A stretch of DNA of 58,519 bases, from contig DASVWD010000090.1 of NCBI GenBank assembly GCA_036389795.1, forward strand, positions 1 through 58,519, read 5' to 3'. This document shows positions 1 to 58,519 of this stretch, piece after piece; the first letter of the stretch is position 1, and the number at the start of each line of letters is the position of its first letter. This stretch comes from Longimicrobium sp. (GTDB lineage: Bacteria; Gemmatimonadota; Gemmatimonadetes; Longimicrobiales; Longimicrobiaceae). The notes beneath the pieces are model-generated. The model had not been told where the DNA came from. It did no database searches and saw only the letters and a list, made by a program, of their open reading frames with translations. The translations under genes were made by a program, and so were the position numbers.

Positions 1-58
1 CGCCCTTCTTCGCCTGTCCGTGCCAAGGCATCCACCGTGCGCCCTTGTTCGCTTGACC
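1..58 (-). rRNA. rrl: 23S ribosomal RNA, 5' end (partial)
   Basis: The reverse complement begins GGTCAAGCGAACAAGGGCGC and continues with the near-universal 23S 5' stretch CACGGTGGATGCC followed by TTGGCA, aligning to the first ~58 nucleotides of bacterial 23S rRNA. The gene runs off the left edge. The mature 5' end is set at the GGTCAAG equivalent to E. coli GGTTAAG. No 16S, tRNA-Ile or tRNA-Ala lies upstream; the next gene upstream is a protein methyltransferase. Confidence 0.92.
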
Positions 59-192
59 GGATATTCCTACCCGGTCCACCGTTCCTAAGAACACGCTTCG
101 GTGCGTCGAGTCTCGCTCGACTTCACACCCAGCCCTCTACCCTTGTTTTCAATCAGCCTGGTCGCAGCGAAGCAAGCGCTGCGGAGCCCTCT

Positions 193-221
193 AACTTACC
201 ATCCTGCATCGCGTTTGTCAA
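193..221 (-). promoter_or_regulatory. Consensus housekeeping promoter upstream of 23S rRNA
   Basis: On the minus strand, -35 TTGACA (216-221), a 17-nt spacer and -10 TAAGTT (193-198). Predicted transcript start is near 186, leaving a leader of about 128 nt before the mature 23S 5' end. The -35 overlaps a small hairpin (CAACGGG/CCCGTTG, 219-244) that could end transcription from the upstream methyltransferase gene. The strong match suggests independent transcription of this 23S gene. Confidence 0.75.
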
Positions 222-308
222 CGGGCGTTTTCACCGTCCCGTTGCCCCGGGCAGCGCCGCCGCCCGTATCGCGAAGGGCCTCAAGTATATGCAGATGGCA
301 GACTTATG

Positions 309-1028
309 TCAACCGTCGCCGCCCGGCGGGCCTCCGCCCTGCCGCGGCGGCTCCAGCTCGAAGAGCCCGATGGCACGCAGATCGTCCTCTTCGCCCACGC
401 TCCACTTGGCCAGCGTGATCCTCCAGCCGTCCGCCTCCAGCTCCTCCAGCAGGCGGAAGCTCGCGGCCCTGAACGGGTCGGAGAGCAGGACCCGCCCCCC
501 CGGCGCCAGGTTGGACTCGAAGATCCGGCGCAGGTGCGGATGCCCCGCCTCGGCGTAGAGGACGTCCGAGCCCAGGATCCACTCGTAGCGCCCGGCGTCG
601 TCCCAGTCGGCCCAGTCCGCCACGCGGTATTCGATCGCCCCGGCGCCGTTGCGCTCGCCGTTGCGCCGGCAGACCGACATCGCCAGCTCGTGCCGGTCGG
701 TCTGCACCACCCGCCCGCCGAGCGACGCGGCGACGATCCCCGGCAGCCCCGTCCCGGCGCCCAGCTCCAGGACCCTCGCGCCCCGGAAGCCGTCCGCGCG
801 CGAGGCGACCTCGTGGGCCAGGGCGATGGCGGCGGGCCAGAGGGCGACCCCGTACGGCAGGCGGTCCTTCAGCTCGCGGAAGAAGTTCCACTCGTCCACG
901 TGGGTCAGCACCGCGCCCGTGTGCAGCACGCTCCACTCCCGCCCACCCAGCTCGAGGCGGTACTCGTGCAGCGGGAAATCCCCCGTGGTGGTGTGCAGCG
1001 CCTCTGCCTGCGCGACGGACGTGCTCAT
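309..1028 (-). CDS. Class I SAM-dependent methyltransferase, METTL21/nicotinamide-N-methyltransferase-like
   Basis: A 239-residue cytoplasmic protein. SAM motif I reads VLELGAGTGLPG (about residues 86-97) and a later SDVLY motif (about 163) is typical of the Methyltransf_16 group, which includes protein lysine methyltransferases and NNMT-like enzymes. The upstream segment ALWPAAIALA is also typical of that group. The ATG at 1028 is preferred over one 14 codons earlier because AAAGGGAG lies just before it. The target cannot be told: a ribosomal or translation protein is possible, but small-molecule methylation is equally open. It is transcribed toward the 23S gene, which has its own promoter between them. 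Confidence 0.8.
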   Translation of the reverse strand: MSTSVAQAEALHTTTGDFPLHEYRLELGGREWSVLHTGAVLTHVDEWNFFRELKDRLPYGVALWPAAIALAHEVASRADGFRGARVLELGAGTGLPGIVAASLGGRVVQTDRHELAMSVCRRNGERNGAGAIEYRVADWADWDDAGRYEWILGSDVLYAEAGHPHLRRIFESNLAPGGRVLLSDPFRAASFRLLEELEADGWRITLAKWSVGEEDDLRAIGLFELEPPRQGGGPPGGDG

Positions 1029-1215
1029 TTTCTCCCTTTGACGAGCCGACTCGTGTCTGCGTGGAGCCACGGAGGCTGTTACAAGTTTCCTGCCCGGAGG
1101 GACCTCAGGACGGCGGCCTTCGCTCAGTGTCCCTCGTCAGGAAGTGTCCACGGGATCGATCCACACATATAAATACTGTTAGAATCACCACTTAGGTCCA
1201 GGACGCCGGGACCGG

Positions 1216-1260
1216 TTGACAGCGGGGTCTCACGTCCTTATTATATCCGCCGTGGATATA
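1216..1260 (+). promoter_or_regulatory. Promoter with overlapping palindromic operator for the padR gene
   Basis: -35 TTGACA (1216-1221), 17-nt spacer, -10 TATTAT (1239-1244). A perfect inverted repeat TATATCC-N5-GGATATA (1242-1260) covers the -10 and the start-site region, the right place for an autorepressor. PadR-family proteins bind such dyads as dimers, so autoregulation of the PadR gene starting at 1286 is inferred. Confidence 0.7.
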
Positions 1261-1285
1261 TCCACACTGGAGTGAGCACGCCGAC

Positions 1286-1678
1286 GTGACCGACCCGCGC
1301 GACCCGCGAGAGCTGGTGCCGCTCACGCCGGCCGTCTTCCACATCATGCTGGTGCTGGCGGACGGAGAGGCGCACGGCTACGGCATCATGCTGGAGGTGG
1401 AGGAGCTGACCGCGGGCCAGGTGCGCCTGGGCCCCGGCACGCTCTACCGCTCCATCCAGCGCATGCTGGTGGACGGGCTGATCGAGGAGGCCGGCGACCG
1501 CGCCGGCCCCGAAGACGACGAGCGCCGCCGCTACTACCGGCTGACCGGCTTCGGCCGCCGCGTCGCCGAGGCCGAGGCGCAGAGGCTGGCGACGCTGGTG
1601 GACGCGTCGGCCGCGCGCGGGCTGCTGCCGGGGCGCTCCGGACCCGGGCCGGAGGGCGGATCCGCGGACCAGGGATGA
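1286..1678 (+). CDS. PadR-family transcriptional regulator
   Basis: 130 residues with the PadR winged-helix pattern: LTPAVFHIMLVLADGEAHGYGIM (helices 1-2), a GPGTLYRSIQRMLVDGLIEE recognition region (about residues 50-70) and an RRRYYRLTGFGRR wing. Length is usual for short PadR proteins of subfamily 2. The start is GTG at 1286 with GGAG about 10 nt upstream. It is followed 14 nt later by a VOC-domain gene, so the two probably form an operon under the promoter/operator at 1216-1260. The inducer is unknown. Confidence 0.88.
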   Translation: MTDPRDPRELVPLTPAVFHIMLVLADGEAHGYGIMLEVEELTAGQVRLGPGTLYRSIQRMLVDGLIEEAGDRAGPEDDERRRYYRLTGFGRRVAEAEAQRLATLVDASAARGLLPGRSGPGPEGGSADQG

Positions 1679-1692
1679 GGAGGGGGTGAGCG

Positions 1693-2199
1693 ATGGCGCA
1701 GCCGGTGAGCCGGGTCCCCGAGGACTTCCACACCCTCACGCCGCACCTGGTGGTGCGCGGGGTGGAGCGGGCGGTGGCGTTCTACCACGCGGCGTTCGGC
1801 GCGCACGAGCTGCTGCGCAACCTGGCGCCCGACGGGAAGACGGTGATGCACTCGGAGCTGCTGCTGGGCGACTCGCGCTTCCTGATCAACGACGAGTTCC
1901 CGGACTGGGGCGTCGTCTCCCCCGAGACGCTGGGCGGCACGCCGGTGACGCTGCACCTGTACGTGGACGACGTCGACGCCGTCTTCCAGCGGGCCCTGGA
2001 CGCGGGCGCCGAGGTGCTGATGCCGGTGCAGGACGCCTTCTGGGGCGACCGCTACGGCATCGTGCGCGACCCGTTCGGCCACCGCTGGAGCGTGGGCAGC
2101 CGCATCGAAGACCTCTCGCCCCAGGAGCTGCAGCGCCGCGCCGCCGACTGGAGCGCCGGAGAGCGCGACCCGGATTCCGGATCGCCCGCTGAGAGTTGA
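1693..2199 (+). CDS. VOC-superfamily protein, PhnB/glyoxalase-like
   Basis: 168 residues with paired beta-alpha-beta-beta-beta units: LTPHLVVRGVERAVAFYHAAFGAHE at the start and HLYVDDVDAVFQRALDAGAEVLMP ... WGDRYGIVRDPFGHRWSV in the second half, the usual PhnB-like signature. Members are dimeric metal-dependent enzymes or resistance proteins; the substrate cannot be read from sequence. A strong ribosome site (AGGAGGGGG) precedes the ATG. It sits directly behind padR, suggesting the regulator controls it. Confidence 0.82.
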   Translation: MAQPVSRVPEDFHTLTPHLVVRGVERAVAFYHAAFGAHELLRNLAPDGKTVMHSELLLGDSRFLINDEFPDWGVVSPETLGGTPVTLHLYVDDVDAVFQRALDAGAEVLMPVQDAFWGDRYGIVRDPFGHRWSVGSRIEDLSPQELQRRAADWSAGERDPDSGSPAES

Positions 2200-2240
2200 T
2201 TTCGCACTTCGCACTTCGCACTTTCGACCGGAGCCCGACC

Positions 2241-2609
2241 ATGATCAGCAGAGTGAAATTCGTCAGCATCCCCACGGCCGACCAGGACCGCGCCCTCGAG
2301 TTCTGGACGCGGAAGGTGGGGTTCAAGCTTGTGCAGGACGTGCCGATGGGTCCCGGTCAGCGCTGGATCGAGCTGGAGGTGCCCGGAGCGGAGACGCACG
2401 TGGTGCTCTTCACCCCCACGGGGCAGGAGGACCGCGTCGGGAGCTTCGTGCCCATGGCGTGGGCGACGCAGGACGTGGAGAAGACGTACGAGGAGCTGCG
2501 CGGCCGCGGCGTGGAGTTCCAGCAGCCGCCGAAGAAGGAGAGCTGGGGCACCTCCGCCGTCTTCAAGGACGCGGACGGCAACCAGTTCGTGCTGAGCTCG
2601 GAGAGCTAG
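2241..2609 (+). CDS. VOC-superfamily (glyoxalase/bleomycin resistance-like) protein
   Basis: 122 residues from ATG 2241 (CCGGAG precedes it); an upstream in-frame ATG at 2196 would add 15 low-complexity residues and is less likely. The fold is read from VKFVSIPTADQDRALEFWTRKVGFKL at the N-terminus and WATQDVEKTYEELRGRGVEFQQPP ... VFKDADGNQFVLSS at the C-terminus, a single VOC module. It follows the previous VOC gene with a 41-nt gap containing the short tandem TTCGCAC repeat. Its stop overlaps the stop of the convergent membrane gene: both use the CTAG at 2606-2609. Confidence 0.82.
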   Translation: MISRVKFVSIPTADQDRALEFWTRKVGFKLVQDVPMGPGQRWIELEVPGAETHVVLFTPTGQEDRVGSFVPMAWATQDVEKTYEELRGRGVEFQQPPKKESWGTSAVFKDADGNQFVLSSES

Positions 2610-3241
2610 GCCTGGACCGGATCGGCGTCGTCGGGGACCTCCGCGACGACGGCGGCCCGCCCCGGCTCGGGGGGCCAGAGGAGGCGCGTCGCCAGGGCCC
2701 AGCAGCAGACGGCAACGAAGCCGACGAGCTGCCCGGCGGGGCGCACCGGGCGGTAGTCCGCGAAGACGCGCCGGGCGCTCTCGGCCAGGTCACCCAGCCC
2801 GAACGCCGTCCCCGGCGCGGGGCCCACGCGCTCCCAGAGCACGGGGATCATCGAGAACTTGAGCAGCGCCAGCAGGATGGCCAGGCTGGCGAGCGAGGCC
2901 ACCAGCCGCCGGCGCGTCCCCCCGGCGAACACGCCCCAGGCGGCGATCGCCACCCCCGCCACCACCACCCACTCCAGCAGCCCGGGCGGCGGGAAGAGCA
3001 GCTCCAGCACCTGCGCCGTCGCCACCGTCCCGTAGGCGGCGGCCGCCCACCCCGCCACCCCCGCGGGCCTCGGCCAGGCGCCGCGCAGCACCAGCAGGTA
3101 CGCCAGCAGCAGCGCGAACAGCCCCTCCACCAGGCCGAAGGAGCGGTACTCCACCCCGCCCTCCACCGGCGCGACCCCGGCCAGCACCCCCGCGGCCAAG
3201 AAGAGGAGCGCCGCGGCCACCGCGCGCTGGGCGGCCGTCAT
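2606..3241 (-). CDS. Integral membrane protein of unknown function, about six TM helices
   Basis: 211 residues from ATG 3241 (AGGTGAGGG upstream), 8 nt after the stop of the preceding gene. Hydrophobic segments are seen near residues 5-22, 36-55, 60-83, 88-110, 115-138 and 175-196, separated by short Arg/Pro-rich loops. No catalytic motif or known family is recognised. The tight spacing to the upstream gene (3250-3816) makes the two an operon. An alternative start at 3265 would overlap the upstream gene by 16 nt. Confidence 0.7.
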   Translation of the reverse strand: MTAAQRAVAAALLFLAAGVLAGVAPVEGGVEYRSFGLVEGLFALLLAYLLVLRGAWPRPAGVAGWAAAAYGTVATAQVLELLFPPPGLLEWVVVAGVAIAAWGVFAGGTRRRLVASLASLAILLALLKFSMIPVLWERVGPAPGTAFGLGDLAESARRVFADYRPVRPAGQLVGFVAVCCWALATRLLWPPEPGRAAVVAEVPDDADPVQA

Positions 3242-3249
3242 CCCCGCCC

Positions 3250-3816
3250 TCACCTGGGCAGCCATTCCAGCGGCCCCGTGCGGAGCTGCCGCTCGATGCG
3301 CGCGGCCAGCGCGTCCGCCCGCTGCCGCGCCCCCGGCGACGTCGGCGCGGAGCGCACGCCCTGCACGATCGTCATCGCCTCGCGCAGGAGCTGCTCGTCG
3401 TCGCCGCGGTACCAGGGGCGCGCGCCGGCGGCCAGCATCAGCTCCGCGCGGTCGAGCGCGGCGCCCGCCCACAGCTCCGTCGCCGCGGCCACCCGCGTGC
3501 TGTCCCCCGCCCGCTCGCGCGCCGAGAGCGCCTCCTCCTCGGCCTCCGCGTAGCGCGCCAGGGCGCCCGCCGTGTCGCCCGCGGCGCGTGCCCGGAGCGC
3601 CGCGCTCACCCGCTCGCGCGCGCGCGCCATGCGCGGGGTGAAGGCGTCGGGCGCCACCGACACCCAGGTGGCGCGGCTCACCTCGGCGGCGCTCTGCGGG
3701 GCGCTGCGGTAGAGGAGGAGCGCCAGCACGGTGAGCACGGCCAGCAGCGCGAGCCCCGGGATCACCCAGGGGTCGCGCAGTCCGCCGCCGTCCGTGTCCG
3801 TGGCTGTCGTCGTCAT
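3250..3816 (-). CDS. Single-pass membrane protein with helical TPR-like C-terminal domain, unknown function
   Basis: 188 residues. A TM helix (PWVIPGLALLAVLTVLALLLY, about residues 16-36) anchors an Ala/Arg/Glu-rich extracytoplasmic part whose ARMARARERVSAALRARAAGDTAG-type helices resemble tetratricopeptide or chaperone-like bundles. No family is recognised with confidence. The start at ATG 3816 has no strong Shine-Dalgarno sequence. It is followed by the six-TM protein with which it probably functions in the membrane. Confidence 0.65.
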   Translation of the reverse strand: MTTTATDTDGGGLRDPWVIPGLALLAVLTVLALLLYRSAPQSAAEVSRATWVSVAPDAFTPRMARARERVSAALRARAAGDTAGALARYAEAEEEALSARERAGDSTRVAAATELWAGAALDRAELMLAAGARPWYRGDDEQLLREAMTIVQGVRSAPTSPGARQRADALAARIERQLRTGPLEWLPR

Positions 3817-4189
3817 CGGAGTCGAAGGGTGTCGCCGAACCCCGGGAACCGCGAAACCGCAACTGCTCGCTTGGGCGTGTCCCCCTGCGGGGGCCGGGCT
3901 GCGCGCGCGGTAGGGCACGATACCACCGTGCCCAACCGCGCCGGGCCGCCGCCGCCACGATACCCCTGTGGCGGCGCCGTCCCGGCCCTCCGGGCGCGCA
4001 TCCCTCACGCGGTCCCCGGCGGACCTGGACCCCGGCGCCACGCAGGACGCCGCCCTGGCGCGGCGAAACCCGCGCCCGGATGCCGTTGAAGCCTCGCGGG
4101 GTTTGCGAGGCTTTCTGCCGTTGTAGCCGCGGCTTCAGCCGCCCTTCCCCCCCGGCGCACCCGGCGCACCCGGCGCCGGGGGATCTCCC
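3817..4189. other. Gene-free stretch between a promoter side and a repeat
   Basis: About 370 nt with no convincing reading frame. The right part holds a two-hairpin repeat (4088-4143). The rest is GC-rich and unremarkable, and should contain the promoter of the 3816 gene; I see no clear -35/-10 pair. Confidence 0.5.
4088..4143 (+). repeat. Two-hairpin dispersed repeat (GCCTCGC family), copy 1
   Basis: GCCTCGC-loop-GCGAGGC hairpin, a TTTCTGCCGTTGTA spacer, then a GC-rich arm CCGCGGCTTCAGCCGCC. Related copies lie at 17660-17710, 39573-39626, 57315-57370 and 58325-58379, with a diverged one at 39469-39521. All are intergenic and adjacent to gene ends. The layout resembles REP/REPIN elements. 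Confidence 0.8.
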
Positions 4190-5014
4190 CTACGCCGCGA
4201 TCCCCCGCGACTCCAGCATCTCCCGGACCTCGTCCCAGCGGATCGCCCAGTCGCCCAGCCGGCCGCGGTGGGGGCCGTGCCAGTCCGAGCCGCCGGTGCG
4301 GAAGAGACCCATGTCGCGCGCCACCCGGTCGAAGAGCATCGCCTCCACCGGCGGCGTGTTGGGGCGGAAGCACTCGATCCCGTTCATTCCCCACCCCGCG
4401 AAGGTGCGCACCTCGCGCTCGAACACCTCCAGCTCCGGGTGCGCCCACACCGCCAGCCCCCCGGCCGCGTGGATGGTGTCGATCGCCTCGCGCACGCTGG
4501 GGAACTCGGTGGCCACGAAGGCGCTCCCCCCGTCCTTGAGGTACAGCTCGAACGCCTCGGACACGCTCCGGGTGTGGCCGCCCGCCTGCAGCGCCCGCGC
4601 CAGGTGCGGCCGCCCGAGAGAGGCCGCCTCGGGCCCGGCGATCTTCAGCACCTGCTCCAGCTCCACCCCCACCCCCTGCTCCTGGAGCTTGCGCACCATC
4701 TCGCGCATCCGCCCGGCTCGGCGGTCGCTGGCCCGCGCGTGGTGCGCCTGGAGCGCCTCGGAGTCGGGGTCCACGAAGTAGCCCAGCACGTGGATCTCGT
4801 GCAGTCCGTGCTCTGTGCTGAGCTCCACCCCGGGGATCACGGTCAGCGGCTGGCCGCGCGCCGCCTCCAGCGCCTCGCGCACCCCCGCCACCGTGTCGTG
4901 GTCGGTGAGCGCGATCACGTCCAGGCGCCCGGCCAAGGCCGCGCGCACCACCCCGGCGGGCGGGAGCTGCCCGTCGGAGGCGTGGGAGTGGATGTGCAGG
5001 TCTACGCGCTTCAT
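4190..5014 (-). CDS. PHP-domain phosphoesterase (YciV/RnaAM-like nucleotidase)
   Basis: 274 residues. Metal-binding motifs are in the usual order: DLHIHSHASDG (residues 5-15), LTDHDT, the GVELSTE segment, VWAHPE, and the C-terminal GGSDWHG. These match the trinuclear-metal PHP family acting on 3',5'-nucleoside bisphosphates or 5' ends of short RNAs. The length equals E. coli YciV (about 290). The ATG at 5014 is preceded by AAAGG. A 15-bp hairpin lies between this gene and the outer-membrane gene 77 nt upstream. The exact substrate is inferred. Confidence 0.85.
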   Translation of the reverse strand: MKRVDLHIHSHASDGQLPPAGVVRAALAGRLDVIALTDHDTVAGVREALEAARGQPLTVIPGVELSTEHGLHEIHVLGYFVDPDSEALQAHHARASDRRAGRMREMVRKLQEQGVGVELEQVLKIAGPEAASLGRPHLARALQAGGHTRSVSEAFELYLKDGGSAFVATEFPSVREAIDTIHAAGGLAVWAHPELEVFEREVRTFAGWGMNGIECFRPNTPPVEAMLFDRVARDMGLFRTGGSDWHGPHRGRLGDWAIRWDEVREMLESRGIAA

Positions 5015-5032
5015 GCCTTTGTGGGGGAAAGG

Positions 5033-5062
5033 GCCACCACCGGCCCGCGGGCCGGCGGTGGC
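5033..5062 (-). terminator. Strong GC hairpin, probable terminator or attenuator
   Basis: Arms GCCACCACCGGCCCG / CGGGCCGGCGGTGGC pair at 14 of 15 positions. On the minus strand it follows the 5092-5667 gene and precedes the PHP gene by about 20 nt. A CCTTTCCCCC run follows rather than a clean U-tract, so efficiency is uncertain. Confidence 0.5.
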
Positions 5063-5091
5063 ACCCTGACGCACGATGCTGGCCGCGGGCG

Positions 5092-5667
5092 TCAGCGGGT
5101 CCGCCATGCCAGCCCCACGCCCCAGTCGGTCCCCGTGCCCAGGTTCGCCCCGAAGCGGAAGCTCAGGTTCGGGCGGAAGTCCAGGTTCACCCCCACGTCG
5201 GCCAGCACCTCCAGGTCCGCCTCGTCGCCCACGTCGACGATCGCCAGGCGCGGGTGGATGTAGGGGACGATGTTCAGGTCGGGCGTGGCGAAGACGTAGC
5301 CGAAGTCGAGCCCCACCTGCGCGCCGAACGCCTCGGCGTCGCCGACCAGCACCTGCCCCGCCGCGGTGAGCGCGACGTCGATCGGCGGCGCCCCCGCCAG
5401 CGCCAGCGGGTTGACGTACTCGACGCCCAGCGTGAGCGCCCCGTCGCCCGCGTCGGAGTAGCCGCCGCGGAAGCCCAGCCCGTACCCGCCGAAGCTGCGC
5501 CGCCAGCTCCCCTCCAGGTGCAGGGGGTCCTCGCTCACGTAGATCCCCAGCTCGTTGCTGAGCCGCGGGGCCTGGAAGCTGGGCGTGAACACCTGCGCCC
5601 CGGCCGCCGCCGCCCCCGCCAGCGTGAGCCCCGCCACCGCCGCCGCCACGCACGCCGCCTTCCTCAT
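5092..5667 (-). CDS. Secreted outer-membrane beta-barrel-like protein, unknown function
   Basis: 191 residues with a clear signal peptide (MRKAACVAAAVAGLTLAGAA followed by AAGAQ, cleavage after about residue 24). The mature part alternates short beta strands ending in aromatic residues (GYGLGFRGGY, LDFGYVF, LSFRFGANLG) and ends WRTR, as expected for a small OMP beta-barrel. The ATG at 5667 has GGGGGAGAGG upstream. A GAAACTTGTA motif lies at 5750-5759. The specific porin or adhesin family is not recognised. Confidence 0.7.
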   Translation of the reverse strand: MRKAACVAAAVAGLTLAGAAAAGAQVFTPSFQAPRLSNELGIYVSEDPLHLEGSWRRSFGGYGLGFRGGYSDAGDGALTLGVEYVNPLALAGAPPIDVALTAAGQVLVGDAEAFGAQVGLDFGYVFATPDLNIVPYIHPRLAIVDVGDEADLEVLADVGVNLDFRPNLSFRFGANLGTGTDWGVGLAWRTR

Positions 5668-6023
5668 CCTCTCTCCCCCTGGACTGGTTCTCACGTCGAA
5701 AGCCCCGCCCGGCCTGGATCGGCCGGGCGAGGCGCCCGCGCGGCCCGGCTACAAGTTTCAGACCAGCAACGGCTTGCGGCCGATCTGCCACGGAAAGCGG
5801 GAGCAGCCCGCATCGCGCCATCTCCCGCGTTCCCGGGCCGCGCGCGGTCTACCGCGGCCGGGCGGGCGGAGTTCCATCCCCGCCGACGGAAGGGAGCCGG
5901 GCTTCGTCGCACAACGTCGCGCACCCGTCACACCCGTCGCCTTCCGGACGTTCGCATCCGGTGAGACGGCGGGAGCGGAGCACGACGGCCCGCCCGCCGC
6001 GGATCCAACCCATTCCCGGAGGG
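5668..6023. other. Divergent intergenic region
   Basis: About 355 nt between divergently transcribed genes. No gene is visible. It must carry promoters for both; the only motif I can point to is GAAACTTGTA (minus strand, 5750-5759), also found upstream of the 1028 methyltransferase gene. Confidence 0.4.
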
Positions 6024-6455
6024 ATGATGATCGCTTCCATCGTTCGACGCAGGAGATCGGCCGCCGCCATGCTCGTCGCGCTCGCGCTCGCCGGGTGCGG
6101 GTCCTCGACCGCGGCCGACCAGCGCGTGGCCGTCACCACCGACCAGCGCGAGTACCGCACCGGCAACCTCGTCACGGTGACGGTGACCAACGTCTCCGAC
6201 GAGCCGGTCGGCTACAACCTGTGCGTGCACCGGATCGAGCGGCGCACCGGCGACGGCTGGCGCGTGGCGTCGGCCTTTCCCCCGCCGGGCAGCGCGTGCG
6301 TCGACATCCTTCTCACCCTGCAGCCCGGCGCCTCCACGGCCATCCAGGTCCAGCTGCCGCAGGACCTCGCCGCGGGCGTCTACCGCGTGCGCTTCGAGTC
6401 GCCGGTCCTGGCGACGCCGCCGTTCCGGGTGGAGCCGGGCTTCGTCCTCTTCTGA
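6024..6455 (+). CDS. Secreted lipoprotein with Ig-like/BsuPI-type beta-sandwich domain
   Basis: 143 residues with a lipobox LALAGC at about residues 20-25, so the mature protein is lipid-anchored at the cytoplasmic or outer membrane. The rest looks like a small immunoglobulin-like sandwich: VAVTTDQREYRTGNLVTVTVTNVS opens it and VYRVRFESPVLATPPFRVEPGFVLF closes it, as in BsuPI-like (intracellular proteinase inhibitor) domains. Tandem ATGs (6024, 6027) follow GGAGGG directly; either may be used. No partner genes are evident. Confidence 0.72.
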   Translation: MMIASIVRRRRSAAAMLVALALAGCGSSTAADQRVAVTTDQREYRTGNLVTVTVTNVSDEPVGYNLCVHRIERRTGDGWRVASAFPPPGSACVDILLTLQPGASTAIQVQLPQDLAAGVYRVRFESPVLATPPFRVEPGFVLF

Positions 6456-6551
6456 CCCACCGGACCGGGCGATTCCCCGCCCCACCCGCCAGCCGCACGG
6501 CGCCGGAGCGATGCTCCGGCGCCGCTGCTTTTGCGGGCGAACACGAGATCC

Positions 6552-6597
6552 TTGTGCTCCCGCGGCGCCAGGTATACAATGTATACCCATGGTATAC
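6552..6597 (+). promoter_or_regulatory. TetR promoter and operator overlapping the start codon
   Basis: A perfect 17-bp palindrome GGTATAC-AAT-GTATACC (6571-6587) is followed by a third GGTATAC half-site (6591-6597) that includes the G of the ATG. A -10-like TACAAT (6575-6580) lies inside the palindrome, with a weak -35 TTGTGC (6552-6557) at 17-nt spacing. This places the transcript start at or next to the ATG at 6589, where no ribosome site is visible. Confidence 0.65.
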
Positions 6598-7194
6598 GGT
6601 GTAGACCCGACGCCGGGGCAGCAGCGGATCCTCGCCGCGGCCGAGCGCCTCTACAAGGGCGGCGGGCTGGACGCCCTCTCGATCCGGCGGGTGGCGGAGC
6701 TGGTGGGGGTGACCCCGATGGCGATCTACCGGCACTACCGGGACAAGGACGCGCTGCTGGAGGCGCTGGTGGGGCTGGGGTTCGAGCGGTGGGAGAAGTA
6801 CCTCGCCCGCGCGGCCCGGCGGCGCACGCCGCTGCGGCGCTTCGAGGCGGCGCTCACGCAGTACCGGGAGTTCGCGCTCGACGAGCCGCGCCTCTTCGAG
6901 CTCATGTTCTTGATCCCGCGCCCGAACGTGCCCCACGCGCCCGCGTCGCTCCGGATGACCTCGTCGCCCGCCTTCGGCGTCATGATCGCGTCGGTCAGGG
7001 AGGCCATGGAAGCGGGGGCGCTCCGCCGCGGCGACCCCGGCGAGACGATCCTGGCGCTGTGGGCGGCCGCCCACGGCCTCACCGCGCTGCACTTCAGCGG
7101 CCGCTTCGGCGGCGACGACGCCGTCTTCCGCCGGGTCTACGACCGCACCATGAAGCAGCTCCTGCAGCTCTTCACCCCCGAACCCCCGAAGTAG
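6589..7194 (+). CDS. TetR-family transcriptional repressor
   Basis: 201 residues. The N-terminal helix-turn-helix is typical: RILAAAERLYKGGGLDALSIRRVAELVGVTPMAIYRHYRDKDALLEAL (about residues 12-60). The C-terminal ligand-binding half resembles TetR_C_33/WHG-type domains. The ATG at 6589 is inside a palindromic operator, so autorepression is likely. A 2-nt gap separates it from the S41 peptidase-like lipoprotein gene, so both are one transcript. The ligand is unknown. Confidence 0.9.
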   Translation: MVYGVDPTPGQQRILAAAERLYKGGGLDALSIRRVAELVGVTPMAIYRHYRDKDALLEALVGLGFERWEKYLARAARRRTPLRRFEAALTQYREFALDEPRLFELMFLIPRPNVPHAPASLRMTSSPAFGVMIASVREAMEAGALRRGDPGETILALWAAAHGLTALHFSGRFGGDDAVFRRVYDRTMKQLLQLFTPEPPK

Positions 7195-7196
7195 TC

Positions 7197-9143
7197 ATGT
7201 ACGCTGCCGCGACAGGGAGAGCCTTCCCCGGGACCCGCCCGGCCCGCGCCGCCGTCGCGCTGGCCGTGCTCGCCGCGGCCTGCGCCTCGGGCGGCCGGTC
7301 CGGCGCCGCGGCGGCACCCGGAGACGCCGGGGCCGCGGCCTCCCTCTCCGGCCCCTGGCTGGTCACCCTCGACCAGGGCGGCGGGAACCAGTTCGCCGTG
7401 CGCATGACCTTCGAGCCGGGGGCCGCGGGCCGGTGGGAGGCCTTCTCGCGCCCCGGGGCCGCGGGCGAGCTGGTGGGCGGGGTCCGCGGCATCCTGGCGC
7501 GCCTGCTGGGGAAGCTGCCGCCGCGCGGGGCGCTGGTGCGCATCGAGAACGGCACCGCCGTCGGCCGCGGCGACACCGTGGTGGTCCGGGGGAAGCTCGC
7601 CTCGCCCCTGCTGGGGGAGCACTACCTGGCCGGCACCGTCGTCGGGGGGAGGCTGCGCGGCGAGCTGCGGCGCGACACCCTGGGCGCGCCCGCGGGGACG
7701 CTGGAAGCCGTTCCCCACGCCGGCGGCCGGCCCGTGCGCGACTACCGCGCCCTCGCCGCCGGCATCCGCCGCACGGTGGAGGAGCGCATCTTCAACCCGG
7801 CACTGCTGGAGCGCCCGGAGTGGCGCGCGTTCTTCCGCCGGCTGGACGCGCGGCTCGCCGCGGCGCAGGACGACGCCGACGCGGTTGCCGCGTTCTACGC
7901 GCTCAAGCCCGGGGTGCGCATCTCCCACTTCGAGCTCTTCCGCAACCCCGCGCGCGCGGCCCTGCCGGCCGACTCCCTGCTGCTGCTCGCCACGGCGCCG
8001 GCGGAGGGGCAGGTCGTGCTGTCGTTCCCGGCGCCGGGGGTGGCCCACCTGCGCATCCTGCGCTTCCACCAGGTGAGGGCCGCCGTCGAGCGCGCCTTCG
8101 CCCGCGTCGATTCGGCGGCGCCCCACACGCTGATCCTGGACGTGCGCGGCAACCCGGGCGGCGACGCCTCGGCGATCGCGGCGGCCGCGCACCTGCTGCG
8201 CGACACCACGGTGGTGGGGGCGTTCCTGGGGCAGAAGTGGTACCGGAGCCACCAGGCGCCTCCCACCCGGGCGGAGCTCGCCGCGCTCCCGGTGATCTCC
8301 GACGACCGGGGGATCGGGCTGATCCTGGCGGTGCGCGAGCACGGGGTGGCGGTGGGCGTGATGCCGCCGGCGGCGCCGCACTACGGCGGCCCCGTCTACC
8401 TGCTGGTGGACCGCCGCTCCGGCAGCGCCTCGGAGCCGCTGGCGCACCTGCTGAGGAGCACCGGCCGCGCCACGCTGGTGGGCGAGAACACCGCGGGCGC
8501 CATGCTCACCGGGCCGCCCTTCCCCGTGGGCGACGGGTGGATCCTGGTGGTCCCCGAGGCCGACTACTACGCGGCCGACGGCACCCGCCTGGAGGGCACC
8601 GGGGTGGCGCCCCACGTCGCCGTCCCCTCCGCGGACGCCCTGGGCGCCGTGGGCGAGCGCATCCGCGGAGAGCATCCCTACGCCGGCGCCCTCCTGCGGG
8701 CCGCCGCGGGCGTGGAGACCCGGCGCTGGAGCGAGGCCGAGCGCTGGTATCTCGAAGCACGGCGATTGGAGCCCGACAGCGCGGCGCCGGCGCACGGGCT
8801 CGGCCGGGCGTACCAGGAGCAGGCGAAGTGGGAGGAGGCCTTCGCCGTGTACGAGGGGCTCCTCGCCCGGAATCCCGGCGAGGTGGGGGCGCTGTACCAG
8901 GTCGGGCGGACGGCGGCGCTCTCGGGCCGGCGGCTCGAGCGCGGCGAGCAGGCGCTGCGCGCGTACCTCCAGCGGCCCCACCGGCCGGGGCAGCCCTCGC
9001 TCGCCGGGGCGCACTGGCGCCTGGGGATGATCCTGGAGCGGCGCGGCGAGCGCGACCAGGCCCGACGCGAGTACGAGACCGCCAGCCGCCTGGAGCCCCA
9101 GAACGCGGAGATCCGCGCCTCCCTGCGCGCCCTCGGCCCCTGA
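7197..9143 (+). CDS. S41-family (tail-specific protease-like) lipoprotein with C-terminal TPRs
   Basis: 648 residues. A lipoprotein signal peptide ends LAAACASGG (about residues 23-30). Residues ~300-480 contain the S41 peptidase core: LILDVRGNPGGDASAIAAAAHLL, then VYLLVDRRSGSASEPLAHLLRSTGRATLVGENTAG with the SGSASE nucleophile motif around residues 408-413. The region after about 500 consists of TPR-like helices (WSEAERWYLEARRLEPDSAAPAHGLGRAY and following). No PDZ domain is obvious. It sits 2 nt behind the tetR gene. A role in periplasmic proteolysis or detoxification is inferred; peptide substrates are unknown. Confidence 0.82.
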   Translation: MYAAATGRAFPGTRPARAAVALAVLAAACASGGRSGAAAAPGDAGAAASLSGPWLVTLDQGGGNQFAVRMTFEPGAAGRWEAFSRPGAAGELVGGVRGILARLLGKLPPRGALVRIENGTAVGRGDTVVVRGKLASPLLGEHYLAGTVVGGRLRGELRRDTLGAPAGTLEAVPHAGGRPVRDYRALAAGIRRTVEERIFNPALLERPEWRAFFRRLDARLAAAQDDADAVAAFYALKPGVRISHFELFRNPARAALPADSLLLLATAPAEGQVVLSFPAPGVAHLRILRFHQVRAAVERAFARVDSAAPHTLILDVRGNPGGDASAIAAAAHLLRDTTVVGAFLGQKWYRSHQAPPTRAELAALPVISDDRGIGLILAVREHGVAVGVMPPAAPHYGGPVYLLVDRRSGSASEPLAHLLRSTGRATLVGENTAGAMLTGPPFPVGDGWILVVPEADYYAADGTRLEGTGVAPHVAVPSADALGAVGERIRGEHPYAGALLRAAAGVETRRWSEAERWYLEARRLEPDSAAPAHGLGRAYQEQAKWEEAFAVYEGLLARNPGEVGALYQVGRTAALSGRRLERGEQALRAYLQRPHRPGQPSLAGAHWRLGMILERRGERDQARREYETASRLEPQNAEIRASLRALGP

Positions 9144-9173
9144 CATTGCGCGGGGTCGAGTGCTGGATGATGG

Positions 9174-9235
9174 CACGCAGAGCAGCAGAGTCAGCAGAGA
9201 ACAACGCTCCTCTGCTGACTCTGCTGCTCTGCGTG
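9174..9235. repeat. Perfect 26-bp-arm hairpin repeat, copy 1
   Basis: Left arm 9174-9199 and right arm 9210-9235 are exact reverse complements, with a 10-nt loop. The arm contains CAGAGCAGCAGAGTCAGCAG. The same arms recur at 10646-10710. It begins 30 nt after the S41 gene stop and could act as a terminator, though it lacks a U-tract. Confidence 0.9.
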
Positions 9236-9259
9236 ATACAAGGTCGGCTGGTGTGTGCT

Positions 9260-9584
9260 TGTCATCCTGAGGCCCGATCACACGAAACCAGCATACGCCT
9301 GGATGATCGCAGGGCCGAAGGATCTACTCGCCTCGCCACGTGGGTTGGGCGCGGCAGCGGCACGGATGCCCGCTCGCCTCATCACCCACTGTTCAACGGG
9401 ATTCGGTATGAGGGAGCGTCGGCGCGTAACTCGTTTCCGCACCGATGCCTGGACGCTCCCGAAGGATCTATGGGCTGCCACCGCGCCGACCTGCGGGCCC
9501 TGGCGCGGTCCCGGGCCATAGATCCTTCGGGCGCCCGGAATCCTGCCCATTCCGCCGGTCCGGAGCAGCGCCCTCAGGATGACA
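9260..9584. repeat. TGTCATCC...GGATGACA bordered palindromic element (E1)
   Basis: Starts TGTCATCCTGAGG and ends CCTCAGGATGACA, so its termini are inverted repeats. Inside are GAAGGATCT and the pair GAAGGATCTATGGGC / GGCCATAGATCCTTC. No reading frame in it looks real. Related elements: 15176-15282, 21827-22010, 37293-37473 and shorter derivatives near 26.7 and 34.45 kb. Confidence 0.75.
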
Positions 9585-9631
9585 CCTCTTGCTCTTCGAG
9601 AGGGGATCTAAGTCGTTGTCAGTCAATCACA

Positions 9632-9660
9632 TTGACATACAGGACCCACTCGCTTAGATT
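9632..9660 (+). promoter_or_regulatory. Promoter of ssrA (tmRNA)
   Basis: TTGACA (9632-9637), 17-nt spacer, TAGATT (9655-9660). The predicted start is near 9667, about 22 nt before the mature tmRNA 5' end, leaving a short leader for 5' processing. Confidence 0.8.
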
Positions 9661-9688
9661 CAAGTCGTTGTTTGACAACACGGGTATT

Positions 9689-10058
9689 GGGGCTGTCATG
9701 GTTTCGACGCGTACGGTGAAGCCGTGGCTGCGTGCCGAGGATCTCGGGACCCTCGTTAAACCTTCCGGGAAATCTGTAACCGCGAACGACAACTTCGCTC
9801 TGGCTGCGTAACTGGAGCTTTCGGGCTCGTTACCTCCCATCCGTCGGTCAGCCCTGCCTGAGGCGGGCCGCCGGGTGTCGTTAAAATCGGGCTGGCCTGC
9901 GTTCGGCGCCGTGACGGCGCAGGCGAGACTTCCACGGCTGGCTCGCGATAGGCCTCTCACCGGCCGCTGAGCGGGCGAGGAAAAGGAACGGTGGGATACG
10001 CACGTAGACGCTGCGGGGGATTCGTGGGCGGACGCGGGTTCGACTCCCGCCAGCTCCA
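9689..10058 (+). ncRNA. ssrA: Transfer-messenger RNA (tmRNA)
   Basis: The 5' end GGGGCTG pairs with the 3' CAGCTCC to form the tRNA-like acceptor stem; the 5' region GTCATGGTTTCGACGCG and the 3' T-arm GCGGGTTCGACTCCCGC are the standard tmRNA signatures. The tag frame (9782-9811) encodes ANDNFALAA and stop, ending in the ALAA degron. The CCA tail is not encoded. It rescues stalled ribosomes with SmpB (not in this window). About 370 nt is a normal length. A strong hairpin terminator follows. Confidence 0.95.
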
Positions 10059-10065
10059 CTGGCGA

Positions 10066-10099
10066 AAGGGCCGCGCCGGCACCGTCCGGCGCGGCCCTT
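10066..10099 (+). terminator. Hairpin terminator after ssrA
   Basis: 14-bp perfect stem AAGGGCCGCGCCGG / CCGGCGCGGCCCTT with a 6-nt loop, 8 nt past the tmRNA 3' end. The downstream run is short (CGCCGTAT), but placement and stability support termination. Confidence 0.7.
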
Positions 10100-10208
10100 C
10101 GCCGTATCTACCGGCGTGCGACGCCCGCCCCTCTTGTGCAAATCCGCCGTATTCATATGTTTATCGGCGTCCGCCACAGGCCCTCACCCGTCCGATTCAG
10201 CTCCCGCC

Positions 10209-10556
10209 ATGCTCCGCTGCCGTCACCTCGTCATTGCCCTGTCACTCGTCGCCGCAGTGCCGGTGGCGGGCTGCGAGAACCATCCGTTCATAGCCGAAGA
10301 GCGCGTGACGTTCTTCATCGCTCCGCAGCAGGTGGACTGCGTCGGAGCGTTCCCGCAGAAGTGCCTGCTGGTGAAGCACCGGGCGGAGGAGGAATGGACG
10401 TACTTCTACGATCCCATCGCGGGGTTCGCGTACGAGCCGGGCTTCAACTACGAAGTGATCGTGGGCATTCGCCGCGCCCCCGAGCCGATTCCCGCCGATG
10501 CGCCGGCGTACCAGTACCGGCTGATCCATCTGGTCGCGAAGACGCCGGCCGGCTGA
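10209..10556 (+). CDS. DUF4377-domain lipoprotein
   Basis: 115 residues. The signal peptide ends in a lipobox VAGC (Cys about residue 22). The mature part matches DUF4377: VDCVGAFPQKCLLVKHRAEEEWTYFYDPIAGFAYEPGFNYEVIV with its two conserved cysteines and the closing YRLIHLVAKTP. DUF4377 often accompanies META/HslJ domains in envelope stress proteins; function is not established. ATG 10209 is chosen because the signal peptide starts there. The 3' hairpin repeat (10646-10710) follows about 90 nt later. Confidence 0.85.
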   Translation: MLRCRHLVIALSLVAAVPVAGCENHPFIAEERVTFFIAPQQVDCVGAFPQKCLLVKHRAEEEWTYFYDPIAGFAYEPGFNYEVIVGIRRAPEPIPADAPAYQYRLIHLVAKTPAG

Positions 10557-10645
10557 CGGAAAGCGCCCGAAGCGAAAGAGAACGGTCCGCGCCCTTCAGT
10601 TCTGGTAACGGCGATGAACGTCGTTCTGGTTCCAAAACCGAAATA

Positions 10646-10710
10646 TCACGCAGAGCAGCAGAGTCAGCAGAGAACAACGAAGTCTCTGCTGACTCTGCTG
10701 CTCTGCGTGA
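10646..10710. repeat. Perfect 28-bp-arm hairpin repeat, copy 2
   Basis: Left arm 10646-10673 and right arm 10683-10710 are exact reverse complements; the inner 26 bp of each arm equals the arms at 9174-9235. It lies between the convergent DUF4377 and ligD genes, so it may terminate both. Confidence 0.9.
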
Positions 10711-10757
10711 GACATTCAGTTCAGATCTGAATCCGAACGAACTTCAGCAATTCAGTA

Positions 10758-13508
10758 TCATCCCTTCATTCCCAGCGCCTCGCGCATCTTCTTGGTGATG
10801 CTCTGGCGCGACTTGAAGAAGTCGGCCCAGGGGTCCTTCCTGAGCTTCCCCAGGCGGCGGATCACCGCGTCGGGGGTGAAGTCGTCGCTCCGCAGCTTCG
10901 GCGTCAGCTCGTCCCAGCCCAGGGGGACGGAGATGGCGGCGCTCGGGCGGGCGCGGATGCAGAAGGCGGAGATGGCCGTGGCGCCGCGGCCGTTGCGCAG
11001 GTAGTCCAGGAAGATCTTCCCCTTGCGCTTGGCGATCGTCGCCTTGGTGATGTACTTCCCGTAGTGGCGGGCCGACAGGTCCACCGCCAGCGCCCGCGAG
11101 AAGTCCTTCACCTCGTCCCACGTGTGCCGGCGCGCCAGGGGGACGGCCACGTGCAGCCCCTTGCCCCCCGTGGTCTTCACCCAGCTCTGCAGCCCCAGCT
11201 CGGCCAGGCGGTCGCGCACCTCGAACGCCGACTCGACCACGCGCGCCCACGGCACGTCGGGCGCCGGGTCCAGGTCCATGATGAAGCGGTCCGGCTTCTC
11301 GAAGTCGTCGATCTTCGCGTTCGAGGTGTGCAGCTCCAGCACGCCCATCTGCACCATCCCCACCAGCCCCTGCGCGGAGTCGACGTAGGTGTAGGTCTTC
11401 ACGTCGCCGTCGTTCTCCGTGATCTGGACCCGCCCGATCTCGGGGATGAAGTGCTGGTCGCCGTGCTTCTGGTAGAAGCACTCGCCGGGGACACCCTCGG
11501 GGCAGCGCACCAGCGTCAGCGGGCGGCTGGCCACGTGCGGCAGCATCCAGTCGGCGATCTCCTCGTAGTAGCGCGCCAGGTCCAGCTTGGTGATCCCCTT
11601 CTCCCGGAAGAGCGGCTTGTCGGGGCTGGACAGCCGCACCCCCGCCACCTCGGCCACCGCCTCGCCCTTGCGGCCCCGGTGGCTGCGCGTGGACGGGGGA
11701 GGGGAGACGCTCGCCTTCCGCGCGCCGCCCGCGCTCTTCGCCTTCGACGCGGCGCGGGGGGAATCGTCCGTTTCCTCCGGGGCGGGGGAGGGCGGGGGAG
11801 CGATCGGCTCCTCGCGCACCACCTCGCGCGCCGACTTGTCCTCGCGCAGGCCCTGGAAGGCGGGGTGGCGCAGGATCCCCTCCCCGGTCCACTCGGTGAA
11901 CGCCACCTCGCCCACCAGCTCGGGGCGCACCCAGTGCACGTCGCGCGGGCGCCGCTTGAGGTTGGCGAAGGGGGACTCCTCCGTCTCCAGCTTCGCCAGC
12001 CGGCGGTGCAGGGTGCGCAGCAGGGTGTCGTCGAACCCCGTGCCCACCTTGCCCACGTGCATCAGCCGGTTCCCCTCGTAGACGCCCAGCAGCAGGGCGC
12101 CGAAGCCCGAGCGCGAGCCCTTGGGGTCGGTGTAGCCGCCGATGACGAACTCCTGGCGGCGCATGCACTTGATCTTGAGCCAGTCCTTGGTGCGCTTGGA
12201 GACGTAGCGGCTGTCGGCGCGCTTGGCGATGATCCCCTCCAGCCCCATCCGGCACGCCTGGTCGTGGAAGGTGGCCCCGTGGCCCAGCACGTGGTCGCTG
12301 AAGCGCACCTGCCCGCCGGCGTCGGTCCCCGCCAGCAGCGCCCGGAGCGCCTCCTTGCGGTCGAGGAGCTGGGCGCCGCGCAGGTCGTAGCCGTCCAGGT
12401 AGAGGAGGTCGAAGCAGTAGAAGACCAGGTCGTCCTGGTCCTCGGCGTGGATGGCGTTCTGCAGGAGCTGGAAGCTGGTGGTGCCGTTGGGCGCCAGCAC
12501 CACCAGCTCGCCGTCCAGGATCGCCTGCTTCGCCGGGAGCGCGGCGAAGGCGGGGACCAGGCCGGGGAAGAGCCCCGTCCAGTCGTTCGCCTTGCGGGTG
12601 AGGATGCGCACCTCGCCGCGGTCGATGCGCACCACCAGGCGGTAGCCGTCGTACTTGATCTCGTGCAGCCAGCCGTCGCCCGCGGGGACGTCGTCCACCA
12701 GGGTGGCGAGCTCGGGGAGCAGCTCGGCGGGCATCTTCGCCTTGCGCGCGCCGGGGATCGAAGCCGGGTCGCCCGCGTCGGCGCCCGCCGTCGAGGCGAC
12801 GGTCTTCGCGGCGCGCTTCGGGGCGGACCTCGACTCGGCGGCCTTCTCGCGGGCGGCGCGGGCCACGGCGGCGAGTTGCGCCTTCATGGTCTTCGCGTCC
12901 TGCGGGGGGCGGTTGGAATGCCAGGTGGCGTCGCGGTCGGCGGCGATCTCCTCCATGGAGCGGCCGGTCTTGACGCTGAGCGGCTCCTCCTCGGTGATGA
13001 CGCCCTCCGACTCGGGGCGGGCCTCCTCGTCCTTGTCCTTGAAGAGGAGCCACTGCTCCTTGCCGCCGTCGTCGCCGGCCCGGCGCGAGCGCACCAGGTG
13101 CCAGGCGCCGCGCAGCTTCTCGCCGTGCAGGTAGAACTTGAGGTCGCCCTTGCGGTAGCCCGCGCGCGGATCGATGCCGCGCGGCTCCCAGGCGCCGCGG
13201 TCCCAGAGCATCACGGTGCCGCCGCCGTACTCGCCCCGGGGGATCACCCCCTCGAAGTCGCCGTACTCGACCGGGTGGTCCTCGACGTGGACGGCCAGGC
13301 GGCGCACCGAGGGGTCCAGGGAAGGGCCCTTGGGCACCGCCCAGCTCAGCAGGACGCCGTCCAGCTCCAGGCGGAAGTCGTAGTGGAGATGGCTGGCCGC
13401 GTGCTTCTGGATCACGAAGGCCAGCACGTCGCCGGACCGGTGCTCGGCGCCGCGCGGCTCGGCCGTCCTGCCGAAGTCACGCTTGCGGTTGTATTCGGCC
13501 AGCCCCAT
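10758..13508 (-). CDS. ligD: DNA ligase D (3'-phosphoesterase, ATP-dependent ligase, primase-polymerase)
   Basis: 916 residues, the full three-domain form. N-terminal phosphoesterase domain: HLHYDFRLELDG (about 40-51), VEDHPVEYGDFEGVIP. ATP-dependent ligase domain: adenylation motif EIKYDGYR with Lys285, followed by ILDGELVVL and later GIIAKRADSRYV. C-terminal archaeo-eukaryotic primase-like polymerase from about residue 620: GITKLDLARYYEEIADWMLPH, FIMDLDPAPDVPW and VKTTGGKGLHV. Order PE-Lig-Pol as in Pseudomonas. With Ku, encoded 10 nt upstream, it repairs double-strand breaks by non-homologous end joining. The final region contains the variable 550-600 linker rich in Ser/Pro/Ala. Confidence 0.96.
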   Translation of the reverse strand: MGLAEYNRKRDFGRTAEPRGAEHRSGDVLAFVIQKHAASHLHYDFRLELDGVLLSWAVPKGPSLDPSVRRLAVHVEDHPVEYGDFEGVIPRGEYGGGTVMLWDRGAWEPRGIDPRAGYRKGDLKFYLHGEKLRGAWHLVRSRRAGDDGGKEQWLLFKDKDEEARPESEGVITEEEPLSVKTGRSMEEIAADRDATWHSNRPPQDAKTMKAQLAAVARAAREKAAESRSAPKRAAKTVASTAGADAGDPASIPGARKAKMPAELLPELATLVDDVPAGDGWLHEIKYDGYRLVVRIDRGEVRILTRKANDWTGLFPGLVPAFAALPAKQAILDGELVVLAPNGTTSFQLLQNAIHAEDQDDLVFYCFDLLYLDGYDLRGAQLLDRKEALRALLAGTDAGGQVRFSDHVLGHGATFHDQACRMGLEGIIAKRADSRYVSKRTKDWLKIKCMRRQEFVIGGYTDPKGSRSGFGALLLGVYEGNRLMHVGKVGTGFDDTLLRTLHRRLAKLETEESPFANLKRRPRDVHWVRPELVGEVAFTEWTGEGILRHPAFQGLREDKSAREVVREEPIAPPPSPAPEETDDSPRAASKAKSAGGARKASVSPPPSTRSHRGRKGEAVAEVAGVRLSSPDKPLFREKGITKLDLARYYEEIADWMLPHVASRPLTLVRCPEGVPGECFYQKHGDQHFIPEIGRVQITENDGDVKTYTYVDSAQGLVGMVQMGVLELHTSNAKIDDFEKPDRFIMDLDPAPDVPWARVVESAFEVRDRLAELGLQSWVKTTGGKGLHVAVPLARRHTWDEVKDFSRALAVDLSARHYGKYITKATIAKRKGKIFLDYLRNGRGATAISAFCIRARPSAAISVPLGWDELTPKLRSDDFTPDAVIRRLGKLRKDPWADFFKSRQSITKKMREALGMKG

Positions 13509-13518
13509 CCGCCGCTCC

Positions 13519-14535
13519 TCAGGCCGTCTTGCGGTGCGGCTTCGGCTTCGCCGTCTTCGCCGCCGGCTTGGCCGGCTTGGCCGCGGGCTTGGCCGCCTTC
13601 GGGGCCGGCTTCGCGGCCGCCTTCGCCACGGGCCTGGCAGCGGGCTTCGCCGCCGGCTTGGCCGCGGGCCGGGAGGCGGGCTTCGCCTCCGGCTTCGGCT
13701 TCCGCTCGGTGTCGGCGGCCAGGCGGGGGCGGCCGCCGGTGGCCTCCACGCTCTTCTTCAGCAGCGACATGATGTCGATGACGTCGGCGCGCGGCGTGGG
13801 CACCTCGGGCGCCGGCGACTCGTCGAGCTCCTCGGTCTGGCCGCTCTCGATCTTCTTGTGGATGAGGGCCATGAGGTCGTCGCGGTAGGTGTCGTGGTAC
13901 TTCTCGGGCTCCCACTCGCCGGTCATGCTGTCGATGAGCATCTGCGCCATGGCGAGCTCCTTGTCGCCGACGCCGATGTCGTCCAGGTCCTCGCCAGGGA
14001 GGTCCAGGTCCTCGTACGAGCGGACCTCGTACGGGTAGCGCAGGATCTCCAGCACCAGCACGCGGTCCTGCGGCACCACGGCGGCCAGGTACTCGCGGGT
14101 GCGGATCACCACCCGGGCGATGCCCACCTTGCCGGAGCGCTTGAGCGCCTCGCGCAGGAGGGCGTACGCCTTCATGTTCTTCTTGTTGGTAGGCCCCAGG
14201 TAGTACGGCTTGTCGTAGTAGATCGGCTGGATGTCGGCCAGGTCCACGAAGTCGGTGATGTCGACCGTCTGCGTCTTCTCGGGGCTGGCGCGGCGCAGGT
14301 CCTCGTCCGAGATCAGGACGTAGCGGTCCTCCTCGTACTCGTAGCCCTTCACGATGTCCTCGAACTCGACCTCCTGGCCGGTCTGCTTGTTGTACTTCCT
14401 GTAGCCGACCGGGGCCAGGTTCTTCTTGTCGAGCTGGCGGAAGCTGATCTCGTCGCGATTCTCGGCCGAGAAGAGGCCGACTGGGATGGTGACGAGGCCG
14501 AAGCTGATGCTGCCTTTCCAGATCGCGCGTGCCAT
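13519..14535 (-). CDS. ku: Ku protein, non-homologous end joining
   Basis: 338 residues. It starts MARAIWKGSISFGLVTIPVGLFSA, the bacterial Ku signature, and includes the DNA-encircling core to about residue 265. The tail (about 275-338) is a long Lys/Pro/Ala repeat region (units of AAKPA), a low-complexity C-terminal extension that in other Ku proteins contacts DNA. AAGGAG precedes the ATG at 14535. It forms an operon with ligD, whose start is 10 nt downstream. Ku binds broken ends and recruits LigD. Confidence 0.96.
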   Translation of the reverse strand: MARAIWKGSISFGLVTIPVGLFSAENRDEISFRQLDKKNLAPVGYRKYNKQTGQEVEFEDIVKGYEYEEDRYVLISDEDLRRASPEKTQTVDITDFVDLADIQPIYYDKPYYLGPTNKKNMKAYALLREALKRSGKVGIARVVIRTREYLAAVVPQDRVLVLEILRYPYEVRSYEDLDLPGEDLDDIGVGDKELAMAQMLIDSMTGEWEPEKYHDTYRDDLMALIHKKIESGQTEELDESPAPEVPTPRADVIDIMSLLKKSVEATGGRPRLAADTERKPKPEAKPASRPAAKPAAKPAARPVAKAAAKPAPKAAKPAAKPAKPAAKTAKPKPHRKTA

Positions 14536-15175
14536 TCGTGGCTCCTTGGGGACGTGGTGTTGTCTCGACTGTGCAGAAGATGCGCCATCGGCACTCCGGG
14601 AGCGTCGTCCTGTCGCCTGGAGCGTTCCCGCAGCGCGGATCGCTTTCCACCCGCTTCAGGATCTAAACTTCGTATAATATACATTATGTAAACTTACCCC
14701 AGGAAATCCTGTGGGAAACTCGAGCGGTTCTCAACAGGCTCCCCCGTAACCCTTCTTCCCCGCGCAGACCGCCGCCGCAGTCCGTCGCGCGCAAGCCACC
14801 CGTCGCTTCCGTCATCGCCTCAGATCGCATCGCCTGGTTGTCGGCTGCCGCTCTGTAGGTTGTCGTCCAAACCGTTGATCAGCAAGACTTCCGGCGGTCC
14901 TTTCCCTCCCGCCTCTCGCTCGGCCCGCCTGCCGAATCCACTTTTCCGCGCTGGTCGAGCTGCCGGACGAGCCCGAGCCGCGATCGAGCCCGGTGCCGTA
15001 GTGCTCTCAATTGTAATCTCCAGCTACACAGGCACTTACGTTGAACCGACCACGCGATTAACACCCTTAACAGGTGTGCAGGAGAACTGGACGGGTAACG
15101 ATTTTAACGCATGTGATCAATGTAGTTGCGTGGCATGCAAGCAATAGATTGATGAACACTTTACCCTGATTCGAT

Positions 15176-15282
15176 GTCATCCTACGGGAACCGCTGCGCG
15201 GAATCCCTGAACGCGATGGAGTCGGGCGCGTCCAACCTCTGGCGCGGAGGAAAGTCTTGTGAGGACGCTTCCTCAGGATGAC
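15176..15282. repeat. TGTCATCC...GGATGACC bordered element (E2)
   Basis: Starts TGTCATCCTACGGGAA and ends CCTCAGGATGACC; a short, diverged relative of the elements at 9260-9584 and 21827-22010, lacking the GGATCTATGGGC core. Confidence 0.55.
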
Positions 15283-15416
15283 CTCATTGAGTCCGTGTCT
15301 GAAAAGCCCGGGAATCGAAGACGGTCGCCCTAGAGGTACCGCGCATGTCCCAGCTCGAGATCGTGCGTCTGAGGGCATTCTCGAAAGCCTTTTTTCCGCA
15401 CCATCGGAACCGAATG

Positions 15417-15453
15417 GAAAACCCCCCTGCTCTTCCCGTCGGGAGGCAGGGGG
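15417..15453 (-). terminator. Rho-independent terminator for the minus-strand small gene
   Basis: Stem CCCCCTGC (15423-15430) / GCAGGGGG (15446-15453) with an inner TCCCG/CGGGA extension. On the minus strand it is followed by a TTTTCC run, the expected U-tract. It lies just past the orphan 3' repeat (15481-15512). Confidence 0.7.
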
Positions 15454-15480
15454 CGCGCAGGTCGCGGAGTGTGGAGCGCG

Positions 15481-15512
15481 CTAATCGATTGTCGAGAGGA
15501 TGCGGCGGGCTT
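15481..15512 (-). pseudogene. Orphan copy of the HEAT-repeat gene 3' end (32-bp direct repeat)
   Basis: 32 bases starting CTAATCGATTGTCGAGAGG are identical to 15875-15906, which encode the last residues (RRILSTID and stop) of the HEAT-repeat gene. Here they are cut off from any gene body. The two copies enclose about 360 nt carrying one small gene, as if that DNA had been inserted at the gene's end. Confidence 0.85.
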
Positions 15513-15523
15513 TCGGTAACAGC

Positions 15524-15784
15524 TCAAGCCCTGGGACAGCGCTTGGGAGTCTCGTACAGGTAGTGGTCGTGCTTGCTGGCCCAGTCGGCCGGCATCTCAA
15601 GCACGCCGGTTGCCTCGGCAAGCAGTTCCCACGCTCCCGGTTCCTGGGCTCCGCCAGCGCCTACCGCTGACGCATTTGCCGGGCTGTCCGGCTCCATGCT
15701 CCGCAGCTTCTGCGCGATCTCGTCCAGGGTCGCGTCTTCGGATAGGCCTTCGATCACGCGGATCGCGCGCTCTTTCGTAGACAT
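15524..15784 (-). CDS. Small hypothetical protein, antitoxin-like N-terminus
   Basis: 86 residues from ATG 15784, preceded by GGGAGAGAG. The first 30 residues (MSTKERAIRVIEGLSEDATL and following DEIAQKL) resemble the N-terminal helix pair of small antitoxin-like proteins that sit before RelE/ParE toxins, but no toxin gene follows. The rest includes AWELLAEATGVLEMPADWASKHDHYLY, reminiscent of the C-terminal of AbrB/SpoVT-type or prevent-host-death antitoxins. Lower GC than its neighbours and enclosed by a 32-bp direct repeat, so it is probably a recent insertion. Function unknown. Confidence 0.7.
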   Translation of the reverse strand: MSTKERAIRVIEGLSEDATLDEIAQKLRSMEPDSPANASAVGAGGAQEPGAWELLAEATGVLEMPADWASKHDHYLYETPKRCPRA

Positions 15785-15874
15785 ACTCTCTCTCCCTTCG
15801 GAGGCACCTCTCCTCTGTGCCTGCAGCGGTGCAAAGATAACACAACGCCCCCTGCTCCGCTGCAGAGTAGCGGA

Positions 15875-17623
15875 CTAATCGATTGTCGAGAGGATGCGGC
15901 GGGCTTCGGGGGCCAGGTCGGAGTCCCTCCCCGCGGCGAACGAGGCCAGGACGTCGCGGGCGGCGGGCGTGGGGATGCGGGCGATCGCGGCGAGGGCGGC
16001 GGTCTTCACGCGCAGCATCTTCTTCCCCCCGAACAGCGCGCGGCGGTTGACGACGTTCAGCAGCGCCGGGAGCGCCTCGCCCGAGCCGGTGCGGCCCAGC
16101 GCGACGATGGCGGCCACCTGCAGCTCCTCGTCGCCCGCTTCGACGACCAGGCGCGCCAGGAACGGGACCGCCGCGGCGTCGCCCACCGTGCCCAGGTGCT
16201 GGATGGCGGCGCGCTTCACCCCGGGGTCGCGGTCACCCAGCAGGTCCACCAGCACGCGCAGCCCGCCCCGGCCGCCGACGGCCGCCGCCAGCCGGGCCAC
16301 GTCCGCCCTCACGCCGGCGTCGGGGTGCGCGGCGGCCTCGGCGAGCCAGCGGACGGCCAGGTCGTGGTCGACCTCGGGGAGCGTGGCCAGCTCCAGGACC
16401 ATCCGCGTGCGCGCCGGCGCGGGGTCCTGCATGGCCCGGGCGACGATGCGCTGGGCCATCCCCTCCAGCGGCAGCAGGCGGCGGAAGACGGCCTTGCGCA
16501 GCTCGGCGTCGCCGGTGCGGAAGAGGAGGTTCTCCAGCAGCGGCACGGCCTCGTCGCCGATGAAGCCGAAGAAGTCGAGGATGCGCTCGCGCTCCCGGCC
16601 GCCGTGCTCGAGGAGGCGGGCCAGGAGCTGCAGCGTCTCGGGCGTCCCCGCCCGCTGCAGCGCGGTGGCGGCCGAGTCGCGGAAGATGCGGGTGCGGTCG
16701 GGGCGCCGGGCCTCGCGCACCAGCGCGTCGAGGAGCGCCACGGCCTGCTCGTGGCTGTCGGAGCGCACCAGCCTGAGCCCCGCGCGGGTGCACGCCTGCG
16801 CCAGCTCGTCGAAGCGCGCGGGGTTGTCGGCCGCGTGCAGCAGCGCGGGAAGCTGCTCCGCTTCGTCGTGGTGGCGCTCGTCCTTCGCCACGCGGAAGAA
16901 GTGGTACATGTCGTGGCTCCCCGGCTCCTCGCCCGGCGCCCCGGCCGGAGCGGCCGGCGCGGGCGCGGGCGCGTCGAGCACCGGGAACTCGTCGAGCAGC
17001 TCGAACTCCGACAGCTCCGTCCCGTCTCCCGCGAACAGCTCGAACTCCCCCACCGCCGCTCCCGCGTCCGCCTGCGCGTGGACGGCCGCCGGCGCCTCCT
17101 CGCGCGGCGGCGCCGCTTCGGCCGACGGCGCCTGCCCTTCGACCGCCGGCGCGCCGGCAGACGGCGAAGCCTCCGCCTCCGCGGCGGGCTCGCGCGGCGG
17201 GGCGGCGGGCGGGCGGTAGACCTCGCCGGCCGACGTGCTCAGGTAGACGCCGCGCGGCCGGCGCCTGGCGAGGAACGCGACGACGCCCCCCTCCCCCAGC
17301 TCGGCGGGGGTCTTCCCCACCGCCTCGAAGAGCACGCGCAGGTCGTCCGCGCCAGCGCCGGGGGTGAAACCGACGCGGCTCACGCGCAGGACGATGAGCT
17401 GCCCGGCCGCGCGCAGGAGCCGCGGGTCCGCCCCGCCCAGGAGCCGGCCGCGGAAGGAGAAGCCGGTGAACTGGACGTCGAGCACCAGGCTCTTGAGCTT
17501 GGCGAACACGCCCTCCAGCGCCGCGGCGGCCTCCCCGGCGAGCGCGGCGGGGTCGCCCTCGCGGAGCGCGGCGGCGGCCAGGGCGTGGAGGAACCGTGCG
17601 GCGGGTGCGGGCTGGTCGGGCAT
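15875..17623 (-). CDS. HEAT-repeat protein, large, function unknown
   Basis: 582 residues from ATG 17623. The N-terminal ~190 residues form an alpha/beta domain (VFAKLKSLVLDVQFTGFSFRGRLL ... GVYLSTSAGEVYRP), followed by an Ala/Pro/Glu-rich linker to about 290. Residues ~320-582 are HEAT-like repeats: VRADVARLAAAVGGRGGLRVLVDLLGDRDPGVKRAAIQHLGTVGDAAAVPFLARL and several more ending with RRILSTID. A scaffolding role is typical of such repeats. Its last 32 bases are duplicated at 15481-15512. No signal peptide is seen. Start choice is uncertain because no Shine-Dalgarno is visible. Confidence 0.78.
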   Translation of the reverse strand: MPDQPAPAARFLHALAAAALREGDPAALAGEAAAALEGVFAKLKSLVLDVQFTGFSFRGRLLGGADPRLLRAAGQLIVLRVSRVGFTPGAGADDLRVLFEAVGKTPAELGEGGVVAFLARRRPRGVYLSTSAGEVYRPPAAPPREPAAEAEASPSAGAPAVEGQAPSAEAAPPREEAPAAVHAQADAGAAVGEFELFAGDGTELSEFELLDEFPVLDAPAPAPAAPAGAPGEEPGSHDMYHFFRVAKDERHHDEAEQLPALLHAADNPARFDELAQACTRAGLRLVRSDSHEQAVALLDALVREARRPDRTRIFRDSAATALQRAGTPETLQLLARLLEHGGRERERILDFFGFIGDEAVPLLENLLFRTGDAELRKAVFRRLLPLEGMAQRIVARAMQDPAPARTRMVLELATLPEVDHDLAVRWLAEAAAHPDAGVRADVARLAAAVGGRGGLRVLVDLLGDRDPGVKRAAIQHLGTVGDAAAVPFLARLVVEAGDEELQVAAIVALGRTGSGEALPALLNVVNRRALFGGKKMLRVKTAALAAIARIPTPAARDVLASFAAGRDSDLAPEARRILSTID

Positions 17624-17659
17624 GGGTCGCGGAGGGCGGTGGGACTGGGGTTGTGGAGG

Positions 17660-17710
17660 GGCGGCTGAAGCCGCGGCAACAACGGCGAAAAGCCTGCCTT
17701 CGCAGGCTCC
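17660..17710 (-). repeat. Two-hairpin dispersed repeat, copy 2
   Basis: GGCGGCTGAAGCCGCGG, spacer CAACAACGGCGAAA, then AGCCTGCCTTCGCAGGCT. Same architecture as 4088-4143 but with a different loop hairpin (GCCTGC/GCAGGC), reverse orientation. It lies upstream of the HEAT gene. Confidence 0.7.
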
Positions 17711-17850
17711 TTCGGCGCCGGGGTCGGCCTCGGCGCGTCGGGCCGGCACGGGCGAGGCAGGCCTCGCCCCTGCGGAACGCGGGTCGGCCGGGTCTCAGGA
17801 GAACAGTGCCAGGTTTATGGCAGTGCGCGATTTAGCGCTTTCCATCTCAC

Positions 17851-17889
17851 GTACTTTCGCACTTTCGCACTCACGCACTTTCGCACTTC
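17851..17889. repeat. TTTCGCAC tandem repeat array
   Basis: Four to five imperfect copies of CGCACTTT or CGCACTCA, at the 3' end of the GT2 gene. The same array in reverse orientation is at 57236-57276, and a three-copy form is at 2201-2226. Confidence 0.7.
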
Positions 17890-17890
17890 C

Positions 17891-18655
17891 CTACAGCTTC
17901 CCGAAGATCGACAGCACCCGCAGCCGCCACACCCGCCAGACGGCTTCGCGGACGATCTGCTTCGACATCTTGCTCACGCCCACGTCGCGGTCCACGAACA
18001 TGATGGGGATCTCGCCCAGGCGGAAGCCTTTCTTCCAGGCGCGGAAGCTCATCTCGATCTGGAAGGCGTAGCCGTTCGACTCCACCCGGTCGAGCGGGAT
18101 GGATTCCAGCACCTGGCGGCGGAAGCACTTGTAGCCGCCCGTGGCGTCGGCGATGGGGAGCCCGGTGACCTTGCGGGCGTAAACGTTGGCGAAGTAGCTG
18201 AGCAGGAGCCGGCCGATCGGCCAGTTCACCACCGTGACGCGGCCGTGCAGGTAGCGCGAGCCCAGCACCACGTCGTAGTTCTCGATCGCCTCCAGGAACT
18301 GCGGCAGGTGCCCGGGGTCGTGCGAGAAGTCGGCGTCCATCTCGAAGAGGGCGTCGTAGCCCCGCTCGATCCCCCAGCGGAAGCCGGCCAGGTACGCCTT
18401 CCCCAACCCCTCCTTGAGCTGCCGGTGGAGGACGTGCACGCGCCGCTCCCCCGCCGCGATCTCGTCGGCCAGCTCGCCCGTGCCGTCGGGCGAGTTGTCG
18501 TCCACCACCAGGATCTCCAGGCGCTCGTCGCGCGAGAGGATGGAGGGGACGAGCCGGGGGAGGTTCTCGCGCTCGTTGTACGTGGGGACGATCACCAGCG
18601 CGCGCTTGAGCCCCGCGAGGGCGGGCTCGCCTTCCAGCGCGGTGGCGCTCTCCAC
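17891..18655 (-). CDS. Family 2 glycosyltransferase, polyprenol-phosphate mannosyltransferase (Dpm1)-like
   Basis: 254 residues if GTG 18655 is the start. The GT2 core is very clear: ALVIVPTYNERENLPRLVPSIL, LVVDDNSPDGTGELADE, the GLGKAYLAGFRWGIERGYDALFEMDADFSHDP metal-binding DXD region, SRYLHGRVTVVNWP and NGYAFQIEMSFRAWKKGFRLGEIPI. This matches soluble Dpm1-type enzymes that load a sugar onto polyprenyl phosphate. The open frame continues upstream through three 15-residue tandem repeats (ending ALGALERS, AFGAVESA and ALAGLKRA) with no ATG, so the start is uncertain. Divergent from the GT4 gene at 18812. Confidence 0.85.
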   Translation of the reverse strand: MESATALEGEPALAGLKRALVIVPTYNERENLPRLVPSILSRDERLEILVVDDNSPDGTGELADEIAAGERRVHVLHRQLKEGLGKAYLAGFRWGIERGYDALFEMDADFSHDPGHLPQFLEAIENYDVVLGSRYLHGRVTVVNWPIGRLLLSYFANVYARKVTGLPIADATGGYKCFRRQVLESIPLDRVESNGYAFQIEMSFRAWKKGFRLGEIPIMFVDRDVGVSKMSKQIVREAVWRVWRLRVLSIFGKL

Positions 18656-18811
18656 GGCTCCGAAGGCGGGTCCGGCTTCCAGGGTGGTGGAGCGCTCCAG
18701 GGCTCCCAGGGCGGGTCGGGTGTCCAGGGCGGTGGCGGCTTGTGACGGGTGAGACGGGCCCGTATCTTGGGCGGAATGTACAACATACGCCCGCCGTTCG
18801 CCCCCTGACAA

Positions 18812-20020
18812 GTGAAGGTCCTGTACCTGGTCACGGCGTACGCCCGCGACCCGTCCGACGTCATCACCCCCTGGCTGGTGGAGACGATCCGGCGCCTGCG
18901 GGAGCGCGGCGTCACCGTCGAGGTGCTGGCGCCCGCGTACCGGGGCCTGGCGACGCAGGTCGTGGGCGGCGTGACGGTGCACCGCTTCCGCTACGCGCCG
19001 CGCGGCTGGGAGACGCTCACGCACGACCAGACGGCGCCCGACCGGATCCGCGAGCGGCCGCTGTTCCTGGGGCTGGTCCCCGGCTACGTGGCGGCGGGCT
19101 CGCGCGCGGCGGCCAGGCTGGCGCGGGCGGGCGGCTTCGACGTGCTGCACGCCTTCTGGCCCGTCCCGCAGGGGGTGCTGGGGCTCTGGGCGAAGCGCCG
19201 CTCGGGGCTGCCGCTGGTCTCCACCTTCTTCGGGGTGGAGCTGACCTGGATGGAGAAGCAGTTCCCCTTCCTGGCGCCGCTGCTCGTCCGCATCGTGCGC
19301 GGCTCCGACGCGGTGACGGCGATCTCCACCTACACGGCGGAGCGCCTGCGGCGGCAGGTCCCCGGCGTGGAGCCGGCGATCATCCCCTTCGGCGCGGCGG
19401 TGGACGCCCCGCCCGAGCCGCCGCCGTACACCTACGACGCCCACCGCCCCTTCGACCTGGTCTTCGTCGGGCGCCTGGTGGAGCGCAAGGGCGTGCACGT
19501 GCTGCTGGACGCGCTGGCCATGCTCCCGCCGGAGCGCCGCGTGCGCCTGCACGTGGTGGGCGACGGGCCGGAGCGCGGGCGGCTGGAGGAGCGGGCCGCG
19601 CGCCTGGGCCTCGGCGGGCGCGCGGTCTTCCACGGCTTCGTCTCGAAGGACGAGCTGCAGGCGCATCTCACGACCTGCGACGCCTTCGTCCTCCCCGCGG
19701 TGGTCGACGCCAAGGGCGACACCGAGGGGCTGGGCGTGGTGCTGCTGGAGGCGATGAGCTACGCGCGGCCGGTGATCGCGAGCGCGGCGGGCGGCATCCT
19801 GGACATCGTGCAGGGCGGGCGCAACGGCTGGCTGGTCCCCCCCGGCGACGCGGCCGCCCTCGCCGCCGCGGTCTCGGCCTGCATGGACGACCCGGACCGC
19901 GCGCGGACGCTGGGGCTCCACGGCCGCGAGGACGTGGAGGCCGGGTTCTCGTGGGACGTGATCGCGGACCGGCTGGCGGAGATCTACCGGCGGGTGGCGG
20001 GGCGGGATCGTGCCGATTGA
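18812..20020 (+). CDS. Family 4 glycosyltransferase
   Basis: 402 residues, GT-B fold. N-terminal LYLVTAYARDPSDVITPWLVETIRRLRERGVTVEVLAP; acceptor/donor linker LVFVGRLVERKGVHVLLDAL; C-terminal nucleotide-sugar motif with EX7E-type AKGDTEGLGVVLLEAMSYARPVIASAAGGILDIV. A sugar is added to a lipid-linked or surface glycan. GTG at 18812 is inferred; no ribosome site is obvious, and a weak TTGTGA/TATCTT promoter (about 18735-18763) may serve it. Belongs with the GT2, methyltransferase, GT4, YfhO and flippase genes as a glycan cluster. Confidence 0.88.
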   Translation: MKVLYLVTAYARDPSDVITPWLVETIRRLRERGVTVEVLAPAYRGLATQVVGGVTVHRFRYAPRGWETLTHDQTAPDRIRERPLFLGLVPGYVAAGSRAAARLARAGGFDVLHAFWPVPQGVLGLWAKRRSGLPLVSTFFGVELTWMEKQFPFLAPLLVRIVRGSDAVTAISTYTAERLRRQVPGVEPAIIPFGAAVDAPPEPPPYTYDAHRPFDLVFVGRLVERKGVHVLLDALAMLPPERRVRLHVVGDGPERGRLEERAARLGLGGRAVFHGFVSKDELQAHLTTCDAFVLPAVVDAKGDTEGLGVVLLEAMSYARPVIASAAGGILDIVQGGRNGWLVPPGDAAALAAAVSACMDDPDRARTLGLHGREDVEAGFSWDVIADRLAEIYRRVAGRDRAD

Positions 20021-20040
20021 CGGACGATCGCGCCGCCGCG

Positions 20041-20100
20041 GGGGCCCTCACCCGGCCGCCTTAGGGCGTCCACCCTCTCCCAACTTCGGGAGAGGGTACT
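20041..20100 (-). repeat. DUF559-associated repeat, copy A (inverted)
   Basis: Reverse complement reads AGTACCCTCTCCCGAAGTTG, then GGAGAGGGTGGACGCCCTAAGGCGGCCGGGTGAGGGCC. It is oriented opposite to copies B and C, so it faces copy B across the DUF559 gene. Inner hairpin CCCTCTCCC/GGGAGAGGG. Confidence 0.85.
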
Positions 20101-20176
20101 TTGCAGAGTGTGGTGGTGCGCGCGGGACACGGTCGCGGAAGAGATATCCAACGGACCTTGAGTGCGGAGGCGGCGG

Positions 20177-20557
20177 ATGAGGCAGGGGCGGATTCGCGGG
20201 GTGTCGCCGGAGCTGCGGGAGGCGGCGCGGGGGCTGCGGAAGGAGATGACGTACGCCGAGCGGTTGCTGTGGAACGGCATCCGGGGGTGGAAGGTCGGCG
20301 GCGGTGGGGCGAAGTTCCGGAGGCAGCATCCGCTGGGACACTTCATCCTCGACTTCTACTGCCACGCCGCGAAGCTGTGCGTCGAGGTCGACGGCGGCAT
20401 CCACGACCTGCAGCCCGAGCGCGACGCGGAGCGGGACGCCTGCCTCGCCGCCGCCGGCATCAAGACCCTGCGCTTCCGCAACGAGGAAGTGTTCGGCGAC
20501 ATCCGCGCCGTCCTCCGCCGCATCGAGCAGGAGGTGTGGCATCGAACTGCGCCGTAA
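20177..20557 (+). CDS. DUF559 (Vsr-like PD-(D/E)XK) endonuclease-like protein
   Basis: 126 residues from ATG 20177 (GGAGG six bases upstream); a GTG at 20162 would add five Arg-rich residues. DUF559 signature: RGLRKEMTYAERLLWNGIRG, then FRRQHPLGHFILDFYCHAAKLCVEVDGGIHD, where ILDFYC and VEVDGG provide the Asp/Glu of a Vsr-type catalytic core, and LRFRNEEVFGDIRAVLRRI ends it. Related proteins are nicking or mismatch-type endonucleases, but this family's substrate is not known. The gene is enclosed by inverted repeat copies A (20041-20100) and B (20598-20661), and a decayed second gene end follows. Confidence 0.85.
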   Translation: MRQGRIRGVSPELREAARGLRKEMTYAERLLWNGIRGWKVGGGGAKFRRQHPLGHFILDFYCHAAKLCVEVDGGIHDLQPERDAERDACLAAAGIKTLRFRNEEVFGDIRAVLRRIEQEVWHRTAP

Positions 20558-20597
20558 TCACTTCTCGGCGCAGAGATGCGAATGTGTACGGACCGTT

Positions 20598-20661
20598 GAG
20601 TACCCTCTCCCGCAGTTTGGGAGAGGGTGGACGCCCTGAGGCGGCCGGGTGAGGGCCCCCC
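20598..20661 (+). repeat. DUF559-associated repeat, copy B
   Basis: GAGTACCCTCTCCCGCAGTT, then TGGGAGAGGGTGGACGCCCTGAGGCGGCCGGGTGAGGGCC. Inverted relative to copy A, direct relative to C. The preceding 20 bases (TGTACGGACCGTT) also resemble those before copy C. Confidence 0.85.
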
Positions 20662-20714
20662 GCGCCGTCCTCCGCCGCATCGAGCACGAAGCCTGGCATC
20701 GCACCGCGCCGTGA
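20661..20714 (+). pseudogene. Remnant of a second DUF559 gene (3' end only)
   Basis: 54 bases match the last 54 bases of the intact DUF559 gene (20504-20557) at 47 positions by eye, preserving frame and stop: it reads RAVLRRIEHEAWHRTAP and TGA. The 5' body is absent; copy B of the repeat abuts the break directly. A deletion derivative of a repeat-gene-repeat unit is the simplest reading. Confidence 0.8.
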
Positions 20715-20759
20715 ACAACCTTGTGTGGCGCCGGGACAGGGATGCGCACCGGACCGGTG

Positions 20760-20825
20760 AAGTACCCTCTCCCGAAGTTGGGAGAGGGTGGACGCCCTGA
20801 GGCGGCCGGGTGAGGGTCCCCCGCG
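20760..20825 (+). repeat. DUF559-associated repeat, copy C
   Basis: AAGTACCCTCTCCCGAAGTT, then GGGAGAGGGTGGACGCCCTGAGGCGGCCGGGTGAGGGTCC. Direct repeat of copy B, about 160 nt downstream. A fourth, gene-less copy is at 41097-41153. Confidence 0.85.
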
Positions 20826-20880
20826 GCGGCACAGAAGCCCGCCGAATCGCACGAATCGTAATCCGGGAAGATCGAGAGAC

Positions 20881-21783
20881 TTGAACACCGCCGAGACCCG
20901 CGTCAGCCGCACCGACACCTCGCACGTGGAGCCCCGCTACCTGGCGCTGCTGGAAGCGGAGCGTGCCGCCTGGTGGAGCTCGGAGAACTTCGACACCTGG
21001 AAGAACCTCTACGTCAGCGAGTACGCGCGCGGCTTCTACGTGGTCGACACGCTGCGCAGGTACGTGCCCGACTTCGAGGTGAGCGGCGCCCGCGTGCTCG
21101 ACATCGGCTGCGGCGACGCGGGGGTGCTGATCGCCTTCGCCGAGCGCGGGGCCCGGTGCGCGGGGATCGAGCTGGACGAGAAGTCGCTGGAGCGCGGGCG
21201 GGTGCGCGCGGAGGAGCACGGCGTGGAGGTGGACCTGCGCAGGGGGATCGCCGAGGAGCTCCCCTGGCCTGACGGCAGCTTCGACCTGGTGATCCTCGAC
21301 AACGTGCTGGAGCACGTCACCGACCGCGGGAAGACGCTCCGCGAGATCCACCGCGTGCTGCGCCCCGGCGGGCTCCTCTACCAGGTGACGCCCAAGCCGT
21401 TCGCGCTCTACAGCCTGTGGAACGACCCGCACTACGACCTGGCGGGGCTGGTGCTGATGCCGCGGAGCATGCAGATCTGGTACTTCGAGAAGGTGCGCGG
21501 CGGCGGCGAGGGCACCTACGACGTGGGCGTGATCCCCACCCGCCCGCGGCTCAGGAAGATGCTGCGCCAGGCGGGGTTCGAGCCGGTGGTCAGCCCGCGC
21601 GAGCTGTGGGTGCACTACCTGCGCAACCGCATCGCCCGCCCCGAGGAGGTGCGCCCGGGGCTCAAGCGGAAGCTGGCCTCCTTCTTCGGCAGCCGCCGCT
21701 GGCCGTTCGAGAACCCCCTGATGCGCTGGCTCTGGGACGTGTCGATCGGGTCCAACTTCTTCATCGCGCGGCGGAAGGCGTGA
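20881..21783 (+). CDS. Class I SAM methyltransferase (UbiE/Methyltransf_11-like)
   Basis: 300 residues from TTG 20881, with GAGAG just upstream; there is no in-frame ATG that avoids the repeat. Motif I VLDIGCGDAGVLIAFAERG (about 69-87), acidic end of strand 2 (GIELDE), motif IV DLVILDNVLEHVTD and post-motif LREIHRVLRPGGLLYQVTPKPFALYS identify a Methyltransf_11 fold. The C-terminal half (LRKMLRQAGFEPV, RWPFENPLMRWLWDVSIGSNFFI) recurs in methyltransferases of polysaccharide clusters. It probably methylates a sugar or lipid acceptor in the adjacent glycan pathway; this is inference. Confidence 0.83.
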   Translation: MNTAETRVSRTDTSHVEPRYLALLEAERAAWWSSENFDTWKNLYVSEYARGFYVVDTLRRYVPDFEVSGARVLDIGCGDAGVLIAFAERGARCAGIELDEKSLERGRVRAEEHGVEVDLRRGIAEELPWPDGSFDLVILDNVLEHVTDRGKTLREIHRVLRPGGLLYQVTPKPFALYSLWNDPHYDLAGLVLMPRSMQIWYFEKVRGGGEGTYDVGVIPTRPRLRKMLRQAGFEPVVSPRELWVHYLRNRIARPEEVRPGLKRKLASFFGSRRWPFENPLMRWLWDVSIGSNFFIARRKA

Positions 21784-21826
21784 CAGCCGCTTCTGGTGAG
21801 TCGATGCGCTCCGGAACTCCACGGGC

Positions 21827-22010
21827 TGTCATCCCGAGGGAGCGTCCGGCCGGAATCCTGATCTCGAGCGGGAGGTGGGACGCTCCCGAAGGATCTATGG
21901 GCGGCCTCGCACGGGTCCCGCGGTTCCGTTCGGAGGCAGCCCATAGATCCTTCGGCCCTGCCGTCTTCCGTGTGGACGCGGGTTCCGTCTGGCCGGGCCT
22001 CAGGATGACA
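21827..22010. repeat. TGTCATCC...GGATGACA bordered palindromic element (E3)
   Basis: Termini TGTCATCCCGAGGG and CCTCAGGATGACA. The core has GACGCTCCCGAAGGATCTAT followed by GGGC and its counterpart GCCCATAGATCCTTCGG, i.e. an internal inverted repeat within a bordered element of about 184 bp. Confidence 0.75.
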
Positions 22011-22057
22011 GCGGGTGGGGTTCGCAGAAGAAACGGATTCGGTAGCGGGGCCGGACG

Positions 22058-23182
22058 ATGACGCTGCGCGTCCTGCACGTCATCTACGACGACCCGCAGA
22101 ACCCGTGGGTCGCGGGGGGCGGCGCGGTGCGGGTATTCGAGTTGTACCGGCGGCTCGCGGGGCGCGTCGACGCGACGGTGGCCACGGGGAGCTTCCCCGG
22201 CGCGCGCGACGAGACGGTGGACGGGGTGAAGTACGTGCGGCTCGGCGCGCGCTCGCCGTACGCGTGGAGCCGGCTGACGTACGCGGCGGCGGCCAACCGG
22301 CTGCTGCGGAGCATGGAGTACGACGCGGCGGTCTTCGACTTCTCGACGTACACGCCGATCCTGATGCCGCGCGGCCGGCCCTGCGGCATCACCGTGCACC
22401 ACATCACCGGGCCCACGGCGCGCGAGCGGTGGGGGCCGGTCCTCGCCCCCGCGCTCGGGCAGGCGGAGCGCGCGATGCTGCGGCGCGCCCGGCGCCTCAC
22501 GGCCACCTCCACGGCGACGTACGGGCTGCTGCGCGGGATCCTGGGGCCCGAAATCCCCATCGACCTTGTGTACGCGGGCGTCCCCGACGAGCTTTTCGCC
22601 CTCGGGCGCCGGCCGGAGGGGTACCTGCTCTACTTCGGGCGGATGGACGTCATCCAGAAGGGGCTCGATACCCTGCTGGAAGCCGTCGCCCTCCTCGCCC
22701 GCGGCCGCCCGGGGCTCGAGCTGAGGATGGCCGGGCGCGGCAAGGACGCCGAGCGGGTGCGGCAGATGGCCCGCGAGCTGGGGATCGAGGCGAACGTCCG
22801 TTTCCTGGGCGCGGTGGACGAGGCCCAGCGGCAGCGCCTGTTCGCGGGCGCGGCCGTGCAGCTGATGCCGTCGCGCTTCGAGGGCTTCGGCATGGTGGCC
22901 GCCGAGGCGATGGCGGCCGGCGTCCCCCTGGTGGCCGCCGCGGCCGGCTCGCTCCCCGAGGTGGTCGACGCGCCGAACGGAGGCCTGCTCGTCCCGCCGG
23001 GGGACGCGCGGGCGCTGGCGGACGCCGCCGCCGGGCTGCTGGACGACGCATCGGCCCGCGAGGCGCTCTCGGCGTCGGCGCGGCGCTCGGCGGAGCGCTT
23101 CCGCTGGGGCGCCGTGGCCGAGCGGCACCTGCGGTTCCTGGAGAAACTGGCCGCGACGCGCGGAAGCGCCCGCCGCCCCTGA
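22058..23182 (+). CDS. Family 4 glycosyltransferase
   Basis: 374 residues. GT-B fold: N-terminal VLHVIYDDPQNPWVAGGGAVRVFELYRRLA; linker GYLLYFGRMDVIQKGLDTLLEAVALLARGRP; C-terminal MPSRFEGFGMVAAEAMAAGVPLVAAAAGSLPEVV, containing the E-x7-E donor-binding motif. ATG at 22058 (CGGGGCCGGACG upstream, weak site). It is followed 9 nt after its stop by the YfhO-like gene and lies on the same strand as the preceding methyltransferase, supporting a common glycan-assembly role. Confidence 0.9.
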   Translation: MTLRVLHVIYDDPQNPWVAGGGAVRVFELYRRLAGRVDATVATGSFPGARDETVDGVKYVRLGARSPYAWSRLTYAAAANRLLRSMEYDAAVFDFSTYTPILMPRGRPCGITVHHITGPTARERWGPVLAPALGQAERAMLRRARRLTATSTATYGLLRGILGPEIPIDLVYAGVPDELFALGRRPEGYLLYFGRMDVIQKGLDTLLEAVALLARGRPGLELRMAGRGKDAERVRQMARELGIEANVRFLGAVDEAQRQRLFAGAAVQLMPSRFEGFGMVAAEAMAAGVPLVAAAAGSLPEVVDAPNGGLLVPPGDARALADAAAGLLDDASAREALSASARRSAERFRWGAVAERHLRFLEKLAATRGSARRP

Positions 23183-23191
23183 ATCAGACCG

Positions 23192-25636
23192 ATGAAGAAG
23201 CCTGTCGCTACCGCCGCCCCCGCGCGCCGCACCTCGCCGCTGGCCCCCCCTCCCGAGACGGAGCCGGGGATGGGGCCGGGGCTGGCCGCCGCGCTGTACT
23301 TCGGCCTGGCGCTCCTCTACTTCCTCCCCGCCTTCCTGCCGGGGCGCCACATCTTCGGGACGGACTACCTGCAGTCGGGGTACTTCTTCTACGACTTCAT
23401 CTCCCAGCGCACCGCGGCGGGGCACCTCCCCAAGTGGGTGCCCTACGTCTACGGCGGGCTCCCGCTCTACTCCAACCCGGGGAGCACCTACTACCCGGTC
23501 CGCTGGATCGCCGACCTGGTGGCGCCGACGTCGCGCTTCTTCCCGATCCTCTTCGTCTTCCAGTTCGGGATGGCGGGGCTCGGGATGTACCTGCTGGCGC
23601 GCGAGCTGGGGTGCCGGCGCTGGGTGGCGTTCGTGGCCGGGCTCGCCTTCCAGTGGACGGGGATCCTCACCTCGTGGGTGTACGCGGGGCACGACGGGCG
23701 CATCATCGTGGTCACCCTGGCGCCGCTCTTCTTCTACTTCCTGCATCTGGGCGTCCGCACCGGGCGGCTCCCCGCCTTCGCCGGGCTGGCCGCGACGACG
23801 GCGTTCGTGCTGCTCTCGTTCCAGATCCAGAACGCCTACTACCTGCTGCTGGCGGGCGCCATCTGGGCCGTCTTCTGCCTCTTCCGCCTGGGCGCGGTGC
23901 GCGACGTCCCCCGGCTGGGGAAGGTGGCGGGGATGGGGATCGGGGCGGTGGCGTTCGGCTTCCTCACCGCGTCGGTCAACTTCCTCCCCTTCCAGCACTA
24001 CGTGGCCGAGTCGCCGCGCGGGCAGACGGGCGGGCGCGGCTGGGATTACTCGACCTCGTACTCGATGCCGCCGCGCGCCATCGTGGGCGTGGCCGTCCCC
24101 GAGCAGGTGGGGGCCACCGTCCAGAACGACCGGGGCGAGTACGTCTTCCCCATCTACCGCGGCGAGAACCCGTTCCGCCTGCACACCGAGTATGTGGGCG
24201 CCACCGTGCTGGTGCTGGTGGCGCTGGGCCTCTACTACGCGCGGCGGAACCGCTACTTCTGGTTCTTCTCCGGCCTGGGGCTCTGGGCGCTCACCATGGC
24301 GCTGGGCGGCAACACCTTCCTCTACCGCATCTACTACGAGCTCCTCCCCGGCCTCAAGCGCTTCCGGGCGCCGGACCTGGCCTACTACGTCCTGGCCTTC
24401 TCGCTCGTCTGCATGGCCGCGCTGGCGCTGGAGCGGCTGGCCCAGGCGCGCGAGGCGGCGCGCGCCCGGCGCGGCGCCGAGCCGCAGGGCGACCGGCCGG
24501 GGCTGGTCGGGTGGGTCGTCGCCGCGGTCGTCGCCGTCGCCGTCGTCGGCGCGGCGGCGTTCGGCGCGCCCGCCGCGGCGATGGCGGAGGGGACGACGGG
24601 GCTCTCCCCGGCGGCGGGGTGGATGCGCTTCGCGGTGTTCGCGGGGCTGGCCGGGGCGGCGCTCTGGCTGTGGATGGAGGGGAGGGTCGCCACCCGCGCG
24701 GCGCTCGTCGCGCTGTCGATCGTGACCGTGGCGGACCTGTGGGTGATCGGGAAGAAGTTCTTCCAGACCGTCCCCGCGCCGGGCGAGACGTACGCCGAGG
24801 ACGACGTGATCGGCTTCCTGAAGTCGCAGGCGCTGCCGGGCGGACCCACGCGCGTCTGGGCGCTCCCCGGGCAGGGCGGCTGGCCGCCGTACATCAACTA
24901 CCCGATGCGCTTCGGTGTGGAGCAGGCGGGCGGCGAGCACGGCAACCAGCTGCAGCGCTACAACCAGTTCGCGGGCGCCGGCCAGCAGAGCTACATCGAC
25001 TACCACAACTTCGGCGACCCGCGCTTCCTGGCGGCGGCCAACGTGCGCTGGATCACCTCGCCGCAGCCGCTGGGGGTGCCGTGGCTGCGCGAGGCGTACC
25101 GCAGCCCGGCCACGGGGGTGGGCGTCTACGAGAACACGCTGCTGCTCCCGCGCGCCTACATCGTGGGCCAGGCGATGCGCGTCACCAACCCCGACGCCAC
25201 GCTCCCCTTCCTCCAGTCGCAGCAGTGGGACCCGTCGCGCATCGCGGTGGTGGAGGCGCCGCGCGACCTGGGGCTGCCGAACACCGAGCTCGATGGGAGC
25301 GCGCGGATCACCCGCTACGAGCCCGACCGCGTGGACGTGGCGGTGGAGGCCAACCGGCCCGCCCTGCTGGTGCTCTCGGACAACTACTACCGGGACTGGC
25401 GGGCGACGGTGGACGGCCGGGCTACGGAGATCTACCGCACCAACCACACCTTCCGCGGCGTGGTGGTCCCTGCCGGGCGCCACCGCGTGCGCTTCGTCTT
25501 CGAGCCGGCGGACCTGTACACGGGCTTCTACCTCTACCTGGCGTGCCTGGCGGTGCTGGCGGCGTACGGCGCGTACCTGCTCGTCCAGCACCGTAGACGG
25601 CGCGCCGCCCCGGCCGCGGCGCCGGCGGCGGGATGA
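23192..25636 (+). CDS. YfhO-family multi-pass membrane protein
   Basis: 814 residues. About 12 hydrophobic segments in the first ~560 residues after a short soluble N-terminus (LAAALYFGLALLYFLPAFLPG is the first), and a large soluble C-terminal region (about 575-790) ending in one TM (FYLYLACLAVLAAYGAYLLV). The N-terminal signature DYLQSGYFFYDFISQRTAAGHLPKWVPYVYGGLPLYSNP and the C-terminal NYYRDWRATVDGRATEIYRTNHTFRGVVVPAGRHRVRFVFEP match YfhO, linked to glycosylation of lipoteichoic acid or other glycan carriers. It overlaps the next gene by four bases (ATGA). Confidence 0.86.
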   Translation: MKKPVATAAPARRTSPLAPPPETEPGMGPGLAAALYFGLALLYFLPAFLPGRHIFGTDYLQSGYFFYDFISQRTAAGHLPKWVPYVYGGLPLYSNPGSTYYPVRWIADLVAPTSRFFPILFVFQFGMAGLGMYLLARELGCRRWVAFVAGLAFQWTGILTSWVYAGHDGRIIVVTLAPLFFYFLHLGVRTGRLPAFAGLAATTAFVLLSFQIQNAYYLLLAGAIWAVFCLFRLGAVRDVPRLGKVAGMGIGAVAFGFLTASVNFLPFQHYVAESPRGQTGGRGWDYSTSYSMPPRAIVGVAVPEQVGATVQNDRGEYVFPIYRGENPFRLHTEYVGATVLVLVALGLYYARRNRYFWFFSGLGLWALTMALGGNTFLYRIYYELLPGLKRFRAPDLAYYVLAFSLVCMAALALERLAQAREAARARRGAEPQGDRPGLVGWVVAAVVAVAVVGAAAFGAPAAAMAEGTTGLSPAAGWMRFAVFAGLAGAALWLWMEGRVATRAALVALSIVTVADLWVIGKKFFQTVPAPGETYAEDDVIGFLKSQALPGGPTRVWALPGQGGWPPYINYPMRFGVEQAGGEHGNQLQRYNQFAGAGQQSYIDYHNFGDPRFLAAANVRWITSPQPLGVPWLREAYRSPATGVGVYENTLLLPRAYIVGQAMRVTNPDATLPFLQSQQWDPSRIAVVEAPRDLGLPNTELDGSARITRYEPDRVDVAVEANRPALLVLSDNYYRDWRATVDGRATEIYRTNHTFRGVVVPAGRHRVRFVFEPADLYTGFYLYLACLAVLAAYGAYLLVQHRRRRAAPAAAPAAG

Positions 25637-26586
25637 AGCTGCCGCGCGGGTGGAGGCGCGCCGCCGCCTTGCTGCTGGTGGCGGCGACGGCGCTCTACCT
25701 GGCCTGGACCGTGGCCGACAACTGGCGGCAGGTGCGGGCGTACCCGTGGGACGTCGACCCGCTCCGGCTGGCGGCGAGCGTGGCGGCGCACGTGGCGGTG
25801 CTGGCGTGGGGTGTGTGGGTGTGGGGGCGGGTGCTGCGCCACTTCGAGCACCCGCCGGTGGGGCTGGGGACGCTGCTGCGGATCTGGTTCCTCTCCTCCC
25901 TGGCGCGCTACATCCCCGGCAAGGTCTTCCAGTTCCTGGCGGTGGCGCAGCTCAGCAGCGCCGCCGGGCTCTCGGGCGCGGTGATGCTCACCTCGCTGGT
26001 GGTGCACACCGGCCTGGCGCTCCTCTCGGCGACGCTGCTCTCGGTGTGGACGCTCGCGGGCCCGCTCTTCCCCGCCCTGCCGGTGGCGCCCGTCGGCGTC
26101 GCGGCGACACTCCTGGCGCTCGCCTTCGTCCACCCGCGCTTCCTGAACGCGGCGCTCGGGGTGGTCCCGCGGCTGCTCAAGAAGGACGTGATCCGCTGGA
26201 ACGGCACCTGGGCGGACGGCGCGCTGCTGCTGGCGCTCTCGGTCGGGAGCTGGATCTTCTACGGCGGCGCCTACTACCTCCTGCTCGCCGCGCTGGCGGA
26301 CATCCCCGCGCGCGAGATCCCGATGCTCTCCGGCGTGAACGCGCTCTCGTTCGTGGCCGGCTACGTCTCGATCGTCGCCCCAGCGGGCGCGGGCGTGCGC
26401 GAGCTCGTGATGACGCAGCTCCTGCTGCCGCTGGTCCCCGAGTCCGTGGGCGCCGTGCTGGCCATCGCCTCGCGCCTGTGGACGATTGCCGCGGAGGTGG
26501 TCGGGGGTGTGATCGTGGTCCTCGCCTTCCGCCCGAAGACGCGCCCGGCGCCCGGCGCGACGGTGGAGGCGCCGCCGCGGGCGTGA
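25633..26586 (+). CDS. Lysylphosphatidylglycerol synthase TM-domain / flippase-like membrane protein
   Basis: 317 residues, about eight TM helices. The pattern of LWSAxR-type early loops and the conserved SLARYIPGKVFQFLAVAQLSSAAGLSG and FVAGYVSIVAPAGAGVRELVMTQLLLP segments identify the UPF0104/LPG_synthase_TM family, which includes MprF-like and AglD-like proteins. In glycan clusters these are taken to flip or help assemble lipid-linked sugars. The start overlaps the YfhO stop (ATGA), so translation is coupled. It ends the cluster on this strand. Confidence 0.85.
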   Translation: MKLPRGWRRAAALLLVAATALYLAWTVADNWRQVRAYPWDVDPLRLAASVAAHVAVLAWGVWVWGRVLRHFEHPPVGLGTLLRIWFLSSLARYIPGKVFQFLAVAQLSSAAGLSGAVMLTSLVVHTGLALLSATLLSVWTLAGPLFPALPVAPVGVAATLLALAFVHPRFLNAALGVVPRLLKKDVIRWNGTWADGALLLALSVGSWIFYGGAYYLLLAALADIPAREIPMLSGVNALSFVAGYVSIVAPAGAGVRELVMTQLLLPLVPESVGAVLAIASRLWTIAAEVVGGVIVVLAFRPKTRPAPGATVEAPPRA

Positions 26587-26972
26587 GGCTCGACGGACGT
26601 CCCCCGCACTTCGACCGGCATCGGCGTGGCCGCGGGCGGGGCGCCGCCTCCCCGGCCCTCGCTGCGCGGGAGAGGGAGAACGGCGGCTCAGGGCTGCCTC
26701 TCGTGCACTGGGCCAGCCACCAGGAAGGCGGAGTAGATCCCTCGGGCGCCGCCGGGCTCCGGCGCGGACACGGGATCGGGTGCAGCGGCGCCTTCGGGAT
26801 GACATCCTCTGGCAGACGGTGGGGAGTCGCGTGCCGCCGTCGCGCGAAGCGCCGAAGTCCCTCCCCTGGAGTTCGGGGGAGGGACGGGCGCGCCAGGCGC
26901 CAGGGCGGGGCCGCCCGCGGCCGCGCCAGCGCCGGCCGAGTAGCACCGGACCAGGCGTCGCTCGCGTCTCGG
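26587..26972. other. Gene-free region dominated by a composite repeat
   Basis: Contains a composite repeat (26640-26930) whose inverted copy is at 34320-34590. No coding frame is convincing. Confidence 0.55.
26640..26930 (-). repeat. Composite intergenic repeat, copy 1
   Basis: Includes GGAGTAGATCCCTCGGGCGC and the TCGGGATGACATCC border, followed by the GTCCCTCCCCTGGAGTTCGG hairpin (GGGGGAGGGAC) and GCGCCAGGCGCCAGGGCGGGG. Reverse complement resembles 34320-34590 along its length. Confidence 0.65.
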
Positions 26973-27001
26973 TTGACAAAAGCGGCGGCTCCGGCAATAC
27001 T
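26973..27001 (+). promoter_or_regulatory. Promoter of greA
   Basis: TTGACA (26973-26978), 17-nt spacer, AATACT (26996-27001). Transcript start near 27008 gives a leader of about 180 nt before the ATG at 27190, including GCCGCC/GGCGGC self-complementary stretches. Confidence 0.65.
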
Positions 27002-27189
27002 GGACGCGAGCGGCAGGACGCACTCGGAATCCGGCCCGGCGAGCGGATTCCGATTTCGTTTCGGGCCAGGACGGCAGACCGGCGGCGCAGGAGCCTCTGC
27101 GCCGCCGCTTCGTTGCCGTGCGCGCGCCCGTTCCCCTCGGCACCTTTCCCGGCCGGAAGCCCTCCGCGCCGGTCTGCGACGGACGAAAC

Positions 27190-27681
27190 ATGCTCGAAGA
27201 ATTGAAGAACCGGCTGGGCAACGAGATCGAGCGCCTCTCGCACGAGCTGCAGGTGACGCTGCCCAGGGCGATCCGCACCGCCGTGGAGCACGGCGACCTG
27301 AGCGAGAACGCCGAGTACAAGGCGGCGCTCGAGCGCCAGCAGTTCGTGCAGGCGCGGCTGAACCACCTCACCCGCCGCATGAGCGAGCTGGCGAAGATCG
27401 ACCTCTCCGAGATCCCGGCGGACCGCGTGGGGTTCGGCTCGCGCGTGACGGTGGTGGACATGCGCACGCGCGAGGAGGAGACCTACACGCTGGTCTTCGG
27501 CGACTACATCGACATCGACAGCGGGCAGATCTCCGTGGCCTCGCCGCTGGGGCAGACGCTGATGGGGAAGCAGAAGGGCGACAAGGTGACGCTCCAGGCC
27601 CCCCGCGGCGAGCGCAAGCTGCACATCAAGGACGTCGTCACCCTCCCGCAGATGGTGGAGAACCCGAACGACGGGGCGTGA
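27190..27681 (+). CDS. greA: Transcription elongation factor GreA
   Basis: 163 residues. N-terminal antiparallel coiled coil with the family motif AVEHGDLSENAEYKAALERQ (acidic tip that reaches the RNA polymerase active centre), then a FKBP-like C-terminal domain (VTVVDMRTREEETYTLVFGDYIDIDSGQISVASPLGQTLMGKQKGDKV). It stimulates cleavage of backtracked transcripts. The extended frame upstream lacks coiled-coil character, so the ATG at 27190 is chosen although its ribosome site is weak. Slightly unusual wording of the tail leaves GreB-like identity possible. Confidence 0.93.
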   Translation: MLEELKNRLGNEIERLSHELQVTLPRAIRTAVEHGDLSENAEYKAALERQQFVQARLNHLTRRMSELAKIDLSEIPADRVGFGSRVTVVDMRTREEETYTLVFGDYIDIDSGQISVASPLGQTLMGKQKGDKVTLQAPRGERKLHIKDVVTLPQMVENPNDGA

Positions 27682-27697
27682 CCGGCGGCCGGCGGCG

Positions 27698-27789
27698 GGG
27701 CCCTCTCCCTGGCGCCTGAGGCGCCTGTCCCTCCCCCAAAACAGCCTGGGGGAGGGACCTTCCTCGCTTCGCTCGTGACGGGTGGACGC
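27698..27789 (+). repeat. CCCTCCCC-hairpin intergenic repeat
   Basis: CTGGCGCCTGAGGCGCCTG followed by TCCCTCCCCCAAAACAGCCT and GGGGGAGGGACC, then CTTCGCTCGTGACGGGTGGA. Same family as the hairpin parts near 26870 and 34360, in the orientation of the latter. Confidence 0.6.
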
Positions 27790-27843
27790 AGGACCGGGCG
27801 GTCGGCGAGGCACTCAATCACCAGACGGCGGCGGCGTTGACCG

Positions 27844-28137
27844 ATGAAGTTCACCGTGGACGAACTGCTCGCCTGGGCCAGCCAACACGAGCACGACGAC
27901 TGGGCCACCCTCGTCCGGCGGATACCGTTCCGCTACCACGTCACCGGGCCCGGCATTGAGTACATCCCGAGCAGCGGCACCCCTCGCAATGTGCCCCATA
28001 GCGAGCTGGCGTCGTTCTGCGACGAGGTTCAGGAGTCGGGTTCGTTCTCGCCGGGAAAGTACCCGGATCGCTGGCACAAGTCGTATTCGCTGCCCCTCAT
28101 CCAGCGGTTTCTACAGGCGCGAGGCCAGCGTTCCTGA
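27844..28137 (+). CDS. Hypothetical protein, 97 residues
   Basis: From ATG 27844. Contains FTVDELLAWASQHEHDDWATLVRRIPFRYHVTGPGIEYIP and a His/Trp-rich tail (YPDRWHKSYSLPLIQRFL). No family recognised. Lower GC than neighbours, codon use still plausible, and a 15-bp terminator directly follows (28163-28195), both of which favour a real gene. Could be part of a small acquired insertion after greA. Confidence 0.6.
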   Translation: MKFTVDELLAWASQHEHDDWATLVRRIPFRYHVTGPGIEYIPSSGTPRNVPHSELASFCDEVQESGSFSPGKYPDRWHKSYSLPLIQRFLQARGQRS

Positions 28138-28162
28138 CAAGGCGCTGATTTGCTGAGGCACG

Positions 28163-28195
28163 ACGAGCCGCGGAGGGCGACCCTCCGCGGCTCGT
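28163..28195. terminator. Bidirectional terminator
   Basis: Perfect 15-bp stem ACGAGCCGCGGAGGG / CCCTCCGCGGCTCGT with a 3-nt loop, placed between the convergent 97-residue gene and the yukJ-like gene. Confidence 0.8.
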
Positions 28196-28217
28196 GTCGT
28201 CTGCGATGGGAGGACGG

Positions 28218-29255
28218 CTACCCGCGGAAGACCACCAGGCGGTTCTCCTCCTGCGCCTGCTCGCGCGAGTAGGCGACCTCGTCCACGGCGGCGCCGGCAG
28301 AGTCGACCAGCTTGAGGGCGCCGCCGCGGTTGCCGAGCTGCACCGTCCCCGCCAGCCGCACCGTCCGCACCCCGTGCGGCTCGATGGCGCCCGCCAGCCG
28401 CTCCGCGTTCTCCCGGGCGTCCACCAGCTTCCACCCCGCCAGGTCCACGCGCGCCGGCGTGGTGTTGATGAGCGTCACCGTCTCGCGCCGCGGGTCTTCG
28501 CCCGGCGGGTTCACCAGCGCCGCCACGATGCGCACGCGGCCGTCGCGGGCGCCTCCACCCATCCCTCCCCCCGTGCCGCCGCCCGTGCCGGTGCCCGTCC
28601 CCCTCGGATTGCCCGCCGCGTCCGTTTCCCACGACTGCGACTGGAAGGCGAGGAAGACGGCCACCCAGCGGTTCTCGCCCTCGAAGTGGAAGAGCAGCGC
28701 GCCGTCCTGGTCGGCGCCGTTGTCGCCGAAGTGGCGCCCGGGCGGGTTCCCCTGGTTCATGTGGATGTCGTGCACGCCGTTGCCCGGCGAGAAGCGGAAC
28801 ACCTGGTCCTTCTCGCCCACCTCGGGCCCCCAGCGCGCCCCGAAGGCGTACACCATCACGTCGTTGGCGCCCTTCGCCCGCGCGGCGAGGCGCCCGATCT
28901 TCTCGTTCAGGTCGTTGTCCGGGCCCGGCAGGTCGTGCGGCAGCGCCTTCAGGTCCCGCTCGTGGACGAAGCCGCCGCGCACGTAGTCCAGCGACAGCCC
29001 GTTGGCGGGGCGCGGCAGGGGGTGGAAGCCGGTGCCCAGCCGCGACACCTGCGCCGTCACCGCGTGGCGGAAGTCCTCGTCGAGCCGGAAGAGCAGCTCC
29101 GGGGCACCGGGGTCGGTGGAGCGCACGTTCACGGCGATGCGGAAGCTGGTGCCGCCGGCGTTGACGCGCAGCTGGAAGTGCGGCGAGTCCCTCCCCGCCT
29201 CCACCCTGAAGTCGGTGACGCGGCCGACGAGCACGCCGTAGTTCTTGATGGGCAT
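28218..29255 (-). CDS. DUF2278 (YukJ-like) protein with C-terminal lamin-tail domain
   Basis: 345 residues from ATG 29255 (GGAGGA upstream). Residues 1-220 match DUF2278: it starts MPIKNYGVLVGRVTDFRVEAGRDSPHFQLRV and includes DVMVYAFGARWGPE and GVHDIHMNQGNP. A Gly-rich hinge (GTGTGTGGGTGGGMGGG) then leads to a lamin-tail domain (about 245-345): VRIVAALVNPPGEDP RRETVTLINTTPARVDLAGWKLVD. YukJ-type proteins are secreted or phage-associated in other bacteria but uncharacterised. No signal peptide is seen. Isolated gene. Confidence 0.85.
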   Translation of the reverse strand: MPIKNYGVLVGRVTDFRVEAGRDSPHFQLRVNAGGTSFRIAVNVRSTDPGAPELLFRLDEDFRHAVTAQVSRLGTGFHPLPRPANGLSLDYVRGGFVHERDLKALPHDLPGPDNDLNEKIGRLAARAKGANDVMVYAFGARWGPEVGEKDQVFRFSPGNGVHDIHMNQGNPPGRHFGDNGADQDGALLFHFEGENRWVAVFLAFQSQSWETDAAGNPRGTGTGTGGGTGGGMGGGARDGRVRIVAALVNPPGEDPRRETVTLINTTPARVDLAGWKLVDARENAERLAGAIEPHGVRTVRLAGTVQLGNRGGALKLVDSAGAAVDEVAYSREQAQEENRLVVFRG

Positions 29256-29739
29256 CGTGTTCCTCCGGGGGATGGGGAACGGGAGGAAGAGAGTTCCGCG
29301 GGTGGGCGCCGGCTGCATCTTCCGAGCCCCGCCGGAGCGGGACCGGCCAATTCTCGTAACGCAGTAGATCGACAGATACTTACGGACGCGTCGCTCCACT
29401 TCCGGCGCCATCCGGGATGGTGCCCCCGCTCCCCACTGGGGCGCCCGTGCGGCACCGTCTCGGAATCGCGGCCGCTAATCATGACGACGTTCTCTCGTAG
29501 GGGCGAGGCATGCCTCGCCCGGATGGCCACGGGCCATCACGAGGAGCCGGCGTCGCGCCCCTTTCCCAACCTCCTCGCGCGGGCGACCTTGGGGCGGTCG
29601 AGGCATGCCTCGCCCCTACGGTTTGGGTTCGAGGCGCGTCCGTCCCCCACCCCGCGCGCGAAACATCGCCGGGGGCGGGAGCGTACACTGCGCGTCTCCC
29701 GACCCGGCCCCTGCTCCTCCCCGAACTCGCGGCAACCGC
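29256..29739. other. Divergent intergenic region with inverted palindromes
   Basis: About 480 nt. Two GTAGGGGCGAGGCATGCCTC-type palindromes in opposite orientation (29498-29520 and 29597-29619) bracket about 75 nt of simple sequence. No gene supported. Promoters for the flanking genes are not obvious. Confidence 0.5.
29498..29619. repeat. Inverted pair of GGGCGAGGCATGCCTCGCCC palindromes
   Basis: 29501-29520 is a perfect 20-bp palindrome, GGGCGAGGCATGCCTCGCCC, preceded by GTAG; 29597-29619 carries CGAGGCATGCCTCGCCCCTAC. Together they can form a long cruciform. A related shorter form (GGGCGAGGCAGGCCTCGCCC) is at 17750-17769. Confidence 0.75.
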
Positions 29740-30651
29740 ATGGAACTGCGCATCTCGCACCTGTCGAAGACGTACGCGAACGGCACCGTGGCGCTCAAGG
29801 ACGTCTCGCTCACCATCCCGCCGGGGATGTTCGGGCTGCTGGGCCCCAACGGCGCCGGCAAGTCGACCCTGATGCGCACCATCGCCACGCTGCAGGAGGC
29901 CGACTCCGGGAGCATCACCCTGGGCGACATCGACGTGCTGCGCGACAAGGACGCGGTGCGCCGCACGCTCGGCTACCTGCCGCAGGAGTTCGGCGTCTAC
30001 CCCAAGGTCACCGCCGAGGACCTGCTCGACCACTTCGCCGTGCTCAAGGGGATCACCGGCCGCCGGGAGCGGAAGGAGACCGTGCGCGCGCTGCTGGAGC
30101 AGACCAACCTCCACCACGCGCGCAGGAAGAAGCTGGGCGGCTTCTCGGGCGGGATGCGGCAGCGCTTCGGCATCGCCGTGGCGCTGCTCGGCGACCCCAG
30201 GCTCATCATCGTCGACGAGCCCACGGCGGGGCTGGACCCGGCGGAGCGGGTGCGCTTCCTCAACCTGCTGTCGGAGCTGGGCGAGAACGCCGTCGTCATC
30301 CTCTCCACCCACATCGTCGAGGACGTGAGCGAGCTCTGCCAGCGCATGGCCATCATCAACCAGGGCCAGATCCTGCTGGAGGCCGAGCCCCTGGGCGCGA
30401 TCGAATCCATCCAGGGGAAGGTGTGGAAGAAGATCGTCGCCAGGGACGAGCTGGCCGACCACGAGGCCCGCTACCGGGTGATCTCCACGCGGCTGCTGGC
30501 CGGGCGCACGGTGATCCACGTCTTCTCGCCCGAGCGGCCGGACCCGGGCTTCGACCCGGTGGAGGCGTCGCTGGAGGACGTCTACTTCACGGCCATGGCG
30601 GGGCTGCACACCGGGGAGGCGTCGCTGGCGGGCGCGGAGGCGGCGTCGTGA
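29740..30651 (+). CDS. ABC transporter ATP-binding protein
   Basis: 303 residues. Walker A GPNGAGKST (about 35-43), signature FSGGMRQR, Walker B LIIVDEPTAGLDP and switch STH are all present. Q-loop YLPQEFGVYP. The C-terminal 80 residues are a non-catalytic extension. It partners with the permease fusion whose GTG start overlaps its stop codon (GTGA at 30648-30651). Export of an unknown peptide or drug is likely. Confidence 0.93.
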   Translation: MELRISHLSKTYANGTVALKDVSLTIPPGMFGLLGPNGAGKSTLMRTIATLQEADSGSITLGDIDVLRDKDAVRRTLGYLPQEFGVYPKVTAEDLLDHFAVLKGITGRRERKETVRALLEQTNLHHARRKKLGGFSGGMRQRFGIAVALLGDPRLIIVDEPTAGLDPAERVRFLNLLSELGENAVVILSTHIVEDVSELCQRMAIINQGQILLEAEPLGAIESIQGKVWKKIVARDELADHEARYRVISTRLLAGRTVIHVFSPERPDPGFDPVEASLEDVYFTAMAGLHTGEASLAGAEAAS

Positions 30652-33600
30652 GCGGCAAGTTCGGCGAGGTGCTGCGCTTCGAGGTGCGGTACTACCTGCG
30701 CCGCGTCTCCACCTGGGTGTACTTCGCCATCTTCTTCGCCCTGGCCACGCTGCTGATGGCGATCGGCGGGGGGATGTGGGAGGACGCGGCGCTCTCGTTC
30801 GGCGGCGCGGGGGGCAACATCAAGGTCAACTCGCCGTACGCGCTGGCGCAGATCACCGCCTTCGTGAACCTCTTCGGCACCATCGTGACCGCGGCGATCC
30901 TGGGCAACTCGGTCTACCGCGACTACGAGGCGGTCATCCACCCCCTCTTCTTCACCAGCCCCATCTCGCGCTTCGCCTACCTGGGCGGGCGCTTCGCGGG
31001 GGCGCTCCTGGTGGCGGCGCTGGTGCTGGCCAGCATCCCGCTGGGGCTCATGCTGGGCAGCGCGCTCCCGGGGCTCGACGCGGAGCGCTTCCAGGCGTTC
31101 CGGCTGGCGGCGTACCTGCAGCCGTACCTGGTGGTGGTGCTCCCCACCGTCCTCTTCACCGGCGCTCTCTTCTTCGCGCTGGCCGCGCGGACGCGGCAGA
31201 TGCTGCCGAACTACATCGGCGGGGTGGTGCTGGTGTTCGGCTACATCCTGGCGGGGGCGTTCACGCAGGACCTCGACGACCGCCGCGCGGCGGGGCTCAT
31301 CGACCCGTTCTTCACGCGCACCATCGACTTCGTGACGCGCTACTGGAGCCCGGCCGAGAAGAACGCCCGGCTCCTGCCGCCGGACGGGCTCTTCGTCGCC
31401 AACCGCCTGATCTGGGTGGGGCTGGGGCTCGCCGTCTTCGCCCTGGTCTACTGGCGCTTCCGCTTCACCCACGTGGCGCCGGAGCGCGCCTCGCGGAGGA
31501 AGGCCGTGGAAGAGGCGTACGCGCCGCCCCGGCGGCTGGCGCTCCCGGCCGCCCGGCGCGACTTCGGCGCGGGGGCCCGGCTCCGGCAGCTCGCCTCGGT
31601 CTTCCGGCGCAGCTTCCGCGCGGTGGTGGGGAACCGCTACTTCCTGGCGATCGTGGCGGCGGCGGCGTTCTTCCTGGCCTTCGCCTCCAGCGAGGTGGGG
31701 AAGCTGTACGGGACCACCACCTGGCCGGTGACCTACTCGGTGCTGGAGGTGCTGGGGAACACCTTCGGGATCTTCGTGCTGATCATCCTCAGCTTCTACG
31801 CGGGCGAGCTGGTGTGGAGCGAGCGCGACGCGCGCATGAGCCAGGTGCACGACGCCACGCCCACGCCCACCTGGGTGCCGCTCCTGGCCAAGCTGGCGGC
31901 GCTGGTGGCGGTGATCGCCGTGCTGCAGGCGGTGGTGCTGGTGACGGGGATCATGGTGCAGGCGGCGCGCGGGTACACCCGCTTCGAGCCGGGGCTGTAC
32001 CTGAAGTGGCTGTACGGGGTGCAGCTGGTGGACTACGTGCTGCTGTGCGTGCTGGTGATGCTGGTGCACGTGCTGGTGAACAACAAGTACCTGGGCCACC
32101 TGGTGGTGATCCTGTTCGTGGTGCTGCTGCCCTTCCTCCCGGCGCTCGGGCTGGGGCACAACCTCTACCGGTACGCCTCGGGGTCGATCGGCCAGTACTC
32201 GGACATGAACCGCTTCGGGCCGTACCTGCGGCCCTTCGCCTGGTTCTCGGCGTACTGGGCGGCGTGGGCGCTGCTGCTGGCGGTGCTCAGCAACCTGTTC
32301 TGGGTGCGCGGCGAGGAGACGGGCGCCCGCTGGCGCACGCGCCTGGCGCGGCTGCGCTTCCGCCGCCCGGCGCTGGCGGCCGCGCTCGTCGCGGGGGCGC
32401 TGATCGCGGGGCTGGGCGGGTTCATCTTCTACAACACCAACGTCCTGAACGAGTACGAGGGGCCGCGGGCCGAGGAGCGCGCGCTGGCCCGCTACGAGAA
32501 GCTCTACAAGCGCTTCGAGCGCGTGCCCCAGCCGCGCGTGGTCGGGGCGAACGTGCAGGCCGACATCTTCCCCGCCGGGCAGGACCTCCGCGTGCGCGGC
32601 GAGCTGCGCCTGGTGAACCGGACGGCCGCGCCGATCGACTCGGTGCACGTGATGGTCCCCGGCGAGGCGGAGGTGCGCTCGCTGGGCTTCGACCGGCCGG
32701 CGCGGCGGGTGCTGGACGACCGCGAGCGCCAGTACTCGATCTACCGCCTGGCGGCGCCGCTCGCGCCGGGCGACTCGCTGAAGCTGCGCTTCGACCTGGC
32801 GTACGTGACGCGCGGCTTCGAGAACTCGGTCAGCAACACCTACGTGGTGGAGAACGGCACCTTCTTCCACAGCACGCGGCTTCCAAGCATCGGCTACGCG
32901 GCCGGCGCGGAGCTCTCCGACGACGACACGCGGCGCAAGTACGGGCTGAAGCCGAAGGAGCGGGTGCCGCGGGTCACCGATCCGTCCGCGCGGCGCAACA
33001 ACTACATCTCGCGCGACGCCGACTGGATCGACTTCGAGGCCACGCTGAGCACCTCGGCGGACCAGGTCGCGCTGGCGCCGGGGTACCTGCAGCGCGAGTG
33101 GCGGGTGGGGGACCGGCGGTACTTCCACTACAGGATGGACGCGCCGATCCTGAACTTCTACTCGTTCCTCTCCGCCCGCTACACGGTGAAGCGCGACCGC
33201 TGGCGGAGTCCCGGCGGGAAGGACGTGGCGATCGAGGTCTACTACCACCACGCCCACCCGTACAACGTGGACCGGATGATCGACGCGGTGAAGAAGTCGC
33301 TGGACCTCTTCACCCGCAGCTTCGGGCCGTACCAGCACCGGCAGGTGCGCATCCTGGAGTTCCCGCGCTACGCCCGCTTCGCGCAGGCGTTCCCCAACAC
33401 CATCCCCTACTCGGAGTCGATCGGCTTCATCGCGCGGATCGACGACGAGAGCGACATCGACTTCCCCTTCTACGTCACGGCCCACGAGGTGGCGCACCAG
33501 TGGTGGGCGCACCAGGTGATCGGGGCCGAGGCGCAGGGGGCCACGGTGATGTCGGAGACGCTGGCCCAGTACTCGGCGTTCCTGGTGATGGAGAAGGAGT

Positions 33601-34280
33601 ACGGCGCGGCGCAGATGCGGCGCTTCCTGGAGTACGAGATGGACCGCTACTTCCAGGGGCGGAGCATCGAGCGCAAGAAGGAGCCGCCGCTCTTGCTGGA
33701 CGAGGGGCTCGGGTACGTGCACTACAACAAGGGCTCGGTGGCGATGTACGCCCTGCGCGACTACCTGGGCGAGGAGCGGCTGAACGGGGCGATCCGCGCC
33801 TTCCTGGAGGAGTGGCGCTTCCGTGGCCCCCCCTACCCCACGTCGCTGGACTTCTACCGGCACCTGCGGGCGGCCACGCCCGACTCGCTGCGCTACTTCC
33901 TGGGGGACCTGTTCGAGCGAATCACCCTCTACGACAACCGGGCGCGCGCGGCCACCTGGCGGCGCCTGCCGGACGGGAAGTACGAGGTGACGCTCAGCGT
34001 GGAGGCGCAGAAGCTCTACGCCGACTCGCTCGGCAACGAGCGCCCGGCGCCGATGCGCGACCTGGTGGACGTGGGCGTCTTCGGGCCCGCGCCGCGGGGG
34101 AAGGAGAAGGACGAGGGCCCGGTCCTGTACCTGCGCAAGCACTGGGTCCCCGCCGGCGCGCGGCAGATCCGCGTGGTGGTCGACCGGCAGCCGGCGCGCG
34201 CGGGGCTCGACCCCTACCACAAGCTCATCGACCGCCACCCCGACGACAACGTGGCGGACGTGCGGCAGCGGGGACGGTAG
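30648..34280 (+). CDS. ABC permease fused to an M1-family aminopeptidase-like domain
   Basis: 1210 residues from GTG 30648. The first ~590 residues hold about 12 TM helices of ABC-2-type permease style (two six-TM units, second starting near residue 320). From ~620 comes a large extracytoplasmic M1 peptidase region with VTAHEVAHQWWAHQV (HEXXH with His946/Glu947/His950) and then MSETLAQYSA supplying the third ligand Glu, preceded by NTIPYSESIGF, the substitute for the GxMEN-type substrate loop. The Glu is one residue further from HEXXH than in classic M1 enzymes. It pairs with the ATPase at 29740. Substrate unknown; a peptide-processing exporter is inferred. Confidence 0.9.
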   Translation: MSGKFGEVLRFEVRYYLRRVSTWVYFAIFFALATLLMAIGGGMWEDAALSFGGAGGNIKVNSPYALAQITAFVNLFGTIVTAAILGNSVYRDYEAVIHPLFFTSPISRFAYLGGRFAGALLVAALVLASIPLGLMLGSALPGLDAERFQAFRLAAYLQPYLVVVLPTVLFTGALFFALAARTRQMLPNYIGGVVLVFGYILAGAFTQDLDDRRAAGLIDPFFTRTIDFVTRYWSPAEKNARLLPPDGLFVANRLIWVGLGLAVFALVYWRFRFTHVAPERASRRKAVEEAYAPPRRLALPAARRDFGAGARLRQLASVFRRSFRAVVGNRYFLAIVAAAAFFLAFASSEVGKLYGTTTWPVTYSVLEVLGNTFGIFVLIILSFYAGELVWSERDARMSQVHDATPTPTWVPLLAKLAALVAVIAVLQAVVLVTGIMVQAARGYTRFEPGLYLKWLYGVQLVDYVLLCVLVMLVHVLVNNKYLGHLVVILFVVLLPFLPALGLGHNLYRYASGSIGQYSDMNRFGPYLRPFAWFSAYWAAWALLLAVLSNLFWVRGEETGARWRTRLARLRFRRPALAAALVAGALIAGLGGFIFYNTNVLNEYEGPRAEERALARYEKLYKRFERVPQPRVVGANVQADIFPAGQDLRVRGELRLVNRTAAPIDSVHVMVPGEAEVRSLGFDRPARRVLDDRERQYSIYRLAAPLAPGDSLKLRFDLAYVTRGFENSVSNTYVVENGTFFHSTRLPSIGYAAGAELSDDDTRRKYGLKPKERVPRVTDPSARRNNYISRDADWIDFEATLSTSADQVALAPGYLQREWRVGDRRYFHYRMDAPILNFYSFLSARYTVKRDRWRSPGGKDVAIEVYYHHAHPYNVDRMIDAVKKSLDLFTRSFGPYQHRQVRILEFPRYARFAQAFPNTIPYSESIGFIARIDDESDIDFPFYVTAHEVAHQWWAHQVIGAEAQGATVMSETLAQYSAFLVMEKEYGAAQMRRFLEYEMDRYFQGRSIERKKEPPLLLDEGLGYVHYNKGSVAMYALRDYLGEERLNGAIRAFLEEWRFRGPPYPTSLDFYRHLRAATPDSLRYFLGDLFERITLYDNRARAATWRRLPDGKYEVTLSVEAQKLYADSLGNERPAPMRDLVDVGVFGPAPRGKEKDEGPVLYLRKHWVPAGARQIRVVVDRQPARAGLDPYHKLIDRHPDDNVADVRQRGR

Positions 34281-34319
34281 GCGGGGTCGTCGCTCGTTCG
34301 GCCAGCTCCGGCGCGGCCG

Positions 34320-34590
34320 CCGAAGCCCCCGCCCTGGCGCCTGGCGCCTCTGTCCCTCCCCCGAACTTCAGGGGAGGGGCTTCGGCGCTTCGCGCGACGG
34401 GTGGACGGCGGTTCTCAGCGTCGACCAGACGATGTCATCCCGAAGGCGCCGCTGCACCGGTTCCGCTCCCGCACCGGAGTCCGGCGGCGCCTGAGGGATC
34501 TACTTCGCGTTCCTGGCGGCCGGCCGATCGCGCGACGGGTGGCCTGGGGTTGTCGTTCTCCCTCACCGCGCAGCGGATCGGAAACGTACG
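34320..34590 (+). repeat. Composite intergenic repeat, copy 2
   Basis: Holds GGCGCCTGGCGCC, the CTGTCCCTCCCCCGAACTTC / GGGGAGGGGC hairpin, then TGTCATCCCGAAGGCGCCGC and GGCGGCGCCTGAGGGATCTAC. Inverted counterpart of 26640-26930. Confidence 0.65.
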
Positions 34591-34660
34591 AGGGGCCGCG
34601 GCGGATGCTTCCGCCCGCGGCCCCCTGCCCTGAAGCTCGTCCGCTCCTGGTTCCGCGCGG

Positions 34661-35590
34661 TCAACCAGAAAATTTCTGCCGCGCGGCGATTACGTAGGCC
34701 ACTTCCTTGCCCGGAGCGCCCTGCTCGGCCTGCAGGAGCGTGATTCGCCCCCGCGCGAGGTCGAACGGCAGCTTGGCGAGCTTGCCGAACTTGAGCTTCA
34801 CCAGGTCCTCCGCGACCTCCCCGAGGGTGGTGACGATGACCTCGATCCTGCCTCGCGTGGTCTGGATGCGGTGAGACTCCATGTGGGCCTGGTACTCGAA
34901 CAGCAGCTCGTTGAGCTGGTCGACGACTTCGTATCCGCTCAGCTCGGCCTTGCCCATGCGGTTGATCCAGTTCTTCAGGCGGAAGAACTTCCGCCGGGAG
35001 TCCGGATCCCGCTTGAACTGCATCACGTCTTCCCAGGGCGTCGAGTCGGACGGGAACGGGAGGGTGTTCAGCGTGAGCCGGATCACGTGGTCGCGATCGG
35101 CCTTCTGGTCGATCCCGAGCCTCTCCGCCGACTCCGCGACCGCGACGGCGTCGAGCCCGTCGGCCTGGCGCAGGTGCGCGGCGGTGCGGCGGAGCAGGTG
35201 GCCCGGCCCCGCTTGAGCAACGTCGACGCCGGACAGGGTCAGTGCCGAGCGGAAGCCCTGGACCGCCCCCCGCGGCATCCCGGGAAGCGGCGCGCGAGCC
35301 GAGCTTCGCGCGTCCTTCAGCCTGTCGCGGAAGTCCTCTGCGTCACCGCCTCGCTCCGCTTCCATCGCGAGCACGGTGGTGAGCAATCCCTCCGAGGTCA
35401 ACCAGTCGATGTCGCGGCGCGCGAGCTCCAGCGCCCGCCGCTCCACGACCCCGAGCCGCTGCTCCCCCAGGTTCACGGCGAGGCGGTCGAACAGCAGCAG
35501 GAGGCGCTTGAGGTGCGGGGTCTCGGTGAAGGTCGTCGGCTCCACGACCGCGACGAAGGGATGGCTGGCCAGCTCGGCGGTTACGCTCAT
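34661..35590 (-). CDS. Hypothetical protein, 309 residues
   Basis: ATG 35590 has GGAGGA five bases upstream. No signal peptide or TM helix. The first third (MSVTAELASHPFVAVVEPTT...LKRLLLLFDRLAVNLGEQ) looks like an alpha/beta start and the last half (FFRLKNWINRMGKAELSGYEVVDQLNELLFEYQAHMESHRIQ) is helical. I do not recognise the family. GC is somewhat lower than in neighbours and no operon partner is visible, so it may be an acquired accessory gene (possibly defence- or phage-related). Confidence 0.7.
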   Translation of the reverse strand: MSVTAELASHPFVAVVEPTTFTETPHLKRLLLLFDRLAVNLGEQRLGVVERRALELARRDIDWLTSEGLLTTVLAMEAERGGDAEDFRDRLKDARSSARAPLPGMPRGAVQGFRSALTLSGVDVAQAGPGHLLRRTAAHLRQADGLDAVAVAESAERLGIDQKADRDHVIRLTLNTLPFPSDSTPWEDVMQFKRDPDSRRKFFRLKNWINRMGKAELSGYEVVDQLNELLFEYQAHMESHRIQTTRGRIEVIVTTLGEVAEDLVKLKFGKLAKLPFDLARGRITLLQAEQGAPGKEVAYVIAARQKFSG

Positions 35591-35752
35591 GAAGTCCTCC
35601 CATTGTCGACCCGTCATCACCCCCTACGCTAACGAGATTCCGCGGCAAGGCAATCTTTCCGCTTCCGCCGCACGGGCAGGTACCTCCTCAGGCGAAGATC
35701 CCGCGATTTCTGATAACGATCGGTCGACGATGAGGGCCCGCGCGGTCCCGGT

Positions 35753-36460
35753 CTACAGCCGCAGCATGCGCCCTTCGATCCTCCCGCCCACGCCGAAGCG
35801 CTCCCTGCATTCGTGCGTGCCGGCGAGCTCGTGGAACCCCGCGGCGACGGCCGCCCGGCGCGCGCGCTCCGGCCACTCCTCGCCGTAGACCGAGCAGTGC
35901 AGGTTGCCGTACTTGCACAGCGTCCCCACCACCGGCGCCTCGCCGAAGCCGAAATGGACCTCGCCGTAGCCCGCGTCCAGCCGCGTGTACCAGAAGACCG
36001 GCACCAGCACCTCGGCCAGCGAGTCCCGGTCCGCGCGGATCCCGCCGTTGAACCCCTTCCCCGCCCCGAAGGCGCGGAGGCGCTTCCCGGCCTCGGCCAG
36101 CTGCGGCGGCGAGCGCCGCGGCGACGGCCAGCGCGCGCTCCGGCTGAAGTGCAGCAGCGTGAGCGCGTCGCCGCCCAGCGCGCCCAGGAGCCGGCCGGCG
36201 GCGTCCGGCAGCCCGGCGGCGAGCCCGTCCAGGTCGTCCGCCGGGAGCTCCAGCGCGAGCTGACCCGAGAACGGCGGCGCATCCGTCTCGGGGATGTCGT
36301 CGCGGACGGCGGCGAACCAGGCCACGTCCTCGGGGTCGGCCTCGCCGCCGTAGCGTGCGGCCTGGCGCTCCGGGTCGAAGGCGGCCTGCAGCGCCCGCAG
36401 CTCGTGCGCGAGCACCGGGTTCTCCCGCAGGCAGCGGTCGCGGGGGATCAGCGTGATCAA
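35753..36460 (-). CDS. Hypothetical protein, 235 residues
   Basis: Apparently starts at TTG 36460 as no ATG lies near the good part. The body includes PRDRCLRENPVLAHELRALQAAFDPERQAARYGGEADPEDVAWFAAVRDDIPE and a C-terminal half with conserved-looking aromatic runs (VPVFWYTRLDAGYGEVHFGFGEAPVVGTLCKYGNLHCSVYGEEW). Its family is not recognised. No signal peptide. It stands 46 nt downstream of the trhA gene; a small CCCTGT tandem run (36473-36501) lies between. Confidence 0.62.
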   Translation of the reverse strand: MITLIPRDRCLRENPVLAHELRALQAAFDPERQAARYGGEADPEDVAWFAAVRDDIPETDAPPFSGQLALELPADDLDGLAAGLPDAAGRLLGALGGDALTLLHFSRSARWPSPRRSPPQLAEAGKRLRAFGAGKGFNGGIRADRDSLAEVLVPVFWYTRLDAGYGEVHFGFGEAPVVGTLCKYGNLHCSVYGEEWPERARRAAVAAGFHELAGTHECRERFGVGGRIEGRMLRL

Positions 36461-36472
36461 GGTTTTGCCGGC

Positions 36473-36501
36473 TGTTCCCTGTACCCTGTCCCCTGTCCCC
36501 T
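36473..36501. repeat. CCCTGT tandem run
   Basis: GTTCCCTGTACCCTGTCCCC and TGTCCCCTG. The reverse complement recurs at 41042-41072, another intergenic site. Confidence 0.6.
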
Positions 36502-36506
36502 GCCGT

Positions 36507-37139
36507 TCAGACCACCTGCGTCGCCACGGCGAGCGCGTGGAAAACGCTGCCGGCGAGGACGAACAGGTGCCAGATGGCGTGGGCGTACGGGATGCGGCGG
36601 CTCAGGTAGAAGACGGTCCCCGCGGTGTAGGCCACGCCGCCCGCCACCAGCCACGCCAGCGTCGCGGCGGGGAGCCGGCTCAGCATCGGGCCGGCGGCCA
36701 CCAGCACCAGCCAGCCCATCCCCAGGTAGATGGCCATGGAGACGCGCGGGAAGCGGCCGGTGAAGAAGAGCTTGAACACCACGCCCGCCATCGCCAGCCC
36801 CCAGATCACCCCGAACAGGCTCCACCCCCACCCGCCGCGCAGCCCCACCAGCGTGAACGGGGTGTAGGTGCCCGCGATCAGCAGGTAGATGGCGCAGTGG
36901 TCGAACACCTGCAAGCGTGCCCTGAGCTTCTCGGTGCGCGCCGCGTGGTAGAGCGTGGAGGCGGTGTACAGCAGCACCACCGTGGCGCCGAACACCGCCG
37001 TGCCGACGATCCGCCACGGGTCGCCGCCCAGGGCGGCGAGGACGACGAGCACGGCGGCCGCCGCGGCGCTCGCCACAAGGCCGACGGCGTGGGTGAGCAT
37101 GTTCGCCAGCTCCTCGCGCGGGCGCCGGGGGAGGACCAT
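36507..37139 (-). CDS. trhA: Hemolysin III-family (TrhA, PAQR) membrane protein
   Basis: 210 residues, about seven TM helices. PAQR/hemolysin III signature: EELANMLTHAVGLVASAA at the N-terminus, YTASTLYHAARTEKLRARLQVFDHCAIYLLIAGTYTPFTL in the middle and PYAHAIWHLFVLAGSVFHALAV at the end, with the conserved Ser, His and Asp of the zinc-binding core. Bacterial TrhA affects membrane energetics and lipid homeostasis. ATG 37139 follows GGGTCGAAGG-like sequence. Nothing odd in length. Confidence 0.92.
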   Translation of the reverse strand: MVLPRRPREELANMLTHAVGLVASAAAAAVLVVLAALGGDPWRIVGTAVFGATVVLLYTASTLYHAARTEKLRARLQVFDHCAIYLLIAGTYTPFTLVGLRGGWGWSLFGVIWGLAMAGVVFKLFFTGRFPRVSMAIYLGMGWLVLVAAGPMLSRLPAATLAWLVAGGVAYTAGTVFYLSRRIPYAHAIWHLFVLAGSVFHALAVATQVV

Positions 37140-37292
37140 GCGGGCCGGTCTCCAGGGTCGAAGGAGGCTTGCGCGCCGCCGGACGCGGCCGCACGATCAA
37201 CCGTAACCGTTGAGCACCGCTCACGCGAGCCCCGCCCCGTCTCACCCACACGGGGTTGCTGAACTTCCCTATCCCAGGGATAAGGATAGGAT

Positions 37293-37473
37293 CGTCATCC
37301 TGGGGAAGCGTCGCGCCATCCTTTCTCTCGGCGCGGATGGTCGGGACGCTTCCGAAGGATCTATGGGTCGCCTCGCGCTGATGCCGGCCTCCGTGCAAGT
37401 CTGCCCATGGATCCTTCGGGCGCACGAGTGTTGGTGTGACAACGGCTTCTGCGCATGCGCCCTCAGGATGACA
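37293..37473. repeat. GTCATCC...GGATGAC bordered palindromic element (E6)
   Basis: Starts GTCATCCTGGGGAAGCGTCG and ends CCTCAGGATGACA; core GACGCTTCCGAAGGATCTAT, GGGTCGC ... CCATGGATCCTTCGGGCGC. Belongs with E1 and E3. Confidence 0.7.
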
Positions 37474-37547
37474 TCGCGGTTGAAGGTCTGGCAAAACTCT
37501 CAGGATCGTCGGGGAGTGGATCGAGGTTCTTCACCGGATCCGAGGCG

Positions 37548-38096
37548 ATGACGACCATCATCGAGACCGGGCGGCTGGTCCTGCGCGAGCTGACCGACGA
37601 GGACCACGCCGGGCTCTTCGAGCTCTACCAGGAGCCGGAGGTGCACCGCTTCATCGGCGGCCCGCCGGCGCCGTTCGAGGAGTTCATGGCGGCGGCGCGC
37701 GAGCGCTGGCCGGCGTACTACCGCGAGCACGGCTTCGGGCTGTGGGCCACCGTCCGCAAGGCCGACGGCGCGCTGCTGGGGCGCGTGGGGCTGCTGGCGC
37801 AGGAGATCGACGGCGAGCGCGAGGTGGAGGTGGGCTACGCGCTCGGCCGGCCGTTCTGGGGCCGCGGCTACGCGCTGGAGGCCGCCCGCGCCTGCCGCGA
37901 CTGGGCGTTCCGCAACCTCGGCGTGCCGCACGTGATCTCGCTCATCCTCCCCGAGAACGAGCGCTCGATCCGCGTGGCCGAGCGCAACGGGATGACGCTC
38001 TGGAAGATGGCCGACTTCAAGCAGTACCGCGTGCGCGTCTACCGCATCACGCGCGAGGAGTGGGAGAGGCTGGCGCCCGCGGACGGAGCGGGCTGA
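37548..38096 (+). CDS. GNAT-family acetyltransferase, RimJ/RimL-like
   Basis: 182 residues from ATG 37548. Acetyltransf_3 pattern: IETGRLVLRELTDEDHAGLFELYQEPEVHRF at the start, GYALGRPFWGRGYALEAARACRDWAF with the acetyl-CoA pyrophosphate-binding GRGYA, and LILPENERSIRVAERNGMTL. Likely acetylates a protein N-terminus, an amino group on an antibiotic, or a small molecule. It follows the E6 repeat, with no operon partner. Confidence 0.9.
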   Translation: MTTIIETGRLVLRELTDEDHAGLFELYQEPEVHRFIGGPPAPFEEFMAAARERWPAYYREHGFGLWATVRKADGALLGRVGLLAQEIDGEREVEVGYALGRPFWGRGYALEAARACRDWAFRNLGVPHVISLILPENERSIRVAERNGMTLWKMADFKQYRVRVYRITREEWERLAPADGAG

Positions 38097-38183
38097 GCGC
38101 GCGGTCCGGATTGTGCCCCGCTGCGCGTTCGCAGGACAGATCCCCGTGGTATGCCTCCCCGCACCGGCATGCGGAGACAGCCG

Positions 38184-39254
38184 ATGGAGCGCATCCGTCC
38201 CCGACCGTCGTGGTGGAAGTGGGCCGCCCTGGGCGCGGCCCTCGTCATGTCCGGGCTGCTCGTGGGCTGCTGCTCGCGGTCGCGGCTCGACCTGGGGCCG
38301 CCCCACCGCGCGCCCCTTCCCTCCGCGCTCGTCATCCCCACCCCCGACGCGGCCCGGCCCGCCGCCTCCGACACGATCACGGAAGCCTCGATGCGCAACG
38401 TGGCCCTGCACGTGGACGACGACGTGCGCCTGCGCATCCGCCAGCTCCGCGGCCGCATGCACGACCTGAGCGGGCAGCACGTGGTGCTGCTGGACGACAA
38501 GAACGCCATCCGGCTGGACGTGGCCTACGGCGAGATGGCGATCTCCGGCCGCGACCTGTCGATCCTGCTCAACCGCTACGTCTTCGGCTACCCGGGCTCG
38601 CCGCTGCGCGACCTGGTGGTGAGCGTGTCGAACGGCCAGCTCGTGCAGCGCGGCGTGCTGCACAAGGTGGTGGACCTGCCGTTCGAGATGACGGCCACGC
38701 TGAGCGTGGCCGACGGCGGCAGGGTGCGCATCCACCCCACGCGGCTGAAGATCTGCGACGTGGACGGCTTCGGGCTGCTGCGCGCGGTGCGGTCCGACCT
38801 GGAGAGCCTGGTGGACCTGAGCGGCGCCCGGGGCGTGGAGGCGGACGGCAACGACCTGCTCCTGGACCCCATCGTCATCATCCCGCCCCCGAAGATCGCC
38901 GGGCTGCTCACGGCGGCCCGGATCGAGGGGCAGGAGGTGGTGATGGTCTTCGGCAGCGCGGGGGCGCCGGGGGCCGGGCCGCTCGCGCCGGCGGTCCCCG
39001 CCAGCAACTACGTCTACTTCCGCGGCGGGACGCTGCGCATGGGCAAGCTGTTCATGCCGCAGGCGGACCTGGAGGCGATCGACGGCGACGAGAGCGACCC
39101 GTTCGACTTCTACCTGGACTACTACCACTCGCAGCTGGTGGCCGGCTACCACATGACGCGCCCCAACTACGCGCTGGTGGCCTGGATGCCCGACTTCGAC
39201 GACCTGGGCACCCCCGCGGCGCACCTGGGCCCCCCTCCCCTGCCGCACGGTTGA
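38184..39254 (+). CDS. Secreted lipoprotein/anchored protein with beta-rich domain, unknown function
   Basis: 356 residues from ATG 38184 (GGAGA upstream; ATG 38151 is also in frame). Membrane-anchor segment WWKWAALGAALVMSGLLVGCC with a lipobox LLVGC. The mature part contains ISGRDLSILLNRYVFGYPGSPLRDLVVSVSNGQLVQRGVLHKVVDLPFEMTATLSVADGGRVRIHPTRLKI, repeats of beta hairpins like those of lipid-binding (LolA/BON- or DUF4403-like) sheets. A specific family cannot be named. No neighbours that suggest a role. Confidence 0.65.
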   Translation: MERIRPRPSWWKWAALGAALVMSGLLVGCCSRSRLDLGPPHRAPLPSALVIPTPDAARPAASDTITEASMRNVALHVDDDVRLRIRQLRGRMHDLSGQHVVLLDDKNAIRLDVAYGEMAISGRDLSILLNRYVFGYPGSPLRDLVVSVSNGQLVQRGVLHKVVDLPFEMTATLSVADGGRVRIHPTRLKICDVDGFGLLRAVRSDLESLVDLSGARGVEADGNDLLLDPIVIIPPPKIAGLLTAARIEGQEVVMVFGSAGAPGAGPLAPAVPASNYVYFRGGTLRMGKLFMPQADLEAIDGDESDPFDFYLDYYHSQLVAGYHMTRPNYALVAWMPDFDDLGTPAAHLGPPPLPHG

Positions 39255-39276
39255 ACTGCCAGGCTCACACGGAGGA

Positions 39277-39331
39277 CACAGAGGACACGGAGGAACGGCA
39301 GAAGCTCTCTGCGTCCTCCGTGTCCTCTGTG
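39277..39331. repeat. 18-bp-arm hairpin (GGACACGGAGGA family)
   Basis: Left arm 39277-39294 and right arm 39314-39331 are exact reverse complements. It starts 22 nt after the 38184 gene's stop and may serve as its terminator. Confidence 0.75.
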
Positions 39332-39468
39332 AGATCTCGACGGAGCTTGCCCGGCGCGGGCGCCCGCCGTACGTTCCGCCCCATCCTCCGCCGATCCGTC
39401 CGCTTCCCTTCCCGATGCTCGCCGCGGGCGGGATCGGGCACTACCCGGCGTCCGCGTGGGTGCCCCGA

Positions 39469-39626
39469 TTGAAATCGGGGGCTACAACGGCGCAAAGTCC
39501 GCCTGCGCGGACTGCTCGCCGAGGCTCGCTGACATAAGGAGGGGCGGCGAAGCGGAGAGATCTCGCCCCCACAGCCTCGCGGGGTTTGCGAGGCTTCCTG
39601 CGGTTGTTGCCGCGACTTCAGTCGCC
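39469..39626 (+). repeat. Two-hairpin dispersed repeats, copy 3 and a diverged neighbour
   Basis: 39573-39626: GCCTCGCGGGGTTTGCGAGG, then CTTCCTGCGGTTGTTGCCGCGACTTCAGTCGCC. 39469-39521 is a diverged, inverted version (GATTGAAATC / GGGGGCTACAACGGCGCAAAG / GTCCGCC-GGCGGAC-like). Confidence 0.65.
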
Positions 39627-39687
39627 CGACCTGAGCCCAACCCCCTGAGAACCGACCCCGAAAACACATCCCAACCCAAATCCAGTC

Positions 39688-41037
39688 ATGCACTTCGACC
39701 GATCGACCTCACGTCGTTTCACGCCGCTCCGCCGCCTCGCGGGGCTCGCCGCGCTCGCCCTGATGATCGGGGTCGGCGCCTGCGCGTCGGCCGGGAAGCG
39801 CTACGAGCAGGGGGTGGAGCTGGAGCAGCGCGGCCGCCCCGCCGACGCCGCCCGGCGCTACATCGACGCGCTCGAGAAGGACCCGCGCCTCGCCGACGCG
39901 CGCGCCCGCCTGCAGGAGACCGGCGACCGCGCCGTGCAGGAGTACGTGGCGTACGCCCAGTCGCACGAGGCCTCGGGCGATCCCGGCGAGGCCGCCGAGT
40001 CGTTCCTGCGCGCCGACAACCTCCGCCGCGACGCCGCGGCCGTGGGCGTGACCCTCAACGCCCCGGCCGACTACCCGTCGCGCCGCCGGGCCACCTTCGA
40101 CCGCGCCATCGCCCACGCCGTCCAGGGCGCCGCCGCGGCCGCCCGCACCCAGCCCGACGAGGCGGACCGCGCCCTGGCGCGCGCCATGGAGCGCTGGGAG
40201 CCCACGCCGACGCAGCGCCAGTCGCTGGCCCGCGCCCGCGTGGACGCCGCCGTCGCCGCCTCCGAGGCCGACCTGGCGCAGGGCCGCTACCGCGCCGCCT
40301 ACGACCGCCTGGAGCGGCTCCGCCAGGCGGTGGCCGGGGCCGACCCCGCGCAGCTCGACGCCGCCCGGCGCGTCCAGGAAGAGGCGCTGCGCCGCGGCAC
40401 CCTGCGCGTGGCCGTCCTCCCCGTCTTCGCCGCCGCGGCCGAGGAGGGGAGGCTCCCGGGCGGGTTCCTGACGGACCTGCAGGACGAGCTGGAGACCGGG
40501 GAGTGGATGCGGCCGCCGCGCTTCGTGGAGGTGGTCGACCCGCGCGAGGTGCGGCGCGAGTGGCGCCGCCGCGGCGACCCCCGGCGGGTGCCCTCCAGCT
40601 GGGAGGCCGAGCGCCTGGGCCGCGCGCTGGGCGCCGCCGTGGTGGTGATGGCCGAGATCGACAGCGTGGCGCGCCTGGAGACGGACGTGCGCAGCACGCG
40701 CCGCCCCGCGCGCACCCAGGCCGGCGCCGACACCGCCTACACCGTGCGCGAGGGGCGGCAGACCACCTGGGCGCGCGTCTCCTACTCGCTCGTCGACGTG
40801 CAGGGCGGCCGCACGCTGGAGCGCGGCACCGTGGCCGCCGAGGGGGGCGCGCGCTTCCGCCGGGCCACGTTCGCGGGCGACTGGCGCACCCTGGCCCTCT
40901 CGCGCGACGAGCGCGAGCTGTTCCTCGACGACCGCCGCGGCGACATCGACCGCGAGCTGGCGCGCGAGCTCCTGGCCGGCCTCTCCGACCGCCTGGGCCG
41001 CGAGGTCTACGACCTGGTCCTGCGGCGGGTGGACTGA
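39688..41037 (+). CDS. Lipoprotein with N-terminal TPR-like helices, unknown function
   Basis: 449 residues. Signal peptide ending with lipobox IGVGAC (Cys about 31). TPR-like helices follow (RYEQGVELEQRGRPADAARRYIDALEKDPRLADARARLQ). The second half (LRVAVLPVFAAAAEEGRLPGGFLTDLQDELETG ... GRALGAAVVVMAEIDSVARLET) resembles proteins that assemble a FlgO/CsgG-like beta domain. It ends YDLVLRRVD. A role in envelope assembly is possible but not shown. The ATG at 39688 is preceded by AAATCCAGTC, without a strong ribosome site. Confidence 0.72.
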   Translation: MHFDRSTSRRFTPLRRLAGLAALALMIGVGACASAGKRYEQGVELEQRGRPADAARRYIDALEKDPRLADARARLQETGDRAVQEYVAYAQSHEASGDPGEAAESFLRADNLRRDAAAVGVTLNAPADYPSRRRATFDRAIAHAVQGAAAAARTQPDEADRALARAMERWEPTPTQRQSLARARVDAAVAASEADLAQGRYRAAYDRLERLRQAVAGADPAQLDAARRVQEEALRRGTLRVAVLPVFAAAAEEGRLPGGFLTDLQDELETGEWMRPPRFVEVVDPREVRREWRRRGDPRRVPSSWEAERLGRALGAAVVVMAEIDSVARLETDVRSTRRPARTQAGADTAYTVREGRQTTWARVSYSLVDVQGGRTLERGTVAAEGGARFRRATFAGDWRTLALSRDERELFLDDRRGDIDRELARELLAGLSDRLGREVYDLVLRRVD

Positions 41038-41041
41038 CCCG

Positions 41042-41153
41042 CAGGGGAGAGGGGACAGGGGACAGGGAACAGCCGGCACGTACCGAGCGCGTGAAGTCCA
41101 CCCTCTCCCAGACCTGGGAGAGGGTTGCCGCTCTAAGGCGGCGGGTGAGGGCC
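41042..41153 (+). repeat. CCCTGT run and gene-less DUF559-associated repeat, copy D
   Basis: 41042-41072 is the reverse complement of the CCCTGT run at 36473-36501. 41097-41153 matches the repeats around the DUF559 gene (CCCTCTCCCAGACCTGGGAGAGG, then CTCTAAGGCGGCGGGTGAGG), but no DUF559 gene is near. Confidence 0.7.
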
Positions 41154-41331
41154 CCGGCGCGGCGCAGAAGCTGGTCGAGACGCGCGGGTCCTCGCGAACG
41201 ACGTTCCCGTCGCGAAGTGCCGAGGTGTTTTCTTCCTTTGCCCTTCCCCGCCCCGGCGCGTATTCTTCCCTCCCAACCGAAACCCGTCCCCCGGTCTTCG
41301 CCCCCTCCGCCTTTCATCCGAGGACTTCATC

Positions 41332-42882
41332 GTGCACCCGCCGACCATCCCCCCCGCCGGCCCGCTCCGCCGCGCGGCCGCGGCCGGGCTCCTGCTCCTC
41401 GCCTCCGCGCTGGCCACGGGCGCGGCGTCCGCCCAGACGGCCGAGGAGCGCACGGCCCGCTACTTCGAGTCCATCCGCGAGCGGCCGCCGCTGCTGACGG
41501 CGTTCCTGCGCGAGATGCCCAAGGGCGGCGACCTGCACAGCCACCTCTCCGGCGCCGTGTACGCCGAGAGCTTCCTGCGCTGGGCGGCCGAGGACAGCGC
41601 CTGCATCGACGTCCGCGCGCTCACCTACGTGGGCCCCCCGTGCCGGCCCGCGGGCGACACCCTGGTCCGCGCGGCGCAGGCGGTCGCCAATTCCGCGCTG
41701 TACGGCCGGCTCGTCGACGCCTGGTCGATGCGCAACTGGAACCCGGCGCGCGACAAGAGCGGCCACGACCAGTTCTTCGACACCTTCGGGAGGTACGGCG
41801 CCACCGACCGCCGCACTGGCGACATGCTGGCCGAGGCCGCCTCGCGCGCGGCGGGCGGGCGGGTGAGCTACCTGGAGCTGATGCTCACCCCCGACGGCAG
41901 CGCCGCCCGCAACCTGGGCGCCCAGGTCGGCTGGAACGACGACTTCGACCGCATGCGCGAGGCGCTGCTCGCGGCCGGGCTGCGCGGCATCGTCGCCCGG
42001 GCGCGGGCGCGGCTGGACAGCGTGGAGGCGCGGCGCGACACCGTGCTGGGGTGCGGCACGGCGCGGCCCGGCCCCGGGTGCGGCGTCACCGTGCGCTGGC
42101 TGTACCAGGTGGCCCGCGCCCGGCCGCGCGAGCAGGTGTTCGCGCAGATCCTGATGGGCTTCGAGATGGCCACCGCCGACCCGCGCGTGGTGGGCTTCAA
42201 CCTGGTGCAGCCCGAGGACAATCCCCTGGCCATGGGCGACTTCTCGCTGCACATGCGCATGATCGACCACCTGCACCGGCTCTACCCGAACGTGCGCATC
42301 TCGCTGCACGCGGGCGAGCTGGCGCCGGGGCTGGTCCCGCCCGAGGGCCTGCGCTTCCACATCCGCGAGTCGGTGGAGGTGGGCCACGCCAGCCGCATCG
42401 GCCACGGGGTGGACGTGATGCACGAGGACGGGGCCACCGAGCTGCTGCGCCGCATGGCCGAGCGCGGGGTGATGGTGGAGATCGCGCTCACCAGCAACGA
42501 CGCGATCCTGGGGGTGCGCGGCGCCGACCACCCGCTCTCGGCCTACCTGGCGGCGGGCGTCCCCGTGGCGCTGGCCACCGACGACGAGGGGGTGGCGCGC
42601 TCGGAGATGACCCTGGAGTACCTGAAGGCCGCGCGCGAGCAGGGGCTGGACTACCGCACCCTGAAGGCGATGGCGCGCAACTCCCTGCAGCACTCCTTCG
42701 TGGGCGGCGAGAGCCTGTGGATCGACCCGCGCCGCTTCGTCCCCGTGGCCTCGTGCGCGGGCGGCCTGGACGCGCCCCGCTGCCGCGAGCTGGCCGCGCG
42801 CAGCCCCAAGGCCCGCCTGCAGGTCGACCTGGAGCGCGCCTTCGCCCGCTTCGAGGAGCGCTGGTCGCAGATGCCGCGCTGA
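41332..42882 (+). CDS. Secreted adenosine deaminase-family amidohydrolase
   Basis: 516 residues from GTG 41332 with GAGGA upstream. Sec signal peptide (RRAAAAGLLLLASALATGAASAQ, cleavage about residue 35). Metal-dependent deaminase motifs in order: MPKGGDLHSHLSGA (His-X-His), ISLHAGEL (catalytic Glu), GHASRIGHGVD, ALTSND and ALATDDEGVARSEM (final Asp). Size and order agree with ADGF/adenosine deaminase-type proteins with an extra internal insert (GCGTARPGPGCGV) and C-terminal tail. Purine nucleoside deamination in the periplasm is the likely role. A rho-independent terminator follows. Confidence 0.9.
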   Translation: MHPPTIPPAGPLRRAAAAGLLLLASALATGAASAQTAEERTARYFESIRERPPLLTAFLREMPKGGDLHSHLSGAVYAESFLRWAAEDSACIDVRALTYVGPPCRPAGDTLVRAAQAVANSALYGRLVDAWSMRNWNPARDKSGHDQFFDTFGRYGATDRRTGDMLAEAASRAAGGRVSYLELMLTPDGSAARNLGAQVGWNDDFDRMREALLAAGLRGIVARARARLDSVEARRDTVLGCGTARPGPGCGVTVRWLYQVARARPREQVFAQILMGFEMATADPRVVGFNLVQPEDNPLAMGDFSLHMRMIDHLHRLYPNVRISLHAGELAPGLVPPEGLRFHIRESVEVGHASRIGHGVDVMHEDGATELLRRMAERGVMVEIALTSNDAILGVRGADHPLSAYLAAGVPVALATDDEGVARSEMTLEYLKAAREQGLDYRTLKAMARNSLQHSFVGGESLWIDPRRFVPVASCAGGLDAPRCRELAARSPKARLQVDLERAFARFEERWSQMPR

Positions 42883-42906
42883 GCGGCAGGTCTTCCAGAC
42901 ACGCAG

Positions 42907-42945
42907 AGGCGCCGCGGCGAGGTCCACCGCGGCGCCTTCTTGTTT
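42907..42945 (+). terminator. Rho-independent terminator
   Basis: Stem AGGCGCCGCGG / CCGCGGCGCCT (42907-42917 / 42927-42937) followed by TCTTGTTT, 25 nt after the deaminase stop. Confidence 0.85.
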
Positions 42946-42967
42946 CCCGGCCTCCTTCCCGTGCGAG

Positions 42968-43008
42968 CCGGTCAGGGCTTCTCGATCCGCAGTGTGGCCG
43001 TGCAGCGC
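42968..43008 (-). pseudogene. Orphan copy of the 44.5-kb lipoprotein gene's 3' end
   Basis: 41 bases align with 44503-44543 at 37 positions by eye. On the minus strand they read RCTATLRIEKP and stop, where the intact gene has RYTATLRIEKP and stop; three of the four differences are silent or lie past the stop and one changes Tyr to Cys. No gene body is attached. With the intact gene it brackets 1.5 kb holding three plus-strand genes. Confidence 0.8.
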
Positions 43009-43070
43009 CCACGACCCAAACGGTGCGGCGTGACACGACTCACCTCACTTGACGAGATTCGATATGCCTA

Positions 43071-43087
43071 TTATCGATTATCAATAA
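43071..43087. promoter_or_regulatory. AT-rich imperfect dyad, probable operator of the DUF2975 operon
   Basis: TTATCGATTATCAATAA is self-complementary at 14 of 17 positions. It lies in an AT-rich island (43055-43090), 38 nt before the DUF2975 gene, with a TTGACG (43049-43054) upstream. The adjacent YozG-like regulator (43653) is a reasonable ligand. Confidence 0.5.
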
Positions 43088-43125
43088 GGTGACGGAACTA
43101 CACGGGCCAGCTTCGAGATAGACCG

Positions 43126-43650
43126 ATGTCGAGATCACAGGCAGGGGCTCTGGTACTGACGCGGAGGGTGCTCCGCGTGCTGATCGCCCTGAACCTGGCG
43201 GCAGGCTTCCTGATCCTGGCGCTGCTGGTGGCCAGCCTGCTGGCCGAGTCCTGGGTCATGACCGCCCTCGGCGTCCGCCCGGGCGAGGGCCGCCAGGCGC
43301 TGATCCTGGGAATGCGTCTCGTCGCGCTCCTGGGCATCGCCGCGGTCCCGCTCGTCCACGTCGTCCTCACCCGCCTGGCGGCGATCGTCGAGACGGTCCG
43401 CGCCGGCGACGCGTTCGCGCCCGGCAACGCGATGCGGCTGCGGACGATCGCCTGGGCGGTGCTGGGGCTGGAGGTGCTGCACCTGGTCGTGGCCGCCGTC
43501 GCGGCCGCCGCCTCCTCCCGGGGCCAGGCGCTGGACATCGGCTGGGCGCCGTCGCTCACGCGCTGGCTCGCCGTGCTGCTCCTCTTCGTGCTCGCGCGCG
43601 TCTTCGAGGAGGGCGCCCGGATGCGCGAGGAGCTGGAGGGGACGGTTTGA
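43126..43650 (+). CDS. DUF2975-domain membrane protein
   Basis: 174 residues with four TM helices (about 14-40, 60-82, 105-130, 142-162). The DUF2975 hallmark GDAFAPGNAMRLRTIAWAVLGLEVL is present in the central loop. Such proteins are nearly always followed by a small XRE-type (YozG-like) regulator, as here 2 nt later; function is unknown. It lies inside the islet bracketed by the duplicated lipoprotein gene end. Confidence 0.88.
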   Translation: MSRSQAGALVLTRRVLRVLIALNLAAGFLILALLVASLLAESWVMTALGVRPGEGRQALILGMRLVALLGIAAVPLVHVVLTRLAAIVETVRAGDAFAPGNAMRLRTIAWAVLGLEVLHLVVAAVAAAASSRGQALDIGWAPSLTRWLAVLLLFVLARVFEEGARMREELEGTV

Positions 43651-43652
43651 CC

Positions 43653-43889
43653 ATGCCGATCATCGTCAAGCTCGACGACGTCCTCTACGCGCGCCGGATG
43701 ACCCTGACGGAGCTGTCCGACCGGGTCGGGATCACCCTGGCGAACCTCTCGATCTTGAAGACCGGCAAGGCGCGCGCGGTCCGCTTCTCCACGCTGGAGG
43801 CCATCTGCGAGGCACTGCGGTGCCAGCCGGGGGACCTGCTGGAGTTCGTGCCGGGGCCGTCCGGGGCCGTGGAGACCGGGGAGGAGTGA
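43653..43889 (+). CDS. YozG-like XRE-family helix-turn-helix regulator
   Basis: 78 residues. Cro/C1-type HTH: MPIIVKLDDVLYARRMTLTELSDRVGITLANLSILKTGKARAVRFSTLEAICEALRCQPGDLLEFVP. This is the partner regulator of DUF2975 proteins. ATG 43653 is 2 nt past the previous stop, with GGAGGGG further upstream; an alternative TTG lies at 43647. It probably regulates its own operon through the dyad at 43071-43087. Confidence 0.9.
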   Translation: MPIIVKLDDVLYARRMTLTELSDRVGITLANLSILKTGKARAVRFSTLEAICEALRCQPGDLLEFVPGPSGAVETGEE

Positions 43890-43988
43890 CGTGCGGCGCG
43901 GCGCCCGGCGGCCGTCAGCCGATCAGGAGCGCACATTCACCTTTTGATCGCATCGCCCGGGCGGGAGCCCGGGGGGAAGGAGTGCACC

Positions 43989-44426
43989 GTGCAGGAAGTA
44001 TCCACTCTTCGGCTGTACCTGCTGAGAGGCACGTACCTGCTCATGGTCGTGGGGCTCGGGCTCACGATCTGGCCGCTCCTGCTGAGCGGGGAGATCCCGG
44101 AGCACATGCGGGGCGTGGTGTGGAGCGTGCTGGCGGCGGTCTCCCTGCTGGCGCTCCTGGGGATCCGCTACCCGCTCAAGATGCTGCCGCTGCTCTTCTT
44201 CGAGCTGGTGTGGAAGTCCGTCTGGGTGCTGGCGATCGGGCTCCCGCTCTGGTCGTCCGGCCAGCTGGGCGCGGGTACGGCGGAGACGATGAAAGAGTGC
44301 CTGATGGGCGTGGTGTTCCTGGTCGTCATCCCCTGGCCGTACGTGCTGAAGCACTACGTCAGGGCGCCGAGCGACCCCTGGAGGGGCGTCGCGCGCGTCG
44401 CGGCGGAGAGGCCCCGGCCCGCGTGA
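43989..44426 (+). CDS. Four-TM membrane protein, unknown function
   Basis: 145 residues from GTG 43989, chosen because AAGGAG lies 5 nt upstream. Hydrophobic segments at about 12-30, 42-60, 66-85 and 103-122. Contains LKMLPLLFFELVWKSVWVLAIGLPLW, characteristic of small uncharacterised membrane proteins of soil bacteria. It is the third plus-strand gene of the islet. Confidence 0.7.
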   Translation: MQEVSTLRLYLLRGTYLLMVVGLGLTIWPLLLSGEIPEHMRGVVWSVLAAVSLLALLGIRYPLKMLPLLFFELVWKSVWVLAIGLPLWSSGQLGAGTAETMKECLMGVVFLVVIPWPYVLKHYVRAPSDPWRGVARVAAERPRPA

Positions 44427-44506
44427 CCTGCGCGGATCCTGAACCGGCGGATCGCCGACCCGTCCACCCCGGCTGGATCACGTACGCAGGTTCTCCGACG
44501 CCCCGG

Positions 44507-44920
44507 TCACGGCTTCTCAATCCGCAGCGTGGCCGTGTAGCGCTCCGGCGGCCCCTCACGCGTCGGCAGCGGGTCCAGCCGCACCAGGTGGACGCGGTAC
44601 GGGCCGAGCGCGGCCGAGCGCGGCTCCACCGGCGTGGCGAGGACCACGCCCTCCACGCGGTCGTCCACGCGCAGCTCCAGCTCCACCTTCGCCTCGCCGG
44701 CGCGCACGCACTGCACCCCCTGCGGGCAGCGCGAGTCCTCGGCCACGCGCAGGAAGGAGACGGCGAGCCGCTCGCCCTCCACGCCCGCCGTCTGCCCCGG
44801 CGCCAGCGCGACCTCTTCCCCCAGCCGCGCGGGCACCCGCGGCTGCGTGGACGGGTAGGGACGCGGACACGCGGCCAGCGCGAGCGCGAGCGCCGCCGCG
44901 GCGAGGGAGCGCAGCGTCAT
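44507..44920 (-). CDS. Small lipoprotein, unknown function
   Basis: 137 residues. Signal peptide with lipobox LALAAC (Cys 18). Body: GEEVALAPGQTAGVEGERLAVSFLRVAEDSRCPQGVQCVRAGEAKVELEL, a small beta domain with two Cys in a CPQGVQC pair. The ATG overlaps the stop of the upstream gene (ATGA, 44917-44920). Its last bases are duplicated as an orphan at 42968-43008. Family not recognised. Confidence 0.75.
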   Translation of the reverse strand: MTLRSLAAAALALALAACPRPYPSTQPRVPARLGEEVALAPGQTAGVEGERLAVSFLRVAEDSRCPQGVQCVRAGEAKVELELRVDDRVEGVVLATPVEPRSAALGPYRVHLVRLDPLPTREGPPERYTATLRIEKP

Positions 44921-45732
44921 CTGACCACGCGCGCATCCGGCGGGGCCACTATTTCGAGCTCGTGGTCGACCTCGCACTCTTCCTCGCCCGAGTAGGGCAC
45001 CTTCGCCCCCTTGGTGAAGCGCCCGCTCCGCCGGTCCCACACCAGCTCCATCTCGGTGAACTTCCGCGCCGTGAAGAGCTCCCGCAGCTCCTCCTCGCGG
45101 TCCTCGGGGAGGGCCGACGTGAAGACGTGGAAGGTCGCCGTCGTCCCCTCCCGCGGCCACTCGATCGAGTACGCGCCCAGGTCCAGGAAGAAGCGCGGGC
45201 CGATGCCCCTGGGGAGCGGGTGGTCGCCCCAGAAGTCCGCGTAGGTGACGGCCGGGAGCACGTCGCGCGCCTGGCGGGGGGTGAAGCGCCCGCCGGAGAG
45301 GGTCCAGAACCAGTCGCCCCGCGTGGAGCCGGCCGACTCGTCGAAGTCTTCCGCGTGCAGCACCACCAGCCGGTCGCCGTTGCCCTGGACGAAGTAGGTG
45401 AGCACCAGGTCCACCCCGTACGCCTCGTCGACGTCGCTCGGGAAGAACAGCCGCAGGTAGCCGTTGCGCGTGTCCACCACGGCCTCCGACGGGCCGCGGA
45501 GCGCGCGCTCCACCTCCGCGTTCCTCTGCTCGAAGGTGCCCAGGCGAGCCCTCACTCCCGCGAGCGGGTCCGCGCCCGGGCGGGGGGCGGGGAGCGGGAG
45601 CGCCAGGAACACCTCGCGGACGTCGCGCGGGCCCGCCACGATCTCGGCGCGCGTGCGCGGCGCCTGCCCCGCCGCGCCCGCGGCGGTGGCGCCCAGCAGG
45701 GGCAGCACGGCCAGCAAGAGCTTGTTTCGCAA
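44917..45732 (-). CDS. Secreted GWxTD-domain-like protein
   Basis: 271 residues from TTG 45732 with GGGAGA upstream; signal peptide LRNKLLLAVLPLLGATAAGAA. No TM helix after it. The mature part contains VDTRNGYLRLFFPSDVDEAYGVDLVLTYFVQG and YADFWGDHPLPRGIGPRFFLDLGAYSIEWPREG; short beta strands alternate with loops. I do not recognise a named family with certainty (GWxTD proteins of Acidobacteria/Gemmatimonadota are a guess). Overlaps the downstream lipoprotein gene by four bases, so the two are one operon. Confidence 0.62.
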   Translation of the reverse strand: MRNKLLLAVLPLLGATAAGAAGQAPRTRAEIVAGPRDVREVFLALPLPAPRPGADPLAGVRARLGTFEQRNAEVERALRGPSEAVVDTRNGYLRLFFPSDVDEAYGVDLVLTYFVQGNGDRLVVLHAEDFDESAGSTRGDWFWTLSGGRFTPRQARDVLPAVTYADFWGDHPLPRGIGPRFFLDLGAYSIEWPREGTTATFHVFTSALPEDREEELRELFTARKFTEMELVWDRRSGRFTKGAKVPYSGEEECEVDHELEIVAPPDARVVR

Positions 45733-45885
45733 GGGAAAGTCTCCCGGGTCGACGATCTTCGCGGCGCGCGGTGGGATGGAGAGAGAGGCCGGCGGAGGGA
45801 CGCGCCCTTCAGGGATAGGGCTTCCGCCTCTCCGGCACAAGGCTCGTGTCCCAGTGCCGGCCGTGGGAGAGCGCGGCCGAAAGAC

Positions 45886-45915
45886 GAAGGGCGGAGCTGC
45901 CGCCCCGCCCTTCGG
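45886..45915 (-). terminator. Terminator after the 46.1-kb RiPP-like gene
   Basis: Perfect 10-bp stem CGAAGGGCGG / CCGCCCTTCG around a 10-nt loop, with outer GAGAGCGC/GCGCTCTC pairing (45868-45924). Confidence 0.65.
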
Positions 45916-45971
45916 CGCTCTCCGCGCGGCCGGGACCGGAGCCCGGCCGCCGGAGCGAGCGGACGCCCGCG

Positions 45972-46154
45972 TCAGTACCCGGGCTGCGCCGGACAGACGA
46001 AGGGGCTGCCCGATCCGCCGCAGTCCTGCGACCCTCCGCACTCGGCGCAGATCGAAGCCGGACCGGCCGGCCCCGTGTCGGCCGGCACCTGCGTCGACGC
46101 GAGCGGGGTGGTGGGGAACGACTGCACGTCCAGGCTTTCGGGATCGAGGCGCAT
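45972..46154 (-). CDS. RiPP precursor-like peptide, pinensin-type leader
   Basis: 60 residues. ATG 46154 is preceded by AGGAGA eight bases upstream. The start MRLDPESLDVQSFPTT matches the L-x-L-D-x-L-x-V-x-SF-x-T leader pattern of pinensin-like lanthipeptide precursors, and the core-like C-terminus ends CAECGGSQDCGGSGSPFVC with four Cys and several Ser/Thr. No modifying enzyme is in the window, so cyclisation is unproven. A TTGACA (46226-46231) lies upstream. It could instead be a small secreted Cys-rich protein. Confidence 0.65.
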   Translation of the reverse strand: MRLDPESLDVQSFPTTPLASTQVPADTGPAGPASICAECGGSQDCGGSGSPFVCPAQPGY

Positions 46155-46621
46155 CGCGGCTTCTCCTGAGGGGATGGTCAGAGCGAGGATGACACGTGAC
46201 AAGCGTACCCGGACGACGCGGATCCTGTCAATCAATTCAAGCGGTGGATACGCGTTCCCCGGCCGGGCGAGGCCACGTCGGTACGCCCCCGCCACGACGC
46301 AAGCTGCATTGGGGACAAAACCGCCGTCGATGGAATTCGGTGTCCCACCCGCCGTGAGGCATCTCTGCCCCTCCTGGACCGGTACGCCCCAGGAAGCGGC
46401 CTGCGAACTCACTCCCGGTAGACGCCGATCTTCATCTCCAGTCCGCCCGCATTCGCCGACGCCGCGGGGACGATCGCCGCAAACGCCTGGCGGGCGGGGA
46501 CGCCATCCGGCGCGCGGAACCGGCCTTGCCAGACGCGGCGACGACCGCCCGTGACCGCACCGGGCGGCCGCGGCGCCATGGGGGCGCCGCACGTTTCGAA
46601 TAGATCGAAGGGGAAACTCCG
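46155..46621. other. Intergenic region between divergent genes
   Basis: About 465 nt. The left part holds the -35-like TTGACA of the 46154 gene on the minus strand with a weak TACGCT 18 nt on; the rest is GC-rich and shows no real gene or repeat. Confidence 0.4.
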
Positions 46622-47650
46622 ATGAACCTGCACGCCTTCCTGCGCGGCGGCGCCGTCCTCGCCGCGCTCCTCGCCACCGGCGCATGTAACGACCAGATCA
46701 CCGATTCCGCGGCCCGGCCCCTGCCCGGGGACACGGTCCCCCGCACCACGATCTCGATCGCGGCGCTGCCGTCGGTGAACGTGGTCGCCCTGATCGACAC
46801 CGTCGACAACACCATCATCGCGGACTCGACCAGCGCGTACGACGTCCCGACCACCACGCAGACCAACCACTTCCGCGCGGCCGTCGACTCCGTGCTGGCG
46901 GGCCGCGTGGCCGGCGCCGACGCGCTGCTCGCCCAGTACGGCTACGACGTCTACTCCATCCGCGAGGCGGTCACCGGCGACTCGCTGGTGGTGTTCCGCG
47001 AGCGGGCGCCCGCCGGCGGCGCCGACGTGCCGCGCGGGTGGGGGACGTACGTCTACAACCCGTCGCCCACGGCGCGCCGGGCCGACATCCACGCCAACCA
47101 CCCGATCAGCGACCTGAACACCGAGGACATGGCGGCCGACCTGTACCAGCGCTGCCGCTGCCGCTGGCTGTTCGTGGCCGGCGCCGAGCGCGACGCCAAC
47201 CACCTGGACCCGGCGCAGCAGTCCGACATGGCGCGGGTGACCAACAGCGTCTTCCACCAGATGTACACCCGCGTGGCCGCGGCCAACGTGCGGACCCTGT
47301 CCATCCACGGGTTCGTCGCGTCGAAGCACACCCTGCCGTCCGGCGTGGACCACGTGCTGAGCAACGGCGGGCGCTTCCTCAACGACGCGGCGCAGACGTA
47401 CACGGCCGCCGACACCACGCTGCGCACGCGGCTGGTGAACAACGGGTTCGTCTCCGGGCTGTTCAACCGCGACGCGGGGTACGACGAGCTGGGCGCCACC
47501 GTCAACCCGCAGGGCCAGCACTCCAACAACTCCTTCGGCTTCGGCCGCTGGATGAGCATCGAGACGGAGAAGAACGTGCGCGACAGCACCACCCTGCGGG
47601 CCACGATGAACACCGTGCTCCGCCAGTGGATCATCGACTTCCCCGCGTAG
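46622..47650 (+). CDS. Secreted lipoprotein, possible zinc-hydrolase-like fold, unknown function
   Basis: 342 residues. Lipobox LLATGAC at residues 16-22. Central block PSPTARRADIHANHPISDLNTEDMAADLYQRCRCRWLFVAGAERDAN contains a His-Ala-Asn-His-Pro motif, an Asp and a Glu, followed by LSIHGFVASKH, a layout that could bind metal as in N-formylglutamate hydrolase-like enzymes. No confident family. ATG 46622 follows GGGGAAACTCCG. A perfect terminator hairpin follows. Confidence 0.68.
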   Translation: MNLHAFLRGGAVLAALLATGACNDQITDSAARPLPGDTVPRTTISIAALPSVNVVALIDTVDNTIIADSTSAYDVPTTTQTNHFRAAVDSVLAGRVAGADALLAQYGYDVYSIREAVTGDSLVVFRERAPAGGADVPRGWGTYVYNPSPTARRADIHANHPISDLNTEDMAADLYQRCRCRWLFVAGAERDANHLDPAQQSDMARVTNSVFHQMYTRVAAANVRTLSIHGFVASKHTLPSGVDHVLSNGGRFLNDAAQTYTAADTTLRTRLVNNGFVSGLFNRDAGYDELGATVNPQGQHSNNSFGFGRWMSIETEKNVRDSTTLRATMNTVLRQWIIDFPA

Positions 47651-47691
47651 TGCGCCGGGCCTGAAGTCCAACCGACCACCCACAACCGGGA

Positions 47692-47722
47692 GCGGCCCCG
47701 GGCGGAATCCGCCCGGGGCCGC
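47692..47722. terminator. Bidirectional terminator
   Basis: 15-bp stem GCGGCCCCGGGCGGA / TCCGCCCGGGGCCGC with a one-base centre, between convergent genes ending at 47650 and 47767. Confidence 0.8.
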
Positions 47723-47766
47723 GCGCGTGGATGGCACTGCGCCGGAGCGGCGCGAAGGAGCGGGCG

Positions 47767-49158
47767 TCAGCGCGCCGACGCGAGCAGGTCCGCGGCTTCG
47801 CGCCGGATCTGCGAGTCACGCCAGTCCCACAGGCGGCCGGGCCGGAGCTCCACGGAGACCGGCGTGTCGTTCCAATCGTCTCCCCTCCCGTACGCGAACG
47901 CGCCGAGCGCCTGCACGCCGACGGAGTAGGCCAGCAGCACGGCGAAGGCGGCCGCCGCCCACCTCCGGCGCCGGTACAGCTCCGCCGCGGGCACCGAGAG
48001 CACCACCAGGACCGCGGCCGCTTCGGTCAGGAGCCGGGGGCCGTACGAGTACCCGCCCCACCAGGGGACCCAGGCGGCGATGCAGACCAGCTGCGAGGCG
48101 AGGAACAGCGCGGCGACGGCGTACACGGGCGTTCCGCGGAAAAGCCCACGCCGCCAGGCGACGTAGAGACCGGCCACTCCCGCCAGGAGGAATGGACTGT
48201 AGACGAACAGGCCGCGGCTCGGACTGGCCAGCACCCCCGCCAGCCCCTCCGCGAAATTCCCCCGGAAGCCGGTGTCGGGCCGCGCGTACGGAGCGTATCC
48301 GCCGCGCAGGTCGTGGAAGACCACCCAGTTGTAGGCGGCGGTGGCCGCGCCGGCCAGCGCGCCGGGGAGCGCCAGCGCCGCGGTACGCGCGAGAGACCGG
48401 CTCGTCCAGGCGCCGACGAGGACCAGGGCGATCCAGAAGAACAGGTTGGTGGGCCGGATGGCCATCGCCACCCCCGCGAAGAGCCCCGCGAGCCAGGCCC
48501 GGTCGGGCCTCCTGGCCAGCACCGCGAGCGAAAGCAGGATGAACAGGACGCCCGCGCCGTGCTGCCAGAGCGCCTGGCTGGACGTGGTCCAGGTGGTGGT
48601 GCCGAAGGCGAAGCCCAGGGCGAGGACGAGGGCGAGGCGCCTGTCGGCCAGTGCCGAGAGCAGCCAGTACATCGCCACCACGCTGAGCGCGGCGACCACC
48701 GCGGCCGCGCGCTTCTCCATGGTCGGCGCCAGGCGGAGGACCTCCCCGGTCGACCAGCCGTCGCCCCGCCGCGCCCACACGACGGGCACGTAGAGGGGTG
48801 TGACCAGGACCGGCAGGGCGATCGGGTAGGTCGAGTACAGCCTCCCCCGCGCGGGCGTGAGGTGGTAGTACCGCATGCGCGCATCGGCCGGCATCCGCTC
48901 GAGTCCGGCCGCGCCTCCGGTCTCCTCGGCGTAGAAGCGGTCCAGCGTCACGGTGCGGTCGAGGAGGATCGAAAACGGGATCAGCTGGGCCGGCCGGGAG
49001 TCGTTCGCGGCGATCAGCCGGTGGTTCGCGCAGTATGCGCCCACTCCCAGGAGAAAGAGGAAGAGCGAGGCCGGCCAGGGCGAGGCGGAGACGGCGGACA
49101 GGAGCCGCGCCAGCGACCGCGGCCTCCGACCGTGCAGGAGCAGGAGCGATGGTTCCAT
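47767..49158 (-). CDS. Polytopic membrane protein, GT-C glycosyltransferase-like
   Basis: 463 residues, about 11 TM helices. First TM WPASLFLFLLGVGAYCANH, then a long first loop with DRTVTLDRFYAEETGGAAG ending in YYHLTPARGRLYSTYPIALPVLVTPLY, which is common in bacterial GT-C-like membrane proteins of unknown specificity (Asp-X-Asp-like acidic residues in loop 1). Later WWGGYSYGPRLLTEAAAVLVVL matches the same group. A minus-strand TTGCGT-N16-TATTAT (about 49245-49272) may be its promoter. Acceptor not known. Confidence 0.75.
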   Translation of the reverse strand: MEPSLLLLHGRRPRSLARLLSAVSASPWPASLFLFLLGVGAYCANHRLIAANDSRPAQLIPFSILLDRTVTLDRFYAEETGGAAGLERMPADARMRYYHLTPARGRLYSTYPIALPVLVTPLYVPVVWARRGDGWSTGEVLRLAPTMEKRAAAVVAALSVVAMYWLLSALADRRLALVLALGFAFGTTTWTTSSQALWQHGAGVLFILLSLAVLARRPDRAWLAGLFAGVAMAIRPTNLFFWIALVLVGAWTSRSLARTAALALPGALAGAATAAYNWVVFHDLRGGYAPYARPDTGFRGNFAEGLAGVLASPSRGLFVYSPFLLAGVAGLYVAWRRGLFRGTPVYAVAALFLASQLVCIAAWVPWWGGYSYGPRLLTEAAAVLVVLSVPAAELYRRRRWAAAAFAVLLAYSVGVQALGAFAYGRGDDWNDTPVSVELRPGRLWDWRDSQIRREAADLLASAR

Positions 49159-49644
49159 GATGGCGTAGCGCCGCCGTCACCGGTTCCCGGAGAGCTCCGG
49201 CACGGCAGGTTCATGAAATGTTTCTCTGGTAACGCACCCGAACGCTGGATAATAAGTCATCCCATTAAGAACGCAACCAAATGGACAAGTTGAGGAGACC
49301 CGGGGAGTGGCTGAACCGCGGGACGGCCGGCTCAGGTGGCTCGGAGCTGAAGGGGACGAGAAGACACCGGGACGGACTCTCCGGGTCTCACCGCGTCACA
49401 CGGAAAGAAGAGGGGGATGCCGTGCGCACCCCCCTCCGTTCGCTCGTCCGCCGGAAAGACCGTCGCGAGGATTTCCGCTAATGGCCTGATCCGTCGGCGC
49501 CGGCTCCGGGGTGGTCCCCCGCCGAGGCGTCCCAGGCCCGTCCGTCACGCCGGCGTGCGCCGGCGGCTCACCCGCCGCGCTGCTCCAGCACGAGCTGCCG
49601 GAGCCGGCGGTGCCGCATCTCGGGCTGCGCGGCGGCAGCGTGGC
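49159..49644. other. Gene-free region
   Basis: About 485 nt. Contains AT-rich sequence at 49210-49275 (probable promoter of the minus-strand gene) and a short hairpin GAGGGGG/CCCCCTC (49410-49436). Reading frames here are short and not convincing. Confidence 0.5.
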
Positions 49645-50112
49645 TCACGGCAGCGGCAGCCGGATCTCCACCTCGGCGCTCTGGACGCGGGTGCCCGTGG
49701 GCACGAAGCGCAGCATCACGCGGGCGGAGTCGGAGACCAGCCGGTCCTGCGGGTACTGCGCTCCGGTGGCGGTCACGCGCAGCCAGGCCGGCACCTCCGT
49801 GCCCTCCGGCGGGGCGCCCGCGAACCAGTGCACCGTGCTGGCGAAGTGGCCGTTTGCGTCGATGATCACGCCCGGGGAGTTGCACGGGCACTGGCCGTCG
49901 GGCCGCAGGAAGCCGCTGAGGCCGGAGCCCGGGACCGGCGCTCCGTTGCGGTCGACGACCCGGCCCACCACCGACGCGCAGGCGGCCGCGCCGAACTCCC
50001 CCGCGGGCGACCGGCAGATCCCGGCCTCCGGCTCGATGCGCGTGGGCGTGGCGCACCCGGCCGGGAGCCCGGCGGCGAGGAACAGCAGTGGAACGAGGCG
50101 ATGCAGGGACAT
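49645..50112 (-). CDS. Small lipoprotein, Ig-like/carboxypeptidase-regulatory-like domain
   Basis: 155 residues. Lipobox LPAGC (Cys about 20). The mature part holds CASVVGRVVDRNGAPVPGSGLSGFLRPDGQC, a carboxypeptidase regulatory-like (CarboxypepD_reg) start, followed by VIIDANGHFASTVHWFAGAPPEGTEVPAWLRVTATGAQ. Probably a surface beta-sandwich protein. ATG 50112, without a strong ribosome site. Confidence 0.72.
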   Translation of the reverse strand: MSLHRLVPLLFLAAGLPAGCATPTRIEPEAGICRSPAGEFGAAACASVVGRVVDRNGAPVPGSGLSGFLRPDGQCPCNSPGVIIDANGHFASTVHWFAGAPPEGTEVPAWLRVTATGAQYPQDRLVSDSARVMLRFVPTGTRVQSAEVEIRLPLP

Positions 50113-50317
50113 GGCACCGGGGAGAGACAGGGATGGCGCGACGCTTCCAGTCCACGCGCGTTCAAGTAGCCCGACCAGCCTGGAAACGCAAGGCGTGGCG
50201 GGGTCGTGGACGCGTCCCGCATCCGGACCGCGGGCACTCGACCCCCCGAGTGAGGCGCGCTAGATTGGGATGATCCCGAAAACATCCTTTTCCTCGCCCC
50301 CGATGCGAAAGGCACGT

Positions 50318-50646
50318 ATGCGCAAGCTCAAGCTCGACCTGGACGCCCTGGCCGTCGACTCCTTCGACACCCGCGCGGCGTGGCCCGGAGACCGGGGCAC
50401 GCTGTTCGGCCGGAGCGGGCCGGCTCCGTGGTCCGAGGCGACGGTCTGCTGGGGGCTGACGTGCCCCGAGTGCGGCGACACGGCGTACGCGCTCTGCACC
50501 GCGGCTGCGTCGAGGACACCGCCGACGGGTGCGGCGGCGGCGGGTCGGGCGACACGTGCAACACCTGCCCCGAAACGGGGGAGACGGCGTGCGCGGAGTG
50601 CCCGTCCACCGCGCCCCTCTGCACCGCGCCCGAAGGCGGTTGCTGA
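50318..50646 (+). pseudogene. RiPP (pinensin-like) precursor gene, apparently frameshifted
   Basis: ATG 50318 (AAAGG upstream) begins MRKLKLDLDALAVDSFDTRA, an almost canonical pinensin-like leader, and continues to CPECGDTAYALCTA (about 50500). In that frame the following text is low-quality Ala/Arg/Pro sequence, while the -1 frame from there gives a Cys-rich core ending PLCTAPEGGC and a stop at 50644-50646, with nine Cys in about 40 residues. A missing base near 50500-50515 would join them. This is either a genuine frameshift mutation, a programmed shift, or a base-calling error. Confidence 0.7.
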
Positions 50647-50724
50647 TCCTGGCCGATCCCGATCGGCGCGCCGCCGGTCCGGGCCGGCGGCAGGTCTTCG
50701 ATGGAGTGAAGAGGCGTAGACGGT

Positions 50725-50760
50725 GAAGGGCGCCGCGGCCGTGCAGCCGCGGCGCCCTTC
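50725..50760. terminator. Bidirectional terminator
   Basis: 14-bp stem GAAGGGCGCCGCGG / CCGCGGCGCCCTTC with an 8-nt loop, followed by a TTCGG run on the plus strand. It sits between the 50318 RiPP-like gene and the convergent 50785-51513 gene. Confidence 0.8.
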
Positions 50761-50784
50761 TTCGGACCCGGCGGCGGACGCCCG

Positions 50785-51513
50785 CTACATGGCGGGCAGC
50801 CGGGACACCACCTTGCCGTCCGCGTCGATGAACTCCAGCCGGGCCACGTCCAGCGAGTCCACCACCATGCGGATCCGCGGCCGGCCCGCCGTGTCGTGGA
50901 CGCGCACCTCCGCCGTCCTCCCCTCCTCCCCCACGAACACCCGCTTGATCTCCCACTTCCCCGCGGTGAAGAAGCGGCGGCGCAGCGCCCGCATCGCGGC
51001 CGGGCGCTCCGCCTCGGGGAGCCGGTTGATGGAGTCCTGCGCGAGGGACCACTCGATCAGCAGGTGGCGCGGCAGGTGCGACACGTGGAGCCCGGCGCCC
51101 CAGTAGCCCGGCTGTTCGGTGTAGTTGAGCGTCACCACCTGGTCGCTCTCGAAGCGGTCCAGCGAGAGCTGGCCGAAGGCGGTCACCGAAGTGTCTCCCC
51201 GCTCGCTCCGGAAAACGAGTCCCCCCGCCTCGTCGCCCTCGCCGTTGTAGAAGATCAGCCCGCCGATCCCCTCGCGGTCGGAGTACTCGCGGCCGTTCAT
51301 GACGTTGCCGGGGAGCCGCGCCTGGTTGGCGATCACCACCACCGGCCGGCCGTCCGCCTCGACCACGTTGATGCGCTCCACGTCGATCTCGGTGAAGCGC
51401 TGCCTCTGCCGCGCCCCCTGGAACGCGCCCAGGAACAGGAGCAGGAAGAGGAGCGTGGAGCCGGCGGCGTACAGCTTGAGGAAGCGGACCTCCCTCTCCA
51501 GGCGAGTCGTCAT
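50785..51513 (-). CDS. Membrane-anchored protein, unknown function
   Basis: 242 residues from ATG 51513 (AGAGAAG upstream). One TM helix (LYAAGSTLLFLLLFLGAF, residues 13-31) preceded by Lys/Arg, so type II topology. The outer part begins with ERINVVEADGRPVVVIANQARLPGNVMNG and includes GGLIFYNGEGDEAGGLVFRSERGDTSVTAFGQLSLDRFESDQVV, beta repeats similar to some DUF-type bacterial lipid-transfer or adhesin-like proteins. Family not known. A hairpin (51547-51575) separates it from the islet on its upstream side. Confidence 0.68.
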   Translation of the reverse strand: MTTRLEREVRFLKLYAAGSTLLFLLLFLGAFQGARQRQRFTEIDVERINVVEADGRPVVVIANQARLPGNVMNGREYSDREGIGGLIFYNGEGDEAGGLVFRSERGDTSVTAFGQLSLDRFESDQVVTLNYTEQPGYWGAGLHVSHLPRHLLIEWSLAQDSINRLPEAERPAAMRALRRRFFTAGKWEIKRVFVGEEGRTAEVRVHDTAGRPRIRMVVDSLDVARLEFIDADGKVVSRLPAM

Positions 51514-51546
51514 CGCGATCTTCTCTCTTTCTGGGACCGAAGCAGC

Positions 51547-51575
51547 AAGGGGTGCCGTTGACCACGGCACCCCTT
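51547..51575 (-). terminator. Hairpin downstream of the islet
   Basis: 11-bp stem AAGGGGTGCCG / CGGCACCCCTT with a 7-nt loop. On the minus strand it follows the helicase gene and orphan hbd end. Confidence 0.6.
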
Positions 51576-51598
51576 GTTCCATTCACCGCACCTGCGGC

Positions 51599-51649
51599 TC
51601 ACACCAGCGGCATCGGCTTCGGCGGGTCCTGAGAGTAGAAGCCTTTCGC
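51599..51649 (-). pseudogene. Orphan 3' end of an hbd-type gene
   Basis: 51 bases match the intact hbd 3' end (53922-53978) at about 45 positions, with a 6-base in-frame gap. The minus-strand frame gives AKGFYSQDPPKPMPLV and stop, against GKGFYDYSQDPPRPMPLV and stop. This marks the far boundary of the lower-GC islet (51650-53921). Confidence 0.88.
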
Positions 51650-51671
51650 ACAACATGGATCTGAGGCCATT

Positions 51672-53039
51672 CTATTCGGTAGACGTAGGTAGCTTCTCCA
51701 TGCTGGCCTCCGCCCTCTCTAAAGACATCCGAGTGGTACCTACTGCGTCTATCAGTACATAGTGGTCGACAGGCGCACGGCGTGAAGGAGAGACTCGTGT
51801 CATACGAACCCAATAAAGCAGTGGATTTTCGGGAAGGTCATAGTGGATAACCGAATCACTTGAAAATTCCATGCCCTTCGAAGAGTGCGTAGTGGCAATG
51901 ATGACCTGTGAAGCCCGCAGACGTTCTTCACTTAAATCAACTACATTGGATTCACCCAATCCAATGAGAACACTCGTCTGAAAATCACGTTCTTTTGTAA
52001 GTTCACTTAGATAAAGCGCAGTTTCGCGCGAATCCGTATAGAGGACCACAGGTTCCGTGCGCTTGCGTGAGAAGAGCTTGAGCAAAATAGTTTCACACTG
52101 GGACCACTTAGAATCGCCGGTTATGCGTTCCAAGGCGTGGAGTAAATTAGTCGCTTCCACCCTGCCCCGCTCACCCAGATCCACTCTAGTTGAAAGCTCT
52201 CTCTCAGATCTATCCAGATCCGGACGCCATTCCGCCTCATGCGCAATCACGGCACGGCGTAGCACCTGCTCGACTGCATACAAGGAACTCCCCCACGCAC
52301 GTAAAAGTGAGTGAGCAAAGACTGCATCCTTCGGGGAAGCAGCGGTCAATTGATCCGTACTTGCCTTGATTTGACGTGCAAACTCCGCCTCAGCTTCCGA
52401 GAGTTGTACCTCGACGGGATGAATCCGCCGCTCTGGCATAACTACAGCTCTCTTCACGCTCCACTGCACAATTTGTGTGGCAGGCCGTCTCAACCCATAC
52501 ATGGCCAAGTCGGTAGACGGAAGCACGGCAAGGACTGACGTAATCTTTGAAGAAGCCCAGAACACACCGAGTACCTCGCTCCACTGCGCGACCAGAGCAG
52601 CGTCAGAGCCGTCGAACAGAACTTCATCCCATTCTGTTGCAAGTACCTCAGCGAGACGATGTCCTTTCATAAGGAACTGGGGTGAGACAAGATAGTAGCC
52701 GCTCCCGAGCCACGGATTCCCACTTAAGTCGGACTCCGCTTGCATGCGTCGGTATGCGGGGGGATCAACAAGCCGCACCGGAGCTGAAAATCGCTCCATA
52801 CGCATCGCGTATTGCTGAAGGAACTCACCAGGAGCTATCACTAGCGAACGCCCTCGCCGCAACTCTGACAATTGTGGTAGTGCAGCAAGCGCAGCAATCA
52901 TCGCACTGGTCTTCCCGCTCCCTGGCGCACCAGAAAGAACGAAGCGTCGTGGTGGATGGGCAGCTTTCACCAACTCTACAAACTGCAATTGCTCCGGAGA
53001 CAGAATGGCTGCTGGATCGATCTTTCCGTGATCAATCAT
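51672..53039 (-). CDS. SF2-type helicase/ATPase of the CBS-HEPN islet
   Basis: 455 residues from ATG 53039, with GGAGG upstream; its start overlaps the CBS-HEPN stop by eight bases. Walker A SGAPGSGKT (Lys43), motif Ia VIAPGEFLQQY, Walker B-like WDEVLFDGSD (Asp138/Glu139), then a variable middle (about 200-330) and a C-terminal RecA-like lobe: VVLYTDSRETALYLSEL (motif IV), IIATTHSSKGMEFSSDSVIHYDLPENPLLYWVRMTRVSPSR (motifs V/VI, with RMTRVSPSR in place of a usual Q-GR-R). DNA or RNA translocation is inferred. No nuclease domain seen. Low-GC codon use marks it as acquired. Confidence 0.82.
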   Translation of the reverse strand: MIDHGKIDPAAILSPEQLQFVELVKAAHPPRRFVLSGAPGSGKTSAMIAALAALPQLSELRRGRSLVIAPGEFLQQYAMRMERFSAPVRLVDPPAYRRMQAESDLSGNPWLGSGYYLVSPQFLMKGHRLAEVLATEWDEVLFDGSDAALVAQWSEVLGVFWASSKITSVLAVLPSTDLAMYGLRRPATQIVQWSVKRAVVMPERRIHPVEVQLSEAEAEFARQIKASTDQLTAASPKDAVFAHSLLRAWGSSLYAVEQVLRRAVIAHEAEWRPDLDRSERELSTRVDLGERGRVEATNLLHALERITGDSKWSQCETILLKLFSRKRTEPVVLYTDSRETALYLSELTKERDFQTSVLIGLGESNVVDLSEERLRASQVIIATTHSSKGMEFSSDSVIHYDLPENPLLYWVRMTRVSPSRRAPVDHYVLIDAVGTTRMSLERAEASMEKLPTSTE

Positions 53040-53841
53040 CCTGATCCTCCGGAGCACTGGGCTGGGCCGTTTGAGCCTTATCGCGTAGCCAGTCACGCAT
53101 GGCCACAAGATCTTGCTGGTCTAAACTGCTCAATTCACTGCGGAAATGAAGCACCTGATTCCGGAGAACACGAATGCGCTCGAGCTTACTACTAATAAGA
53201 GCGCGGTTCTGGCCTAGCGTACCCTCGAAATACTTCCAATTTTTTCCGGAGATTACAAGACTACGAAGATCTTCAAAGGACATTTCATCCAGCTTCTCAG
53301 GTACCTGACGCTGTTGCTCTTCGTACATCTTCCGGATGGAGTTATCGATGCATTCAGAGAGCAATGCTCCTGGGGTACGCATCGTGATCAGTGCTCGCAA
53401 AGCCTTTTCTATCTCACCTAACAGTACGAATGGCTTTGCAAGCTTGTAAAGGTAGCGGAGTGCGTCGGTCGGGGTAGCTACCGCCTGCAGTCCTGACGGT
53501 GAACCAACGAGGATCGCCTCACGCTCTTCAAGCATCGGGAGAACAGAATGCAAGCTATCTCGGACGGTAACGAAAGGAACAGATTCCATGACATCTCCAA
53601 CTAACAGCGTGTGCAACTCGAACTTTGGTTCGGTCGCAACTACGCGAGCCAGCGTAGCGAACGAAAACAATCCCCTCACGGTCCCGTTATCTATAACAGG
53701 CACCTGAGAATAACCCGCGGACAGCATCAGACGTAGCGCCTCACCGACCGGAACGTGTGGACCGACCGAGAGAACTTCGACTTCCCCGGGAAAAAGATCC
53801 CCAACCTCGTGGAACGAAGTCGGATCTAGATGACGGTTCAT
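53032..53841 (-). CDS. CBS-pair protein with C-terminal HEPN-like domain
   Basis: 269 residues from ATG 53841. Two CBS motifs at the N-terminus (about 15-75 and 82-130): VPVGEALRLMLSAGYSQVPVIDNGTVRGLFSF and MESVPFVTVRDSLHSVLPMLEEREAILVG; together a Bateman module that in other proteins binds adenosine nucleotides. Residues ~136-258 are helical and hold RVLRNQVLHFR, where Arg227-x4-His232 is the R-x(4-6)-H signature of HEPN RNases. The context, with a translationally overlapping helicase in an acquired islet, points to a nucleotide-gated toxin or RNase. No biochemical claim can be proved from sequence. Confidence 0.82.
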   Translation of the reverse strand: MNRHLDPTSFHEVGDLFPGEVEVLSVGPHVPVGEALRLMLSAGYSQVPVIDNGTVRGLFSFATLARVVATEPKFELHTLLVGDVMESVPFVTVRDSLHSVLPMLEEREAILVGSPSGLQAVATPTDALRYLYKLAKPFVLLGEIEKALRALITMRTPGALLSECIDNSIRKMYEEQQRQVPEKLDEMSFEDLRSLVISGKNWKYFEGTLGQNRALISSKLERIRVLRNQVLHFRSELSSLDQQDLVAMRDWLRDKAQTAQPSAPEDQDD

Positions 53842-53872
53842 CTAACCGCTCAGCTTTCTCTTCGTAGACTTT

Positions 53873-53904
53873 AGAGGAGGTGCCGCAACCGCGACACCTC
53901 CTCT
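53873..53904 (-). terminator. Hairpin between hbd and the islet operon
   Basis: 10-bp stem AGAGGAGGTG / CACCTCCTCT with a 12-nt loop, 18 nt after the hbd stop on the minus strand. It can stop hbd transcripts from entering the islet; no clear U-tract. Confidence 0.6.
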
Positions 53905-53921
53905 ACTCGCCCCAAGCGCCC

Positions 53922-54803
53922 TCACACCAGCGGCATCGGCCTGGGCGGGTCCTGCGAGTAGTCGTAGAAGCCCTTGCCGGACTTGCGGCCGAAGTAGCCG
54001 AGCGAGACCATGCGCTTGAGCAGCGGCGGAGAGGCGTAGCGCTTCTCCTTGTACTCGCGGAACATGATGTCGCCGATCTTGTCGAGCGTGTCGAGGCCCA
54101 CGAAGTCGCCCAGCACGAAGGGGCCCATCGGGTAGCCGGTGCCCAGCTGCATCCCCTTGTCGATGTCGGTGATGGAGGCCACGCCCTGCTCCAGCGCGCG
54201 GATGGCGTCCATCATGTAGGGCACCAGCAGCAGGTTCACCACGAAGCCCGAGTTGTCCTTGCAGACGATCGGCTCCTTCCCCAGCGACCTGGCGAACTGG
54301 AAGGCCGTGTCGAACACCTGCGGGTCGGTAGCGATGGTCTTCACCACCTCCACCAGCTTCATCACCGGCACGGGGTTGAAGAAGTGCAGCCCCACCATCC
54401 GCTCGGGGCGCTTCGTGGCCGCCGCCATGTCGGCGATGGTGAGCGACGAGGTGTTGCTGGCGAAGATGGTGTGCGCCGGGCACACCGCGTCCAGCGTCTT
54501 CCACATCTCGTTCTTCACCGCCAGGTCCTCGACGACGGCCTCGATCACGATGTCGCAGTCGCGCAGCTCCTCGAGGCTCGTGGTGCCGCGCAGCCGGCCG
54601 AGCGTGGCGTCGCGGTCCTCGGCGGCGAGCTTCCCCTTCTCCACCGCCTTGCCGAGCTGCTTGCCGATGCCGCCGATCCCGCGCTGGCACAGCTCGTCGC
54701 TCACCTCGCGGACGATGGTGTCGTAGCCGGCCGCCGCGCTCACCTGGGCGATCCCGCTCCCCATCAGCCCGCACCCCAGCACGCCCACCCGCTTGATCTC
54801 CAT
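53922..54803 (-). CDS. 3-hydroxyacyl-CoA (3-hydroxybutyryl-CoA) dehydrogenase
   Basis: 293 residues. NAD-binding Rossmann motif VGVLGCGLMGSGIAQVSAAAGY (7-28), later SNTSSLTIADMA, catalytic-His segment LHFFNPVPVMKLVE, the NSGFVVNLLLVPYMMDAIRALEQGVAS region and the C-terminal helical domain ending YDYSQDPPRPMPLV. Typical length for HbdA/PaaH-type enzymes. It oxidises 3-hydroxyacyl-CoA with NAD; the thiolase gene (55891-57147) on the same strand upstream makes a shared role in acetoacetyl-CoA/butanoyl-CoA or beta-oxidation metabolism likely. Its 3' end carries the inserted islet. Confidence 0.95.
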   Translation of the reverse strand: MEIKRVGVLGCGLMGSGIAQVSAAAGYDTIVREVSDELCQRGIGGIGKQLGKAVEKGKLAAEDRDATLGRLRGTTSLEELRDCDIVIEAVVEDLAVKNEMWKTLDAVCPAHTIFASNTSSLTIADMAAATKRPERMVGLHFFNPVPVMKLVEVVKTIATDPQVFDTAFQFARSLGKEPIVCKDNSGFVVNLLLVPYMMDAIRALEQGVASITDIDKGMQLGTGYPMGPFVLGDFVGLDTLDKIGDIMFREYKEKRYASPPLLKRMVSLGYFGRKSGKGFYDYSQDPPRPMPLV

Positions 54804-54840
54804 CCGCTGCTCCTATGGGTTGTGATCTTTCCAAGAAGTG

Positions 54841-54931
54841 CCCAGTGCCCAGGAACTGCACTGCCCTCGCGCTCGGGACTCGACGCCATGCACTACCTAC
54901 TGGGCACCTGGCACTGGGCCCTGGGCACTGC
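54841..54931. repeat. CCAGTGCCC repeats upstream of hbd
   Basis: AGTGCCCAGTGCCCAGG on one side and CTGGGCACCTGGCACTGGGC then CTGGGCACTG on the other can pair. Another such array occurs at 55796-55889, on the far side of the membrane-protein gene 54935-55783. Confidence 0.65.
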
Positions 54932-54934
54932 TGT

Positions 54935-55783
54935 TCAGATCCCCAGCTGCTTCCGCCAGTCCGGCTTCTGCGGCGGCAGCTTGAGCTCGTTGTGCTCCAG
55001 GCGGTCCAGGAAGCCCTCCAGCTTGTCCTGGAGCTGGCGGGCCGTGTAGCGATAGCCCACGCGCATCCCCAGGATCCACGCGGCGAACATCGGCACGCCC
55101 AGCAGCGCCAGCAGGTCCGGCGCCCCGGTGACGAGCGCGAAGGTCGCCGCCCCCCCGGCGGTCATGGTGCCCGCCGCGGCGGCCCCCGCCAGCACCCCCG
55201 CGCGGGTGGGGCCCAGGTCCACCGACAGCTCCACCAGCGCCTGGTCCTCGCCGGCCAGGGCCACGCCCACGTCGAGCTTCTCCAGGTCCAGCGTGGGCTG
55301 GCGCGAACCCATCTTCCCGAAGGTGCGGCTGAGCGCCGCCCCGATCCCCGGGGCCTGCGCGTAGCGGGTGCGGTCGGGGAAGCGCCGCTCCACCACCATG
55401 TGCTCGCATTCCAGGAGGTAGCGCTCCAGGAACATCCCCAGCTCCGCCGCCGGCCGGCGGATGGTCCGCGACGCGCGCACCACGCCCGGCCCCATCACCC
55501 CCGCCACGAAGCCGCGCTCGGCCGGCGGGCGCGAGCGCACCTCCGAGATGGCGCGGCGGACCACGTGCGGCTCCAGCCCCAACTCCTGGCCGATGCGCAC
55601 CACCTCGTCCTCGGTGAGCCCCTCGGCCGTCTCCTCGCGCGCGCTCTGCAGCTCCGCCGCGCGCTGGAACACCGCCTCCAGCTCCACGCTGGTCAGCCGG
55701 CGCGCGGGCAGCCCCGCGCTCCCCGGCGGGCCGGGGGGCGCGGGAGCACGGTCGGGGCGCGGCGCGGGGTGCTGGTCGCTCAT
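54935..55783 (-). CDS. Membrane protein with N-terminal helical regulatory-like segment, unknown function
   Basis: 282 residues. Pro-rich start, then EAVFQRAAELQSAREETAEGLTEDEVVRIGQELGLEPHVVRRAISEVR, a small helical segment reminiscent of the SHOCT-like or UBA-like helix pairs of this bacterial group. Two TM helices at about 200-220 and 228-248. A central beta part RYLLECEHMVVERRFPDRTRYAQ. Family not known. It lies between two CCAGTGCCC repeat arrays. Confidence 0.7.
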   Translation of the reverse strand: MSDQHPAPRPDRAPAPPGPPGSAGLPARRLTSVELEAVFQRAAELQSAREETAEGLTEDEVVRIGQELGLEPHVVRRAISEVRSRPPAERGFVAGVMGPGVVRASRTIRRPAAELGMFLERYLLECEHMVVERRFPDRTRYAQAPGIGAALSRTFGKMGSRQPTLDLEKLDVGVALAGEDQALVELSVDLGPTRAGVLAGAAAAGTMTAGGAATFALVTGAPDLLALLGVPMFAAWILGMRVGYRYTARQLQDKLEGFLDRLEHNELKLPPQKPDWRKQLGI

Positions 55784-55795
55784 CGGTTTCTAAGT

Positions 55796-55889
55796 GCCCA
55801 GTCCCAAGTGCCCAGTGCCCAGGAACTGCACGGCACCCGACACGCAGGGCCTTTCCTGGGCACTAAGCACTGGGCACTGGGCACTGTCG
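55796..55889. repeat. CCAGTGCCC inverted-repeat array
   Basis: AGTGCCCAGTCCCAAGTGCC, CAGTGCCCAGG on the left; CCTGGGCACTAAGCACTGGG, CACTGGGCACTG on the right. Inverted arms with a central 25-nt loop, about 13 nt upstream of the 55783 gene start. Confidence 0.75.
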
Positions 55890-55890
55890 T

Positions 55891-57147
55891 TCAGTCCGCC
55901 GCCGCCCGCTCTTCGACCGGCGCCGCGGCTTCGGCGGCCGCCGGGAACGCCTCGACCACCACCGCGATCCCCTGGCCGCCGCCGATGCAGGCGGTGCCCA
56001 GCCCGAAGCGCTTCCCCTGGCGGCGCAGCTCGTGGAGGAGGTGCACGGTGATGCGCGCGCCGCTCATCCCCAGCGGGTGGCTCATGGCGATGGCCCCGCC
56101 CGAGACGTTCACCCGCTCGCGGTCCAGCCCCAGCTCCTTCTCCACCGCGCAGTACTGGCTGGCGAACGCCTCGTTCACCTCCACCAGGTCCATCTGCCCC
56201 AGGTCCATCTCCGCGTTCTTGAGCGCCGCGCGCGAGGCCGGCGCCGGGCCGATCCCCATCTCCTTCGGCTCCACGCCCGCGATCCCCCACGAGACCAGGC
56301 GGCCGATCGGCTGCAGGCCGTTGCGCCGCGCGTACGCCTCCGACGCGATCACCAGCGCCGCCCCGCCGTCGCCGATCCCCGAGGCGTTGCCGGCCGTCAC
56401 CGTGCCGCCCTCCTTGAAGTACGGCTTGAGCTTGGCCAGCATGTCCACCGTGGTCTCGGGCCGCATGTGCTCGTCGCAGGCGAAGGTCGTCTCGCCCTTG
56501 CGGCTCTTCAGCGTGACCGGCGTGATCTCGGTGTCGAAGCGCTTCTGCTCGCACGCCAGCTTCGCCAGCGTCTGCGAGCGGCAGGCGTACTCGTCCACCT
56601 GGTCGCGGGTGATGCCGTAGCGGTCGGCCAGGTTCTCGGCCGTCATCGCCATCGAGCAGCCGGCGAAGGTGTCGGTGAGCGCCTCCCAGAGCAGGTCCTC
56701 GTAGAACTTCCCCGAGGGCCCCAGCCGCTGGTCGCCCCAGCGGGCGCCGCGGATCACGTGCGGGGCCTGGCTCATGCTCTCGGTGCCGCCGCAGAGCGCC
56801 ACCTCGGCCTGGCCCAGCATGATCTCCATGGCGCCCGAGACGATGGCCTGGAACCCCGAGCCGCACAGGCGGTTGAGCGTGAGCGCCGGCGTGTCGAGCG
56901 GGAGCCCCGTCTTGAGGCCGATGTGGCGCGCCAGGTAGATGGCGTCGGACGAAGTCTGCAGCGCGTTGCCGAAGACCACGTGCCCCACCTCCCCGGCCGG
57001 CACCCCCGACTCCTCCAGCGCCGCCTTCGCGGCGAACACCCCCAGGTCGGTGGCCGAGAAGTCCTTGAGCGACCCCCCGAACGTCCCCATCCCCGTGCGC
57101 TTGGCGGAGAGGAAGACGACGTCGATGTCCTTGCCCTGCGTAGCCAT
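55891..57147 (-). CDS. Acetyl-CoA acetyltransferase (thiolase)
   Basis: 418 residues from ATG 57147 (AAGAAGG upstream). First catalytic Cys in NRLCGSGFQAIVSGAMEI, N-terminal VFLSAKRTGMGTFGGSLKDFSATDLG, VEVNEAFASQYCAVEKELGLD, the NVSGGAIAMSHPLGMSGARI block with the catalytic His, and the final ACIGGGQGIAVVVE with the second Cys. Normal length is about 395; the N-terminal and C-terminal Ala/Glu tails add a few residues. It condenses or cleaves acetoacetyl-CoA. Likely works with the dehydrogenase encoded at 53922. Confidence 0.95.
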   Translation of the reverse strand: MATQGKDIDVVFLSAKRTGMGTFGGSLKDFSATDLGVFAAKAALEESGVPAGEVGHVVFGNALQTSSDAIYLARHIGLKTGLPLDTPALTLNRLCGSGFQAIVSGAMEIMLGQAEVALCGGTESMSQAPHVIRGARWGDQRLGPSGKFYEDLLWEALTDTFAGCSMAMTAENLADRYGITRDQVDEYACRSQTLAKLACEQKRFDTEITPVTLKSRKGETTFACDEHMRPETTVDMLAKLKPYFKEGGTVTAGNASGIGDGGAALVIASEAYARRNGLQPIGRLVSWGIAGVEPKEMGIGPAPASRAALKNAEMDLGQMDLVEVNEAFASQYCAVEKELGLDRERVNVSGGAIAMSHPLGMSGARITVHLLHELRRQGKRFGLGTACIGGGQGIAVVVEAFPAAAEAAAPVEERAAAD

Positions 57148-57235
57148 ATGCCTTCTTTCGGATCGTCGGTTGAGTGGGCGGAAGTCGAAGCGCGACAATA
57201 TGTCCCGGGGGTGGGGCGGGTCGCAAGCGAGGGGA

Positions 57236-57276
57236 AGTGCGTGAGTGCGTGAGTGCGAAAGTGCGAAAGTGCGAGA
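57236..57276. repeat. GTGCGAAA/GTGCGTGA tandem array
   Basis: GAAGTGCGTGAGTGCGTGAG, TGCGAAAGTGCGAAAGTGCG. Reverse-orientation counterpart of 17851-17889. Confidence 0.65.
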
Positions 57277-57314
57277 GGAGGGACGCTCGCCACCGGCCGG
57301 TGTTGTTTGCTGTC

Positions 57315-57370
57315 GAAGCCTCGCGCGGTTTGCGAGGCTTTCTGCCGTTGTAGCCGCGGCTTTGCCGCCT
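57315..57370 (+). repeat. Two-hairpin dispersed repeat, copy 4
   Basis: GCCTCGCGCGGTTTGCGAGG, CTTTCTGCCGTTGTAGCCGC, GGCTTTGCCGCC. Nearly identical to 4088-4143 (one base differs in the first loop and one short deletion follows). Lies between divergent genes. Confidence 0.8.
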
Positions 57371-57485
57371 TTCATGCGCGAAACCCCGCCCTTCCCTGCC
57401 GGCCCTTTTCACGAACGATAGATTGAGCGCCCGCGGCTCGTCGTCCGTGGGAGCAACGGAGCATCCTCCAGGGTGGGGAGAGGGG

Positions 57486-58331
57486 ATGGCGTACCTGCTG
57501 GCGCTCGCGTCGTCGCTGTTCTACGGCGCGGCCGACTTCCTGGGCGGGCTGGCCGCGCGACGCACGGCCACCTTGCCGGTGGTGGTCGTGTCGCAGCTGG
57601 CCGGGCTGCTGCTGCTGCTCGCGGTGATGCCGCTGCTGGCCCCGGCGGCGCCCGCCGGGACCGACCTGGCGTGGGGGGCGGCCGGCGGGGTGGCGGGGGG
57701 CGTGGGCGTGGGGCTGCTGTACCACGCGCTCTCCATCTCGGCCATGAGCGTGGTGGCGCCCGTGACGGCCGTGTGCGCCATCGCCGTGCCCGTGGTGGCC
57801 GGGCTGGCGCTGGGCGAGCGCCCCGGCGCGGGCGCGCTGGCGGGGGTGGGGCTCGCCGCGGTGGCCATCGGGCTCATCAGCCGCGAGCCCGCGCCCGACC
57901 GGCCGGTGCTCCTGGGCGCCACCGGCCGCGGCGTGCTGCTGGCGCTCGCCGCGGGGCTCGCCATCGGCGCCTTCTACGTGGCCCTGGAGCGCACCGCGCC
58001 CGCGGCGGGGCTCTGGCCGCTGGTGGCCGCGCGAGCCACCAGCGTGGCGATGCTCGCCGCCGTCGCGCTCGCCGCCCGGCGTCGGCTGCGCCCGGACCGC
58101 GGCGCGCTCCGCATCATCCTGGCCGGCGGCGCGCTCGACATGCTGGCCAACCTGCTGTACCTGCTGGCCGTGCGTCAGGGGCTGCTGAGCGTGGTGGCGC
58201 CGCTGGCGTCGCTGTACCCGGCCGCCACCGTGCTCCTGGCCTGGATCGTCCTGGGCGAGCGCCTGCACTGGTTCCAGGGCCTCGGCCTCGCGTTCGCCGC
58301 CCTGGCCATCGCGCTGATCACGGGCGGCTAA
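57486..58331 (+). CDS. EamA/DMT-family transporter
   Basis: 281 residues, ten TM helices in two EamA repeats (about 3-140 and 155-280). Start MAYLLALASSLFYGAADFLGG, central ALSISAMSVVAPVTAVCAIAVPVVAGLALGERPGAGALAGVGLAAVAIGLI and C-terminal LLSVVAPLASLYPAATVLLAWIVLGERLHWFQGLGLAFAALAIALI, the usual EamA pattern. It exports or takes up small metabolites. GGAGAGG precedes the ATG at 57486. Its stop codon lies inside the next two-hairpin repeat. Confidence 0.9.
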   Translation: MAYLLALASSLFYGAADFLGGLAARRTATLPVVVVSQLAGLLLLLAVMPLLAPAAPAGTDLAWGAAGGVAGGVGVGLLYHALSISAMSVVAPVTAVCAIAVPVVAGLALGERPGAGALAGVGLAAVAIGLISREPAPDRPVLLGATGRGVLLALAAGLAIGAFYVALERTAPAAGLWPLVAARATSVAMLAAVALAARRRLRPDRGALRIILAGGALDMLANLLYLLAVRQGLLSVVAPLASLYPAATVLLAWIVLGERLHWFQGLGLAFAALAIALITGG

Positions 58332-58379
58332 AGCCGCGGCTACAACTGCAGAAAGCCTCGCAAACCCCGCGAGGCTTCA
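58325..58379 (-). repeat. Two-hairpin dispersed repeat, copy 5
   Basis: GGCGGCTAAAGCCGCGGCTA, CAACTGCAGAAAGCCTCGCA, AACCCCGCGAGGCTTC. Reverse orientation relative to 4088-4143; overlaps the EamA stop codon. Confidence 0.8.
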
Positions 58380-58402
58380 ACCCAAATCCTGCTGGGGAAA
58401 AA

Positions 58403-58486
58403 GCGAGCACCGTTCGGAAGTAGTAGATTGAGAGAGACTTCCGGCAAGAAGGATCTCACAACCCACTACACCCAAACGGTGCTCGC
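58403..58486. repeat. 12-bp inverted repeat before the edge gene
   Basis: GCGAGCACCGTT (58403-58414) and AACGGTGCTCGC (58475-58486), 60 nt apart; the second copy abuts the ATG at 58487. It could be an insertion-sequence end, an operator or a hairpin; the window ends too soon to tell. Confidence 0.55.
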
Positions 58487-58519
58487 ATGAAAGCTATCCA
58501 GAAGCGGCCCTACGTACAA
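58487..58519 (+). CDS. Unknown gene, 5' end only (partial at window edge)
   Basis: ATG at 58487 opens MKAIQKRPYVQ before the window ends. Placement after an inverted repeat is compatible with a transposase start but nothing else supports it. Too short to name. Confidence 0.35.
   Translation, partial: MKAIQKRPYVQ

Follow-up and report, generated by a model that had tools for sequence, protein, structure and literature searches.

Knowledge of box C repeats goes back to the 1990s. DUF559 is a large protein family for which we know of no agreed function. Rickettsia palindromic elements (RPE) occur as in-frame insertions within essential genes and, to our knowledge, encode no nuclease; the homing endonuclease I-Bth0305I is intron-borne. 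In the REP/RAYT system a small nuclease gene of the HUH/Y1 type lies between inverted structured repeats, which are found scattered singly or in short pairs as well, and the repeat subtype is matched to the gene. The repeat called box C, PIT or intrastrand triplex motif (TM) was reported in more than 260 genomes, with 23 copies listed in E. coli MG1655 (Holder et al., 2015, PMC4666352). Triplex formation in vitro was demonstrated there for TM-ECO, not for the copies described below, and no gene or mobility function was tied to the motif. From sequence comparison, we propose here that stand-alone DUF559 genes are the partner of this repeat. The link appears to be undescribed: among papers naming DUF559, ycjD or the title of Holder et al., none ties DUF559 to repeats in its title or abstract, preprints and most subscription journals being outside this scope.

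The window analysed is contig DASVWD010000090.1 of Longimicrobium sp. (assembly GCA_036389795.1; genome of 7.5 Mb in 285 contigs), 58,519 nt in length. A glycosyltransferase gene is followed in order by repeat A, a DUF559 gene, repeat B, a gene remnant, repeat C and a methyltransferase gene:

18812-20020, glycosyltransferase gene, left neighbour of the A-DUF559-B-remnant-C unit
20040-20101, minus strand, terminal repeat A, left end, 97% complementary to C over 62 nt; hairpin 20072-20097, third strand CCCTCACCC at 20045-20053 pointing outward, small second stem in between
20162-20557, plus strand, intact DUF559 (PF04480, E=4.5e-32) gene, predicted Vsr-like PD-(D/E)XK nuclease
20598-20661, plus strand, terminal repeat B, right end; third strand GGGTGAGGG at 20647-20655, outward
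20661-20714, plus strand, remnant, the last 18 codons of another DUF559 gene (47/54, frame and stop kept)
20760-20822, plus strand, terminal repeat C, end of a decayed second unit
ending at 21783, methyltransferase gene, right neighbour of the same unit
41097-41153, plus strand, solo repeat D, gene-less full-length copy of subtype TGCCGCTCTAAGGCGGC

Repeat A is inverted with respect to both C (20040-20101 against 20760-20821) and B, with which it shares a 44-nt core that is 98% complementary. The DUF559 protein has 131 residues and matches PF04480 with 110.6 bits; translation more probably begins at the ATG at 20177, which follows GGAGGCGGCGG, than at the GTG at 20162, and this would give 126 residues. 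The remnant aligns with 20504-20557, the last 54 nt of the window gene itself, and has its own stop; the translated ends of the two read RAVLRRIEHEAWHRTAP and RAVLRRIEQEVWHRTAP, each followed by a stop codon. The packaging of the gene between A and B, the DUF559 remnant between B and C, and the gene-less copy D had all been proposed in the initial annotation, and all three stand. Copy D belongs to a different subtype from A-C, with the second stem TGCCGC/GCGGCG. The repeats are not chance occurrences, because at 86% identity or more the Longimicrobium genome contains at least 41 matches to the 64-nt repeat, and a looser hairpin pattern occurs there at 257 sites compared with 2 for a reversed-pattern control. 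A second inverted pair, CGAAGGATCTATGGGC / GCCCATAGATCCTTCGG, is present downstream of the methyltransferase gene (21880-21965).

In each copy of the repeat, the hairpin ACCCTCTCCC/GGGAGAGGGT is followed by a small second one and then by GGGTGAGGG. The stem of the second hairpin varies by subtype (GGCGGC/GCCGCC, TGCCGC/GCGGCG or GGACGCC/GGCGGCC). The arrangement CCCTCTCCC-loop-GGGAGAGGG-spacer-GGGTGAGGG is shared with box C, as are the multicopy, intergenic occurrence and the inverted pairs, and copy 9 of E. coli adjoins the gene ycjD. Copies A, B and C have the pyrimidine arm, the purine arm and the third purine strand that characterise the triplex motif, and are multicopy. The initial annotation took the repeat for a possibly undescribed class; judged by its sequence, it is a member of the box C / PIT / TM family (Holder et al., 2015, PMC4666352). 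It differs from box C as published in being the matched ends of DUF559 genes, in having many sequence subtypes, and in occurring also in frame inside genes.

The third strand was compared with the purine arm at DUF559 ends, allowing T opposite A. The better match was in mirror orientation in 65 cases and direct in 5, with 31 equal; after shuffling of the third-strand region the ratio was about 8:8:10. The mirror score per arm was 0.89 as found, and fell to 0.66 (sd 0.013) when third strands were re-paired among elements. Shuffling and re-pairing were used here since the mirror bias of 21:2 in control flanks is no null, as these may be solo motifs. On the basis of the mirror excess and the drop on re-pairing, arm and third strand co-vary in the way that a purine-motif triplex demands. 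This constraint points to DNA rather than RNA, because RNA, according to Holder et al., does not form purine triplexes (PMC4666352). It also bears on a rival explanation, under which the repeats would serve as transcription terminators or as hairpins stabilising mRNA beside a small gene, with nothing mobile about them. G/C-rich hairpins next to genes are indeed common, and the RNA folding energies are strong. However, control genes lack such hairpins, a mirror third strand would be useless in an RNA hairpin, PIT elements acted neither as promoters nor as terminators in E. coli (PMC4666352), and copies are found in frame within coding regions. We consider this explanation very improbable.

The association with DUF559 was analysed using an inverted-repeat score, obtained by local alignment of the upstream flank with the reverse complement of the downstream flank. 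Each of the four stand-alone DUF559 genes in the Longimicrobium genome is enclosed by matched inverted hairpins, with a different subtype for each gene. The end subtype of the element on contig 46 occurs about 32 times in this genome at 89% identity or more. Across the family, 23 of 25 stand-alone loci score 26-79, each with its own repeat subtype, while DUF559 domains fused into larger proteins score 12 or less. Wrongly paired family flanks have a mean of 15 with high outliers, which are taken to be pairs of orthologous elements. The arrangement seen in the window is widespread among stand-alone DUF559 genes and is no peculiarity of this locus. In a cross-phylum sample of 80 loci, a score of at least 20 was found for 29/72 DUF559 loci and 1/184 control ORFs from the same loci. 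The matching segments are mostly a G/C-rich hairpin plus third strand, and come from Bacteroidota, Chloroflexota, Pseudomonadota, Cyanobacteriota, Myxococcota and others.

Defined structurally, the triplex motif is present in 116 of 205 DUF559 flanks and in 15 of 425 control flanks. Where both ends could be oriented, 28 loci are out/out, 6 in/in and 4 discordant; the inward-facing calls are partly real, as some proteobacterial elements have both ends inward. DUF559 genes without the repeats do occur: fused domains lack them, and 30 of the 100 loci with both flanks, stand-alone or in frame, have no detectable motif. In the Longimicrobium genome no DUF559 remnants were found beside the other repeats, beyond the window's own copies. 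The association of DUF559 with the motif is nonetheless near certain. Two further observations concern individual loci. A weak DUF559 domain (27 bits) lies in a 3083-residue open frame on contig 101 (L035) with no flanking repeats, and in one element (L047) the right hairpin is split by an insert of about 150 bp with inverted ends GAGGCTGTGTGAAAACTC...GAGTTTTCACACAGCCTC.

The same relationship is found at the level of whole genomes. The hairpin pattern was counted in 31 genomes, comprising the Longimicrobium genome and relatives. At least 10 sites are present in 14/14 genomes with a strong stand-alone DUF559 (up to 474 sites) and in 2/17 without (p=5e-7, kinship ignored), both of the latter being incomplete assemblies; the reversed-pattern control gave 0-9. 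Among 114 genomes of another class, at least 4 sites are present in 16/22 with DUF559 and 11/92 without (p=4e-8, kinship ignored). Motif number follows DUF559 presence in both samples (p about 1e-7, phylogeny uncorrected).

The motif-bearing genomes without DUF559 (the 11/92) could mean that another enzyme, such as a RAYT, an IS transposase or the host recombination machinery, moves the repeats, with DUF559 as cargo or hitchhiker. TM-ECO copies also differ among E. coli strains, for which Holder et al. invoke instability and slippage (PMC4666352). This explanation is unlikely given that DUF559 is exceptional among genes, as the control ORFs show, and is so in many phyla; that the repeat subtypes match on both sides of DUF559; and that Holder et al. 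never found transposase or integrase remnants near the motif (PMC4666352). The RAYTs of the Longimicrobium genome, moreover, have different repeats of their own. The two Y1_Tnp genes of RAYT type in the Longimicrobium genome (L036, L037) lie between inverted repeats scoring 54 and 50, which are GAAGTCCGCCTTCGCGGACT-like. A RAYT as owner of the triplex motif was accordingly ruled out.

The initial annotation had compared the locus to REP palindromes with a Vsr-like nuclease in place of the RAYT. The parallel holds, because RAYTs of the same genome sit between other inverted repeats. It does not extend to the enzyme or to the palindrome: no Y1/HUH gene lies between the window repeats, the gene there being a DUF559 of the PD-(D/E)XK type, unrelated to HUH/Y1; the repeat is a hairpin with a mirror third strand; and on reading, the foot of the palindrome has no GTAG or CGTC tag, the hairpins having AGTA or GTCC before them and GGACGCC or TGCCGC after them. 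On this comparison, two pairings of repeat and nuclease coexist in the Longimicrobium genome, and DUF559 with its motif resembles REP/RAYT and is not a member of it, since the RAYT repeats differ in type from the triplex motif.

An alignment of 62 DUF559 proteins has invariant D64, E75, D77, H81 and D88, among others, and the window protein matches the PF04480 domain with its acidic site (D, ExD, H, D) intact. The AlphaFold2 model (pLDDT 87) is most similar to 3HRL, a solved DUF559 protein (Z 15.1, rmsd 1.5 over 94), followed by the catalytic domain of I-Bth0305I (3R3P; Z 12.3, rmsd 2.2 over 94) and Vsr (Z 9.5, rmsd 2.4 over 98), and more weakly TnsA (Z 6.4). A profile search also finds I-Bth0305I from sequence (E=2.1e-5). 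Unlike that enzyme, the DUF559 elements have no intron or intein, and the insert in leucyl-tRNA synthetase (LeuRS; see below) remains in open frame. Vsr and Caulobacter VsrA share the predicted fold and the DUF559 domain, respectively; they differ from the window gene in its setting between a glycosyltransferase and an unrelated methyltransferase, with triplex motifs on both sides. Assignment to a defence system was rejected, as PADLOC gave a weak partial match to DpdF and nothing more. That a relative of a homing endonuclease sits amid dispersed structured repeats suggests copying by a homing-like route, or else cleavage of the ends.

Evidence for movement comes from comparison of orthologous sites, at several of which the element is present in some genomes and absent in others. 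In five relatives the glycosyltransferase-methyltransferase junction lacks both DUF559 and motif, and measures 120-380 nt compared with about 925. In Bacteroidota, a Paceibacterota bin and others, DUF559 together with its ends is found in frame inside conserved genes. One host, in several Bacteroidota, is LeuRS; by eye, from the flanking residues, others are valS, hisF, metH, acetyl-CoA synthetase and hsdM. RPE share this in-frame insertion, but the DUF559 unit can include a whole DUF559 domain. The LeuRS insertion point lies between the equivalents of T. thermophilus LeuRS residues 236 and 243. DUF559 with its ends is present in six of 30 LeuRS loci (L191-L220). A further locus has a DUF559-like insert whose ends are eroded, another has the two ends but no gene, and another a lone motif; the majority are empty. 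The spacing from NWIGRS to VFTTRPDT is 165-179 residues where DUF559 and ends are present, and about 31 where the site is empty. Likewise, some E. coli strains entirely lack the motif pair TM-ECO 1 and 2 at hrpB-mrcB.

The LeuRS linker of relatives contains other in-frame repeats, of an AAATTC type (NSKFKI; L200, L201, L203, L207) and, in L209, of a HSELNSES/MLKLVQHD type. This linker gives the impression of a permissive insertion site used by several families of repeats.

Of the features of a classical insertion sequence, inverted ends are present, and no target duplication is recognisable at LeuRS, hrpB-mrcB or lldD-trmL, where the empty sites have diverged. The DUF559 protein tree is poorly resolved, and phyla are partly mixed on it (23 changes, minimum 12), which is suggestive of transfer. 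Taken from these sequence comparisons, mobility of units of the A-DUF559-B type is very likely.

In E. coli K-12 the DUF559 gene is ycjD (1351407-1351760), and TM-ECO 9 (1351204-1351239) lies just beyond its 3' end. A 35/39 copy of the 3' end of ycjD separates TM-ECO 9 from a second, partial motif, an unusual arrangement that matches the window. No motif was found on the 5' side of ycjD. A long palindrome, TTCACCTCATTCTGACAAAAGATTAAATCTTGTCAGAATGAGGTGAT, which does not resemble the triplex motif, overlaps the start of the gene (L079 3752-3803). Extra DUF559 3'-end copies joined to the motif are found in four distant bacteria (the window, L033; E. coli, L079; L104; and L112), and no duplicated 5' ends were found except for one whole-gene tandem copy (L086). 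This last is a pair of DUF559 genes about 0.8 kb apart, possibly a recent duplication of an element.

In E. coli of phylogroups A, B1 and C the gene ycjD occupies one conserved site; a clean empty site was not obtained, as other strains have eefRABCD there. Its fixed position is consistent with DUF559 being a host repair or structure-specific nuclease, domesticated and immobile, with the flanking motifs as its regulatory or substrate sites, maintained so that non-B DNA can be processed. The predicted Vsr-like fold fits this, as does Caulobacter VsrA, which has a DUF559 domain, is tied to cytosine methylation and to SOS and DNA damage, and has a proposed role in repair (PMC12907096). Some DUF559 members may, because of VsrA, have a repair function. 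As a general explanation it is slightly less probable again than movement by another enzyme: the several subtypes per genome, the in-frame LeuRS insertions, the empty sites and the dispersed copies of subtypes look like spread.

On the basis of these observations, we hypothesise that the A-gene-B unit is a minimal mobile element, with the DUF559 nuclease acting on its own triplex-forming ends, and give this a probability of roughly two in three, its catalysis being inferred. The element would consist of one small DUF559 nuclease between two structured DNA ends. Each end, when single-stranded, would form a pyrimidine/purine hairpin, whose purine arm is joined by the mirror purine strand as an intrastrand triplex. 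This nuclease most probably recognises ends of its own type, and would cut or nick there and/or at a target. Copies would then spread via host repair or replication, as with a homing endonuclease or a REP/RAYT pair, and solo ends (the box C / TM repeats) would be left behind. DUF559 is likely to be the enzyme that works on the ends. Against a mobile element are the lack of a recognised target-site duplication, the 30/100 motif-free loci, the 11/92 DUF559-less genomes with at least 4 motifs, and the repair role proposed for Caulobacter VsrA.

We incline, if only just, to a broader proposal: that DUF559 with triplex ends is an unrecognised and widespread minimal mobile element, in which a Vsr/homing-type nuclease recognises an intrastrand triplex, which inserts between genes and in frame in essential genes, and from which the box C / PIT / TM repeats of hundreds of bacteria derive. 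We found nothing on what makes or moves box C repeats, and the link to DUF559 turns this into one testable question, including in E. coli K-12. If the proposal is true, it would provide a biological role for intrastrand triplex DNA, and would represent a second, unrelated invention of the REP/RAYT arrangement.
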